From assembly GCA_016867375.1 (NCBI GenBank), contig VGJQ01000007.1, forward strand, positions 1 to 41,713: a stretch of DNA of 41,713 nt. The letters are read 5' to 3'. The notes beneath the pieces are model-generated. The model searched no databases. It was not told the origin of the DNA and saw only the letters and a program-made list of their open reading frames with translations. Shown one piece after another: positions 1-41,713 of this stretch. This DNA comes from Candidatus Kaiserbacteria bacterium (GTDB taxonomy: Bacteria > Patescibacteriota > Minisyncoccia > Phycocordibacterales > UBA2100). Every line of letters begins with the position of its first letter. Position 1 is the stretch's first letter. The translations under genes were made by a program, and so were the position numbers.

Positions 1-67
1 CATGAGGGCAAGTGTTGTAATGGCTCATGGGGGAGGCGCAAGGCGGCTCGCTTCGCGACCGCACTTG

Positions 68-100
68 GATCTTCTAAGACGGAGTACCGTCAAGAAGATC
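68..100. repeat. Hairpin family member C (CT-AA / A-AG internal loop)
   Basis: Outer stem GATCTTCT with AGAAGATC, unpaired A residues on both sides, inner stem GACGG/CCGTC and loop AGTA. It has the same architecture as the hairpins at 8665-8707 and 16753-16798 although the stems differ in sequence. Confidence 0.55.
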
Positions 101-241
101 TCGGCGACGGCTCGCTTAGGTTTTTAGGTCCGCAGGCTGTTTCCAAGTACCTGCGGGTTGAGTTCGTTTTTGATTGATATGTGGTCTGTCAAAGATCCGA
201 GGTCAGGTGGTCCGGGCTCGCCAAACTTCACTGACACGGGG

Positions 242-269
242 AGTATACACATGTGGTTTATTTTGTCAA
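242..269 (-). promoter_or_regulatory. Consensus sigma70-type promoter, minus strand
   Basis: Read on the minus strand, TTGACA (269-264) is separated by 16 nt from TATACT (247-242). The spacer begins AAATAAA, like the promoter of the small gene at 23189-23479. No gene with a ribosome site is visible downstream within the window. Confidence 0.7.
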
Positions 270-383
270 GCACTGTTGGCACCACGCAAGTTGATACACA
301 TAAAATAGCTTGAAATAGGGCCATTTTAGCACCACGTGATGCCATTAAAAAATGACGAAGTATTTTTATCACCCGTTTTCAGA

Positions 384-412
384 TTGACAATAATCATTGA
401 AAAGTATATACT
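384..412 (+). promoter_or_regulatory. Perfect-consensus promoter for the 31-codon ORF
   Basis: TTGACA at 384-389, a 17-nt spacer, and TATACT at 407-412. Transcription would start near 419 and give a leader of about 95 nt containing a GTCGGT...CGAC stem (419-452 region) and a CCCCGC/GCGGGG hairpin (about 471-492) before the ribosome site. Confidence 0.75.
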
Positions 413-514
413 TGCACTTGTGTCGGTATCCGGATACAGTCAAGCCGGTACGACACCGGGTATGCCTCGCCCCGCCAGGAATGGATGCGGGGTTTGATCT
501 GTAGAAGAAGGAAA

Positions 515-610
515 ATGGCCATGAGCATCATTGTGCGAGTGACCATTCTAATGGAAAGCATGGGCACGCCAGGCGAAATCCTGTGTATGCCCGGCGGCGG
601 CGGCGTCTGA
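515..610 (+). CDS. Possible 31-residue peptide behind a structured leader
   Basis: A short ORF starting ATG GCC ATG, preceded by the purine-rich AGAAGAAGGAAA and by a perfect TTGACA-N17-TATACT promoter about 100 nt upstream. The product (MAMSIIVRV..., ending PGGGGV) is 31 residues, with a hydrophobic first half and a glycine-rich tail. I do not recognise it. The strong promoter and ribosome site argue for expression. It could also be a leader or attenuator peptide, or the transcript could be a regulatory RNA. The inverted repeat GAGGTCAAA...TTTGACCTC (about 632-669) lies just downstream but has no U-tract after it on this strand. Confidence 0.4.
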   Translation: MAMSIIVRVTILMESMGTPGEILCMPGGGGV

Positions 611-689
611 CCTGGGAAGGGTCAGCGTGTGAGGTCAAAATGGATGAAATGTAGATAGTTTGACCTCAAAAAAAGGCCGTATTCAAGAA

Positions 690-722
690 GAGGGTGGTTT
701 CGACAAAAAACGTCGGGCCACC
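690..722 (-). terminator. Probable terminator of the first TrmB gene
   Basis: Read on the minus strand, GGGTGG pairs with CCACCC around an inner CGAC/GTCG stem, starting a few bases after the stop at 727. The U-rich stretch comes only later (a T7 run on the minus strand at about 668-674), so the exact end point is uncertain. Confidence 0.4.
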
Positions 723-726
723 CTTA

Positions 727-1482
727 TCACTTTTCGTCCTCTCCGATTTGCCAGAGCAGGTCGAAAAAGACACCAAGCGTTTGTGCGATTTCTTCGCTCT
801 CAATAATGACCCCAAAAATATTTTTTTGAAGCGCCATAACGGCCACAAAGTGGTTGTAAATATAGATATCTGAGTGAATTGGCATCTTTTCTTGTGGGAT
901 AAAGCGCCGAATGGTATGGGGGACGATGTCGCTGCTCAACATTGGCCCAGCCTTCCGTGTGTAGAGTGCTTGAATCTTTATGCCTCGCGAGGATCTTTTT
1001 TGCGCGTAGGCTATCATTTCATCTTCCGAATAGAGTCGTTCGAGAGCATCAAACGAATAGATCAGGCGGATTTGAGTCTCTTTGGGTAGGGTGAGGAAGC
1101 TCTCACGCATCGCATCGATCCCCTCTTTTCCGGGGAAGAAACGTACCACCGGTCGCTCGCCCGCACCTTCAAACTGGCGGATGAGGTCGGGCAAGAGGCT
1201 CGACAAGTCACGCTCTTTTGTGGAGAGTTCGTCTTGTTGTTTTAGAAGTAGTCGCTTCAGGAGCTCGGGCGATTCCGGAGCGAAGTACGTCTTCTTACCC
1301 TCTTCATATGTGCTCATGAGCCCTTTTTGCATTAATGATTCGAGCTGTACGTAGGTGGTCGAGCGGACGATCTTTGCGTGTTTGGCGAGCTGGTCTGCCG
1401 TCGCGCGACCGATCTCGAGGGCGGCGAGATATACGCGGGCCTCTTTTTCTGTTAATCCGATGTCAATGAGTTTTGGCAACAT
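727..1482 (-). CDS. TrmB-family transcriptional regulator (paralog 1)
   Basis: A protein of 251 residues with an N-terminal winged helix (MLPKLIDIGLTEKEARVYLA, then a recognition helix around STTYVQLESLMQKGL) and the C-terminal effector-type domain of TrmB/HTH_11 regulators (SDIYIYNHFVAVMAL...GVIIES). TrmB proteins typically sense sugars or metabolites and repress or activate transport genes; the ligand here is unknown. I chose the ATG at 1482 because TATACT on the minus strand (1495-1490) ends 7 nt before it, which fits a leaderless transcript; a longer frame upstream would run through this promoter and into the clpP start region. It is divergent from clpP and is one of five intact paralogs in the window. 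Confidence 0.85.
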   Translation of the reverse strand: MLPKLIDIGLTEKEARVYLAALEIGRATADQLAKHAKIVRSTTYVQLESLMQKGLMSTYEEGKKTYFAPESPELLKRLLLKQQDELSTKERDLSSLLPDLIRQFEGAGERPVVRFFPGKEGIDAMRESFLTLPKETQIRLIYSFDALERLYSEDEMIAYAQKRSSRGIKIQALYTRKAGPMLSSDIVPHTIRRFIPQEKMPIHSDIYIYNHFVAVMALQKNIFGVIIESEEIAQTLGVFFDLLWQIGEDEK

Positions 1483-1489
1483 GAAATAT

Positions 1490-1495
1490 AGTATA
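1490..1495 (-). promoter_or_regulatory. -10 box of leaderless TrmB paralog 1
   Basis: TATACT on the minus strand, with 7 nt between it and the ATG at 1482. No clear -35 box is seen. Confidence 0.55.
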
Positions 1496-1532
1496 CCATT
1501 GCGCCCGCGTACTTCTTTGATACACTCAACCC

Positions 1533-2126
1533 ATGAAATCAATAACTTCGCAAATGCTCGTGCCGATGGTGGTCGAGAAGACTTCCATGGGCGAGCGCGC
1601 ATACGATATTTACTCGCGTCTGCTCAAAGAGCGCATCATCTTCCTCGGCGGCCCCATCAATGACGAGGTGGCCAATCTGGTGATCGCTCAGCTGCTCTTC
1701 CTCCAGTCTGAAGACCCCAAGAAAGACATCTCTCTCTATATAAATTCTCCTGGCGGCGTTGTCACTGCCGGGCTCGCTATCGTCGACACGATGCGTCATA
1801 TCCAGCCGGCCGTCTCGACTGTATGCGTCGGTATGGCCGCCTCTATGGGTGCGGTACTCCTCGCGACGGGTGAGAAAGGCAAGCGTTTCATCCTCCCAAA
1901 TGCCGAAGTCATGATTCATCAGCCCTCTGGTGGCGCCGAAGGTATGGCATCAGACATCGAAATCACTGCCAAGCAGATCCTCAAGATCCGTGAGCGGCTC
2001 AACAAACTCCTCGCCACTGTCACCGGCCAAACGGTCAAAAAGATCGAAGAAGACGTCGACCGCGATTTCTTCATGAACGCCGAAGAGGCCGTCAAATACG
2101 GTATTGTCGACAAAGTGCTCAAATAG
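1533..2126 (+). CDS. clpP: ATP-dependent Clp protease proteolytic subunit ClpP
   Basis: Serine peptidase that forms the double heptameric chamber fed by ClpX or ClpA/C and degrades unfolded or tagged cytosolic proteins. The protein has 197 residues, the normal family length, and all catalytic residues: Ser104 in GMAASMGA, His129 in MIHQPSGG and Asp178 in DVDRDFF. The [15 protein letters not shown] segment at residues 26-40 is the usual ClpP N-terminal region. The start at 1533 gives [11 protein letters not shown]; an internal Met8 is also possible. It is divergently arranged with the TrmB regulator (51 nt between starts). No clpX is next to it. Confidence 0.97.
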
Positions 2127-2327
2127 ACGACTCACTAGCCGTTTTGGAAGTGCATGCTATACTCACATTGTGCGTATTTAGTATGTATGCAAATTCAATC
2201 TTTTCGCGATCACCTGACAGCATCTATGAGATTCCCGATACGATTTTTGGCTCAAAATAAGCTTTTCTAGAGCATTTTCGAGGGGTCTTTTTGAATGAGC
2301 AGGTGTGCCGTGGAAGACACGACACGT

Positions 2328-3857
2328 ATGTCATTAAAAATTCTTTTCCTACTGCTCGGATTTACGGGCGTAGTCAGTATTGCAATCGGATACTATCTCC
2401 GATTGATTATCAGTCTCGGTAAAAAGGGCTCGATGGAGCTCGAGATCAAGAAAATGATGCTCGATGCCGAAGAGAAGGCAAAGACGATCACCGACGCCGC
2501 CGAAAAGCGCGCCGAGGAAAAAGCGCAAGAAATCTTGGGTGAATACAAAGAGCGCGAACGTGATCTCAAGGCGACAGAAGAACGCCTAATCAGCAAGGAA
2601 GACTTGCTCGACAAGCGCCAGACCAAGCTCGATTCTGAGCAGGAGACGCTTGTAAAGAAAGGCGAGGCGCTCCAGGTCTCTCAGCAAGAAGCCGAAGGCG
2701 TGATTCGTGCCCAGCAAGAGAAGCTCGAGTCGATAGCCGGGCTTTCTGCCGAAGAGGCCAAGAATCAGCTCGTGCAGTCGATCGAGAAACAATACGAGGC
2801 CGATATCGAAAACCGCATGCGTAAGCTTGAAATCACAAGCGATCAAAAGCTCGAACGCCGCGCCAACGAAATCCTCGTCACAGCCGTGCATCGTCTGGGC
2901 AATTCCGTCGTATCGGATGTCTTGGCGACTACCATTACCCTCCCTAACGACGAGATCAAAGGCAAGATCATCGGTAAAGAAGGTCGCAATATCCGCTCAT
3001 TTGAACGCGCGACCGGTGTCGATGTGATCGTCGACGATACGCCAGGTACCATCACCCTCTCATCGTATGATCCGATCCGCCGTCAGGTGGCACGCATCGC
3101 ACTTGAAAATCTCATCATCGACGGCCGCATCCAGCCCGCCAAGATCGAAGAGGCAGTGCAGAAGGCGGAAGCCGAAATCAACAACATCATCAAGAAAAAA
3201 GGCGCCGAAGCCGCCTACGAAGCGCGCGTCCCCAACATGGACCCCAAACTTCTCATGGTCCTCGGACGTCTCTACTTCCGCTCCAGCTACGGGCAAAATG
3301 TCCTCGATCACTCGGTCGAGATGGCACACCTCGCCGGTATGCTCGCCGAAGAGCTCGGCGCTGATCCGGTTGTCGCTCGCGCAGGGGCGCTCTTCCACGA
3401 CATCGGCAAGGCCGTCGATCATGAGGTGCCTGGTACCCATGTCGAAATCGGTCGCCGCATCCTCCAGAAATTCGGTGTTGACGAGGCGGTGATCAAGGCC
3501 ATGCAGGCGCATCACGAGGAATACCCGTACGAGACGCCCGAGTCCATGATCGTGCAAGTCGCCGATGCCATCTCTGGCGCCCGCCCAGGTGCTCGCCGCG
3601 ATAGTGTAGAACAATACATCAAACGTCTCGAAGACCTTGAAGGTATCGCCAACAGCATCCCAGGTGTCGACAAGAGCTATGCGATCGCCGCAGGCCGTGA
3701 AGTCCGCGTCATCGTCAAGCCAGAGGCCATAAGCGACCTCGATGCGCGCAAAGTCGCCCGCGACATCGCCGACCGCATCGAAAAAGAGATGCAGTATCCT
3801 GGAGAGATTAAAGTCTCGATCATCCGCGAGACGCGCGTCATTGAATACGCGCGCTAG
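2328..3857 (+). CDS. rny: Ribonuclease Y
   Basis: Membrane-anchored endoribonuclease that starts mRNA decay in many bacteria lacking RNase E. Read in order: an N-terminal membrane segment (ILFLLLGFTGVVSIAIGYYL), a long charged coiled coil, a KH domain with GKIIGKEGRNIRSFE, and an HD domain with HDIGKAVDHE and HHEE. The length of 509 residues is typical. The frame is open from 2295, but starting at the second Met (2328) puts the membrane helix at the very N-terminus, as in the family, so I prefer it. A TATACT at 2158-2163 could be its promoter. PNPase, its usual partner in RNA decay, is encoded at 32870. Confidence 0.95.
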   Translation: MSLKILFLLLGFTGVVSIAIGYYLRLIISLGKKGSMELEIKKMMLDAEEKAKTITDAAEKRAEEKAQEILGEYKERERDLKATEERLISKEDLLDKRQTKLDSEQETLVKKGEALQVSQQEAEGVIRAQQEKLESIAGLSAEEAKNQLVQSIEKQYEADIENRMRKLEITSDQKLERRANEILVTAVHRLGNSVVSDVLATTITLPNDEIKGKIIGKEGRNIRSFERATGVDVIVDDTPGTITLSSYDPIRRQVARIALENLIIDGRIQPAKIEEAVQKAEAEINNIIKKKGAEAAYEARVPNMDPKLLMVLGRLYFRSSYGQNVLDHSVEMAHLAGMLAEELGADPVVARAGALFHDIGKAVDHEVPGTHVEIGRRILQKFGVDEAVIKAMQAHHEEYPYETPESMIVQVADAISGARPGARRDSVEQYIKRLEDLEGIANSIPGVDKSYAIAAGREVRVIVKPEAISDLDARKVARDIADRIEKEMQYPGEIKVSIIRETRVIEYAR

Positions 3858-3866
3858 CCGCCAATT

Positions 3867-3995
3867 ATGAAGATTGAGTTCAGTGATCATGCAAATCTCA
3901 AAATCAAAGAGCGCAACCTCCTCCGCAAGAGGATACTGGCGACCATAGCACATCCTGATGGTGTCAGATTGAGTTACGGTCATCGGGAAGTATCA
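3867..3995 (+). pseudogene. Truncated DUF4258-like gene
   Basis: The first 40 or so codons (MKIEFSDHANLKIKERNLL, then HPDGVRLSYGHRE) look like the N-terminal half of DUF4258 proteins, small toxin-like proteins related to the RelE/BrnT fold. The expected C-terminal beta strands are missing; instead the frame continues to 4148 through sequence that is antisense to the end of the coiled-coil gene. It begins 10 nt after the rny stop. I read it as a remnant cut off by a rearrangement; a functional truncated protein cannot be excluded. Confidence 0.5.
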
Positions 3996-4096
3996 CTGTG
4001 CATACCTGGTTTGCACAACGCAATCGCCAACGCCTCCTGTGTGGTTTCTGCACCGAGCTTTTGCAGCGCGGCGAGGTCTTTCTTGCACTGTTTCGA

Positions 4097-4933
4097 CTAC
4101 TTTTGGACGATATCTTGTCGTGCGGGTGGCACGATGACCGGCCGCTGACCCTCGATGACGGTTGTCGCGAGTTCTTGCATCTTTTTGTGTGCGTCGGCCG
4201 CCGCCTGCTCGAATGATCGCGTGAGGTCGTCGGCCTTCTTGAGTGCGGCTTCAAGCTGCTCGATGCGCAAGCGTGCCACCTCACGCTCTCTATCGGCATC
4301 TTTTTTGATGAGATCGGCCGTGACTTTCGCTTCCTGTTGCGCTGCGCGGCGCGCTTCGGCAGTCGCCGCTTCGACAGCTTTTTCGAGATCTTTTGGAGCA
4401 TTCTCGACGCGTTTGCGCACGTCGGCGAGTTCGGATTCGGCATCTTTCACGACGGCTTCCCTCGCCTTGATCGCTCGCTCGCGTTCTTCGATCGACTGTT
4501 CAAAATTGTGCTTCTTTTCTTCGAGGGAACGAGCCAATTCGTCCGTCTTACGCTTGTGTTCTATCGAATAGGTATAGGCCTTCTCCTCTTCTTCGCGCTC
4601 GCGCTCCGCGCGGCGTTTTGCAAGCAGCGCTTCAAATGCATCTTCTTCATCGTGCACGCGTCTGGCTTCGCTCTCCACAGCATCGACAAACACATCGAAC
4701 AGCCTATTCATGCGCTCGCTCATCTCGCGCATAGCGGCAATAAGATCGTGCGCCGCCGTGTCGGTGGTTTTTGTTCCCACTACGGATTTTTTTGATGAGG
4801 TGATGTTCTCTTCTTTCCCATCATTCATGTCTTCTGTCGGCACATCCGCCGGAGCGGTGCCTTTTTCATGCACCAACGCCTCATATGCCGCCAACACTTC
4901 TTCTTTTGTGCTTCTTTTGGTGATTTTCTTCAT
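4097..4933 (-). CDS. Coiled-coil protein of unknown function
   Basis: A protein of 278 residues, very rich in Glu, Lys, Arg and Ala, with heptad-like stretches from about residue 75 to 265 (for example ELARSLEEKKHNFEQSIEER). There is no membrane segment or recognised domain. The N-terminus (MKKITKRSTKEEVLAAYEAL) may form a small separate helix pair. I chose the ATG at 4933 because the upstream extension would cross the intergenic region. It could be a structural or scaffold protein; similarity to long-coil families would be low-complexity and not informative. Its 3' end overlaps the open frame of the truncated DUF4258 gene. Confidence 0.7.
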   Translation of the reverse strand: MKKITKRSTKEEVLAAYEALVHEKGTAPADVPTEDMNDGKEENITSSKKSVVGTKTTDTAAHDLIAAMREMSERMNRLFDVFVDAVESEARRVHDEEDAFEALLAKRRAEREREEEEKAYTYSIEHKRKTDELARSLEEKKHNFEQSIEERERAIKAREAVVKDAESELADVRKRVENAPKDLEKAVEAATAEARRAAQQEAKVTADLIKKDADREREVARLRIEQLEAALKKADDLTRSFEQAAADAHKKMQELATTVIEGQRPVIVPPARQDIVQK

Positions 4934-5027
4934 GGATGATATGTAGCATGGGTGTGGGTGGAATGCAAATAAACGTTGTGGTCTGGTTTTTCTCAGGTGC
5001 TCACTCCAATATCCCCACACTCCTGTG

Positions 5028-5064
5028 GGCGTAATCCGTAAGGCGACGCCTTACGGATTACGCC
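5028..5064. repeat. Perfect 18-bp inverted repeat with a 1-nt centre
   Basis: GGCGTAATCCGTAAGGCG (5028-5045), A, then its exact reverse complement (5047-5064). It sits between the coiled-coil gene and TrmB paralog 2, both on the minus strand. It would form a very stable hairpin in either strand, but neither side is followed by a clean U-tract, so it is at best an unusual terminator. Confidence 0.75.
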
Positions 5065-5086
5065 AAAATCTGCCTGGTCTCTGCTA

Positions 5087-5830
5087 TTATCCAACCACTG
5101 GTCCGAGTCGATCCCAGAGCTGTTTCCACACGGTTCGCAATGTATCTGCAAGATTTTTATTTTCGATCAACACACACGAGGGAGGACTGCCGCGCAGATC
5201 CATGAGTGCGACCTTGTCGCCATAAATGCTGATATCGGTGCGCAATTCGCCAGCGGGGATGAATTTTGTTTCGCGCAACAACCCACGATTTTTGGTCGAA
5301 AACTCTCGGGCAAATGGTGTGTCGCGTGAAATCGACCGAATAAGGATATCACGGCGCGCACGTTCTTTTGGAAAAGAATTAAAGAATCGCTCTGGTAAAC
5401 CAGTCTTTAGATTATCCATGTCCTCGTAAGAAACGACCTCCTTTTTCTCTCGAAGCATGTCTGCATAGACATCCTCAATACCTTTGAGCCCCTCATAAAA
5501 AGTGACCTTTGGTTTGTTTGTCGCCTGATTATTGATCGCAAGAAGCTCCGGCAGGATGTGCTCGAGTCCGCCGAGGCGCGTACGCTGCATCTCCACAAGT
5601 CGCTCGGGGTGCACTGCACTGTAGACGCGGCGTTTTGCCCGCCGCGTCTCGAGGATATAGCCGCGCTCTTTGAGTTCGTCGATAAATGTATAAATAGTGG
5701 TTCGATTAAGGCCTGATTTGCGCGCGAGTGCTTGCATAGTACCTTCGCCAAGCTCTAGTGCCGCTAGGTAGGTGCGCGCTTGCATGTCCGTCATGCCGAG
5801 CAGATGTAGTAATTCGTCGTTTATTTTCAT
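5087..5830 (-). CDS. TrmB-family transcriptional regulator (paralog 2)
   Basis: A protein of 247 residues: winged helix at about 1-75 (MTDMQARTYLAALELGEGTM, TTIYTFIDELKERGYI), a linker helix, and a C-terminal domain with FIPAGELRTDISIYGDKVAL and CVLIENKNLADTLRTVWKQL. TrmB regulators bind DNA near metabolic or transport genes and respond to small ligands; the ligand is not known here. It is divergent from the cupin gene (162 nt between starts), so the cupin gene or the regulator itself is a possible target. The fragment at 39247-39432 looks like the C-terminal end of a similar protein. Confidence 0.85.
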   Translation of the reverse strand: MKINDELLHLLGMTDMQARTYLAALELGEGTMQALARKSGLNRTTIYTFIDELKERGYILETRRAKRRVYSAVHPERLVEMQRTRLGGLEHILPELLAINNQATNKPKVTFYEGLKGIEDVYADMLREKKEVVSYEDMDNLKTGLPERFFNSFPKERARRDILIRSISRDTPFAREFSTKNRGLLRETKFIPAGELRTDISIYGDKVALMDLRGSPPSCVLIENKNLADTLRTVWKQLWDRLGPVVG

Positions 5831-5914
5831 AATCTGTCACTATTTATGACACATATAATGTACTGTTAATTCGTCAATAAATGCATATTTATATGAATGA
5901 AATGTATACTGAAA

Positions 5915-5942
5915 TTGATTGAATGTCAAACAATGAGATAAT
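5915..5942 (+). promoter_or_regulatory. Promoter of the cupin gene
   Basis: TTGATT (5915-5920), 16 nt, GATAAT (5937-5942). A 9-bp hairpin in the leader (TATCCATCC 5951-5959 with GGGTGGATA 5968-5976) ends just before the GGGAG ribosome site and might modulate translation. Confidence 0.5.
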
Positions 5943-5992
5943 ATTGTCAGTATCCATCCGAATAGGCGGGTGGATATATATGGGAGTGAACA

Positions 5993-6352
5993 ATGATTAC
6001 GCATGCAAATCCTGTGGTGCATCCGAGGATGCCGGGTGTCACCGTCTTCCCGATGAGTGGCCAAGCGCGGCGCGGCGAGCATCAGCAGGTGCTCGTGTGT
6101 GTCGAACCTCATGGTGTCATCCCGCCGCATACACACGATGTTGATGCGACGATGCGTATTGCCGCTGGCTCCGGACGTGTTCTCTGTGAAGGTTCGGAAC
6201 ATGGCACTGAAGTTGGCCCCGGTTCGTGTGTCTTCTTCGCAGCGCTCGGCCTGCATGGTTTCGAGGCTGGTCCGGAGGGATTGATATTTCTCTCCGAGAA
6301 CGGCGGCATTGTGGGCGAGGATGGGACGTGGGATATCCAGTTCCCCAATTGA
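5993..6352 (+). CDS. Small cupin-fold protein
   Basis: A protein of 119 residues with a single cupin-like beta barrel: motif 1 around PHGVIPPHTHDVDATMRI (metal-type histidines HTH) and motif 2 around GPGSCVFFAALGLHGFEAG. Single-domain cupins bind metals or small ligands and act as isomerases, dioxygenases or sensors; nothing here identifies the substrate. GGGAG at 5982-5986 is a good ribosome site 6 nt before the ATG, so this gene is in the leadered class. It is divergent from a TrmB regulator. A hairpin (6370-6392) follows the stop. Confidence 0.7.
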   Translation: MITHANPVVHPRMPGVTVFPMSGQARRGEHQQVLVCVEPHGVIPPHTHDVDATMRIAAGSGRVLCEGSEHGTEVGPGSCVFFAALGLHGFEAGPEGLIFLSENGGIVGEDGTWDIQFPN

Positions 6353-6369
6353 CGCCTATGTGCGTCGTA

Positions 6370-6392
6370 AGGCCGGAATCGTATTCCGGCCT
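6370..6392. terminator. Hairpin after the cupin gene
   Basis: AGGCCGGAAT, loop CGT, ATTCCGGCCT: a 10-bp stem 18 nt after the cupin stop. It lacks a run of T, so it is a weak candidate for an intrinsic terminator. Confidence 0.45.
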
Positions 6393-6397
6393 GAACT

Positions 6398-6492
6398 TTA
6401 GGTCCCGTTCATACATAAGTTCAACACCAAATGAACGGGCCCATACGTGTAGTCCACACATAACGAGTACGTTATTTGTGGACGAGCCCTTA
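6398..6492 (-). mobile_element. 95-bp two-hairpin element, copy 1
   Basis: Nearly the same sequence as copies at 18399-18493 and 32360-32455, but in the opposite orientation. The ends form imperfect inverted repeats of about 21 bp (TAAGGGCTCGTCCA against TTAGGTCCCGTTCA). Inside are two hairpins, GTCCAC...GTGGAC and CCCGTTCAT...ATGAACGGG. It ends directly at the ribosome site of the next gene, so it forms part of that gene's leader. It encodes no protein. Confidence 0.8.
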
Positions 6493-6502
6493 GGAGGAAA
6501 AA

Positions 6503-7153
6503 ATGAAAGCAATCATCTGCGGAACAAAAAGCATGTCGATGGGCCGGCTTATCGGCAGAGATCTCGCGCAGAGGAATTGGCAGGTGTGGCTATATTCGCG
6601 AAGCGCAATACATTATGACAAGGGCAATCTCCACAAACGTCGCATAGATGTGACAGATGCACGACAAATCGAGTCGCTCTTCGCGGAGTGTGGAGACCCT
6701 ACTCTCGCCATCTTAAGTGCTGATACCGGCAACGCTTTTGGGTTGTTGCCGGATATACCGGCGGCAGACGTGCGATCTTTCGTAGCGACGAAAGTGCTCG
6801 GCAGCATCTTATTCGTCCAGGAGTTGTTGCGGCGCGGTGCTTGCGCGAAGGTCGTGTTTTTGGGAGGCAGGCTCGATCAAAAAAGCAAGGATTGCATGCT
6901 CTATGGGACTGTCAATCATGCAATTATGGGGCTCATCGAGGAAACAAATCGACACTACGGTTCGAAATTGCAGGGGTACTACCTCGAGACGCCGGTCATA
7001 TGGCCGTCGCGAATTGCTCATGCATACGTACGAGCAACAGGCACACCTGTCGACGGACAGCCACCAAGTGTCGTGTGGGATACGCTCCTCGCTATCATTG
7101 AGGGTAAGCATATGCCAGGTTTTGTGGCATGTACGCAAGGTAGGGTTCTTTAA
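6503..7153 (+). CDS. SDR-like Rossmann-fold protein with a degenerate active site
   Basis: A protein of 216 residues with an N-terminal nucleotide-binding strand and loop (MKAIICGTKSMSMGRLIGRD), an LSADTG segment after beta-4 and a YGTVNHA segment at residues 134-140 where short-chain dehydrogenases have YxxxK. The lysine is Asn138, and no catalytic Ser is evident about 13 residues before Tyr134. It may bind NAD(P) without being a normal dehydrogenase. AGGAGG lies 7 nt before the ATG. The leader includes copy 1 of the 95-bp element. A strong terminator follows at 7157-7187. Confidence 0.65.
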   Translation: MKAIICGTKSMSMGRLIGRDLAQRNWQVWLYSRSAIHYDKGNLHKRRIDVTDARQIESLFAECGDPTLAILSADTGNAFGLLPDIPAADVRSFVATKVLGSILFVQELLRRGACAKVVFLGGRLDQKSKDCMLYGTVNHAIMGLIEETNRHYGSKLQGYYLETPVIWPSRIAHAYVRATGTPVDGQPPSVVWDTLLAIIEGKHMPGFVACTQGRVL

Positions 7154-7156
7154 AAA

Positions 7157-7187
7157 GGCCGGGGAGGCAACTCCCCGGCCGCTTTTT
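7157..7187 (+). terminator. Strong intrinsic terminator
   Basis: GGCCGGGGAG, loop GCAA, CTCCCCGGCC, then GCTTTTT: a 10-bp GC-rich stem with a tetraloop and T5, just after the SDR-like gene. Confidence 0.9.
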
Positions 7188-7352
7188 GTCCTGTGGATAG
7201 CACCATGCAAAATGATTGACAGCCGCATAATAAGGCTCAAAATGGTGACAGTAAGGCTCAATACGCATAGCCTTGCTATGCGTCATCCGATCAGTATGTA
7301 TGACGGATGGAGTGGCATTATCAATTTATTCATTCGTAACATCTACATTTGT

Positions 7353-7628
7353 ATGGCAAATAAAATGGATTTGGCAGATGCAGTGCAGGAGGCGATCGGC
7401 TCGACGAAGGCCGATGCAGAGCGCGCTGTCGAAGCAGTGATTATGGGTATCACCCATCACCTCAAGAATGGCAACGAGGTCTCGATCGCGGGTCTCGGCA
7501 TTTTCGAGGCCAAGACGCGTGCAGGTCGCACGGGCCGCAATCCGCGCACCGGCGAGACGATTCAGATCAAGGCGATGAAAGTGCCGAAATTCCGCGCTTC
7601 CAAGACCCTCAAGGATGCGATCAAATAA
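7353..7628 (+). CDS. HU/IHF-family DNA-binding protein
   Basis: Small nucleoid protein that dimerises and bends DNA. The protein has 91 residues: helices at about 5-40, then the beta arm with the family signature GRNPRTGETIQI (61-72) and the C-terminal KVPKFRASKTLKDAIK. The ATG at 7353 (MANKMDLADAVQEAIG) gives the normal family length; the much longer frame upstream is not coding. No good ribosome site is present. The stop codon lies inside a 26-bp perfect palindrome (7621-7646). Confidence 0.93.
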   Translation: MANKMDLADAVQEAIGSTKADAERAVEAVIMGITHHLKNGNEVSIAGLGIFEAKTRAGRTGRNPRTGETIQIKAMKVPKFRASKTLKDAIK

Positions 7629-7646
7629 TGCGATCGCATTATTTGA
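7621..7646. repeat. 26-bp perfect palindrome over the HU stop codon
   Basis: TCAAATAATGCGA followed by its exact reverse complement; the TAA stop of the HU gene (7626-7628) is inside. It could act as a 3' stability hairpin for the HU mRNA. Confidence 0.7.
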
Positions 7647-7697
7647 CCCCGAGTGGCTTGTCCTGAGCTGAGTCGCAGGAAGTCGAGGGGTTGAAAC

Positions 7698-7730
7698 ACA
7701 AAACCCGCCTTTCAGCGGGTTTTGTAGTTT
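7698..7730 (+). terminator. Terminator after the HU gene
   Basis: ACAAAACCCGC, loop CTTTCA, GCGGGTTTTGT, then AGTTTT: an 11-bp stem. It follows a GTCCTGAGC...AGTCG stretch (about 7660-7690) that looks like a short dispersed repeat. Confidence 0.75.
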
Positions 7731-7818
7731 TGTGCGGGACGAGGGAGTTGGTCATACATAAAAACGAACTCGCCGCTCGGATGATTCCGGGCGGTTTCTT
7801 TTGTTCACCGATATTTGC

Positions 7819-7824
7819 TATCAT
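7819..7824 (+). promoter_or_regulatory. -10 box of leaderless xth
   Basis: TATCAT with 6 nt (ACACGC) to the ATG; there is no ribosome site. The -35 is not clear. Confidence 0.5.
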
Positions 7825-7830
7825 ACACGC

Positions 7831-8628
7831 ATGAAAATCGTCTCATGGAATGTGAATGGTATCCGGGCAGTGCACAAAAAGGGTCTATTTGTCGAAGCGG
7901 TAGAGAAATTGCGGCCGGATATCCTGTGTCTGCAGGAGACCAAGGCCGAACAACACCAATCCGAGGTGGATCTGCCCGACTATGAGGAATATTGGAACAG
8001 TGCACACAAGAAAGGCTATAGCGGCACGGCTATTTTCAGCAAGGTGCAGCCCTTGAGCGTCTCATTCGATCTCCCTGAGGATATTGAAAAGAAGTATGGC
8101 CTTGCAGACGACAGCTACGGCAATCCCAATGCCGAAGGGAGGGTCATCACCGCAGAATACGACGATTTTTACGTGGTCAATGTCTACACTCCCAATACCA
8201 AAGACGATCTAAGTCGCCTCTCCCTGCGTCACAAGCACTGGGATCCAGCCTTCCTCGCCTACTGCAAGGAGCTCGAGAAGGAAAAGCCCGTCATTTTCTG
8301 CGGCGATCTCAATGTCGCTCATACACCGGATGACCTTGCCCACCCAAAACCAAACGAAGGACACAAAGGCTTCACCGAGGAAGAGCGCGAGGGGGTAGAC
8401 AAAATGCTCGAAGCACACTTCGTGGATTCATTCCGCCACTTCACCAAAGGGCCAGGTCACTACTCGTGGTGGAGTCCGTTTGCAGGCGCGCGCGAGCGCA
8501 ATGTCGGCTGGCGCATCGATTATATTTTTGTGAGCAAAAAGTTGATGCCACACATCTCCGCAGCAAAGATTCATGCAGATGTATATGGATCAGATCACTG
8601 CCCTGTCTCAGTGCACCTCCAAGATTAG
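7831..8628 (+). CDS. xth: Exodeoxyribonuclease III (AP endonuclease)
   Basis: Mg-dependent nuclease of the EEP fold that cuts DNA at abasic sites and removes 3' blocking groups in base-excision repair. The protein has 265 residues. Motifs in order: MKIVSWNVNGIRA, CLQETK (metal Glu), VNVYTPN, FCGDLNVAH (catalytic Asp and Asn) and GSDHCPV (catalytic Asp-His) at the C-terminus, with W-rich WRIDYIF before it. The ATG at 7831 follows TATCAT (7819-7824) by 6 nt, so the mRNA is likely leaderless; the open frame upstream to 7801 is not used. Confidence 0.95.
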   Translation: MKIVSWNVNGIRAVHKKGLFVEAVEKLRPDILCLQETKAEQHQSEVDLPDYEEYWNSAHKKGYSGTAIFSKVQPLSVSFDLPEDIEKKYGLADDSYGNPNAEGRVITAEYDDFYVVNVYTPNTKDDLSRLSLRHKHWDPAFLAYCKELEKEKPVIFCGDLNVAHTPDDLAHPKPNEGHKGFTEEEREGVDKMLEAHFVDSFRHFTKGPGHYSWWSPFAGARERNVGWRIDYIFVSKKLMPHISAAKIHADVYGSDHCPVSVHLQD

Positions 8629-8838
8629 AAATCGCTTTAAATGGGATACACCACAAAGGCATTTCCATTTTGCTAAGCCGAGTACGGCTAAGCAAAATTG
8701 GTCACAGTTCGAGGCGCGCGAGAAAAATATTTTGAGCCGTACAGGACGTACGGTGAGAAATATTTTTTGATGCGCAACGATGAAATGTGCCCATTTTAAG
8801 TGATTTTATAAAGGACAAAGTTATCCACAGGTCAGTCC
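8629..8838. other. Gene-free stretch with hairpins and a DnaA-box match
   Basis: Contains the hairpin family member at 8665-8707, a second hairpin (CCGTAC...GTACGG) framed by two AAATATTTT blocks at about 8728-8768, and TTATCCACA at 8821-8829, an exact DnaA-box consensus lying between AAAGGAC and GTCCTTT arms. A single box is not an origin. No ORF is supported. Confidence 0.5.
8665..8707. repeat. Hairpin family member A
   Basis: CCATTTTGCT, A, inner stem AGCCG/CGGCT around loop AGTA, A, AGCAAAATTGG, then TCACAG. Member B (16753-16798) shares the flanks CCATTT and AAATTGG.CACAG with different stem bases. Confidence 0.6.
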
Positions 8839-8866
8839 TTTACACTGTCCGATAAGGTAGTATTCT
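8839..8866 (+). promoter_or_regulatory. Promoter of the candidate small RNA
   Basis: TTTACA (8839-8844), 16 nt, TATTCT (8861-8866). The same pair at the same spacing precedes the cell-wall hydrolase gene (27574-27601). A DnaA-box match lies 10 bp upstream. Confidence 0.55.
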
Positions 8867-8872
8867 TACTTT

Positions 8873-9111
8873 CAGTGCTCATTGACTTCTTCCGTAGTTC
8901 TAACAACTACGAGAAAAAATAACGTACAAAATACTCTCGCATCATATTTTTTAACAACACCTCCGTGTTGTATTGGACGCCAAAGTATTTTTGTAGAAAA
9001 TAAAATCTCGCGCTCTTTATAGAAAAACGTGAAGAAGTAGATTAAGCCGCCTCGCAAGGTAATTGGATCCGCTCGGTCATCCAATTCCCTCACGAGGCGG
9101 TTTTTCTTTTT
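8873..9111 (+). ncRNA. Candidate structured small RNA, about 240 nt
   Basis: A promoter at 8839-8866 and a large terminator ending in TTTTTCTTTTT bracket a stretch with no ATG. Nested pairings can be drawn: ACTTCTTC (8885-8892) with GAAGAAGT (9031-9038) closes a domain containing hairpin CGTAGTT/AACTACG (8893-8911) and TACAAAATAC (8925-8934) with GTATTTTTGTA (8985-8995), which encloses ACAACAC-CTCC-GTGTTGT (8954-8971). The exposed CUCC loop is complementary to a Shine-Dalgarno GGAG. It does not look like RNase P, tmRNA or SRP RNA. The role is unknown; base-pairing with leadered mRNAs is my inference. Confidence 0.45.
9047..9111 (+). terminator. Two-tier terminator of the candidate small RNA
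   Basis: CCGCCTCG (9047-9054) pairs with CGAGGCGG (9093-9100) around an inner AATTGGAT/ATCCAATT stem (9061-9068 and 9079-9086), followed by TTTTTCTTTTT. Confidence 0.8.
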
Positions 9112-9201
9112 CGCGATAGCAAAAAGATCTGTATAGCCTTTGGCAAAGCATGACAGACTCTTTGTCGCTATTGATTTTGCCTCCACAGCACACCAAATGG
9201 C

Positions 9202-9230
9202 TTGACAAAAACGTATAGATAGATTATACT
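9202..9230 (+). promoter_or_regulatory. Consensus promoter
   Basis: TTGACA (9202-9207), 17 nt, TATACT (9225-9230): a full match to consensus, serving the gene at 9273 with a leader of about 36 nt. Confidence 0.85.
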
Positions 9231-9272
9231 TTTAATAGTCAACAGTGACCAACGTCTAAAAAGGAGTGAAAA

Positions 9273-9587
9273 ATGCCTACCGATGTGGAAAAAGTACTTC
9301 AGGTTATTCAAGGGAAGACGATTGAAGTCTGTCGAAAGACAGGGGTCATCGTTGGCCTTGAAGAAAAAGAGGGGTCGTACCCTGTCATCCTTACCAGAGG
9401 TGATCTAGCTCGTGTATCGTTCTTCCGTTTCCCGGACGGGGAAATGGTGGTCTGTGCCCAGGATCAAGAAACGGCACGCGATGCACCAAGCACATACAAT
9501 ATTGTCGATTTAGAAAACGGCCTAAAAGGCGGGAAGGTGAATGGCGTCGTCCCTATAGCACAGGCTATCGCAATGGCGATAGCCTAA
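9273..9587 (+). CDS. Hypothetical protein, strongly expressed by its signals
   Basis: A protein of 104 residues that I do not recognise. It has a consensus promoter, a near-perfect ribosome site (AAGGAG 8 nt before the ATG) and its own terminator, so it should be abundant. The product is soluble-looking with no membrane segment: an N-terminal helix (MPTDVEKVLQVIQG), a probable beta-rich middle with VILTRGDLARVSFFRFPDGE, and an alanine-rich end (AQAIAMAIA). The last codons include a 9-bp perfect hairpin, GGCTATCGC-AATG-GCGATAGCC (9563-9584). It is a single-gene unit converging on the CCA-adding enzyme gene. Confidence 0.75.
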   Translation: MPTDVEKVLQVIQGKTIEVCRKTGVIVGLEEKEGSYPVILTRGDLARVSFFRFPDGEMVVCAQDQETARDAPSTYNIVDLENGLKGGKVNGVVPIAQAIAMAIA

Positions 9588-9592
9588 ATCGA

Positions 9593-9630
9593 ATCCCGAG
9601 GCGCATGATCGCGCCTCGGGATCACTTTTT
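9593..9630. terminator. Terminator between the 9273 gene and cca
   Basis: A 12-bp stem ATCCCGAGGCGC/GCGCCTCGGGAT with loop ATGATC, then CACTTTTT on the plus strand. It may serve both convergent genes. Confidence 0.85.
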
Positions 9631-11101
9631 ATGAAACGTGGTGTTTCTCCCGGAGCTCACGGATAGCTGCCTCATCCTCCTTCTCCCGCCGATCTTTGCC
9701 CGACTCCCCTATCTCTTTCAATGCATCATTACCCTCTTTTGAGAGCTCTACAGAGCGATTTTCGAGGTATTCTGCTGTATTTTTGGCAGGATCGTCGAGG
9801 ACTTCCTCAAGAAGAGCGTGAAGTATCCACCCGATACGGGGCCCAGCTGTTTCATATGTAACATCCATCAATCGCTTGCCATCTATCTTGAGCATCCCGA
9901 CCGATACCGGGTCTCGCATAGCCTCATCCACCATCGACATGTATTTGCGCAGGCGAAATGGCTGCTCCTTGGGCCTCCCCGTCCCTATCCGATCGCACAT
10001 CCGGAGATTTAGGAGCTCTTCGATGTGCTCCTTGCCGACATTGACGATCATACGACGCACCGCCGAGAGCGTGACGGTATCAGGATCAGAGAAAAACATG
10101 TGCCAGCGGATGAGATTGGTCACATTTTCGATCGTTTCACGTGAAAAGCGCAGATCCTGGAGGATCTTCTTGGCCATCTTGGCGCCGATCACCTCGTGAC
10201 CGTGAAAGGTCCAGTCTTTCTTTTCATCTGACCAGCGACGCGATGTCGGTTTGCCGACATCGTGCAGAAGAGCTGAAAGACGCACCTCCAGAGGCCAATT
10301 TTTATCCGCCGCATGCTGGAGACTACGCATATTGTGCTCAAAGACGTCGTACGAATGTGCCTGATTTTGGTCGATACCGATCCCTTCCTCCAATTCGGGA
10401 ATAATGTACTTCAGAATACCAAGCTTTTGAGCCATATAGAGTGCCTGCATGGGTCCCGGACTCATGAGAATGCGCATCAATTCATCCCGCACCCTTTCAC
10501 GTGAAACCTTTTCAAGCTGGCTGGCCTGGTCCACGATACCGGCCGCCGTCTCTGCCTCAATGACGAAATCGAGCTCCGCCGAGAGCCGCACCGCGCGCAG
10601 CATACGCAAAGCGTCTTCACCAAAGCGCTCACCGGGATTTCCGACTGCCGCTATAACCTTGCGCTCAATATCCCCCTTTCCCCCGTGTTCATCGATGAGC
10701 TCATGAGTGAGTGGATCGTAGGCAATCGCATTGACGGTGAAATCACGGCGCCTGAGGTCTTCGGTGAGAGAATCACTAAAACGCACTTCATCAGGGTGAC
10801 GTGCATTGGAATAACCAGATTCGACGCGATATGGGGTGACCTCGATCACCTTGAGCTTGGGGTCATCTGACTCAGTCACTACCCCCACCGTGCCGTAGTC
10901 GTTTTCATAGAAAGTCTCGGTAAAAAGGCTTTGGATCTGCTCGGGGTTGGCATTGGTCGTCACATCCCAATCTTTTGGTTCACGTGAAACTACCAAATCA
11001 CGCACGCAACCACCGACCAAATACGCCTCAAAACCGGCGTTTTTGAGGGTATTGCATACCTCCAATACAGGCTGCGGTACGGGGAGTTCCTTGAAATCCA
11101 T
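9629..11101 (-). CDS. cca: CCA-adding enzyme / tRNA nucleotidyltransferase with HD domain
   Basis: Adds or repairs the 3' CCA of tRNAs; class II nucleotidyltransferase. The protein has 490 residues. It has GGCVRD (motif A, flexible loop side), the metal-binding DWDVT, RRRDFTVNAIAY, ERFGEDALRMLRAVRLSAEL (motifs D/E) and a C-terminal HD domain with LLHDVGKP and HGHE. The start at 11101 (MDFKELPVPQ) follows a minus-strand TACAAT (11113-11108) by 6 nt, so it is leaderless; the open frame further upstream runs through tRNA-Arg. All four tRNA genes in the window lack an encoded CCA, so this enzyme is needed for their maturation. Confidence 0.93.
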   Translation of the reverse strand: MDFKELPVPQPVLEVCNTLKNAGFEAYLVGGCVRDLVVSREPKDWDVTTNANPEQIQSLFTETFYENDYGTVGVVTESDDPKLKVIEVTPYRVESGYSNARHPDEVRFSDSLTEDLRRRDFTVNAIAYDPLTHELIDEHGGKGDIERKVIAAVGNPGERFGEDALRMLRAVRLSAELDFVIEAETAAGIVDQASQLEKVSRERVRDELMRILMSPGPMQALYMAQKLGILKYIIPELEEGIGIDQNQAHSYDVFEHNMRSLQHAADKNWPLEVRLSALLHDVGKPTSRRWSDEKKDWTFHGHEVIGAKMAKKILQDLRFSRETIENVTNLIRWHMFFSDPDTVTLSAVRRMIVNVGKEHIEELLNLRMCDRIGTGRPKEQPFRLRKYMSMVDEAMRDPVSVGMLKIDGKRLMDVTYETAGPRIGWILHALLEEVLDDPAKNTAEYLENRSVELSKEGNDALKEIGESGKDRREKEDEAAIRELREKHHVS

Positions 11102-11123
11102 TCCCCTATTGTATGCTATCCAT

Positions 11124-11150
11124 TGTGTGCGAGCTAATCGCCTGTATGAT
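11124..11150 (+). promoter_or_regulatory. Probable promoter of tRNA-Arg
   Basis: TTGTGT, 16 nt, TATGAT ending at about 11150, 9 nt before the tRNA. It sits back to back with the leaderless cca promoter. Confidence 0.5.
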
Positions 11151-11159
11151 AAGGCGATC

Positions 11160-11231
11160 GCTCTCGTGGTGAAATGGATATCACAGCAGTCTTCGGAACT
11201 GCTATTGGGGGTTCGAATCCCTCCGGGAGCA
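11160..11231 (+). tRNA. tRNA-Arg (anticodon TCG)
   Basis: Acceptor GCTCTCG/CGGGAGC with one G-T pair, anticodon stem GCAGT/ACTGC around loop CTTCGGA (anticodon TCG), T arm with GGTTCGAATCC, and discriminator A. No CCA is encoded (ACAT follows). Confidence 0.93.
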
Positions 11232-11239
11232 CATGACAG

Positions 11240-11265
11240 AAAAACGGCGCCTGCGCGCCGTTTTT
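11240..11265 (+). terminator. Terminator after tRNA-Arg
   Basis: AAAAACGGCGC, loop CTGC, GCGCCGTTTTT. A further hairpin GTTTTGCC-ACCA-GGCAAAAC follows at about 11289-11310. Confidence 0.85.
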
Positions 11266-11328
11266 CGGTACATGTGCTGGCCGGAGGCATGTTTTGCCAC
11301 CAGGCAAAACAGCCGAGGCGGGGTCGCG

Positions 11329-11358
11329 CAAAACCCTTCGCGACGGCGAAGGGTTTAT
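11329..11358 (-). terminator. Probable terminator after tRNA-Gly(GCC)
   Basis: On the minus strand AAACCCTTCGC, loop CGTC, GCGAAGGGTTTT, some 25 nt past the tRNA 3' end. Confidence 0.6.
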
Positions 11359-11381
11359 GCGTGACCACTTGATAAATCCTG

Positions 11382-11452
11382 TGCGGGATAGGAGAATCGA
11401 ACTCCTGCTGACTGATTGGCAACCAGTCGTTCTACCATTAAACTAATCCCGC
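11382..11452 (-). tRNA. tRNA-Gly (anticodon GCC)
   Basis: Acceptor GCGGGAT/ATCCCGC, anticodon loop TTGCCAA (anticodon GCC), T arm GGAGTTCGATTCTCC, discriminator A, no encoded CCA. Its 5' part (11438-11452) overlaps the 3' end of the upstream protein-coding frame. Confidence 0.92.
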
Positions 11453-12139
11453 AGCGTTTGTAATATTTACATAATATTCCCTTTCCATCAACTGTTTCGG
11501 CAAAAGTTTAATCCACTCGAGCATTTTTACTTTGAAATAGGTGCTCGTTATGACGACCGTACACATACCATAAGAGAGTCGATTTGTCTTATGACGTCCT
11601 TGAATAACAATGGGTTTCGTGAATTTTTCCCTCTTAATTTCAGAGTGTTTAGACCAATACGCAACGCATGTTGTCGGATCAAGATCGGGATAGATTGTGA
11701 CGGCGGCTTTAATTCGTGCTTCTGGTATCAAACAGGTATTCTTTAAGAAAAATACGAATAATTTGACCATATCGGGATCGGTATTGATGAGTCGGACATG
11801 ACATCGATTCCTCTTATCCCCTTCTCCCCAATACAACATGATCCCTGCAATGAAAAGTGGGTTGTATTTGAGTGCTTCAAATTCATGACGGGCTTCATTT
11901 CTGGCTTCGTCGTACACTCTTTCAAGTCGTGCCCCACGTATCTTATTCAATTCTTGAATCCGGACCGCGCTTGCGTCAAAAACTTCTTTTGAGAGTCGTT
12001 CTTTAACGGCTTGTGACCAATCGACTTGTGAAAACCAATCGGACAATGTGGCCCTAGGAATCTTAAGCTTTCGATAAATCTCGTTGTAACTTGCTCCCTC
12101 ACGTCTCAACTTTTCGGCTTCTTCCTTATCTTTTCTCAT
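11438..12139 (-). CDS. HTH protein with a LAGLIDADG-like segment
   Basis: A protein of 233 residues. Residues 1-40 look like a resolvase-type helix-turn-helix (EGASYNEIYRKLKIPRATLS). A region from about 95 on (NPLFIAGIMLYWGEGDKRN, then RLINTDPDMVKLFVFFLK) resembles homing-endonuclease LAGLIDADG proteins often found as free-standing genes. Nuclease activity is uncertain: only one such motif with a weak match (FIAGIMLYWGEG) is seen. The stop codon lies 15 nt inside tRNA-Gly on the same strand, so the gene appears to have been placed directly against the tRNA. The promoter is not clear. Confidence 0.6.
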   Translation of the reverse strand: MRKDKEEAEKLRREGASYNEIYRKLKIPRATLSDWFSQVDWSQAVKERLSKEVFDASAVRIQELNKIRGARLERVYDEARNEARHEFEALKYNPLFIAGIMLYWGEGDKRNRCHVRLINTDPDMVKLFVFFLKNTCLIPEARIKAAVTIYPDLDPTTCVAYWSKHSEIKREKFTKPIVIQGRHKTNRLSYGMCTVVITSTYFKVKMLEWIKLLPKQLMEREYYVNITNAAGLV

Positions 12140-12453
12140 ACCTATACACTCATATTACCAGAGTCCGGAAATCCTTTTTCACCAAAACTGGGGAAAAGTC
12201 TGTGGATATGGGGATAAGAGACAGGGTCAGAAATGGGACAATCGTGTACGTTATGCGAATAAAACCCTTATTTTAAGCCATTTTGAGTCACTTTGTACAA
12301 TATCTCCAAAAGGACCACTATGAATTCTTCTCAATCGTGATGGACGAGTGTAAAAGAAAGGCGACGCCTTTCTTTTCTTTTTCATCGGATTTTCGTCTTA
12401 ATGTTTCTTAGTACAATAAGTTTCATGTGAAAAGTGTGTATAATGGTCCGACT
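12140..12453. other. Intergenic stretch with an orphan terminator
   Basis: Contains AAAAGAAAGGCG-A-CGCCTTTCTTTT (12352-12376) followed by CTTTTTC, a good plus-strand terminator with no obvious gene before it. A possible TACAAT (about 12294) lies about 60 nt upstream, so a very short transcript is conceivable. Also near the right end is TATAAT (12439-12444), the -10 of the next gene. Confidence 0.4.
12352..12382 (+). terminator. Orphan intrinsic terminator
   Basis: A 12-bp perfect stem with a 1-nt centre and a T-rich tail; the gene it serves is not apparent. Confidence 0.6.
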
Positions 12454-12852
12454 ATGCCAAACACCCGCGATCAACACCGAAAAGAAATTGGGCGGATAGG
12501 GGAGGATATTGCTGCCAAATTCCTTGAACGCAAAGGATTCAAGATACTCGCCAGAAACTATCGCAAGCCATGGGGTGAAATCGACATCATCGCCGAGAAG
12601 GGTGGGGTAGTGCGGTTTGTTGAAGTCAAGAGTGTTACACGTGAAAACATTTCGTATGTTACACATGAAAGGTCTGATTATCGACCTGAGGAGCAAATAC
12701 ACCCCCTCAAACTGCGTAAAATAGCCCGTACGGCTGAAATATACATGAATGAGAGGGAAGATGCGCGTGAGTATCAAATCGACGCCGTAGGCGTCTTTTT
12801 GAGCGTTAAAGAACGCAAGGCCCGATGTCGTCTGTTTGAACAAGTCCTTTAG
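12454..12852 (+). CDS. YraN/UPF0102 family endonuclease-like protein
   Basis: A protein of 132 residues of the UPF0102 family, predicted to adopt a restriction-endonuclease-like (Holliday-junction resolvase type) fold. It shows GRIGEDIAAKFLERKGFKIL at the N-terminus, the active-site-like GEIDIIAEKGGVVRFVEVKS (Asp...Glu-x-Lys), and a basic end. The cellular role is still poorly defined and is thought to touch DNA processing. The ATG at 12454 is 9 nt after TATAAT (12439-12444), fitting a leaderless mRNA. Confidence 0.88.
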   Translation: MPNTRDQHRKEIGRIGEDIAAKFLERKGFKILARNYRKPWGEIDIIAEKGGVVRFVEVKSVTRENISYVTHERSDYRPEEQIHPLKLRKIARTAEIYMNEREDAREYQIDAVGVFLSVKERKARCRLFEQVL

Positions 12853-12891
12853 ACTGTGTCCGATAGGACATCTAAGAGACATGGAATAAAA

Positions 12892-12923
12892 ATTACCGCC
12901 ACAGATACTGTTGTGGCGGTAAT
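12892..12923. terminator. Terminator between yraN and the 12966 gene
   Basis: ATTACCGCCACA paired with TGTGGCGGTAAT around an 8-nt loop; AT-rich on both sides, likely bidirectional for two convergent genes. Confidence 0.7.
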
Positions 12924-12965
12924 AATTCTTCATCGATCGACCGGGAGCATTCTCATCATAACGTC

Positions 12966-13394
12966 TCACATAAACCAGCCATACAGCTCGAATACATCCT
13001 CTCTGGCTGGATCATCGATCAGTGCCTGTTCGCGCGACGTGATTTCTTCGAAAAGCTCTTTACACAGGGGCTCCAGCGCCATGCGGACATGCTCGATTTT
13101 GGCTCCGTATAAGTCACCCTTAATTTGTGTCGTGAACACCCGGTCGAGAACATAATCGAGAAACGGCCTTGACTCGATCGGTGCCCAAATACTTGCATTA
13201 CCATCATCACCTGTGAAGCAAATGTGCTTATGCGGATACGATGAGAAGCTACAGTTTTCCGGATATGTATCCGGAAAAAGCCCGACATGCAGCGGAAAAT
13301 ATTCATCATCTTCGATTTCACGCGGCAAGGGCGCGATTCCGGGAATAGGCACAAACTCCCACCCACGACCGATAGCTTCCAGATAGTAGGACAT
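12966..13394 (-). CDS. Hypothetical protein, 142 residues
   Basis: Not recognised. The start at 13394 (MSYYLEAIGRGWEFVPIPGI) is chosen because GGGAGAG sits 5 nt upstream; an 11-codon-longer frame lacks such a site. The product is acidic, aromatic-rich and probably soluble, with an IEDDEYFPLHVGLFPDTYP stretch and a C-terminus ending in FELYGWFM. It belongs to the set of small single-gene units with ribosome sites and their own terminators that recur in this region (19248, 19650, 23189, 25103, 37056). Confidence 0.65.
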   Translation of the reverse strand: MSYYLEAIGRGWEFVPIPGIAPLPREIEDDEYFPLHVGLFPDTYPENCSFSSYPHKHICFTGDDGNASIWAPIESRPFLDYVLDRVFTTQIKGDLYGAKIEHVRMALEPLCKELFEEITSREQALIDDPAREDVFELYGWFM

Positions 13395-13566
13395 GATTCT
13401 CTCCCTTTTCTCGTAGTGAAAGAGCAAAAAGAACTCTTCTGCTCCATAAGTAGTCTGGAGAAAATAGTATAAAGAGTCAAAAATGTCGACATGTGTGTTG
13501 ATTTTTCAATAAAATAGAGTATTTTTATGATATGTTTGTTGTCCATATCACAGACATTTTTTCTCC

Positions 13567-14307
13567 ATGAAGCACCATATGATCGAACAACTCATGCAGA
13601 GCGGGCTGTCGCACAAAGAAGCTCTCGTATACCATGCTTCGTTGGTACTTGGCCCTTCGACCATCCTGCGTATTTCGCGAGAAGCTGGTACACAGCGTCC
13701 AACCACGTACGCAATTATCGAGCAATTGATCCGGCGAGGACTCATGCGACGCGAAGAAATCGGACTCAAGAAACGGTTTGTCGCAGAAAACCCTGAGAAT
13801 CTGCGCCGTGTGATGGAACAAAAGATGCAGAATGTGAGCCAGATTATCCCTGACCTGACAACTTTGTTTAAAAAATCGGGTAGGGAACATACAGTACGCG
13901 TATACGAGGGCCTTTCGGCCTTACGCACTATTTCAGCAGAAATCGCACGAACGACCCACATCGGGGATATTCGTTACTTCATTGGTGGTAGTGTGGGATG
14001 GAAGGAGGTTGATCCCCAATGGCACGAGCAATACCTAAAATGGCGTTCGCGCACCCGCCTCGATGCAAAGCTATTATTTCAGGACTCAGAGCGCGCGAAG
14101 TTGCATCAGTCACTTTCGCGGACGATCGGACAGCAGGTCCGTATTTTGCCTCCTGGGACGCTGTTGCAATCGGATATCCTCATCACACCTCGCCATGTGG
14201 TTATTGCCCGTATGACACACCCTCAAACGGCAATCATGATCGAGGATCAGGATATTGTTGATACGTACATTACCTTATTTAATCTCTTGTGGAACACGAC
14301 CATATGA
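13567..14307 (+). CDS. TrmB-family transcriptional regulator (paralog 3)
   Basis: A protein of 246 residues: N-terminal winged helix (MIEQLMQSGLSHKEALVYHA, then RPTTYAIIEQLIRRGLMRRE), dimerisation helix to about 105, and C-terminal domain with LPPGTLLQSDILITPRHVVI and IMIEDQDIVDTYITLFNLLW. It is preceded by AT-rich sequence without a clear ribosome site. It converges 3 nt from a toxin gene. Which genes it controls cannot be told; the divergent 12966 gene is one possibility. Confidence 0.85.
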   Translation: MKHHMIEQLMQSGLSHKEALVYHASLVLGPSTILRISREAGTQRPTTYAIIEQLIRRGLMRREEIGLKKRFVAENPENLRRVMEQKMQNVSQIIPDLTTLFKKSGREHTVRVYEGLSALRTISAEIARTTHIGDIRYFIGGSVGWKEVDPQWHEQYLKWRSRTRLDAKLLFQDSERAKLHQSLSRTIGQQVRILPPGTLLQSDILITPRHVVIARMTHPQTAIMIEDQDIVDTYITLFNLLWNTTI

Positions 14308-14310
14308 TGA

Positions 14311-14577
14311 TCACCGATAGATATCATGTAGACCGATTTCGAGGAAAAGAGCGGTGGTGGTATTGAGGAAAACGAATTTGATGCGGTACTTATGGTTGAT
14401 TGAGAATGCCCATACGTCTTTATCTTTACCGTGAAGTTTGTGCGTGTCGAGACTTGGATGGAATGGATTTTCACGAAAGGCGACTTCTTTCTGTTTTGCA
14501 AATTCTTTGATCTTCTTAGGTAGTTTGCGATATTGCTTTTCAAAAAGCCCGGTCGGTCTGATCGTTATGGCTTGCAT
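14311..14577 (-). CDS. RelE/YafQ-type toxin (TA pair 1)
   Basis: A protein of 88 residues with the RelE/ParE-superfamily fold: helical N-terminal half (FEKQYRKLPKKIKEFAKQKE), LDTHKLHGKDKDVWAFSI in the middle and beta strands KYRIKFVFL and LFLEIGLHDIYR. Such toxins cleave mRNA on the ribosome and are neutralised by the protein encoded just upstream. The histidine and arginine positions that matter in YafQ are only partly conserved, so the strength of activity is uncertain. It lies 13 nt after the antitoxin gene in the same orientation. Confidence 0.8.
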   Translation of the reverse strand: MQAITIRPTGLFEKQYRKLPKKIKEFAKQKEVAFRENPFHPSLDTHKLHGKDKDVWAFSINHKYRIKFVFLNTTTALFLEIGLHDIYR

Positions 14578-14590
14578 ACCTCACAATCGC

Positions 14591-14812
14591 TTAGTCCAGA
14601 TCGGCTAATGATTTTATGACCCTTGTCTTACCTTCGCGATATTCACGCAAGCCATCGGCGACGAGTTTGTCAAGCTTGGTAGCAGCTTTACCGGTGAGAT
14701 AGTGGGTGGGTACGGCAGCGGCAAGGAGACGTTGATATTCCTCCACCGGCAGCACCACCACGCCTTTTTGTTGCCGCACCGTCTTTTGTGAAAGAGTGAT
14801 TGTGGTTGACAT
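14591..14812 (-). CDS. Antitoxin (TA pair 1)
   Basis: A protein of 73 residues from ATG 14812 (MSTTITLSQKTVRQQKGVVV); a start 8 codons earlier is open but less likely. The N-terminus, with VVVLPVEEYQRLLA, resembles Phd/YefM or AbrB-like antitoxins; the C-terminal half (KLDKLVADGLREYREGKTRV) would be the flexible toxin-binding part. It should bind the toxin at 14311-14577 and repress its own promoter. Confidence 0.75.
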   Translation of the reverse strand: MSTTITLSQKTVRQQKGVVVLPVEEYQRLLAAAVPTHYLTGKAATKLDKLVADGLREYREGKTRVIKSLADLD

Positions 14813-14928
14813 ATATAGTGGCACTGTACCATACATAATGAAAAAAGACAGTGGGGGAGTCCTCTTGTTGAAGTCAACTTATGCTAAGCTACTTTCAGTA
14901 ATTCTTCGCTCTTTGAAAGGAACCTCTG

Positions 14929-16536
14929 ATGGCTTCGAAGAAGATTGTCATTATTGGCGGCGGGCACAATGGCCTCGTCGCTGCACTCTATCTGGCAGAC
15001 GCAGGACACAGGGTCACTATACTAGAATCCCGGGATAGGGTAGGGGGTGCGGCATATACCGATACCACCACTTTTCCAGGCTTTAAGTTCTCGAAGTTCT
15101 CATACCTCAACAGCCTCATGCTGAAGGAGATTGTCGAAAAATTTGAGCTTACAAAGTATGGGTACAAAGTCCTACCGCGCAATCCATCGTCGCATACGCC
15201 TCTGCCAGATGGTAGGGGACTCATCCTCGGCCCCGACATGGCAAAGAATGTCGCGGAGATAGCACGATTCTCTCAGAAAGACGCAGTTGCCTATCCGCGC
15301 TACGAGCACGCGCTCGGCGAGTTGGGTAAATGGATGTCGGCGATGATGACCATGACTCCGCCGAGCGGGCCTCTGCCGCGCCACTGGCGTGATATCAAGA
15401 GTCTGGCACGGCTCGCCCGTCACATAGTGCGACTCAACCCTCTACAGATGTGGCGCTTGGCCAGACTCGTCCTCACGGATCCCGTCACCTATCTCGACAG
15501 TTGGTTTGAATCCGACGTCCTCAAGGCGACCCTGCATACCGATGAGATCATTGGCGCCACCAATCTCTCGGGCTACGTCCTCCTACATCATGTGATGGGG
15601 GATGCAGGCGGAGCACGTGGTGTGTGGGGCTCTATGCGCGGTGGTATGGGAGCCATCTCGGACGCATTGGCCGCCGCCTGCAAGGAACGCGGTGTGGGCA
15701 TCTTCCGTAATACAGAAGTCCTTCGCATCGACCACGATCCTATCCGCAATAGGGTGCGGCGGGTCGTCGCGGACATGCAGGTGACGCCGTCATACCGAGC
15801 ACAGCTTGCCCTTGAAGCGGATGTCGTCGTTTCCGCGGTGAATCCCTCGACGACGTTTGACACATTCCTCGCCGACGTACATACGCCAGCCATCGACCGG
15901 ATCCGACAAAAGGTCGCCAGGCGCGACTCTTCGAGCGGGACATTCAAGATAAATCTCGCACTTCGCGGCCTGCCGCATCTGCGCGGGACCTTGCAGGGAC
16001 ATGTATGGCCACAACATCAGACGACCATCCACATCTCGCCGACGGTGCAATATATCCTTGACGCACTCGAAGCATATCGACAGGGGCGTTCGTCGCCGAA
16101 GCCGATACTCGAAGTGACTATCCCGAGCGTCCTCGACGACACGCTCGCCCCCGTAGGGCAACATGTCATGGGTATCTTTGGGCAGTTTGTGCAATACGAC
16201 GTCAATGGCGAGGAATACTGGCAACAGGTCGTCTTGCCGACATTGCGTGAATACTTCACCAATATTGACGAGATACTCGTCGGCAAACAGGTGCTCACGC
16301 CGCGCGACATCGAGCGCGAGCTCGGCATGGTAGGTGGCAACATCTTCCATGGCGGTATGGGTATCGGGCAACTCTTCTGCAATAGGCCTACTGCCAGCAT
16401 CGCCGACTACCGGGCGCCGATCCAAGGCGTCTACCTCTCTGGTGCGGGCACACATCCGGGCGGGGGAGTCTGCGGCGCAAGTGGCCGCAATGCTGCGCTC
16501 GAAATCCTGGCGGATATCCGCGGAGGACGTATCTAG
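14929..16536 (+). CDS. FAD-dependent oxidoreductase, phytoene-desaturase/PYROXD2-like
   Basis: A protein of 535 residues with an N-terminal dinucleotide-binding motif (KIVIIGGGHNGLVAALYLAD) and acidic strand end ILESRDRVGG, a large substrate domain, and the C-terminal FAD signature (IQGVYLSGAGTHPGGGVCGA). This is the NAD(P)/FAD amine-oxidase/phytoene-desaturase superfamily, close to PYROXD2-like proteins; the substrate is unknown and no carotenoid genes are nearby. AAGGAA lies about 8 nt before the ATG. A terminator follows at 16543-16580. It is the only large metabolic enzyme in the accessory region. Confidence 0.85.
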   Translation: MASKKIVIIGGGHNGLVAALYLADAGHRVTILESRDRVGGAAYTDTTTFPGFKFSKFSYLNSLMLKEIVEKFELTKYGYKVLPRNPSSHTPLPDGRGLILGPDMAKNVAEIARFSQKDAVAYPRYEHALGELGKWMSAMMTMTPPSGPLPRHWRDIKSLARLARHIVRLNPLQMWRLARLVLTDPVTYLDSWFESDVLKATLHTDEIIGATNLSGYVLLHHVMGDAGGARGVWGSMRGGMGAISDALAAACKERGVGIFRNTEVLRIDHDPIRNRVRRVVADMQVTPSYRAQLALEADVVVSAVNPSTTFDTFLADVHTPAIDRIRQKVARRDSSSGTFKINLALRGLPHLRGTLQGHVWPQHQTTIHISPTVQYILDALEAYRQGRSSPKPILEVTIPSVLDDTLAPVGQHVMGIFGQFVQYDVNGEEYWQQVVLPTLREYFTNIDEILVGKQVLTPRDIERELGMVGGNIFHGGMGIGQLFCNRPTASIADYRAPIQGVYLSGAGTHPGGGVCGASGRNAALEILADIRGGRI

Positions 16537-16542
16537 ATCTCC

Positions 16543-16580
16543 ACAACCTCGTCATTTCGATGGCGGGGTTGTTTTTCTTT
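16543..16580 (+). terminator. Terminator after the FAD oxidoreductase
   Basis: ACAACC...GGTTGT stem with internal CG pairs and a TTTTTCTTT tail. Confidence 0.75.
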
Positions 16581-16581
16581 A

Positions 16582-16616
16582 AAGCTTCGCTTATCTTGTC
16601 GGGCCGCCGAGAATCG
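16582..16616. repeat. Partial copy of the tRNA-Pro 3' end (att-like direct repeat)
   Basis: 34 of 35 bases match 16825-16859. It covers the T-loop, T-stem and acceptor 3' strand of tRNA-Pro plus 18 nt of its downstream flank, in the same orientation, about 240 bp beyond the tRNA 3' end. This is the pattern left by integration into a tRNA 3' end. Confidence 0.7.
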
Positions 16617-16752
16617 TCCCAGAATCGCGGCATTTTTGTTCGTGCTTTGCACTCCAAAAAATGCTCGCGTTCTTGGACGGCCACTCACGTCGCTTCGCGA
16701 CATGTTCCGTGGCTTCGATTCCCGACACAGTGTGCGCACCCCGGGAGTATTT

Positions 16753-16798
16753 CCATTTCACTAATGCCGGAATACCGGCAAAGTGAAATTGGGCACAG
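16753..16798. repeat. Hairpin family member B
   Basis: CCATTTCACT, AA, TGCCGG/CCGGCA around AATA, A, AGTGAAATTGGGCACAG. Same layout as members A and C. Confidence 0.6.
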
Positions 16799-16841
16799 GC
16801 ACACTGCTTCGTCCCGTCAACAGTAAGCTTCGCTTATTTTG

Positions 16842-16912
16842 TCGGGCCGCCGAGAATCGAACTCGGTCTACATGGTCCCAAACCATGCGTACTACCGGTA
16901 TACTACGGCCCG
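16842..16912 (-). tRNA. tRNA-Pro (anticodon TGG)
   Basis: Acceptor CGGGCCG/CGGCCCG, anticodon stem CATGG/CCATG with loop TTTGGGA (anticodon TGG), T arm CCGAGTTCGATTCTCGG, discriminator A, no encoded CCA. Its 3' half is duplicated downstream at 16582-16616. Confidence 0.92.
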
Positions 16913-16939
16913 TTGGAGGGCATAGTAGCACAAAAGCCG

Positions 16940-18151
16940 CTACTTTGTGATTTGTTTCAAATAGAGATCAAAAAGGCCGCGGCCGTACTCTGCATCAAAT
17001 GCCGCCTCTTTCTCCGCCAAGTCTCCCTGTAGATACGTCGCGAGATCCTGCCCGGTCTGCACTTTCAAATCCCGATTGATGTAGCTCATCATGGTCGCAT
17101 GGAGCGTGCGGTCTGCGGTTGTCTTGCCTTCGCTGGTGGTGGTGATGAGCCCGATGAGCTTATTCCATGCATTGACCACCGCGCCACCCGAGGAGCCCGA
17201 CTGCGCCTCTATCACGCCACCAATCGATATCATATCCACCGTATCTCCATGAAATGTGAGCAGTTTATCGATCTTGCTCACTGAAGACGCTGCGAAAAGA
17301 TTGTTGTGTGCGTGAAGTCCGCCGACGAATTCTGCCGGGTATGCGGCTCCGAGCACAAAATCGCCGAGGAAGCCGATCACCTCTCGGGTATCGAAAGGAA
17401 GGAAGGGGAATGACTGCGGTAGCGGAGCATTGTCTGTCGAGCCGGTGACGCGCAAGAGTGCATAGTCATGTTCACCCGTCCCCATCGGCTTATCCGTATT
17501 GATCTCATCAATATGCTCGTTCACCCATACAGGCGGAATGAAGAGTATCTCCGCTGTCCAAAGCGCACGCGCGGGCGATCCAATACGGATGAGGCATGAG
17601 AGATCGATCTTCTGGCTTTGCGAAAGCAGTACGTACTGCGCGACATGCGCATTGGTGAGGATGACGCCACGCGGATCAATGATGACGCCACTGCCAGAAA
17701 TCGGCCGCAGCGATGCGCCGCCTTTTGGTATACAGAGAATATTGACGAGGGCAGCGCGCGCCGAGACATTGACCTCGTCGAAGTGGAGCGCTGGAGTAGG
17801 GTAGGGATTTACAATGCGTGTGATCTCAAATGATGAATCAGAGGCAGACTCATTGGCTGCGGGGACCTTCGGCACAGGAGCGGGTGTCGAAGCCTTCTGC
17901 GGCGGTTTTGCAGGTGCAGCGTCCGACGGTGGTGCAATCTCTTCCTCCACCTTAACGACGGTAGCAGGTGTGGTGGTCGTGGATTCGTCCATAGTAGGGG
18001 AGGGTGTGGCGAGATACTGCACCGTCGCCGTCTGTATCGCTGGGTCCGGAGGGGAATCTACGATACCCAAACGTGCCGGATCAAATATCGCCACAACGGC
18101 GACACCGAGAGCGCATATCGCCAAGACGTTTATTAAAAGTCGGAATGACAT
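16940..18151 (-). CDS. Membrane-anchored trypsin-like serine protease
   Basis: A protein of 403 residues: an N-terminal membrane anchor (LLINVLAICALGVAVVAIF, 5-23), a Pro/Thr/Ala-rich linker to about 105, then a chymotrypsin-fold domain. The catalytic triad is visible: His169 in ILTNAHV, Asp229 in HDYALLRV and Ser321 in QSGSSGGAV. No PDZ domain follows, unlike HtrA/DegP. It probably acts outside the cytoplasmic membrane in protein quality control or processing. The ATG at 18151 lies 6 nt after a minus-strand TATATT (18163-18158), so the mRNA is probably leaderless. Confidence 0.88.
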   Translation of the reverse strand: MSFRLLINVLAICALGVAVVAIFDPARLGIVDSPPDPAIQTATVQYLATPSPTMDESTTTTPATVVKVEEEIAPPSDAAPAKPPQKASTPAPVPKVPAANESASDSSFEITRIVNPYPTPALHFDEVNVSARAALVNILCIPKGGASLRPISGSGVIIDPRGVILTNAHVAQYVLLSQSQKIDLSCLIRIGSPARALWTAEILFIPPVWVNEHIDEINTDKPMGTGEHDYALLRVTGSTDNAPLPQSFPFLPFDTREVIGFLGDFVLGAAYPAEFVGGLHAHNNLFAASSVSKIDKLLTFHGDTVDMISIGGVIEAQSGSSGGAVVNAWNKLIGLITTTSEGKTTADRTLHATMMSYINRDLKVQTGQDLATYLQGDLAEKEAAFDAEYGRGLFDLYLKQITK

Positions 18152-18252
18152 ATGAAAAATATATGGTGCATTCGACGGAAGGACAAGGGAAGAAGTATGG
18201 GGAAGGGTGCGTGAAGAGGGAAAATTTGCTAGGATTCAACGGAAAGGAAAGC

Positions 18253-18323
18253 GCGGGATTAGTTTAGTGGTAAAACAAGAACCTTCCAAGTTTTAGTCGC
18301 CGGTCCGATTCCGGCATCCCGCA
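18253..18323 (+). tRNA. tRNA-Gly (anticodon TCC)
   Basis: Acceptor GCGGGAT/ATCCCGC, anticodon stem AGAAC/GTTTT with loop CTTCCAA (anticodon TCC), T arm GCCGGTCCGATTCCGGC, discriminator A, no encoded CCA. The T loop starts TCCGATT rather than TTCGATT, a slightly unusual feature. Confidence 0.88.
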
Positions 18324-18398
18324 CTACTACACACACAAATAGATGACCGGGCCCTTGCACCATGTCTCAATCCGAGTATAATAATCATTATTAGTCAC

Positions 18399-18493
18399 TA
18401 AGGGCTCGTCCATAAATAATGTACTCGTTATTTATGGACTACACTTATGGGCCCGTTCATTTTGTGTTGAAGTTATTTATGAACGGGACCTAA
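18399..18493 (+). mobile_element. 95-bp two-hairpin element, copy 2
   Basis: Starts TAAGGGCTCGTCCA and ends ATGAACGGGACCTAA. Hairpin I is GTCCATAAATAA/TTATTTATGGAC; hairpin II is CCCGTTCAT/ATGAACGGG. The change of the C-G pair found in copies 1 and 3 to T-A here keeps hairpin I paired. It ends 8 nt before the antitoxin ATG at 18502. Confidence 0.82.
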
Positions 18494-18501
18494 CAACGCT
18501 T

Positions 18502-18768
18502 ATGGCAACAAAATTTCGCTCACTTTCGATATCGCTCCCCGAAGAGCTTGTGACCAAGATAGACGCCACTGCTAAAAAGCAGTACAAAACCCGCTCGGAC
18601 ATCATCCGCGAAGGGGTCATTATGCGCATCCTTCCGGCATATACCCCTACAAAGGCCGAGGAACGCGCAATCAAAAAAGGTAAAGAGGCATATGCGCGTG
18701 GAGAGTTTATAACATGGTCAGATGTAAAACATGAGTTGGATAATCGTGGTGGCACCACACGCCGATAA
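18502..18768 (+). CDS. Ribbon-helix-helix antitoxin (TA pair 2)
   Basis: A protein of 88 residues with a CopG/ParD-type ribbon-helix-helix at the N-terminus (FRSLSISLPEELVTKIDATA, KTRSDIIREGVIMRIL) that should bind the operator, and a charged C-terminal tail (WSDVKHELDNRGGTTRR) for toxin binding. It overlaps the toxin gene by 38 nt, a translation-coupled arrangement. The 95-bp element lies directly upstream and may supply or interrupt its promoter region. Confidence 0.85.
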   Translation: MATKFRSLSISLPEELVTKIDATAKKQYKTRSDIIREGVIMRILPAYTPTKAEERAIKKGKEAYARGEFITWSDVKHELDNRGGTTRR

Positions 18769-18988
18769 GGAGCTCAGAAACATACCGCATCCCGATATCG
18801 ACCGCATTCGGCAGGCGATTGATGCAATGGAAACAGATCCGCTCGCCGGAGACATCGTATACCTCACCGCCCACGATAGTGATTATCGCCGCAGGGTAGG
18901 CGACTGGCGCATCTTCTTCTCGCTCGAGAAAGCAAAGCAAATTGTCATCATCCAGCATATTCGTCGACGAGCATCGAATACGTACTAA
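18731..18988 (+). CDS. RelE/ParE-family toxin (TA pair 2)
   Basis: A protein of 85 residues: MSWIIVVAPHADKELRNIP at the N-terminus, helix pair IDRIRQAIDAM, then the RelE core YRRRVGDWRIFFSLEKAKQI ending IQHIRRRASNTY. The arginine-rich core strands and R-x-G-D-W-R-I motif are typical of mRNA-cleaving RelE proteins. It is co-transcribed with and overlaps the antitoxin gene. A terminator follows at 18996-19020. Confidence 0.87.
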   Translation: MSWIIVVAPHADKELRNIPHPDIDRIRQAIDAMETDPLAGDIVYLTAHDSDYRRRVGDWRIFFSLEKAKQIVIIQHIRRRASNTY

Positions 18989-18995
18989 TAAAGAA

Positions 18996-19020
18996 AAACA
19001 GCCCTCGGAGAGGGCTGTTT
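18996..19020 (+). terminator. Terminator after TA pair 2
   Basis: AAACAGCCCTC, loop GGA, GAGGGCTGTTT; the T-run is short. Confidence 0.65.
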
Positions 19021-19204
19021 GGGGTGTGCGCTACGCACATATACGCACTGGTCAGTTTGTTATGTGCGATACACGGAAGTACTTTCAGACTCCCGACAGC
19101 GGGATAGTATCCTTCGCGTGTCCCGCATGCTCTCTTTTGCGTCGCCGCCGATACCACATCATGTCTGACAGTGTGGATCATATCACGTCGAAGCCGATAT
19201 TCTC

Positions 19205-19238
19205 AAAAGAAAACCGCCCGGAGAAACCACTCCGGGCG
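19205..19238 (-). terminator. Terminator of the 19248 gene
   Basis: CGCCCGGAG/CTCCGGGCG with a 6-nt loop, T-rich on the minus strand after the stem. The same 24-nt hairpin sequence recurs at about 25066-25089 after another minus-strand small gene. Confidence 0.8.
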
Positions 19239-19247
19239 AGAATTGGA

Positions 19248-19574
19248 TTATCGCTTCTTGAAAACCGAGTTAGTGATGCTTAACAATAGATCGGTATATT
19301 TGATTCCGTTCTCGTTAAGAATTTCCTTCACGGCGGACGTGAAATTTTCGCGTTCCGCTTTTTGGGTTAAATCTCGACGAGAAATCTCGTCGTGCAATCG
19401 CATGTTTACTGCCCATGCCTTTGCGTCGGCGCGGGTCGTTGTGTTTGGTAATGTAAGGACGGAATTTGTCGTGAGTGGCCATCCGTCCACACGCGTGACC
19501 TCGATCTCGACCGAGATGATACTCCTCTGAACCCTGTTACGGGTTTTGTGCTTTGTACGTGCATCCATGTTCAT
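19248..19574 (-). CDS. Hypothetical protein, 108 residues
   Basis: Not recognised. It has a very good ribosome site (GGAGGT, 5 nt spacing) before ATG 19574 and a terminator. The product is basic at the start (MNMDARTKHKTRNRVQRSII) and mixed helix/strand afterwards, with ALPN-like TTTRADAKAWAVNMRLHDEI. Its upstream region shares with the next gene (19650-19943) a 23-bp block and a 15-bp block separated by exactly 17 bp, so the two are probably controlled together. Confidence 0.65.
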   Translation of the reverse strand: MNMDARTKHKTRNRVQRSIISVEIEVTRVDGWPLTTNSVLTLPNTTTRADAKAWAVNMRLHDEISRRDLTQKAERENFTSAVKEILNENGIKYTDLLLSITNSVFKKR

Positions 19575-19600
19575 GACTTACCTCCAGCAGTTTTGAAGAT

Positions 19601-19655
19601 CTATGCACTACAGGTACTTTACAAAATCATAAACGAAATGCATAGTAATTCACAC
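19601..19655 (-). promoter_or_regulatory. Bipartite upstream element, copy I
   Basis: On the minus strand GTGTGAATTACTATG (19655-19641), 17 nt, then TGTAAAGTACC...GTAGTGCATAG (19623-19601). Copy II lies at 19966-20020 with 22/23 and 14/15 identity and the same 17-nt gap of unrelated sequence. It sits about 26 nt before the start codon. Confidence 0.7.
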
Positions 19656-19943
19656 CATTGGAGGAAACTCCAGGTCACAATCTCTGCAGAGGAGCGTAAG
19701 GGTGGGAAGGAGCCTTTCGAAATTCTCTTCATGCCCATCCGTTAGTCCCACCTGGAAGAGAATGCGTACAGCAAGAGAATGGTTTGGTGCGGCGGCTTCC
19801 GACAACTCATTCTGAATCGTGATGATCCGAAGGGTTTTGGTCGAGAGTGTCGCAAATCCACGCTTTATATCGTTGATGTATCCGCCGTCTTGACTGAGAA
19901 GCTTAGCCTCATCGAGAAGGCTCTTGATACGACCCTGGTTCAT
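19650..19943 (-). CDS. Hypothetical protein, 97 residues
   Basis: Not recognised. ATG 19943 is preceded by GGAG at 9 nt and gives MNQGRIKSLLDEAKLLSQDG; the longer frame to 20072 runs through the regulatory element and the promoter of the divergent TrmB gene. The product looks helical, with GFATLSTKTLRIITIQNELS and a C-terminus with CRDCDLEFPP. It is divergent from TrmB paralog 4 and in tandem with the 19248 gene, with which it shares the bipartite upstream element. Confidence 0.65.
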   Translation of the reverse strand: MNQGRIKSLLDEAKLLSQDGGYINDIKRGFATLSTKTLRIITIQNELSEAAAPNHSLAVRILFQVGLTDGHEENFERLLPTLTLLCRDCDLEFPPMV

Positions 19944-19965
19944 TGATCTACTCCATTTGAGGACC

Positions 19966-20020
19966 CTATGCACTACCGGTACTTTACAGAGAAGTATCAG
20001 TAGCTCATAGTATTTCACAC
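19966..20020 (-). promoter_or_regulatory. Bipartite upstream element, copy II
   Basis: On the minus strand GTGTGAAATACTATG (20020-20006), 17 nt, TGTAAAGTACC...GTAGTGCATAG (19988-19966), ending 22 nt before ATG 19943. It lies in the intergenic region with the TrmB paralog 4 promoter, so that regulator could bind here. Confidence 0.7.
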
Positions 20021-20038
20021 AATTTGTGATAAAAAGGA

Positions 20039-20066
20039 TTGACAAAATGGGGCGGAAATATAGACT
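20039..20066 (+). promoter_or_regulatory. Promoter of leaderless TrmB paralog 4
   Basis: TTGACA (20039-20044), 16 nt, TAGACT (20061-20066), then 6 nt to the ATG. Confidence 0.8.
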
Positions 20067-20072
20067 ATTCAC

Positions 20073-20798
20073 ATGAACATACTCGAAGATCTGGGGCTTA
20101 CCAAGATAGAGGCGGCGGCGTATGAGCGTCTGCTACGGCTGGGCGAGGTGCCGGTCTCGGCGCTTCAGAAGTCGCTCGGGATACATCCGCAGATTGCCTA
20201 TCGGGCGGTCGAGGGGCTCGTGGAGAAGGGGCTCGCGGCTGCATATCGCAAGAAGAACAAGAAATACGTGAGTGCCGAACACCCCAAAAAGCTCGAGGAG
20301 ATAGAGAAGGCGAGACTCGCGCGGCTCAAGGATGCCTTACCAGAGTTCGCGGGGCTTATGCAAGCCCCAAAGGACGCGCTCGTGCGCACGAGCGTCGGCA
20401 TCGAAGCGCTGCGGACATTTCGTCGCCTGGCGGTCGATGAGCTCAAGACGGGAGATTCGTTCCTCATCATCAGCGCGTCTGCCGACAGATTCTATACCGC
20501 CATGGGGGATACGTATGCCGAGACCGAGCGCAAGCGCATCAAGAAAAAGATATGGAAAAAGATGCTCGCGTCGCCCGCCGACAAAGAGCGTTTCGAGCAA
20601 GACCCCTTTCGGGAACATACACTCTTCCGGTTCTTCTCAGACTCGTATCCGACTATCTCGACCACACAGATATTTGGTGTACATGTCGGTATCATCATCT
20701 GGACGGCTGAGCCGGTACTGATTCACATCAAGCACGAGGATGTAGCCGCGTCATATCGGCACTATTTTGAGGAGTTGTGGAAGGCTTCGACGGCGTAG
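20073..20798 (+). CDS. TrmB-family transcriptional regulator (paralog 4)
   Basis: A protein of 241 residues: winged helix (MNILEDLGLTKIEAAAYERL, then HPQIAYRAVEGLVEKGLAAA), a basic wing KKNKKYVSAEHPKKLEEIEK, a helical connector and a C-terminal domain with SDSYPTISTTQIFGVHVGII and PVLIHIKHEDVAASYRHYFE. The mRNA is predicted leaderless from its promoter. It is divergent from two small genes carrying a shared bipartite element, which makes those genes good candidate targets. Confidence 0.85.
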   Translation: MNILEDLGLTKIEAAAYERLLRLGEVPVSALQKSLGIHPQIAYRAVEGLVEKGLAAAYRKKNKKYVSAEHPKKLEEIEKARLARLKDALPEFAGLMQAPKDALVRTSVGIEALRTFRRLAVDELKTGDSFLIISASADRFYTAMGDTYAETERKRIKKKIWKKMLASPADKERFEQDPFREHTLFRFFSDSYPTISTTQIFGVHVGIIIWTAEPVLIHIKHEDVAASYRHYFEELWKASTA

Positions 20799-20836
20799 CG
20801 AGCAGGTACATAGGTTTGATCTGTGTACTTTGCTCG
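20799..20836. repeat. Palindrome family, member a (AGGT-TTG-ATCT core)
   Basis: CGAGCA.GTACATAGGT, TTG, ATCTGTGTAC.TTGCTCG. Related to the palindromes at 22528-22546, 27536-27568 and 39073-39093. It starts at the stop codon of TrmB paralog 4 and may help terminate it. Confidence 0.55.
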
Positions 20837-20849
20837 TGTGTTTTTTGCA

Positions 20850-20877
20850 TTGACAGCACATATCCGTTGTGTATACT
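20850..20877 (+). promoter_or_regulatory. Consensus promoter of leaderless TA pair 3
   Basis: TTGACA (20850-20855), 16 nt, TATACT (20872-20877), 6 nt to ATG 20884. Confidence 0.85.
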
Positions 20878-20883
20878 TTGGAT

Positions 20884-21156
20884 ATGAAGACGATGATCAA
20901 TGTGAAAGTGGAATCGGAGCTGAAGCGCAAGGCCCAAAAAGTGGCGGCGGAGCTAGGGCTTCCGCTCGGGACCATCATCAATAACTACCTGCGCACGTTT
21001 ATCGTGGAGCAGCAGGTGGTGTTTGAGAAGCCATTGGTACCCAATAAGGCGACAGCGAAAATCCTTGATAGGGCTTTGGCGGATATTAAAAAGAACAAGA
21101 ATCTCGTATCCTTCAAGGATAATGAAGAAATGGATCGATACCTCATGTCTCTATAA
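20884..21156 (+). CDS. RelB/DinJ-family antitoxin (TA pair 3)
   Basis: A protein of 90 residues with an N-terminal RHH-type DNA-binding part (MKTMINVKVESELKRKAQKV, then AAELGLPLGTIINNYLRTFI), as in RelB/DinJ antitoxins, and a helical C-terminal toxin-binding region. The ATG at 20884 fits the promoter spacing for a leaderless mRNA; a start 5 codons upstream would lie on the -10 box. It forms an operon with the toxin 15 nt downstream. Confidence 0.87.
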   Translation: MKTMINVKVESELKRKAQKVAAELGLPLGTIINNYLRTFIVEQQVVFEKPLVPNKATAKILDRALADIKKNKNLVSFKDNEEMDRYLMSL

Positions 21157-21171
21157 AACATAATCAATTCT

Positions 21172-21432
21172 ATGGGGGTCGCCGTCTTGCATCGCACATT
21201 CATAAAGGATTTCAAGAAATTACCGCAAGATACGCGTGCTCGACTTGTGGAGCGTAAGAATCTCTTTTTGAAGGACCCATTCAACCCATTGCTCAATAAC
21301 CACGCTTTAAATGGCATCTTTGCAGGATGCCGGAGTATAAATATTTCGGGAGATATTCGGGCGGTTTATTTTGATCGCGGAACTGATGTGGTATTTATCC
21401 ATATCGGTACGCACGCGCAATTGTACGAATAG
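21172..21432 (+). CDS. YafQ-family mRNA-cleaving toxin (TA pair 3)
   Basis: A protein of 86 residues with the YafQ pattern NNHALNGIFAGCRSINISGD followed by IRAVYFDRGTDVVFIHIGTH. YafQ toxins cut mRNA on the ribosome and pair with DinJ-type antitoxins, which fits the neighbour. The histidines (NNHAL, GTHAQLY) and arginine (GCRSI) that form the active centre in the family are present. Confidence 0.87.
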   Translation: MGVAVLHRTFIKDFKKLPQDTRARLVERKNLFLKDPFNPLLNNHALNGIFAGCRSINISGDIRAVYFDRGTDVVFIHIGTHAQLYE

Positions 21433-21470
21433 TATTTCACTCCCTCCTCGTCTGAGGGTATAGTAGCGCT

Positions 21471-22514
21471 ATGGATACATACACACTTCCAAATGGGCGA
21501 ACGATTGACATTGAGGGATGTGTCGACGCGGTGCTCTCATACACTGAATATCCGCAGCACTATCTTGATACCGAGACGGGTAATGTGTGCGTCATCGACA
21601 CGTCGGATGCGCTTAAAAAGCTGGTCGAGGAGATCGGCGCGAGCCGGCGGTATCTCGAGATCACGCATTTCGATGAGGACGATTACAACGACATCATGGA
21701 GGAATTTCTCGATGCGATCCTCCGCGTCGAAGATCCGAAGCTCTTCGCGACGCTTGCGTGCACGTTTGAAACAGGTGGGTGGCAGGCGGTAATCGCCCGC
21801 TTTGAGAAAATGGGAGATGAGTGGATAGTGGGGTGGAATCAGTGGATCTGTGACGAAGCATGGCTCCTTGCGGAACAGTGGGTTACGCATATTCCCAACG
21901 TACCGGTCAATGTTGAGTTTGAAGGATGTGAAGACTGTGCAGTATGCGAGCTTATGCGCAAAGGAGAGGACAATAATTTTAGGAAGCTCATGCATGCGTT
22001 CGATATCGAAAACTCGATGCAGGAAATCGCCGGCGCGTCAACAGAACCGAACGAGAAACGACCAACAAAGAAGATTGTGAAGGTGGAGAAACGAAGCAAG
22101 ACGCCGCCGTGCGGACTGTGTGGAAAGTCAAAGAAGCCGCGCTTCAAGACAGAATGTTGCGATAACTGGGTCTGTGGCGATGAGAATGCTTACGTGTTGT
22201 TTTCCTACTCGCGCGATATTTGTTCCCGCAACCATCGCCGGCTTACCCTCTGCGGCTATCATCGCGAGGGACGACACCCGGGAAATTGGAAGGACTGCAA
22301 GGAATGCATCGAGGGTTTTGAGCCGGAGATGGCAGTATGGTACGGTACCAATGAATATAATTTTGAGAAACATCCGAATCCTCCTGCATTCAAGCCAACG
22401 CACTGTACGAATTGCAACATCGCTATCAGTTTAGGCGAAGATGGCTACACAACTTTTGGGGGCATGTATGCTTGTGAGGACTGCGTAGATGGCGGATTTA
22501 CATTCAAAAAATAA
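21471..22514 (+). CDS. UPF0158-like protein fused to a Cys-rich zinc-binding region
   Basis: A protein of 347 residues. Residues 1-140 resemble UPF0158 proteins (a helical domain with YLDTETGNVCVI and acidic DEDDYNDIMEEFLDAIL). From 153 on it becomes very rich in Cys and His: CEDCAVC (153-159), CGLCG (214-218), ECCDNWVC (229-235), CSRNH, CGYH, CKEC (276-279), CTNC (312-315) and CEDC (335-338), enough for several zinc sites. The function is unknown; binding of nucleic acid or protein is likely for such zinc modules. It follows TA pair 3 by 38 nt. The combination is unusual. Confidence 0.65.
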   Translation: MDTYTLPNGRTIDIEGCVDAVLSYTEYPQHYLDTETGNVCVIDTSDALKKLVEEIGASRRYLEITHFDEDDYNDIMEEFLDAILRVEDPKLFATLACTFETGGWQAVIARFEKMGDEWIVGWNQWICDEAWLLAEQWVTHIPNVPVNVEFEGCEDCAVCELMRKGEDNNFRKLMHAFDIENSMQEIAGASTEPNEKRPTKKIVKVEKRSKTPPCGLCGKSKKPRFKTECCDNWVCGDENAYVLFSYSRDICSRNHRRLTLCGYHREGRHPGNWKDCKECIEGFEPEMAVWYGTNEYNFEKHPNPPAFKPTHCTNCNIAISLGEDGYTTFGGMYACEDCVDGGFTFKK

Positions 22515-22527
22515 CCTGAATCCAGAT

Positions 22528-22546
22528 ACACAGGTCTGACCTGTGT
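22528..22546. repeat. Palindrome family, member b
   Basis: ACACAGGT, loop CTG, ACCTGTGT, 14 nt after the stop of the UPF0158-like gene. Confidence 0.6.
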
Positions 22547-22575
22547 ACTTATTATTGACTGTCGAAGACGAAGGC

Positions 22576-22618
22576 TTGTGCAAGTTGTGCAAGCCAGGCT
22601 TGCACAAGGCTTGCACAA
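22576..22618. repeat. Inverted repeat built from TTGTGCAAG units
   Basis: Each arm contains two copies of TTGTGCAAG-like sequence; the arms pair over about 20 bp with a 2-nt bulge and a 1-nt centre. Confidence 0.65.
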
Positions 22619-22889
22619 CAGCGCATATTCGCCGTCTTGAAGCGCAAAACACCGTATGAGAGACGCGCGGTGCAATCCGAGCTATCCACCAAAATTGATT
22701 AACTACTACGAGAGGTCTATACGTCTACTCCATAAAAGTCAATCATTTTATGGAATACACTCCACTTTGGTCGGAAACCGAGGCTGCCTCGCAAAGGCTG
22801 CTGGATGTGCACTGCGCACATATACGAACATTGGTCTCGCAGGTGCTTGTCGGTGAGGATTATTGAAGTCGCAATTATTGAAGCCAGAC

Positions 22890-22999
22890 TTCACTTATAC
22901 GGGTATCGCATGCGCGTCGGTGAATACCGCATGCTGTTTGATAGAAATGAGGAAATCATCGTGATTCACCACATCTCAAAACGCGCGGATGCGTATTAA
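22890..22999 (+). pseudogene. 3' fragment of a RelE-type toxin gene
   Basis: From about 22896 the sequence is nearly identical (two visible differences in about 100 bp) to the end of the intact toxin gene at 24810-25058, encoding GYRMRVGEYR and FDRNEEIIVIHHISKRADAY. The N-terminal two-thirds and an antitoxin gene are missing. It points to a recent duplication and deletion. Confidence 0.8.
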
Positions 23000-23028
23000 A
23001 ACCATCCTAAAAATATGCGGCACGCACT

Positions 23029-23066
23029 ACTTGTTTATCTATTGCTATAGCAGTAGATAAACAAGT
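23029..23066. repeat. Hairpin with 13-bp perfect stem
   Basis: ACTTGTTTATCTA and TAGATAAACAAGT around a loop that itself contains TGCTATAGCA. No gene is directly linked to it. Confidence 0.6.
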
Positions 23067-23103
23067 GGCGGTACATCAATCGCCTGTAGAGCGACAAAGA
23101 AAC

Positions 23104-23126
23104 CCGCCCGGAGACCATCCAGGCGG
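23104..23126 (-). terminator. Terminator of the 23189 gene
   Basis: On the minus strand CCGCCTGGA/TCCGGGCGG then GGTTTCTTTG. Related in sequence to the terminators at 19205-19238 and 25068-25089. Confidence 0.65.
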
Positions 23127-23188
23127 TGAAAGAGTGTGATAGTTTTGATTTTGTTGCCAAGCGGGATATCAGCCCGCTCCGTACCATG

Positions 23189-23479
23189 TCAACCAGGTGG
23201 TCGTGTAGTCCATCGTTCACTCTCTTCCTCTATGTCAGAGAGTTCTCGAATGAAATACATATTGGCCCTATAGAGACGCCCTTCGTTTCCGAACCACGCC
23301 GGCTGGTCTGCTACCCTCATAGTCCGCAGGTCGCTGAGGGCTGCTTCGAGATTGTCTCGCAGCTCACCGCAACAATCTCCGAGCCATGACGGCATGCACA
23401 GGTCGAGAACATCAGTACGATCACCGATCGCATCTGCACAAAAACCATGGCAATGCATTTTGATTGCTTGATACTTCAT
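23189..23479 (-). CDS. Hypothetical protein, 96 residues
   Basis: Not recognised. It has a perfect promoter (23543-23571), a leader of about 55 nt, the ribosome site AAGGAGGGG 8 nt before ATG 23479 and its own terminator. The product begins MKYQAIKMHCHGFCADAIGD and has several Cys/His early on, a CGELRDNLEAALSDLRTM helix and a hydrophilic tail (EEESERWTTRPPG). It is divergent from TrmB paralog 5, a possible regulator. Confidence 0.65.
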   Translation of the reverse strand: MKYQAIKMHCHGFCADAIGDRTDVLDLCMPSWLGDCCGELRDNLEAALSDLRTMRVADQPAWFGNEGRLYRANMYFIRELSDIEEESERWTTRPPG

Positions 23480-23542
23480 TGTCCTAGCCCCTCCTTCGGG
23501 CGAGCGCCAGTTGGCGCGGTTGATTTCCTATGTTCTGACAGA

Positions 23543-23571
23543 AGTATACACGACGCATTTTATTTTGTCAA
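23543..23571 (-). promoter_or_regulatory. Consensus promoter, minus strand
   Basis: TTGACA (23571-23566), 17 nt, TATACT (23548-23543) for the gene at 23189-23479. Confidence 0.85.
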
Positions 23572-23678
23572 GTATTTTAGACGAGCAGAAAATAAAATAT
23601 GTTGACTTCAATTATTATAAGGATAATATATTTATATGTGTCGAAAATTATTTACAACTCAAGATTGAGTGAAATACC

Positions 23679-24425
23679 ATGAATAATCGCCGCATTTTGA
23701 TGAGCCTCGGCCTGTCCGGGCCGCGTGCAGACGCATATTTGACGTTGCTGGAGCAAGGGGGTGCGACAGCTACCGAACTCGCCAAAAGGATGGGTGTACA
23801 GCGTACGAGCGTATACGCGATCCTGCGGTCACTTGCCGAGGAGGGTTTCGTAGAGACCTACATACAAAAGAAACGCCAGTACTTTCGCGCGACGAAGCCG
23901 GAGCGAGTCGCCGTGCATTTTGAAGACAAACTTGCGTCGTTCCGCTCTATCATCCCGCTTCTGCAGACACTTGAGAAGGAGGACGCCCGAGCTCTTGGGC
24001 TGCGATTCGTCGAGACCGTACCCGAACTTGAGCGATTCTACCGCGACATCCTGGATGAGTACCGCGGCAGGGAATATCGCATCATCGGCAGTGCACCAGC
24101 ATGGGAGGGGCTCGACACTGAATTCTTCGTGCAGTATCGCAAAGATCGCGGCGTACGCGGGATCAAGACCCGGCTTCTTCTCACCGCAGAATCGGCAGAT
24201 ATAAATCCTCAAGACCCGACGCTTTTGCGCGAGTACCGATACTTGCCGCCGGCGCATGCATTCAAGAGCACAATTGACATATTCGACGACAAGATATTAA
24301 TTGTTTCACCCTCACTTTCCGCGCTTGCTATCGTCGTAGCCGTACCGGCCATGACCGACATTTTCTCGTCAATGTTCGAGATGTTGTGGGAATACGCAGG
24401 AGATCAGGAGCGGCATTCCCCATGA
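23679..24425 (+). CDS. TrmB-family transcriptional regulator (paralog 5)
   Basis: A protein of 248 residues: winged helix ([40 protein letters not shown]), helical connector, and a C-terminal domain with [20 protein letters not shown] and a final [20 protein letters not shown]. It is divergent from the 23189 gene. Its last codons overlap, on the other strand, the fragment of a tyrosine recombinase gene that follows. Confidence 0.85.
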
Positions 24426-24527
24426 AAAGCCTTGTGCACTTCTTGGAGGTGTGTATTGGTGATGTGGGTAGCGGCAATTTTCGCGTGGCCAAGGAGTGCC
24501 TGGACACTGCGGAGGTCGGCGCCGTTG
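24419..24527 (-). pseudogene. 3' fragment of a tyrosine recombinase gene
   Basis: On the minus strand it encodes [18 protein letters not shown]... ending [11 protein letters not shown], matching the last 36 or so codons of the intact recombinase at 26544-27497, but with a small internal deletion where the catalytic Tyr segment (VYTHVTD) should be. The rest of the gene is missing. Confidence 0.8.
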
Positions 24528-24574
24528 ACAGCCGAAGAAAGAGAGCTATAATTGATGCATATTGATTAATATAC

Positions 24575-24817
24575 ATGCATATGATCAAAAATGTCCCTAT
24601 CTCAAAGGCTCGCGTCAATTTGGGCCAGGTCGTCAAAGACGTGCGTGAAAAGGGTGATGTGGTCGTACTGGAGAAAGACGGCATCCCCGTAGCATCGATT
24701 GTTGGCGTGGATATCGTAGAGGACTTGCGCGACGCTCTCGACTTGGCGGCGGCGCGCCTCAAGACACAGCGTGAGACACTCGTAGACTGGGACAGCATCC
24801 GCGCACAGTATGTATAA
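24575..24817 (+). CDS. Phd/YefM-family antitoxin (TA pair 4)
   Basis: A protein of 80 residues (78 if the second ATG at 24581 is used). The N-terminus MIKNVPISKARVNLGQVVKD and DVVVLEKDGIPVASIVGV are typical of Phd/YefM DNA-binding antitoxins; the tail LDLAAARLKTQRETLVDWDS would wrap the toxin. TAATAT at 24567-24572 lies 8 nt before the second ATG, which would be leaderless. It overlaps the toxin gene by 8 nt. Confidence 0.85.
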   Translation: MHMIKNVPISKARVNLGQVVKDVREKGDVVVLEKDGIPVASIVGVDIVEDLRDALDLAAARLKTQRETLVDWDSIRAQYV

Positions 24818-25058
24818 GGTGTTGTTGAAGACATCGGCCCAGAAAGAGCTGGATGCCCTACCAGCGCAAGCGAGGAAAAAAGCGGCGATGGCGATTGATG
24901 ATCTGGTGCACATGGGCATCCACGCCAAACACACCAAGAAACTACAGCCGCCAATCGACGGGTATCGCATGCGTGTCGGTGAATACCGCATACTGTTTGA
25001 TAGAAATGAGGAAATCATCGTGATTCACCACATCTCAAAACGCGCGGATGCGTATTAA
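24810..25058 (+). CDS. RelE-family toxin (TA pair 4)
   Basis: A protein of 82 residues: MYKVLLKTSAQKELDALPAQ at the start, a helix pair, KKLQPPIDGYRMRVGEYRIL and FDRNEEIIVIHHISKRADAY at the end. The GYRxRxGxYR core and terminal R-x-D-AY are standard for RelE toxins, which cleave mRNA at the ribosomal A site. About 100 bp of its 3' end is duplicated at 22896-22999. Confidence 0.9.
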   Translation: MYKVLLKTSAQKELDALPAQARKKAAMAIDDLVHMGIHAKHTKKLQPPIDGYRMRVGEYRILFDRNEEIIVIHHISKRADAY

Positions 25059-25067
25059 ACAAGAACC

Positions 25068-25089
25068 GCCCGGAGAAACCACTCCGGGC
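25068..25089 (-). terminator. Terminator of the 25103 gene
   Basis: GCCCGGAG/CTCCGGGC with loop AAACCA; minus-strand tail CGGTTCTTGTTT. Confidence 0.75.
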
Positions 25090-25102
25090 TGTGAAAGGTG
25101 GT

Positions 25103-25390
25103 TTATAGTCGTTTCATAGTCACCTTACATTGAAACGCCGTTCTTCCGCCGGCGCTCAGTATTTCCCATGGCTTTGCATGGGTCTCGAAGCCAAGAATCT
25201 CTGACGTGGGAGTATAATCCGAGAGGAGCACATATATCTCCTCTTCGTAGATTGGACACCCTTCCCCATGGAGACGAATGTCAATCCAGGTGATTTCATA
25301 CACATCACCTCGTTTTACTCGATTTGCGATCCTATTCCTCGCGTGCGTCGGATTCACTTCGAGTAGGCTTTGTCGCTTGAACTTCTTCAT
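25103..25390 (-). CDS. Hypothetical protein, 95 residues
   Basis: Not recognised. AGGAG lies 8 nt before ATG 25390. The product starts with a basic segment (MKKFKRQSLLEVNPTHARNR), then strand-like stretches (YEITWIDIRLHGEGCPIYEE, EIYVLLSDYTPTSEIL) and a basic end (CKVTMKRL). It is probably soluble. It may share a transcript with the tiny membrane protein gene upstream (25445-25582), though a strong hairpin (25418-25440) lies between them. Confidence 0.6.
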   Translation of the reverse strand: MKKFKRQSLLEVNPTHARNRIANRVKRGDVYEITWIDIRLHGEGCPIYEEEIYVLLSDYTPTSEILGFETHAKPWEILSAGGRTAFQCKVTMKRL

Positions 25391-25417
25391 GTCGCCAACT
25401 CCTATGCTGGTATTACC

Positions 25418-25440
25418 AGGGGGAGGATCATCCTCCCCCT
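25418..25440. terminator. Strong hairpin between two small minus-strand genes
   Basis: AGGGGGAGGA, loop TCA, TCCTCCCCCT: a 10-bp stem without a clear U-tract. It may terminate, attenuate or stabilise the mRNA. Confidence 0.6.
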
Positions 25441-25444
25441 TGAT

Positions 25445-25582
25445 TCACCGCGTCCACACCGACCTGATTTTGGCAGGCGCTTTGTGCTCAATTCCTCTGT
25501 TTCCTTCCGTCACGCTGAGTAAGACGACGCAAATGAGAGCCCCGATGAGCGCCCAGTACACAGTCAAAGCAAAGTTACGCAT
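25445..25582 (-). CDS. Tiny single-pass membrane protein, 45 residues
   Basis: ATG 25582 follows GAGGAGGTAGAT, an ideal ribosome site, giving MRNFALTVYWALIGALICVV and then LLSVTEGN plus a basic tail (HKAPAKIRSVWTR). One hydrophobic helix (about residues 4-24) predicts an inner-membrane micro-protein. A promoter TTGTAC-N18-TATCAT lies at 25610-25639. The function is unknown. Confidence 0.65.
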   Translation of the reverse strand: MRNFALTVYWALIGALICVVLLSVTEGNRGIEHKAPAKIRSVWTR

Positions 25583-25609
25583 ATCTACCTCCTCTCTAAT
25601 TCTGTCGGA

Positions 25610-25639
25610 ATGATACATGTATATATGTTTATTGTACAA
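25610..25639 (-). promoter_or_regulatory. Promoter of the tiny membrane protein gene
   Basis: On the minus strand TTGTAC (25639-25634), 18 nt, TATCAT (25615-25610). Confidence 0.55.
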
Positions 25640-25703
25640 AAAAGCTTTGTTTTATATCATAAAGTACACTTGTATTTTACTTTTGGTATGCTATCATGGC
25701 CAT

Positions 25704-26540
25704 ATGAGCTTACTGAGCCCCAGGACGCTTGATGAGCACATAATCTTGCGTCTAAAAGATGGTGGCATGAGCACGACCGATCTCTTGCACCAATTGCAGG
25801 CAAGCGCACCCATCACAAAACAGGGATTTTATGCCGCACTGCGCCGACTCAAGGCAGAGGATAGTATCGTCGTGCATAGGAAAGTCGCTGCGATCAATAC
25901 GACATGGCTGCAAAAGAGTCGCGATCTCGTCTCGCACATGAGCCAAGCATACGCACAGGGCGGGGATGTGGCCGACGTCCTTGCGCTTGCCGACAAGGAA
26001 AGTATCTCTTATTCATTCAACACGATTCAACAACTCGATGCATTCTGGGGGCATGCGCAAAATATCGTCATCCGCGCCACGCCGGTGCACGAGCCGGTGT
26101 ACACCTATGATCCGCATTATTGGCTTTGGCTTGGGCGCAAAGAGACGGAGCGGGCGCTCGTGGATGAGGTTACTTCGCTTGGTAAGCAGTTCCTGATGAC
26201 AGTGGGCGGCAATACACCGCTCGATAAGATGATCCGTACAGAGTTCAACACTGATTTGAGGCAATACCATATCGAACGCTTGTTCGACGACGATACATAC
26301 TATGTCGTTGTGATAGGCGACTATATATTTGAGTCCCATTTCAACGCCACTCTTTCACGGGCGATCGAAAGTATTTACCAAAAGTACCCAAAACTCACCG
26401 ACGAAGCTGTCGAGGAATTAGAACAAATACCGAGAGTGCGCGTGCGCACAAAAATGAAAATCTCGCGCAACCGCACGCGCGCCCGCAAACTCAAGGCAAA
26501 GCTGAGTAAGCATTTCTTTGTAAAGCGAAGTGTCCTGTAG
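25704..26540 (+). CDS. Winged-helix protein of unknown role
   Basis: A protein of 278 residues from ATG 25704 (MSLLSPRTLDEHIILRLKDG). Residues 1-75 look like a winged helix (STTDLLHQLQASAPITKQGF, then YAALRRLKAEDSIVVHRKVA). The middle domain has YDPHYWLWLGRKETERALVD and a YYVVVIGDYIFESHFNATLS segment, and the C-terminus is strongly basic (RTKMKISRNRTRARKLKAKL). It is not a standard TrmB protein. A transcription factor or a DNA-binding partner of the convergent recombinase (4 nt away) is possible. TATGCT lies 14 nt before the start. Confidence 0.65.
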   Translation: MSLLSPRTLDEHIILRLKDGGMSTTDLLHQLQASAPITKQGFYAALRRLKAEDSIVVHRKVAAINTTWLQKSRDLVSHMSQAYAQGGDVADVLALADKESISYSFNTIQQLDAFWGHAQNIVIRATPVHEPVYTYDPHYWLWLGRKETERALVDEVTSLGKQFLMTVGGNTPLDKMIRTEFNTDLRQYHIERLFDDDTYYVVVIGDYIFESHFNATLSRAIESIYQKYPKLTDEAVEELEQIPRVRVRTKMKISRNRTRARKLKAKLSKHFFVKRSVL

Positions 26541-26543
26541 TCC

Positions 26544-27497
26544 TTATCCTCGCCGCTTCCCATGAAAAGCCTTGTGTACCTCTTGGAGGTGTTTGTCGGT
26601 GACGTGGGTGTAGACCTGGGTGGTGGCGATATTGGCGTGGCCGAGGAGCGCCTGTACGGAGCGCAGGTCGGCGCCGTTTTCGAGGAGGTCGGTGGCGAAG
26701 CTGTGTCGGATGACGTGCGGCGTGACTTTGCGCGTGATGCCGGCTTTGGTGGCGTAGTGTTTGACGAGGCGCTCGACGGATCGGGGGGTGATACGCGGCA
26801 GGTCTTTGGTCTTTGGTGTGCCTGCGCCGTAGCTCACGAAGAGTGCGTCGCTCATGTCGCCGCGTGCCTTGAGGTATTCTGCGATCGCTTTCTTTGCGGT
26901 AGGGGAGAGGAATACGACGCGCACCTTTTCCCCCTTACCGCGCACCGAGAATGCATCACGTGAGAGATCGATGTCTTGATTGAGGGAACAGAGTTCGGAG
27001 ACGCGTAGACCGGTGGAGAAAAAGAGCTCGAGGATGGCACGGTCGCGCAGAGAGGAGAGGGATCCGCCTCCGGCGGACATGAATGGCGCCTGCAACAAAC
27101 GAGACAATTCTTCTGCGGTTATTAAATCGAGATCGCGTCCGCCGACCTTGGCGAGCTCGATGCGCTCAGGGTTGAGCGAGGTGATGTCGCGCCGGCGGAG
27201 GAATTTGAGAAAGGCTCTCAGTGCGATGAGGTGATAATTTTGCGTATTTTTCTTCATGGTGCCCGTGGTGCCGCTGGAGCGGTTGAGATTGATGCGGAAT
27301 TCTCGGACCCTTTGCTCGGTGATGTCCTTTGGCATTAAGACCTTTCCGTCGGAGGCGGATCCGCCTCCGACGGATGCAAAAGTAAAAAATCGTGTGAGGT
27401 AGCGATCGTAATTCTCTACCGTCTTTACGCCGCGACCCTTTTCTATCTCGAGGTATTCGAGGAATTGGGTCTTGAGGTCTTTGAGCGTAGTAGCCAT
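26544..27497 (-). CDS. xerC: Tyrosine recombinase, XerC/XerD type
   Basis: A protein of 317 residues with an N-terminal SAM-like DNA-binding domain ([20 protein letters not shown]) and a catalytic domain showing TGLRVSEL (Arg I), GKGEKVR (Lys), HVIRHSFA (His-x-x-Arg), LGHANI (His/Trp position) and VYTHVTD (nucleophile Tyr). It may resolve chromosome dimers or mobilise DNA; as the window shows a second, decayed xer fragment, either role is possible. Two surface loops carry in-frame copies of a palindromic sequence (27345-27374 and 27060-27077), giving [10 protein letters not shown] and [12 protein letters not shown] 27497 gives [10 protein letters not shown]. Confidence 0.92.
27060..27077. repeat. 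Half copy of the 30-bp palindrome, in frame in xerC
   Basis: GGATCCGCCTCCGGCGGA: 17 of 18 bases match the right half of the palindrome at 27345-27374. It encodes part of SAGGGSLSS, a loop before the [15 protein letters not shown] helix. Confidence 0.65.
27345..27374. repeat. 30-bp perfect palindrome inserted in frame in xerC
   Basis: TCCGTCGGAGGCGGA followed by its exact reverse complement, encoding most of [10 protein letters not shown] in the linker between the first helices of the recombinase. It resembles in style the in-frame palindromic elements known from Rickettsia. Confidence 0.75.
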
Positions 27498-27535
27498 GTA
27501 TGCATTGTAGCAAGATTGTGCGACGTATCGGGTGT

Positions 27536-27568
27536 CACAAGTACACAAGTCAGACTTGTGTACTTGTG
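27536..27568. repeat. Palindrome family, member c
   Basis: CACAAGTACACAAGT, loop CAG, ACTTGTGTACTTGTG: a 15-bp perfect stem between the divergent xerC and hydrolase genes. Compared with member b, the G-C pair next to AGT is A-T, so pairing is kept. Confidence 0.65.
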
Positions 27569-27573
27569 GTGTC

Positions 27574-27601
27574 TTTACACCTCCACCCGAGCATGTATTC
27601 T
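27574..27601 (+). promoter_or_regulatory. Promoter of the cell-wall hydrolase gene
   Basis: TTTACA (27574-27579), 16 nt, TATTCT (27596-27601), the same elements and spacing as the candidate small RNA promoter. Confidence 0.6.
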
Positions 27602-27641
27602 GAAGAGAGTATGAAAGAGTCACAAACAAGAGGAGGCAACA

Positions 27642-28559
27642 ATGCCGCTTTGCACATATGCATGTGCGCGGCGTATTGCCTCGCTCATGCTGATACTCGC
27701 GATTACCCTTGCATGGAGTACGGACGCGTTTGCTCGTAAGCGCAGGCATGGGTACCGGCATCATGGTGTCGGTCACATACAAAAACAGCACAAGCAGAAG
27801 GTTCCGCTTCCGCCATCTCGTCCTCGGCATCAGGCGGCAGGTCCGCCGATCCCTGCCTTTGATCCCACTCAAGGAAAGACTGACATTTGTTTGGCCATGA
27901 ACGCGTATTTTGAAACGAGCAAGGTGACGACAAAGGAAGCGATGTTTATGGTCGCATTTGTGAACAAGCATCGTGCCGATGAGGCGCGTGCGGATGAAAA
28001 CATGCGCCTTCCGTTCGTCGGGTCGCTCAAGGGTATCGTGAATACCGTCGAAGCGTTGCGTGATCATGCGGTGTGTCTCGCGACATACCGGGCATGGGCA
28101 TTCTCGTGGACCATGAGAAGAGTGTGCCGTTGGTGTCAAAAGTGGATTCGCTTGCAAAGCGTTCCCAATGAGGATGATCCGAAATGGCTTATGGCTCAAG
28201 AAGTCGCGCGTCTCGTGAGTTCTGGTTGGGGTCCGCAGCATATTGGGCTTGACCCGGAGCTGAGTCGAGCCACATACTATTTCAATCCAGACGAGACTCG
28301 GCGCGCGACAGCATGCAAGTATTTTTACGGACCGCTGGTGCGTCTTGTCCACGGACAGAGAATTGACAGGCATGAATTCTACGCCGTCCCAACTCCGGAA
28401 GAACAAAAACAGCTTGCCGCGGCCCATAATATGCCTCCGGATAAGATCCAGATAGGGGTCACAAAGAAGGGGCTTCCAATATGGAAATATGTGAGTCACT
28501 CATGTGATCCAGTGGACGCGTTGTCGACCACACTTCTCCGAAAAGCCTTCAATCCCTAA
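27642..28559 (+). CDS. Secreted SleB-like cell-wall hydrolase
   Basis: A protein of 305 residues. An N-terminal signal peptide (ARRIASLMLILAITLAWSTD, cleavage near AFA) is followed by a His/Lys-rich linker (KRRHGYRHHGVGHIQKQHKQ) and a domain resembling SleB/Hydrolase_2 lytic enzymes: ICLAMNAYFETSKVTTKEAM (the Glu in YFE is the usual catalytic residue), an insert, and ATYYFNPDETRRA near the end. It probably cuts peptidoglycan. GAGGAGG precedes the ATG by 5 nt, with a promoter at 27574-27601. The match is partial, so the family call is moderate. Confidence 0.65.
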   Translation: MPLCTYACARRIASLMLILAITLAWSTDAFARKRRHGYRHHGVGHIQKQHKQKVPLPPSRPRHQAAGPPIPAFDPTQGKTDICLAMNAYFETSKVTTKEAMFMVAFVNKHRADEARADENMRLPFVGSLKGIVNTVEALRDHAVCLATYRAWAFSWTMRRVCRWCQKWIRLQSVPNEDDPKWLMAQEVARLVSSGWGPQHIGLDPELSRATYYFNPDETRRATACKYFYGPLVRLVHGQRIDRHEFYAVPTPEEQKQLAAAHNMPPDKIQIGVTKKGLPIWKYVSHSCDPVDALSTTLLRKAFNP

Positions 28560-28576
28560 CAGGGTTGAGGGCTTTT
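28543..28576. terminator. Terminator between the hydrolase gene and rarA
   Basis: AAGCC.TCAA.CCCT / AGGG.TTGA.GGCTTTT around a short loop, at the meeting point of the convergent genes. Confidence 0.75.
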
Positions 28577-29723
28577 ACTTCAGGTATTTGCGTTTTTTGA
28601 GTTTTTCGGGAAGATAGCCCTTTTCGTGCTCGAAGCCGGCTTCCCATTTTTGGCCCTTACCATACCCAAGCTCTTTCATGAGTTTCGTCGGGGCGTTGCG
28701 CAGGTGCAGCGGGATGGGGAGTGCTCCATGCTTTTTCACATCGTCGAGCGCGGCAAACACCGCGTCGTATGCGCGGCGGTCTTTCTTGCACTGCGATAAA
28801 TAGGCAACGCCGTGCGCCAGGTTGATGGTCGCTTCGGGGTAGCCGATGGAGCGGACAGCTTCAAAGACGGCGTTGGCGACCACGAGCGCGGTAGGCTGTG
28901 CCAGGCCAATGTCTTCACTGGCAAACACCACCATGCGCCGTGCGATGAACTTGGGGTCTTCGCCCGCCTCGACCATGCGCGCGAGGTAGTAGATTGCGGC
29001 ATCGGGTTGATTCGCGCGCATACTCTTAATGAACGCACTGATGGTATTGAAGTGCTCATCGCCCTTTTTGTCGTAGCGAATGTGTTGCGACTGCACGGCC
29101 TCTTTGAGCGTATCGACGGTGAGGCTGCCGTACAGTTTGTGTGCGGTCTCGAGCACGGTGAGTGCCTGGCGGGCGTCGCCCTGCGCTATGGCAATGAGCC
29201 ATTCTTTTGCGCTTTTTGGCATCTTTATCTTCGTGCGGGCGATGATTTTTTCCATATCTGTCGGCACATGTTCATTTAGGACAAACACCCGACAGCGCGA
29301 CAAGAGAGGGCTGATCACCTCGAAGCTCGGGTTTTCGGTCGTAGCGCCGATCAAAGTGATGTCGCCTCGTTCGACGAAGGGGAGGAGAAAATCTTGCTGT
29401 GCCTTATTAAAACGGTGAATCTCGTCGATAAAGAGGATTTTTGGTCTGCCAAATTGCAGACTTCCCTTGGCGCCGAGCACTTTGCGGATATCGTCTTTTC
29501 CCGCTTCGACAGCCGAAAGCTCGTAAAAATCGGCTTCCAGTGCGTGTGCGTAGATGCGCGCGAGCGTCGTCTTGCCGCTGCCGGGTGGGCCCCAGAGGAT
29601 GAAAGAGAAGAGCTCCTGTTTCTCTATCGCGACGCGCAGCGGCTTCCCAGGACCCGTCAGGTGTTCTTGGCCGACGAAATCATCGATTTTTGAAGGCCTC
29701 ATCCGAGAGGCGAGGGGTTCCAT
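28575..29723 (-). CDS. rarA: Replication-associated recombination protein A (RarA/MgsA)
   Basis: AAA+ ATPase of the clamp-loader clade that acts at stalled replication forks. The protein has 382 residues: [20 protein letters not shown] at the start, Walker [10 protein letters not shown], Walker [11 protein letters not shown], sensor 1 [11 protein letters not shown], arginine finger SPLLSRCRV and the C-terminal tetramerisation domain ([20 protein letters not shown]). ATG 29723 lies 6 nt after a minus-strand TATACT (29735-29730), so it is leaderless; the 30-codon extension upstream is rejected. Confidence 0.93.
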
Positions 29724-29729
29724 CGGTGC

Positions 29730-29735
29730 AGTATA
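29730..29735 (-). promoter_or_regulatory. -10 box of leaderless rarA
   Basis: TATACT on the minus strand, 6 nt (GCACCG) before the ATG. Confidence 0.6.
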
Positions 29736-29836
29736 GCGCTCCTTAGATGAATGGGCACGGAGACTTTTTGGTACGTCCGAGGTTGTCCACAGTCGCAAAG
29801 CTTGCGTTTGCATGATACGCGAGTATTCTTATCCCT

Positions 29837-30343
29837 ATGAATACTAAAACTATTGTCATCTGGGCGATCCTTATCATTATCGTGCTTGCAGGTCTTTACT
29901 TCATCTTTAATGGTCGTATGGCCAATACCGCACAGCCGGTGACTGATCCAAACGCGACCACTCCTGCGCAGGCCGAGACACAGGTCCAGGCGCAGGATGT
30001 CACGGTGGGTACTGGTACGCAGGCCAATCCTGGCGATACGGTCTCCGTCCTCTATATCGGTAAGCTTCCGGATGGTACCGTGTTTGATAGCTCCGAAGCA
30101 CATGGCAACCAACCTCTTACCTTCACTCTTGGTGCTGAGGGCCTCATCCCGGGCTTCCAGATCGGTGTCAATGGTATGAAAGAAGGCGGCGAGCGCCTGA
30201 TGGCGATTCCTCCGAGTCTTGGCTATGGTGCGCAGGATGTAAAGGATGCTGATGGTAAAGTAGTCATCCCTGCCAACTCCACAATCGTCTTCGACGTGAA
30301 GCTGGTGAAGGTCACTCCTGCTGCTCCAGCGACCGCACAATAA
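29837..30343 (+). CDS. Membrane-anchored FKBP-type peptidyl-prolyl isomerase
   Basis: Catalyses cis-trans isomerisation of prolyl bonds, here outside the membrane. The protein has 168 residues: N-terminal anchor (IVIWAILIIIVLAGLYFIF), a Thr/Ala/Gln-rich linker, and an FKBP domain with NPGDTVSVLYIGKLPDGTVF DS, LIPGFQIGVNGMKEGGERLM, IPPSLGYGAQ and IPANSTIVFDVKLVKV. TATTCT (29824-29829) is 7 nt before the ATG, so the mRNA is leaderless. Confidence 0.93.
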   Translation: MNTKTIVIWAILIIIVLAGLYFIFNGRMANTAQPVTDPNATTPAQAETQVQAQDVTVGTGTQANPGDTVSVLYIGKLPDGTVFDSSEAHGNQPLTFTLGAEGLIPGFQIGVNGMKEGGERLMAIPPSLGYGAQDVKDADGKVVIPANSTIVFDVKLVKVTPAAPATAQ

Positions 30344-30360
30344 GAAAAAAGAGCATATAT

Positions 30361-30401
30361 TAAGCCAAGATTTTGCAATGTCCTTGCAAAATCTTGGCTT
30401 A
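30361..30401. promoter_or_regulatory. 18-bp perfect hairpin upstream of rpsO
   Basis: TAAGCCAAGATTTTGCAA, loop TGTCC, then the exact reverse complement, ending 17 nt before the rpsO ATG and 17 nt after the FKBP stop. No U-tract follows. It could end the FKBP mRNA or act as a binding site for S15, which controls its own synthesis through leader structures in several bacteria. Confidence 0.6.
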
Positions 30402-30418
30402 TGTGCTACCATATCAAT

Positions 30419-30685
30419 ATGCTTACAAAGCGGAAGAAACAGAACGAAATCACAAAGGCGCAGCGACACGATACGGACACAGGTTCACCGGAGGTGCAGG
30501 TGGCTATTTTGACACGTCGCATTGAAGAGCTTTCTCAGCATTTGAATAAAAATGCCAAGGATAAACACTCTCGCCGTGGCCTCTTGGGTCTCGTCGCGGA
30601 CCGCCGTAAGCACATGAAGTATCTTGAGACTCACGACAAGCGCGCATATGGTGCCCTCGTCAAGAAGCTTGGGCTCAAAAAATAG
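30419..30685 (+). CDS. rpsO: 30S ribosomal protein S15
   Basis: Primary 16S rRNA-binding protein of the small subunit platform. The protein has 88 residues, the normal length, with the signatures DTGSPEVQVAILTRRIEELS and HSRRGLLGLVADRRKHMKYL. ATG 30419 gives MLTKRKKQNEITKAQRHDTD. In many bacteria rpsO precedes pnp; here pnp is 2.2 kb downstream with several genes between. Confidence 0.97.
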   Translation: MLTKRKKQNEITKAQRHDTDTGSPEVQVAILTRRIEELSQHLNKNAKDKHSRRGLLGLVADRRKHMKYLETHDKRAYGALVKKLGLKK

Positions 30686-30689
30686 CGAC

Positions 30690-31072
30690 TAGCCACTAGT
30701 GAATAGGGTATAGTGTAGGAATGCAAAGCTATCGTGAGCTTATCGTGTGGCAACGTAGCATACATCTCGTATCCTTAGTGTATGCACTAACCGCCAGATT
30801 TCCCAAGTCGGAGCTCTTTGGTTTGACGAGTCAGATGCGAAGAGCAGCTGTTTCAGTCCCTTCAAATATCGCCGAGGGTTTTTCACGAAAACATCGTCCC
30901 GAGTATATTCAATTTTTAAGAATCGCATTTGGATCAGGGGCGGAACTCGAAACTCAGCTACATATCTCGACAGAGCTAAAGTTTGTAAGTGAGAAAGAAA
31001 AGGTCGAAGTGGAGCAATGTCTGAGCGAGATAATGAGAATGCTTAACAAACTAATTGCATCACTAGTGGCTA
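30690..31072. repeat. 13-bp inverted repeats around the S23 gene
   Basis: TAGCCACTAGTGA (30690-30702) and its exact reverse complement TCACTAGTGGCTA (31060-31072) flank the gene; a third partial copy, TTAGTGGCTAAT, is at 31077-31088. The right copy lies within the last codons. Confidence 0.7.
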
Positions 31073-31080
31073 AACCTTAG
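30721..31080 (+). CDS. S23/IVP family four-helix-bundle protein
   Basis: A protein of 119 residues of the four helix bundle family first seen inside 23S rRNA intervening sequences: YRELIVWQRSIHLVSLVYAL, SQMRRAAVSVPSNIAEGFSR and FLRIAFGSGAELETQLHIST are characteristic. The molecular role is not settled. Here it is free-standing between rpsO and an NYN gene and is bounded by 13-bp inverted repeats. TATAGT (30709-30714) is 6 nt before the ATG, so it is leaderless and brings its own -10. Confidence 0.9.
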   Translation: MQSYRELIVWQRSIHLVSLVYALTARFPKSELFGLTSQMRRAAVSVPSNIAEGFSRKHRPEYIQFLRIAFGSGAELETQLHISTELKFVSEKEKVEVEQCLSEIMRMLNKLIASLVAKP

Positions 31081-31099
31081 TGGCTAATACCTATTTAAT

Positions 31100-31699
31100 A
31101 TGGCTATTATCAAACACCCAGAACAGCGCGTCGGTGTCTTTATCGACACGCAAAATCTTTATCACACTGCGAAGAATCTCTATCATGCGCGCGTCAATTT
31201 TGGCAATGTGCTGAAGGATGCTGTGCAGGATCGCCGGCTTATCCGCGCTCGTGCATATCTCGTGACGACCGAATCTGGCGAAGAAACGGCTTTTCTCGAT
31301 GCGCTCACTAAGATGGGTATCGAGCCTAAGACCAAGGACCTCCAGGTATTCTATGGGGGAGCCAAGAAGGCCGACTGGGACGTCGGTATGGCGGTTGACG
31401 CCATCACTGTCTCTGCAAAAGTCGATACCGTCATCCTTTTCACTGGCGATGGAGACTTCGTACCTCTTGTGGAGTACCTCAAGATACACGGGGGATGCCA
31501 GGTGGAAGTCGTATCGTTTGGCCGCTCGACATCGAGTCGCCTCAAAGAAGCTGCCGACCATTTCCTCGATCTCGACGAAGATCCGCGCCGTTATCTCATC
31601 AATTATCGTCCGGTTCGCCGCGCCTCTACCGGCACCCGCCGCACGGGTGCGACAACCGTCTCAGACGCTCCCGAGCGCGAGACGGAGGGAAGGGAGTAG
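31100..31699 (+). CDS. NYN (LabA/DUF88-type) predicted ribonuclease
   Basis: A protein of 199 residues. The PIN-like NYN domain shows its acidic active-site strands: RVGVFIDTQNLYHTAK (first Asp and Asn), KADWDVGMAVDAITVS and VILFTGDGDFVPLVEYLKIH, followed by VEVVSFGRSTSSRLKEAADH. Such proteins are predicted metal-dependent RNases. A basic, Arg/Thr-rich tail (RPVRRASTGTRRTGATTVSD) may add RNA binding. It begins 20 nt after the S23 stop without a clear ribosome site. Confidence 0.88.
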   Translation: MAIIKHPEQRVGVFIDTQNLYHTAKNLYHARVNFGNVLKDAVQDRRLIRARAYLVTTESGEETAFLDALTKMGIEPKTKDLQVFYGGAKKADWDVGMAVDAITVSAKVDTVILFTGDGDFVPLVEYLKIHGGCQVEVVSFGRSTSSRLKEAADHFLDLDEDPRRYLINYRPVRRASTGTRRTGATTVSDAPERETEGRE

Positions 31700-31705
31700 C
31701 GATGG

Positions 31706-31711
31706 TATACT
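31706..31711 (+). promoter_or_regulatory. -10 box of leaderless DUF5674 gene
   Basis: TATACT, then 6 nt (CCACAC) to ATG 31718. It overlaps the end region of the NYN gene. Confidence 0.6.
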
Positions 31712-31717
31712 CCACAC

Positions 31718-32074
31718 ATGGAGATTCGCCTGATTCACGCGCCCATATCGCATACCGAGATTGAAGAAGCGGCCCAAAACTGGCATGGCTCTCTCGTGAA
31801 AGGTGTTGTCGATGTAGAGCGTGGCATTGTTGCGCTCGGTGGGGAGTGGCATATGGATGCAAACATCCTGCTCATTGCCGACGGGTCGCAACAGGAGCAT
31901 GTGTGGGGATTTAATATATATCCGGATTCGAGAGGAACGGCGGCGTTGGAGTTTGTTTCTCTGATCAACATCCGACCGGGCCAAGGAAATCGTGGTATGG
32001 AAATCGAAGATGAGACACTTCGTTCCTCCATCGCGAATATTGTTCGCGCTCTTTTTCCGTCGCTCAATATATGA
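31718..32074 (+). CDS. DUF5674 family protein
   Basis: A protein of 118 residues with the family pattern VKGVVDVERGIVALGGEWHM, then DGSQQEHVWGFNIYPDSRGT and INIRPGQGNRGMEIEDETLR. Function unknown; the family is common in CPR genomes and cyanobacteria as small soluble proteins. It overlaps the next gene by 4 nt (ATGA), so the two are translationally coupled, which suggests a shared task. Confidence 0.82.
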   Translation: MEIRLIHAPISHTEIEEAAQNWHGSLVKGVVDVERGIVALGGEWHMDANILLIADGSQQEHVWGFNIYPDSRGTAALEFVSLINIRPGQGNRGMEIEDETLRSSIANIVRALFPSLNI

Positions 32075-32343
32075 ATATGAATCCGGCGCGATTTTACTTT
32101 GCCAATTTGGGGGCTGACATCGTGCGGTGTGTCGCTGCGCTCGATCACGGCGATGAGGGGCGATATCGCGATTCGCTCGCTCGCGCACGTCGTACACTCG
32201 GTTTTCTGCGTGCGAGCAATCGACCAGAAGCGTACGAGGAAGGGCTGCTTCTTCTGCGCGGGCTCGAGTACGCACGGCAGGACAATACACTCGACATGTT
32301 TCTCGATCATACAAATAAGCTGATCACTGTCTTTGTACGATAG
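32071..32343 (+). CDS. Small helical protein coupled to DUF5674
   Basis: A protein of 90 residues from ATG 32071 (MNMNPARFYFANLGADIVRC), overlapping the DUF5674 stop by 4 nt. It looks all-helical (RYRDSLARARRTLGFLRASN, EAYEEGLLLLRGLEYARQDN). The family is not recognised by name; a helical repeat-like or accessory subunit is likely. Its existence as an operon partner is well supported by the overlap and codon pattern. Confidence 0.7.
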   Translation: MNMNPARFYFANLGADIVRCVAALDHGDEGRYRDSLARARRTLGFLRASNRPEAYEEGLLLLRGLEYARQDNTLDMFLDHTNKLITVFVR

Positions 32344-32359
32344 TGTGTGGCATGTTTGG

Positions 32360-32455
32360 TAAGGGCTCGTCCACAAATTAACGTACCCGTTATTTGTGGA
32401 CTACACTTATGGGCCCGTTCATTTTGTGTTGCAGTTATTTATGAACGGGACCTAA
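32360..32455 (+). mobile_element. 95-bp two-hairpin element, copy 3
   Basis: Starts TAAGGGCTCGTCCAC and ends ATGAACGGGACCTAA, 17 nt after the stop at 32343. It matches copy 2 closely and keeps both hairpins; hairpin I reads GTCCACAAAT...ATTTGTGGAC. Confidence 0.82.
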
Positions 32456-32467
32456 AAGAAGAAACGT

Positions 32468-32491
32468 GCCCGCGGCAAGAAGCCGACGGGC
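32468..32491 (-). terminator. Terminator of the 32507 gene
   Basis: On the minus strand GCCCGTCGGC, loop TTCTT, GCCGCGGGC, with a T-rich tail (GTTTCTTCTTTT). Confidence 0.75.
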
Positions 32492-32506
32492 GCGTAGTGC
32501 GTATGC

Positions 32507-32698
32507 TCACCACACAAATTTGAAGATGTTGGTGAGTAATAGGACTGGAACAAGAAGCGAGAGTGCGGCGGCGATTATTTCGGTTTTGAGTGTTAAATCG
32601 TTGCCATACCGCCCCAAGACCGTAAGGAAATAGACTCCCCACCACATCAGCAAAAAACGGGCGATTTTGAACAGGAGTGGGATGCTGATTTCGATCAT
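32507..32698 (-). CDS. Small two-helix membrane protein, 63 residues
   Basis: ATG 32698 follows GGGAGG at 5 nt and a perfect promoter (32730-32758). Two hydrophobic helices are seen, about 7-27 (PLLFKIARFLLMWWGVYFLT) and 40-60 (IIAAALSLLVPVLLLTNIFK), joined by a polar loop GRYGNDLTLK. No known family is recognised. The signals predict strong, separate expression. It could be a holin-like, regulatory or complex-stabilising micro-protein; nothing in the neighbours decides this. Confidence 0.7.
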   Translation of the reverse strand: MIEISIPLLFKIARFLLMWWGVYFLTVLGRYGNDLTLKTEIIAAALSLLVPVLLLTNIFKFVW

Positions 32699-32729
32699 TT
32701 TATCCTCCCAGGGATTGATGTCTGAAAAG

Positions 32730-32758
32730 AGTATACACAGTATGTGACGTTTTGTCAA
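32730..32758 (-). promoter_or_regulatory. Consensus promoter, minus strand
   Basis: TTGACA (32758-32753), 17 nt, TATACT (32735-32730). Confidence 0.87.
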
Positions 32759-32798
32759 TCACGCCCGCCCATGCTATGGTATGTGCATTAACATAACG

Positions 32799-32851
32799 GT
32801 CCTTGGATAGGTAGGATTCAAACATGCGTTTGAGCCCTAAAATCCAAGGAT
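32799..32851 (+). promoter_or_regulatory. Leader hairpin of pnp
   Basis: TCCTTGGAT (32800-32808) pairs with ATCCAAGGA (32842-32850) and an inner CAAAC-ATGC-GTTTG stem (32819-32832) caps it. It lies 19 nt before the pnp start. In E. coli a double-stranded pnp leader is cut by RNase III and then PNPase lowers its own mRNA level; a similar loop is plausible here. Confidence 0.6.
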
Positions 32852-32869
32852 CGGAAAATATAAGATCCT

Positions 32870-35065
32870 ATGCAAAAGACAGAATATTCCGTCGAAATCG
32901 GCGGCAAGACATTAACAGCAGAATTCAACGACTGGGCAAATCAGGCGAGCGGATCGGTACTCGTCCGCTACGGCAATAGCGCCGTGTTTGCGACGGTGGT
33001 CATGGGCAAGGAGTCCAATCTCGACTACTTCCCACTCTCAGTCGAATACGAGGAGAAATTTTATGCTGCCGGTGCCATCCTCGGCAGCCGCTTCATGCGC
33101 CGCGAAGGCAGGCCCAGTGACGAGGCGGTGCTCTCAGGCCGCATCGTCGACCGCACGATCCGACCGCTTTTTCCCAAGGGTCTCAAGCGCGACGTGCAAG
33201 TGATCCTTACCGTGCTTTCGCTCGAAGAATACGACACCGACGTGCTTGCGGTCACCGCAGCATCACTTGCGCTCGCTACCTCCAATATCCCATGGAACGG
33301 CCCCGTCTCAGCAGTCCGCGTCGGTCTGACCGAAGAAAGTAGTGGCGCATTCATCATCAATCCGACATACAAAGAGCGCGATGAAGACGGTTCTCCGCGC
33401 GCGACCCTCGATCTCACGGCGTGCGGCAAGGATGGCCTCATCAATATGATCGAAGTCGGGTCGCGCGAAGTATCCGAAGATATTCTCAATAAGGCGCTCG
33501 CCACCGCGAGCGCAGAGATCGAAAAGCTTCAGAAATGGCAGACCAAGATAATCGCCGAGCGCGGTGTCGAGAAACTCAATTTCATACCGCCATTTCAAGA
33601 CGATGAACGACTGGCACCCGTCTTCGCCGAGATCGTCGAACCCAAGCTCAAAGCGTATGGTGGTCGCATCGGCAAGCATGAAATCAATGAGATGAAGGGC
33701 GAGTGGATCGCACTGTCTTCCGCGCGATTTGAAGACATTCCCCACAATCGTCTCGACACGTACTACGAGCATCGTATGGATCAGTACGTACATGATCTCG
33801 CGATCAACGAGGGTGAGCGTGTCGATGGGCGCCGTTTTGACGAAGTGCGTCCACTCTTTGCCTCGGCAGGCGGCGTCTCGCCGATACTTCATGGTTCCGG
33901 CCTCTTTTACCGCGGCGAGACGCATGTGCTTGCGGTGGCGACACTTGGTGGTCCGGGTGCGGCACAGCTGCTCGATACGATCGAGTCTCAAAATGTGAAG
34001 AAGCGCTTCATGCTCCACTACAATTTCCCACCCTTTAGTGTCGGTGAGACGGGACGCGTGGGCGGTATGAATCGTCGCATGATCGGCCATGGTGCACTCG
34101 CAGAAAAATCGCTGCGCGCTGTTCTCCCTACCAAAGAAGAGTTCCCATACACCATTCGCCTTGTCTCCGAGTGTCTCGCCTCCAATGGCTCGACGTCCCA
34201 AGCCACGGTTTGTGCAGGTACGCTCGCGCTCATGGATGCGGGTGTCCCCATCCGCAAGCCGGTCGCCGGTATTGCGATGGGCATGATGTCTGATGCCAAG
34301 AAGGGCGTGTACAAAGTCCTCACCGACATCCAGGGGCCGGAAGACCATCATGGCGACATGGATTTCAAGGTGGCGGGCACTGCAGATGGCATCACGGGCG
34401 TGCAGATGGATGTGAAGGTCGAGGGCGTGCCGCTTTCTGTGCTTGCCGAGGCCTTCGCACAGGCAAAAAAAGCGCGTCTCGAAATCCTCGATGTGATCAC
34501 CAATGCTATCGCGGCTCCGCGCTCCGATATCTCTCCACGGGCTCCCAAAATCCTCACCCTCAAAGTCAAGGTCGATCAGATCGGGCTTGTGATCGGACCG
34601 GGCGGCAAGACGATCAACGGCATCCGTGAGCGCACGGGCGCGGAAGATATCACCATCGAAGACGATGGGTCGGTCTTCATCACCGGCAAGAATGGTGCGG
34701 CCGAAGCGGCATTCAAAGAGATATCAGACCTCACGCGTGAATACATGCCGGGCGATCGATTCGAAGGACCTGTCGTGCGTCTCATGGATTTTGGTGCCTT
34801 CGTGAAGATCGGCCCCAATCAGGACGGCCTCGTGCATGTCTCCGAAGTCGCACCATTCCGCATCGGCAACATCGCCGACGCGGTGGAGCTTGGCGAAGTA
34901 GTCCCCGTGATCCTGAAAGAAATAGATGAGAAAGGGCGGTATAATCTTTCTATCAAAGCCGCTGATCCGGAGTGGGCTGCGCGCAAGGGCCTGACACCGG
35001 AGCAGGGCGGCGGACGAAACGATCATGGCGGACGACATCAAGAAAGACACCAGCATCGCAGATGA
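32870..35065 (+). CDS. pnp: Polynucleotide phosphorylase
   Basis: Trimeric 3'-5' phosphorolytic exoribonuclease, a core enzyme of mRNA decay. The protein has 731 residues with the full domain order: first RNase PH domain (to about 225), helical linker, second RNase PH domain with MDFKVAGTADGITGVQMDVK, KH domain (GLVIGPGGKTINGIRERTGA) and S1 domain (FEGPVVRLMDFGAFVKIGPN, GLVHVSE). A structured leader precedes it and no strong ribosome site is present. It overlaps the next gene by 41 nt. It would work with RNase Y (2328-3857). Confidence 0.97.
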   Translation: MQKTEYSVEIGGKTLTAEFNDWANQASGSVLVRYGNSAVFATVVMGKESNLDYFPLSVEYEEKFYAAGAILGSRFMRREGRPSDEAVLSGRIVDRTIRPLFPKGLKRDVQVILTVLSLEEYDTDVLAVTAASLALATSNIPWNGPVSAVRVGLTEESSGAFIINPTYKERDEDGSPRATLDLTACGKDGLINMIEVGSREVSEDILNKALATASAEIEKLQKWQTKIIAERGVEKLNFIPPFQDDERLAPVFAEIVEPKLKAYGGRIGKHEINEMKGEWIALSSARFEDIPHNRLDTYYEHRMDQYVHDLAINEGERVDGRRFDEVRPLFASAGGVSPILHGSGLFYRGETHVLAVATLGGPGAAQLLDTIESQNVKKRFMLHYNFPPFSVGETGRVGGMNRRMIGHGALAEKSLRAVLPTKEEFPYTIRLVSECLASNGSTSQATVCAGTLALMDAGVPIRKPVAGIAMGMMSDAKKGVYKVLTDIQGPEDHHGDMDFKVAGTADGITGVQMDVKVEGVPLSVLAEAFAQAKKARLEILDVITNAIAAPRSDISPRAPKILTLKVKVDQIGLVIGPGGKTINGIRERTGAEDITIEDDGSVFITGKNGAAEAAFKEISDLTREYMPGDRFEGPVVRLMDFGAFVKIGPNQDGLVHVSEVAPFRIGNIADAVELGEVVPVILKEIDEKGRYNLSIKAADPEWAARKGLTPEQGGGRNDHGGRHQERHQHRR

Positions 35066-36566
35066 AAAGAACGCCCTGCAAGGGGATATTGCCGACATAC
35101 TTAAAGATGTGAAGCTCCCCGAGACGCCGGGTGAGCAATTGTCGCGCGCGATGGCTGATTCCGATGGCGATGTCGCCAGTCTTGCGGAAGAGGTTGGCTT
35201 GGCGCCCAAACCACCATCACCACCACCATCAAAGACGATCAATAGCACCATTGATGAGGCTGTTACCAAAGACATCAGTAAGATTCTCGAGAATGTAACA
35301 TTTCCCGATGAGAAGCTTTCCAAGCTTGCCCTCGTCCCCCCGATCGTTTCTGGGGATGCGGCTCAGGCGATTGAGGTGGTAAAGGCCGCCAATGGTCAGA
35401 AGGTTGCGGTCGCCGGTATTCCGCCCATATCTCCCGATCTTCTCGCCCCCGATGCCACGTCCGAGAAAGGTCGCATGCAGAAGATACTGGAGGAAGTGAA
35501 GTTGCCGGAGGCGAGGGGGTTGCGGACTATGGGAGATGCGCCCGTGACTACCGTCATGCCGCACGAACCTCCACCTGTCGATACGGCTCTTGTTGGGACG
35601 AAAGAGGCGCAAGACATGCGCGAAAAGATCGACCCCTCGCTCAAGCAGGAAGCACCTGCCAAGCCGAAGGACAATTCGATTGTGGTGCCCTTGCGTACTC
35701 TCAAGGACGATATGAGTGCCATCGTCGAACGGAGCAAAATGTCTTTCATACGCGCCGCTTCCATGGAAGAGGAGAAAAAGAGCAAGGTCAAAAAAGCGGC
35801 TTCTGCCGTCGAGGTCAAGCGGGCGATGCGTCGCACGCGACATATCCTCGGCATGTTGTTTGCGATATTCATGCTTGCCGGGATCGGCGCCGCCGCACTT
35901 TTCGGCGTATATACCATCACTCGTCTCCAGCAAGGTACTCAGTTTCAAGGGCGCGATGAGTCTATCCTATTTTCCGAACAGACGCTTTCTCTAAAGACCG
36001 ATGGGCAGACCGTAAGCGAACTCAAACAAATCCTCTCGCAGGCACGTACGGCATCGACAGGATCTATCGGATCGATCACGCGTATCGTCCCGATAGTATC
36101 TGAAGTCAATGCACAGGGTGCGACAGTACAGCGCCCTCTTACGACATCTGAATTCTTCACGACCCTCGGCATGCATCCGCCCGGTGATCTCATACGAGCA
36201 CTCAGCGACAAATTCTTCTTTGGTATACATACCGTCGATAAAAACGCGCCGATCGTCGTCATTCCTGTCCTCTCGTATAGTCGCGCCTTTGAGGGGATAC
36301 TTGCATGGGAGCCGACCATGAATGCCGATCTTGTGCCAATCTTTGCGGCAGTCCCTGTCATGACGCGAGATGAGAATGATCTGCCGATACCGCGTGCGTT
36401 TCAAGATGTGGTCATGAATAATTACGACGTGCGCAAACTGACCAATGATTCTGGGGACATCGTCCTGTATTACTCGTTCCCCACGACACAACTTTTGGTC
36501 ATTGCAGAGAGCCCCTACAGCTTTGTTGAAATACTGAGTCGTCTGCAGGCAAGTCGACGGCTCTAA
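35025..36566 (+). CDS. Single-pass membrane protein with three copies of an ILxxVxxP motif
   Basis: A protein of 513 residues of unknown function. The first 270 residues are hydrophilic and probably disordered, with three copies of a short motif: ADILKDVKLPE (23-33), SKILENVTFPD (85-95) and QKILEEVKLPE (152-162). A membrane helix follows at about 274-297 (LGMLFAIFMLAGIGAAALFG), then an extracytoplasmic domain of about 215 residues with IPVLSYSRAFEGILAWEPTM and a DVRKLTND...IVLYYSFPTTQLLVI end. The N-terminal tail would be cytoplasmic. The start overlaps pnp by 41 nt, so expression may be coupled. Confidence 0.75.
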   Translation: MADDIKKDTSIADEKNALQGDIADILKDVKLPETPGEQLSRAMADSDGDVASLAEEVGLAPKPPSPPPSKTINSTIDEAVTKDISKILENVTFPDEKLSKLALVPPIVSGDAAQAIEVVKAANGQKVAVAGIPPISPDLLAPDATSEKGRMQKILEEVKLPEARGLRTMGDAPVTTVMPHEPPPVDTALVGTKEAQDMREKIDPSLKQEAPAKPKDNSIVVPLRTLKDDMSAIVERSKMSFIRAASMEEEKKSKVKKAASAVEVKRAMRRTRHILGMLFAIFMLAGIGAAALFGVYTITRLQQGTQFQGRDESILFSEQTLSLKTDGQTVSELKQILSQARTASTGSIGSITRIVPIVSEVNAQGATVQRPLTTSEFFTTLGMHPPGDLIRALSDKFFFGIHTVDKNAPIVVIPVLSYSRAFEGILAWEPTMNADLVPIFAAVPVMTRDENDLPIPRAFQDVVMNNYDVRKLTNDSGDIVLYYSFPTTQLLVIAESPYSFVEILSRLQASRRL

Positions 36567-36641
36567 CTCTCCCTATCCTTGATTTTTCATGAACCCACAC
36601 GTCCGCTCCCTAGAAAAACAGACGCAGCCTTGGTATGATAG

Positions 36642-37016
36642 ATGTCTATGAAACACCTAACAGAATCAGAACTTGAGGCGCTGCGCGCCGCACTCGATGC
36701 CGAGCATGCATCACTGCAAGAAGAGCTTGCGATGTATGGCAAGAAAGACGTGACGACGGGCGAATGGGAAGGGTCGTCTGCCGATGAGACCACGATGGAA
36801 GAAGCCGATCCGACAGATGCGGCTGATCAGATCGAAGAGTTGATTGTCAACGTCCCGCTTGTGGCTGAGCTCCAGAAGCGCATGCATGAGGTGGAGGCTG
36901 CGATGACAAGGATGGAAGAGGGATCGTATGGCATCTGTGAAGTCAGCGGCGAAGAGATCGACTTCGATCGTTTGGAAGCAAATCCAGCAGCAAAGACCTG
37001 TGTGGAACATGCATAA
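36642..37016 (+). CDS. DksA/TraR-like protein with a degenerate zinc finger
   Basis: A protein of 124 residues: a helical coiled-coil hairpin (TESELEALRAALDAEHASLQ, then LVAELQKRMHEVEAAMTRME) and a C-terminal YGICEVSGEEIDFDRLEANP ending KTCVEHA. DksA/TraR proteins enter the RNA polymerase secondary channel and alter initiation. The usual C-x2-C...C-x2-C set is reduced to C-x2-S...C-x2-H, so zinc binding may be lost or changed. TATGAT (36634-36639) suggests a leaderless start at the second ATG (36648). A terminator follows. Confidence 0.82.
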   Translation: MSMKHLTESELEALRAALDAEHASLQEELAMYGKKDVTTGEWEGSSADETTMEEADPTDAADQIEELIVNVPLVAELQKRMHEVEAAMTRMEEGSYGICEVSGEEIDFDRLEANPAAKTCVEHA

Positions 37017-37024
37017 CATAAAGA

Positions 37025-37050
37025 AAAAGGTCCGCGATGGCGGACCTTTT
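37025..37050. terminator. Bidirectional terminator
   Basis: AAAAGGTCCGC, loop GATG, GCGGACCTTTT between the convergent dksA-like and 37056 genes. Confidence 0.85.
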
Positions 37051-37055
37051 AGGGA

Positions 37056-37346
37056 TTAGAGTTCGATGATGGTGAGCACTTCATTCCGATAACCACGATG
37101 GAAGAAGGGCTTGCCTGGATGTGCTTTTTGGAGCGCATCGAACGCATTTCGCATTATCTGGTCGAACGTGTCTGTAGGACACGTGCTGTTGATCGTGACC
37201 TCAGCGACAATCTTTTCTCCCGGTTTGCTGACAACTCGGTAGAGAGGGGAAGTCTGTCGCGTGTCGACTGCTTTTTGGGAGGGAAGAAAATCGAATTCCC
37301 TCTGATCGGCCTTTTGTCTAGGCTGAAATAACACTACCTGTCCCAT
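37056..37346 (-). CDS. Hypothetical protein, 96 residues
   Basis: Not recognised. ATG 37346 follows GAGGAGG at 7 nt and a promoter TTGACT-N16-TATGGT. The sequence MGQVVLFQPRQKADQREFDF is hydrophilic, then VVSKPGEKIVAEVTINSTCP forms likely strands and TFDQIMRNAFDALQKAHPGK a helix. It is another single-gene unit with strong signals and its own terminator, like 12966, 19248, 23189 and 25103. Confidence 0.65.
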   Translation of the reverse strand: MGQVVLFQPRQKADQREFDFLPSQKAVDTRQTSPLYRVVSKPGEKIVAEVTINSTCPTDTFDQIMRNAFDALQKAHPGKPFFHRGYRNEVLTIIEL

Positions 37347-37374
37347 AGGAGGACCTCCTCGCATTGCTCATAGA

Positions 37375-37402
37375 ACCATAACACTGCAATAGAGTGAGTC
37401 AA
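37375..37402 (-). promoter_or_regulatory. Promoter of the 37056 gene
   Basis: On the minus strand TTGACT (37402-37397), 16 nt, TATGGT (37380-37375). It is back to back with the comM promoter. Confidence 0.6.
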
Positions 37403-37426
37403 TATCCTACCTGGAGCGTCTGCTGC

Positions 37427-37432
37427 TATAAT
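37427..37432 (+). promoter_or_regulatory. -10 box of the comM transcript
   Basis: TATAAT, 6 nt before the ATG of the 17-codon upstream ORF. A leaderless start is predicted. Confidence 0.65.
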
Positions 37433-37438
37433 TCTCCC

Positions 37439-37492
37439 ATGAATCTTTGGGGTCGGGATTATCATCTTTTGTGTGGCGTCTGCCATGGCTAA
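37439..37492 (+). CDS. Leaderless 17-codon upstream ORF before comM
   Basis: ATG at 37439, 6 nt after TATAAT, opens a 17-residue frame (MNLWGRDYHLLCGVCHG) ending in TAA at 37490-37492. The stop lies 5 nt inside the comM frame that starts at ATG 37485, so ribosomes finishing the short ORF could restart on comM. It has the shape of a leader peptide with Trp, Tyr and two Cys codons. If comM instead starts at GTG 37473 the relation is similar. Confidence 0.5.
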   Translation: MNLWGRDYHLLCGVCHG

Positions 37493-39059
37493 GGCGATGG
37501 AGGATTTTGCCCGGGTATTTGGCGCGCAACCGGCACTGCCCATTGCGCGCCTTGTCTCTGTCGAGACCGATATCGGCCGCGGCCTCCATGCTTTTTCGAT
37601 CGTCGGACTGCCCGACAAGGCGGTCGAAGAGGCGCGCGACCGCGTCGCCAGTGCGATCAAAAACAGCGGCCTCGTCTCGCCCAAGAGCACCAATAAAAAG
37701 ATCGTCATCTCGCTTGCACCGGCCGAGCTCAAGAAAGAGGGGGCGGCTTTTGATCTGCCTGTCGCGCTCTCCTATATGCAAGCCGTCGGCGACATCACCT
37801 TCGATCCATCCGGCAAGCTATTCGTCGGTGAGCTTGCGCTCGACGGGACACTGCGTCCGGTCCGCGGTGCGCTTTCGATCGCGCTCCTCGCGCGGCAAGA
37901 GGGTATCGACGAGCTCTATATGCCAGCCGAAAATGTCGTCGAAGCATCACTCGTCTCTGGTCTTACGATCTATCCCGTGTCCACGCTCGCGGACGTCATC
38001 CGCCATCTCAAGGCAGATGATGATTTTAGGATCGCATCGGCGGGATCATATGATATGGGTAGCGAAGACGTGTTTGATTCGCCGATCTCACTTGCGGATA
38101 TCCGTGGCCAAGAATCAGCCAAGCGCGGTCTCGAGATCGCCGCGGCCGGACGCCACAATATTGCGCTCTACGGACCGCCCGGTACTGGTAAGACCATGCT
38201 CGCACGCACGGCGACCGCACTGCTCCCGCCTTTGTCCGAAGAAGAAATGATCGAGGTGACAGCAATCCATTCGCTCGCTGGGACACTCGTCGGACATGCG
38301 GTGCGACGGCCGCCTTTCCGCTCGCCGCATCACACATCGAGCTACGCTTCGCTCATCGGTGGCGGGACCATCCCTCGTCCAGGCGAGGTGACGCTCGCTC
38401 ATCGCGGTGTGCTGTTTCTCGACGAATTCCCTGAGTTTCATCGTGATGTGGTCAATGCGCTGCGCGAGCCGCTCGAAGATGCACAGGTATCCGTCTCTCG
38501 CTCGCGCGCATCGGCCACCTTTCCCGCCAATTTTATGCTTATAGCAGCGCTCAACCCGTGTCCGTGCGGCAAATACGGACAGTCCAGTACTGGCCGGTCT
38601 ACGCACGGCCATGGCGACTGCAAGTGTATGCCTGCGACGGTCGAGCGGTATCGCCGTAAGATCAGCGGCCCCGTCGCCGATCGCATCGATATGTGGGTGC
38701 ATGTGGGTGATATGCCGCCTGAGAGCTTGCGTGTCGGTGTGAAGAAAGAGGTCGATGATACCCAGGTAGTGCGTGAGCGCATCGTGCAAGCGCGGCAGCG
38801 GCAAGCGGCACGTTTCAAAGGTATCAAGGGCAAGACGACCAATGCCGACATGGGGCCCAAAGAGATCGAGACGCTCGCACAGCTTAGCGAAAAAGCCGAA
38901 GAGACCCTCATCGCCGCCGCCAAGTCGATGAAGCTCTCGGCCCGAGGCTATCACCGCACCATCAAGCTCGCCCGCACCATAGCCGATCTCGCTGGCAGTG
39001 AAACCATCGAACCCTCTCACATGCTCGAAGCGCTGCAGTATCGGGTGAGGGAGATATGA
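37485..39059 (+). CDS. comM: ComM/YifB family Mg-chelatase-like ATPase
   Basis: Hexameric AAA+ helicase that promotes branch migration during natural transformation. The protein has 524 residues from ATG 37485 (a GTG at 37473 adds four residues). It has an N-terminal domain with FSIVGLPDKAVEEARDRVAS, Walker A GPPGTGKTML, the FRSPHHTSSYASLIGGG signature, Walker B GVLFLDEFPEF, a CPCGKYG...CKCMP zinc-finger-like insert and a C-terminal Mg-chelatase domain (SARGYHRTIKLARTIADLAG). It supports DNA uptake or recombination, but no pil or com operon is in view. Confidence 0.93.
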   Translation: MAKAMEDFARVFGAQPALPIARLVSVETDIGRGLHAFSIVGLPDKAVEEARDRVASAIKNSGLVSPKSTNKKIVISLAPAELKKEGAAFDLPVALSYMQAVGDITFDPSGKLFVGELALDGTLRPVRGALSIALLARQEGIDELYMPAENVVEASLVSGLTIYPVSTLADVIRHLKADDDFRIASAGSYDMGSEDVFDSPISLADIRGQESAKRGLEIAAAGRHNIALYGPPGTGKTMLARTATALLPPLSEEEMIEVTAIHSLAGTLVGHAVRRPPFRSPHHTSSYASLIGGGTIPRPGEVTLAHRGVLFLDEFPEFHRDVVNALREPLEDAQVSVSRSRASATFPANFMLIAALNPCPCGKYGQSSTGRSTHGHGDCKCMPATVERYRRKISGPVADRIDMWVHVGDMPPESLRVGVKKEVDDTQVVRERIVQARQRQAARFKGIKGKTTNADMGPKEIETLAQLSEKAEETLIAAAKSMKLSARGYHRTIKLARTIADLAGSETIEPSHMLEALQYRVREI

Positions 39060-39072
39060 TAAAAAACATGTT

Positions 39073-39093
39073 TGTCGAGGTCTGACCTCGACA
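39073..39093. repeat. Palindrome family, member d
   Basis: TGTCGAGGT, loop CTG, ACCTCGACA, 13 nt after the comM stop. The core GGTCTGACC is shared with member b at 22528-22546. Confidence 0.55.
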
Positions 39094-39216
39094 GTGTCGT
39101 GATGACATTTCTGTCCACCTCCAGTTAAGGGAAAAGCACTATAGCACATCCGAGCATATCTGTACATGATAGAGAACATCTCAATTATGTACGTAATTCC
39201 TTCATGTGTATGTATG

Positions 39217-39245
39217 AAAAACCCCGGCAGTATGCCGGGGTTTTT
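39217..39245. terminator. Strong symmetrical terminator
   Basis: AAAAACCCCGGC, loop AGTAT, GCCGGGGTTTTT; works on paper in both directions. It lies some 150 nt past comM. Confidence 0.87.
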
Positions 39246-39246
39246 G

Positions 39247-39432
39247 GAGCGTTTTATCAAGTATATCGGCTCAGAAAATGAGTCATTCCATCAAAATGCG
39301 ATTCAGCTCATCTATGGCGATCGCATCGGATTTGTGGATCTCAATACGCATCAGGCATTCATTATCGAGAATAAGACGCTCGCTGCATTCCAGAAGACGA
39401 TCTTTCGCGCGCTCTATAGGAGGCTCAAATAA
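39247..39432 (+). pseudogene. C-terminal fragment of a TrmB-family regulator
   Basis: The frame encodes NAIQLIYGDRIGFVDLNTHQ, then AFIIENKTLAAFQKTIF and RALYRRLK, which lines up with the end of TrmB paralog 2 (SIYGDKVALMD...CVLIENKNLADTLRTVWKQL). The DNA-binding part is missing and a terminator lies directly upstream, so this is a decayed gene. Confidence 0.75.
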
Positions 39433-39469
39433 TCCTCCTCCAACACATTCCACGAGGACATAGAGACTC

Positions 39470-39507
39470 TGGCTGACAATTTTCCCAATTGGGAAAATTG
39501 TCAGCCA
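39470..39507. repeat. 38-bp perfect palindrome
   Basis: TGGCTGACAATTTTCCCAA followed by its exact reverse complement. It lies 37 nt after the TrmB fragment, with no gene attached to it. The AATT centre allows a long hairpin in either strand. Confidence 0.8.
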
Positions 39508-39548
39508 CTACTTGAATCTGTACGTGAGGAATATGCACGAGCATATCG

Positions 39549-39575
39549 GATCCCGTTCATACATGACTTAACATC
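39549..39575 (-). mobile_element. Terminal fragment of the two-hairpin element
   Basis: TCCCGTTCATACAT.ACTT matches one end of copy 1 (GTCCCGTTCATACATAAGTT); the rest of the element is not present. Confidence 0.5.
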
Positions 39576-39612
39576 ACTGAGGACAGAAACAAGGCGGAGA
39601 TACAGATGCCAA

Positions 39613-40734
39613 CTAGAACGGATTGCGAATGCCGTTACGAATCTCGAAGTGTAGGTGCGTGCCGGTCGATTTGCCACTGTTGCCCACATAGCCGATGACC
39701 TCACCTTGCTCTACATGAGCACCGCCGTAGGTGGCGACGCGTGACATGTGTGCGTAGAGGGTCTGACTGCCATTGCCATGACTCACGACGACGTAGTTGC
39801 CATATCCGCCGTTCCATCCGCCTTGCTTGGCGACCACGACACTTCCTTCTGCAGATGCGACAATCGGTGTACCAGCGGGTGCCGCGAGGTCGACGCCGTT
39901 GTATCCGTGGACACCCTGGGTCTTGGTGTACTGCGTCAGCGGACTGAGGTAGTAGGCGATTGCCGCAGCGGAACCCTTCGGACCTACATGATGAGCAGGT
40001 GAGGTGGTCTTGGTGCCCTTGGTGGTGGCAGGCTTGGCCGGCGCAGGAGGAGCGACAGGCTCGCCATCAGGGATGAGGATCTCGGTACCGACGGCGAGCG
40101 TCGTGTCGTCGATGTTGTTGTAGCTTGCGATCTCACCGCTATCGGCGTTGAAGCGCTTGGCGATACCGGCGATAGTGTCGCCCTTCTTGATGGTGTAGGT
40201 GAGGCCAGGCAGCGGGAGGATAGTCAGCTTGTCGCCGGGCTTGATGAGGGATTTTGAGGTCAGGTCGTTGGCCCAGAGGATGGTGTTTTGGGGGATATCG
40301 AAGAGTTTGGCGATGGATGAGAGAGTGTCGCCTTCACGTACGATATAGATGCTGATAGCCCCGCTTTTTGGCTTTTCGATATCGGCAATGGTGCCGGAGG
40401 GGCCGTCTTGGGCTATCACGGCGGTATTGTCTACGATACTCACATCGCCGCCGCCGATGACAGGCGAGGGAAGGATATTCATAGCGGGCTGGGGCAGATC
40501 CATCGTCTGGAGATTGCTCGGTGTCTCGGCAGCACCCTTTGTCTCCTTTTTTTGGTTGATGGGGATGAGGCTATTGCCCCACACGTCTTCGGCGCGCGTG
40601 ATTGAAGGATAGAGCGTGCTGATGAGCAGCAAGAGCGATATCCAAGAGACGGTCGTGGCCACGATTCGGCGCTTCTTATTATATGTCGTCCGCGGCGTGC
40701 GTGTGCCTGCCGGGGAGTCCTTTTTTGATGACAA
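39613..40734 (-). CDS. LysM / M23 (LytM) peptidoglycan endopeptidase
   Basis: A protein of 373 residues: a basic cytoplasmic start, a membrane anchor or signal (VATTVSWISLLLLISTLYPS, 25-44), a linker, two LysM repeats (YIVREGDTLSSIAKLFDIPQ at 130 and YTIKKGDTIAGIAKRFNADS at 180) and a C-terminal M23 domain with HGYNGVDLAAPAGTPIVAS (His276, Asp282) and GTHLHFEI (His360, His362). LysM binds the wall and M23 cuts peptide cross-links, or acts as a scaffold. All metal ligands are present, so activity is likely. Confidence 0.92.
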   Translation of the reverse strand: MSSKKDSPAGTRTPRTTYNKKRRIVATTVSWISLLLLISTLYPSITRAEDVWGNSLIPINQKKETKGAAETPSNLQTMDLPQPAMNILPSPVIGGGDVSIVDNTAVIAQDGPSGTIADIEKPKSGAISIYIVREGDTLSSIAKLFDIPQNTILWANDLTSKSLIKPGDKLTILPLPGLTYTIKKGDTIAGIAKRFNADSGEIASYNNIDDTTLAVGTEILIPDGEPVAPPAPAKPATTKGTKTTSPAHHVGPKGSAAAIAYYLSPLTQYTKTQGVHGYNGVDLAAPAGTPIVASAEGSVVVAKQGGWNGGYGNYVVVSHGNGSQTLYAHMSRVATYGGAHVEQGEVIGYVGNSGKSTGTHLHFEIRNGIRNPF

Positions 40735-41067
40735 AATAAGCCATTTAACGGCTCTTTTACCTACTCATCCGAAAAAGCAAAAGAATCCTTTTGCGGGGAC
40801 GGATGTGAGTGGGGTTTTAAAAGCCAGTTGGGACGAGGGTCTTGCAGAGATTCAGGAAATGATGGCTCTGTTGTTCGACATTTTCGAGCCAGAAAGTACC
40901 GTCTGCCCTCGTTACTTACTACTGTAGTCAGCGACAAAAGTGAAGTCAATATGAAATCCGGCGGGAGAGTGGATAACGGTTTTGTCAAACCATACCCTTG
41001 CTTTTTTATAAGAGTGTGCTAAAATATTAATAGCGGCGGTTTTCTGGACCTACTAGAGAGGTGAAGA
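40735..41067. other. Intergenic stretch before the tiny ORF
   Basis: No gene is called. A plus-strand frame from 40828 (GRGSCRDSGNDGSVVRHFRA...) and an overlapping minus-strand frame exist but have no ribosome site, promoter or recognised family. The right end carries the promoter TTGCTT-N16-TAAAAT (40998-41025). Confidence 0.4.
40998..41025 (+). promoter_or_regulatory. Promoter of the 34-codon ORF
   Basis: TTGCTT (40998-41003), 16 nt, TAAAAT (41020-41025). Confidence 0.55.
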
Positions 41068-41172
41068 ATGACAAAGTTTCGAAACGCTATCGTGTGGTTC
41101 CGCCACACGGGGATCGTTCTAGTCGTCCTTTCGGCGGCTGCTTGGGTGGTGTATAAGCACTTCCCATTTTAA
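41068..41172 (+). CDS. Tiny single-pass membrane protein, 34 residues
   Basis: GAGAGGTG 4 nt before ATG 41068, a promoter 43 nt upstream and a strong terminator 22 nt downstream frame a 34-codon gene. The product has a basic start (MTKFRNAIVWFRH), a hydrophobic helix (TGIVLVVLSAAAWVVY, about 14-29) and a short tail KHFPF: a membrane micro-protein. It is too short for ordinary gene finding. Function unknown. Confidence 0.65.
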   Translation: MTKFRNAIVWFRHTGIVLVVLSAAAWVVYKHFPF

Positions 41173-41193
41173 GCACCGATCCGAATTGAAAAG

Positions 41194-41228
41194 AGAGCGC
41201 CTTTATACAAGGCGCTCTTAATTTTTTT
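41194..41228. terminator. Terminator between the tiny ORF and rpmB
   Basis: AGAGCGCC, loop TTTATACAA, GGCGCTCT then TAATTTTTTT on the plus strand. Confidence 0.85.
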
Positions 41229-41241
41229 AGTATGTTTAAGT

Positions 41242-41484
41242 TTAGACCAGCCCAGCCTTTTGGAGAGTCTTGTAGGTGCCGCGCTTTTTCATGGTCTTGA
41301 GGGCTTTGGTGGATACTGTTAGCGTGACCTTCTTGCCGAGCTCGGGGATAAACATCGTCTTCTTTTGTAGATTGACCTGGCGGCGGCGCTTGCCAGTGGG
41401 GTTGAACTTGGTGGCGCGGACGCGGTTGGAATACCCGCCACCCACCTGCGAGGTCTTACCTGTGATGATGCATACTCGTGCCAT
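41242..41484 (-). CDS. rpmB: 50S ribosomal protein L28
   Basis: Small large-subunit protein. The protein has 80 residues with the family signature MARVCIITGKTSQVGGGYSN, FNPTGKRRRQVNLQKK and the C-terminal KVTLTVSTKALKTMKKRGTY. The frame starts 4 nt after ...CCACT without an evident ribosome site; TAGCAT lies about 15 nt upstream. It is a single-gene unit. Confidence 0.95.
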   Translation of the reverse strand: MARVCIITGKTSQVGGGYSNRVRATKFNPTGKRRRQVNLQKKTMFIPELGKKVTLTVSTKALKTMKKRGTYKTLQKAGLV

Positions 41485-41568
41485 AGTGGCTCGTATGCTA
41501 CCATCTACCTAGGATTTTCGCAAATAGGTCGCGCTTTGCACGGCTGTTTGTGTCGATCCCACGCATCT

Positions 41569-41713
41569 ATGGACCTCTTCAATTCATTGTTTCTCATCAT
41601 TATCCTCATATTTTCAGCCATCATCCACGAAGTGATGCATGGTGTGGCCGCCGAATGGCTGGGCGACAAGACGGCGCGATATGCCGGGCGTATCACGCTC
41701 AATCCGCTGCCGC
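41569..41713 (+). CDS. Site-2 protease (M50) family protein, partial
   Basis: Only the first 48 codons are in the window. MDLFNSLFLIIILIFSAIIH is a membrane helix leading into HEVMHG, the HExxH zinc motif, followed by VAAEWLGDKTARYAGRITLN PLP, as in compact M50 proteases. These cut transmembrane segments of regulators within the bilayer. The rest lies beyond the right edge. Confidence 0.88.
   Translation, partial: MDLFNSLFLIIILIFSAIIHEVMHGVAAEWLGDKTARYAGRITLNPLP

Follow-up and report, generated by a model that had tools for sequence, protein, structure and literature searches.

Our results show that positions 8839 to 9111 of the window, the whole stretch of 41,713 nucleotides analysed here from a Candidatus Kaiserbacteria genome, are a single-copy gene for a stand-alone non-coding RNA of the Paceibacteria order that holds Kaiserbacteria. 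By the evidence given here it belongs to a new structured RNA family, absent from Rfam 15, in a known setting, that of boxA biology. Rfam searches of the window and 26 related loci, at gathering as well as permissive thresholds, returned nothing at the RNA locus. Covariation, the locus and recurrence across the order give strong support to the original prediction of a structured non-coding transcript at this site, with its promoter, which is conserved, and its DnaA-box-like site. A single-copy RNA gene retained order-wide in streamlined, uncultured bacteria is likely to have a basic job, and the boxA motif points to a concrete and testable partner, NusB-S10. The features of the gene are as follows.

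8809 to 8854, forward strand: promoter upstream block, with TAAAGGACA at 8809-8817, TTATCCACA at 8821-8829, GTCCTTTACA with the -35 and TGTCCGATA at 8846-8854
8839 to 8866, forward strand: promoter TTTACA-N16-TATTCT, from sequence and consensus scan
8873 to 9111, forward strand: inferred non-coding transcript, its start placed 7 nt past the -10 and its end taken from the T-run
8877 to 8885, forward strand: leader boxA-like site GCTCATTGA, degenerate in the window; close relatives have GCTCTTTGA or GTTCTTTGA
8885 to 8892, forward strand: closing helix P1, 5' strand, pairing with 9031-9038; both-side changes in 7 of 8 pairs
8893 to 8911, forward strand: alternative 5' hairpin CGTAGTT-CTAAC-AACTACG, competing with the inner P1 step and P2
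8910 to 8914, forward strand: P2, 5' strand CGAGA, pairing with 9006-9010; 91.9% of cells paired
8924 to 8935, forward strand: P3, 5' strand GTACAAAATACT, pairing with 8984-8995; both-side changes in 10 of 11 pairs
8954 to 8971, forward strand: P4, terminal hairpin ACAACAC-CUCC-GUGUUGU; loop CUCC or CUCU in all 22 short forms, covariation in 6 of 7 pairs
8984 to 8995, forward strand: P3, 3' strand AGTATTTTTGTA, from the covariance-model alignment
9006 to 9010, forward strand: P2, 3' strand TCTCG, from the covariance-model alignment
9012 to 9019, forward strand: 3' junction boxA site GCTCTTTA, by sequence; GYTCTTT here in 20 of 22 short forms
9031 to 9038, forward strand: closing helix P1, 3' strand, from the covariance-model alignment
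9046 to 9111, forward strand: two-tier intrinsic terminator with T-rich tail; an analogous long hairpin and T-run in all 22 relatives

The promoter was found where it had been predicted, with TTTACA at 8839-8844 and TATTCT at 8861-8866 separated by 16 nucleotides, and a consensus scan picked out the same promoter. The DnaA-box-like site TTATCCACA is likewise present, at 8821-8829, but its distance to the -35 box is 9 bp and not 10 bp as claimed. Its core TATCCACA occurs in 36 of 44 genus loci, the exact TTATCCACA in 22, and the closed genome G037 codes for a DnaA whose GRDHTTV motif is intact. This site and the TGTCC[TG][TA]TA repeats that surround it suggest regulated expression of the RNA. 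The rare 9-mers TGTCC[TG][TA]TA and TA[AT][CA]GGACA are grouped around the RNA promoter and recur at a few further sites in the genome (window positions 8809, 8846 and 12857; L239 at ~3740-3770 and 6990-7760; L235 at 15800-16430), and are possibly operators of one regulator. A replication origin, as suggested by the DnaA-box cluster, was rejected, as the GC skew is flat both in the window and in G037; in the latter genome dnaA lies near 87 kb and the RNA locus at 144 kb.

As predicted, ATG is absent from 8873-9045, and the two-tier terminator could be traced in full, with CCGCCTCG (9047-9054) pairing with CGAGGCGG (9093-9100), an inner stem AATTGGAT/ATCCAATT and then the tail TTTTTCTTTTT (9101-9111). 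The consensus scan missed it because the loop is too long for that scan. The terminators of the relatives (L015-L036) often contain a small hairpin within the 5' arm, e.g. GCCGTC-AGAC-GACGGC, which is an alternative to the long terminator hairpin. A protein-coding origin of the locus was rejected, since core lengths differ by non-multiples of three and no long frame is common to relatives.

The 239-nt transcript (8873-9111) folds at -74 kcal/mol (z = -7.0 when compared with dinucleotide shuffles, of which 0 of 200 did as well), and the core without terminator has a folding z of -4.7. The minimum-energy fold is a single long rod, which runs from the closing helix ACTTCTTC/GAAGAAGT over a CGT/ACG step, an asymmetric bubble, CGAGA/TCTCG, a long internal loop and GTACAAAATACT/AGTATTTTTGTA to the terminal CUCC-loop hairpin. 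The pairings read earlier from the sequence are all there: ACTTCTTC (8885-8892) with GAAGAAGT (9031-9038), GTACAAAATACT (8924-8935) with AGTATTTTTGTA (8984-8995), the hairpin ACAACAC-CTCC-GTGTTGT (8954-8971), and CGTAGTT (8893-8899) with AACTACG (8905-8911). The last of these, however, competes with the rod, because CGT 8893-8895 and CG 8910-8911 are used by both, and the helices of the original prediction are thus never all formed together. This alternative 5' hairpin is compensated in many relatives when judged by eye, and its exact stems exceed shuffles in one or a few relatives, individually not in most.

Compensatory changes were counted in 17 relatives aligned with a covariance model, built on a structure-aware, hand-made seed of eight sequences with gaps as N. 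In this alignment, which omits the five best-scoring relatives, whose reverse strand matched too, both sides had changed in 27 of the 35 base pairs and 87.5% of cells pair. There were 102 double-change cells as compared to 31.7 in shuffles, and the signal was lost when the partners were slid by 1-3 columns. As this alignment was made to follow the structure and contains four sequences of the seed, the terminal hairpin was counted separately, in a gap-free alignment of all 22 short forms; here the CUCY hairpin had 44 double-change cells against 14.7 expected, around an invariant CUCC/CUCU loop. RNAalifold, run on a first MAFFT alignment with misaligned ends, recovered 11 pairs only.

Within the genus, homologues were first found by blastn over 70 genomes of the family, and the covariance search gave full-length copies in 22 of 52 genus genomes, the four weakest scoring 33-38 bits; a few loci match the model on their reverse strand too, as long hairpins do. 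Promoter, core and terminator come in the same order in all 22 copies, exonuclease III (xth) lies upstream in all 22, and a convergent cca lies downstream in 21, the remaining locus being near a contig end. The model had no match in 30 genus genomes; exonuclease III was also found in 23 of these, and 22 of the 23 have the same promoter block, followed mostly by a longer structured RNA and usually by a clear terminator. The long forms are multibranched, not rods; they often have a CAGGTAC..hairpin..ATTGG..GTACC arm in common with the short form, with a loop other than CUCY in most cases. The CUCC loop is a trait of one form and not of the whole RNA family, because most long forms carry another hairpin loop. 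One genus contains two very different RNA forms behind the same promoter and in the same place, about half of them short (L015-L036) and half long (L042-L065).

The same arrangement extends to the order, where the promoter block TTATCCACA..TGTCCTTTACA, searched as the pattern TATCNACA-N1-6-GTCCTTTAC, was found in 113 of 397 genomes, nearly always once in each, as compared to 0 of 397 for the reversed pattern used as control. A scan of named genomes gave 80 readable loci, which, where the names are informative, belong to Kaiserbacteria, Taylorbacteria, Adlerbacteria, Nomurabacteria, Campbellbacteria, Zambryskibacteria and other Parcubacteria/Patescibacteria, and at 75 of the 80 loci a -10 box matching at least 4 of 6 positions stands at the expected spacing. 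At 30 order loci examined for their neighbours, the convergent cca was downstream in 23 and exonuclease III upstream in 17. The median folding z of 79 order loci, each compared with only 20 shuffles, was -3.8, and 56 of them have a recognisable terminator. Order-wide homology rests on promoter, position and the GYTCTTT motif described below, and a structure common to all these loci would be conjecture.

An accessory 104-aa gene, with AAGGAG ahead of its start, lies between the RNA and cca at 9273-9587. It is on the same strand, and the terminator ends ~160 nt ahead of it, as would be expected if the RNA were a leader or attenuator of this downstream gene. We consider the chance of this to be next to nothing, as the gene has its own promoter (TTGACA-17-TATACT at 9202-9230) and was not found beside the RNA at the other 21 genus loci, where the convergent cca is usually directly next; in the genus, the RNA persists without the gene.

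The original prediction held that the RNA acts in trans, with the CUCC/CUCU loop and CU-rich single strands pairing with Shine-Dalgarno (SD) sites of accessory mRNAs. An exposed CUCY loop that is invariant in 22 of 22 short forms, on a stem that covaries, fits this model, and in its own genome SD-like motifs are modestly enriched, 16.4% vs. 8.4% in rough counts that take the first ATG as start codon. On the other hand, CCUCC is missing from the 16S 3' ends of G038, of the close relative G032, and of G079 and G114, which have GGATTCATTC or a similar sequence (..GCTGCTCGTGGATTCATTC in G038 and G032, and similar in G079 and G114); the own 16S gene leaves its contig before the 3' end. Counted in the same rough way, SD-like motifs were not significantly above background in G033, G051, G038, G045 and G037 (9.0% vs. 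6.4% in G037), two of which carry the CUCY form, and most long forms at this locus have another loop in place of CUCY. GGAGG able to pair with the CUCC loop inside the RNA was seen in only a few relatives. The anti-SD role is thus unsupported and in our view very improbable, and an SD-directed role could concern a minority of genes at most. The accompanying claim that many mRNAs look leaderless agrees with our counts, as TATA-like signals dominate upstream of ATGs; the most enriched tetramers before the ATG of long ORFs are TATA-like in most genomes, as in leaderless genes. LhrC and RNAIII are CU-rich anti-SD small RNAs. The RNA described here resembles them in its exposed CUCC/CUCU loop and UCUU single strands, but differs in that its lineage has no anti-SD in the sampled 16S and makes little use of SD sites. 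CU-rich loops in this lineage should not be taken as anti-Shine-Dalgarno by default.

A different motif stood out from the transcripts themselves. GTTCTTT was the most frequent 7-mer in 74 transcripts, a motif that was not chosen beforehand, and in a partly overlapping set of 79 order loci, themselves independent of each other, GYTCTTT was present in the first 160 nt of 57 transcripts, as compared to 2 in antisense and 3.9 on average in shuffles. At least two copies were found at 16 of the 79 loci (0.24 expected); the majority of order loci have a single copy, in many cases close to the 5' end, and about one quarter have none. The consensus of boxA, the site to which NusB-S10 binds in rRNA antitermination, is GYTCTTTAANA in gamma-proteobacteria (PMC5725501); GYTCTTT equals its first seven bases, and the RNA does not conserve the AANA tail. 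The leader site of the short form lies 5-8 nt ahead of the model core. The rRNA leaders of these bacteria have boxA-like sites too, which are ATGACCTTTGATAATCGAAT for the own genome, TAGACCTTTGAAAACTGAAG for G038 and TGTTCGTTGAAAATT for G079, with related sites in G032 and G146, and nusB was present in 12 of 12 genomes. In the own genus, the sites in the rRNA leaders have GACCTTTGA in place of GYTCTTT, so the motif in the RNA is no exact match to the local boxA. From these sequences we infer that GYUCUUU in the RNA is boxA and hence that NusB-S10 would bind the transcript. As in the boxA of rRNA leaders and suhB (PMC5725501), the core GYTCTTT is on the RNA strand, NusB is encoded and related sites occur in rRNA leaders. 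Here, in contrast, the site is known from sequence, lies in a short stand-alone non-coding RNA instead of ahead of an rRNA or coding gene, and has two positions in the short form, one of them near the 3' end.

Our preferred reading, in which we have somewhat less than even confidence, is one of action in trans: the finished RNA would display boxA and keep NusB-S10 bound, as a reservoir or decoy. NusB-S10 would bind the GYUCUUU sites of the transcript, the rod may bring two boxA sites near each other, and the NusB-S10 held in this way could adjust the amount of free rRNA antitermination machinery, while the DnaA-box/GGACA promoter would set the level of the RNA. Trans action is favoured because the best conserved copy lies late in the transcript of the window's form and copies are often multiple; the late junction copy is beside the closing helix, with little left to protect in cis, and therefore presentation in trans appears most likely. 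Should NusB-S10 prove to be the partner, the rRNA antitermination machinery would have a stand-alone RNA dedicated to it, and we know of no description of such a layer of regulation. Protein-holding small RNAs such as CsrB and RsmZ bind a protein (CsrA) via many sites; if the decoy reading is right, the likeness lies in repeated short protein sites on a folded RNA, the difference in one to three sites instead of many and in the putative partner, NusB-S10 and not CsrA. A wider proposal, that a dedicated boxA RNA titrates NusB-S10 order-wide under a DnaA-box promoter, and so ties antitermination supply to the replication or growth state in bacteria that largely dropped SD/anti-SD initiation, is in our judgement unlikely.

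The main rival to a decoy, and a somewhat unlikely one, is that boxA works in cis only. NusB-S10 on the nascent leader would then hold the 5' end close to RNA polymerase, which would allow the long-range closing helix to form and make elongation processive, much as with the leader-trailer helices of rRNA, and the mature RNA would have an unrelated job. Many order loci, with a single GYTCTTT within the first 60 nt, are as this model would have them, and in the long forms of the genus GYTCTTT comes after a 5' hairpin, which is also the order of boxB and boxA in rRNA leaders. PMC10250234 offers a precedent for such a cis role, in the leader-trailer helix and antitermination complex of 16S biogenesis. 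A cis-only function accounts poorly for the best conserved copy of the window's form, near the 3' end of the domain, and for the multiple GYTCTTT copies that are common. By motif regex, no Rho was found in the closed genome G037, the one genome scanned, and a purely anti-Rho cis role is therefore less likely there.

A strongly diverged 6S RNA comes next after the cis-only model and seems quite improbable. The rod, with its large central bubble, would in this case imitate an open promoter and be bound by the sigma70 holoenzyme. Like 6S RNA (RF00013), the RNA is stand-alone and single-copy with its own promoter, and the short form is a rod with a closing helix, a large asymmetric central bubble and a terminal hairpin. 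No match to the 6S model reached the cut-off in 148 order genomes, and the place of 6S may be empty in this group; as a control, the RF00013 model had matches in 5 of 14 known genomes. Conversely, RF00013 has no match at the RNA locus or at related loci even in a permissive search, nor in the own genome, and the RNA differs from 6S in its boxA motifs and in the multibranched long forms, which are not rods, at the same locus. To our knowledge, boxA has not been described on 6S RNA. Three weak 6S matches (L114, L115 and L116; 22-26 bits, under the cut-off) were seen in other families of the order, and the weak matches in G191 and G117 are on contigs other than those of this RNA. Among open-licence papers, nothing relevant was found on 6S RNA, small RNAs or a lost anti-SD in this group.

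Other known identities were rejected as well. The models of small and large SRP RNA (RF00169, RF01854) have no match at the locus, and genome searches with them gave 0 of 6 and 0 of 12. The RNase P RNA (RF00010) of the own genome lies elsewhere, on contig C24 of G000, and RF00010 matched in 6 of 6 genomes, with most scores below the curated cut-off. For a phage origin, no match was found among phage records. Six-frame motif scans of G037 found no Rho, Ffh or FtsY GTPase; SRP may be lost or strongly diverged in this group, as far as such scans tell. The 16S genes deserve a last remark. The 16S loci of the order (L102 at ~1508-2975, L104, L103 and L106) have a GGATTCATTC-like end and no anti-SD; the 530 loop reads GCCAGCAGGAGCGGTAA in G038 and in the own gene, where GCCAGCAGCCGCGGTAA is usual; and the own 16S gene (L108, contig C22) carries several intron-like insertions, some with open frames.
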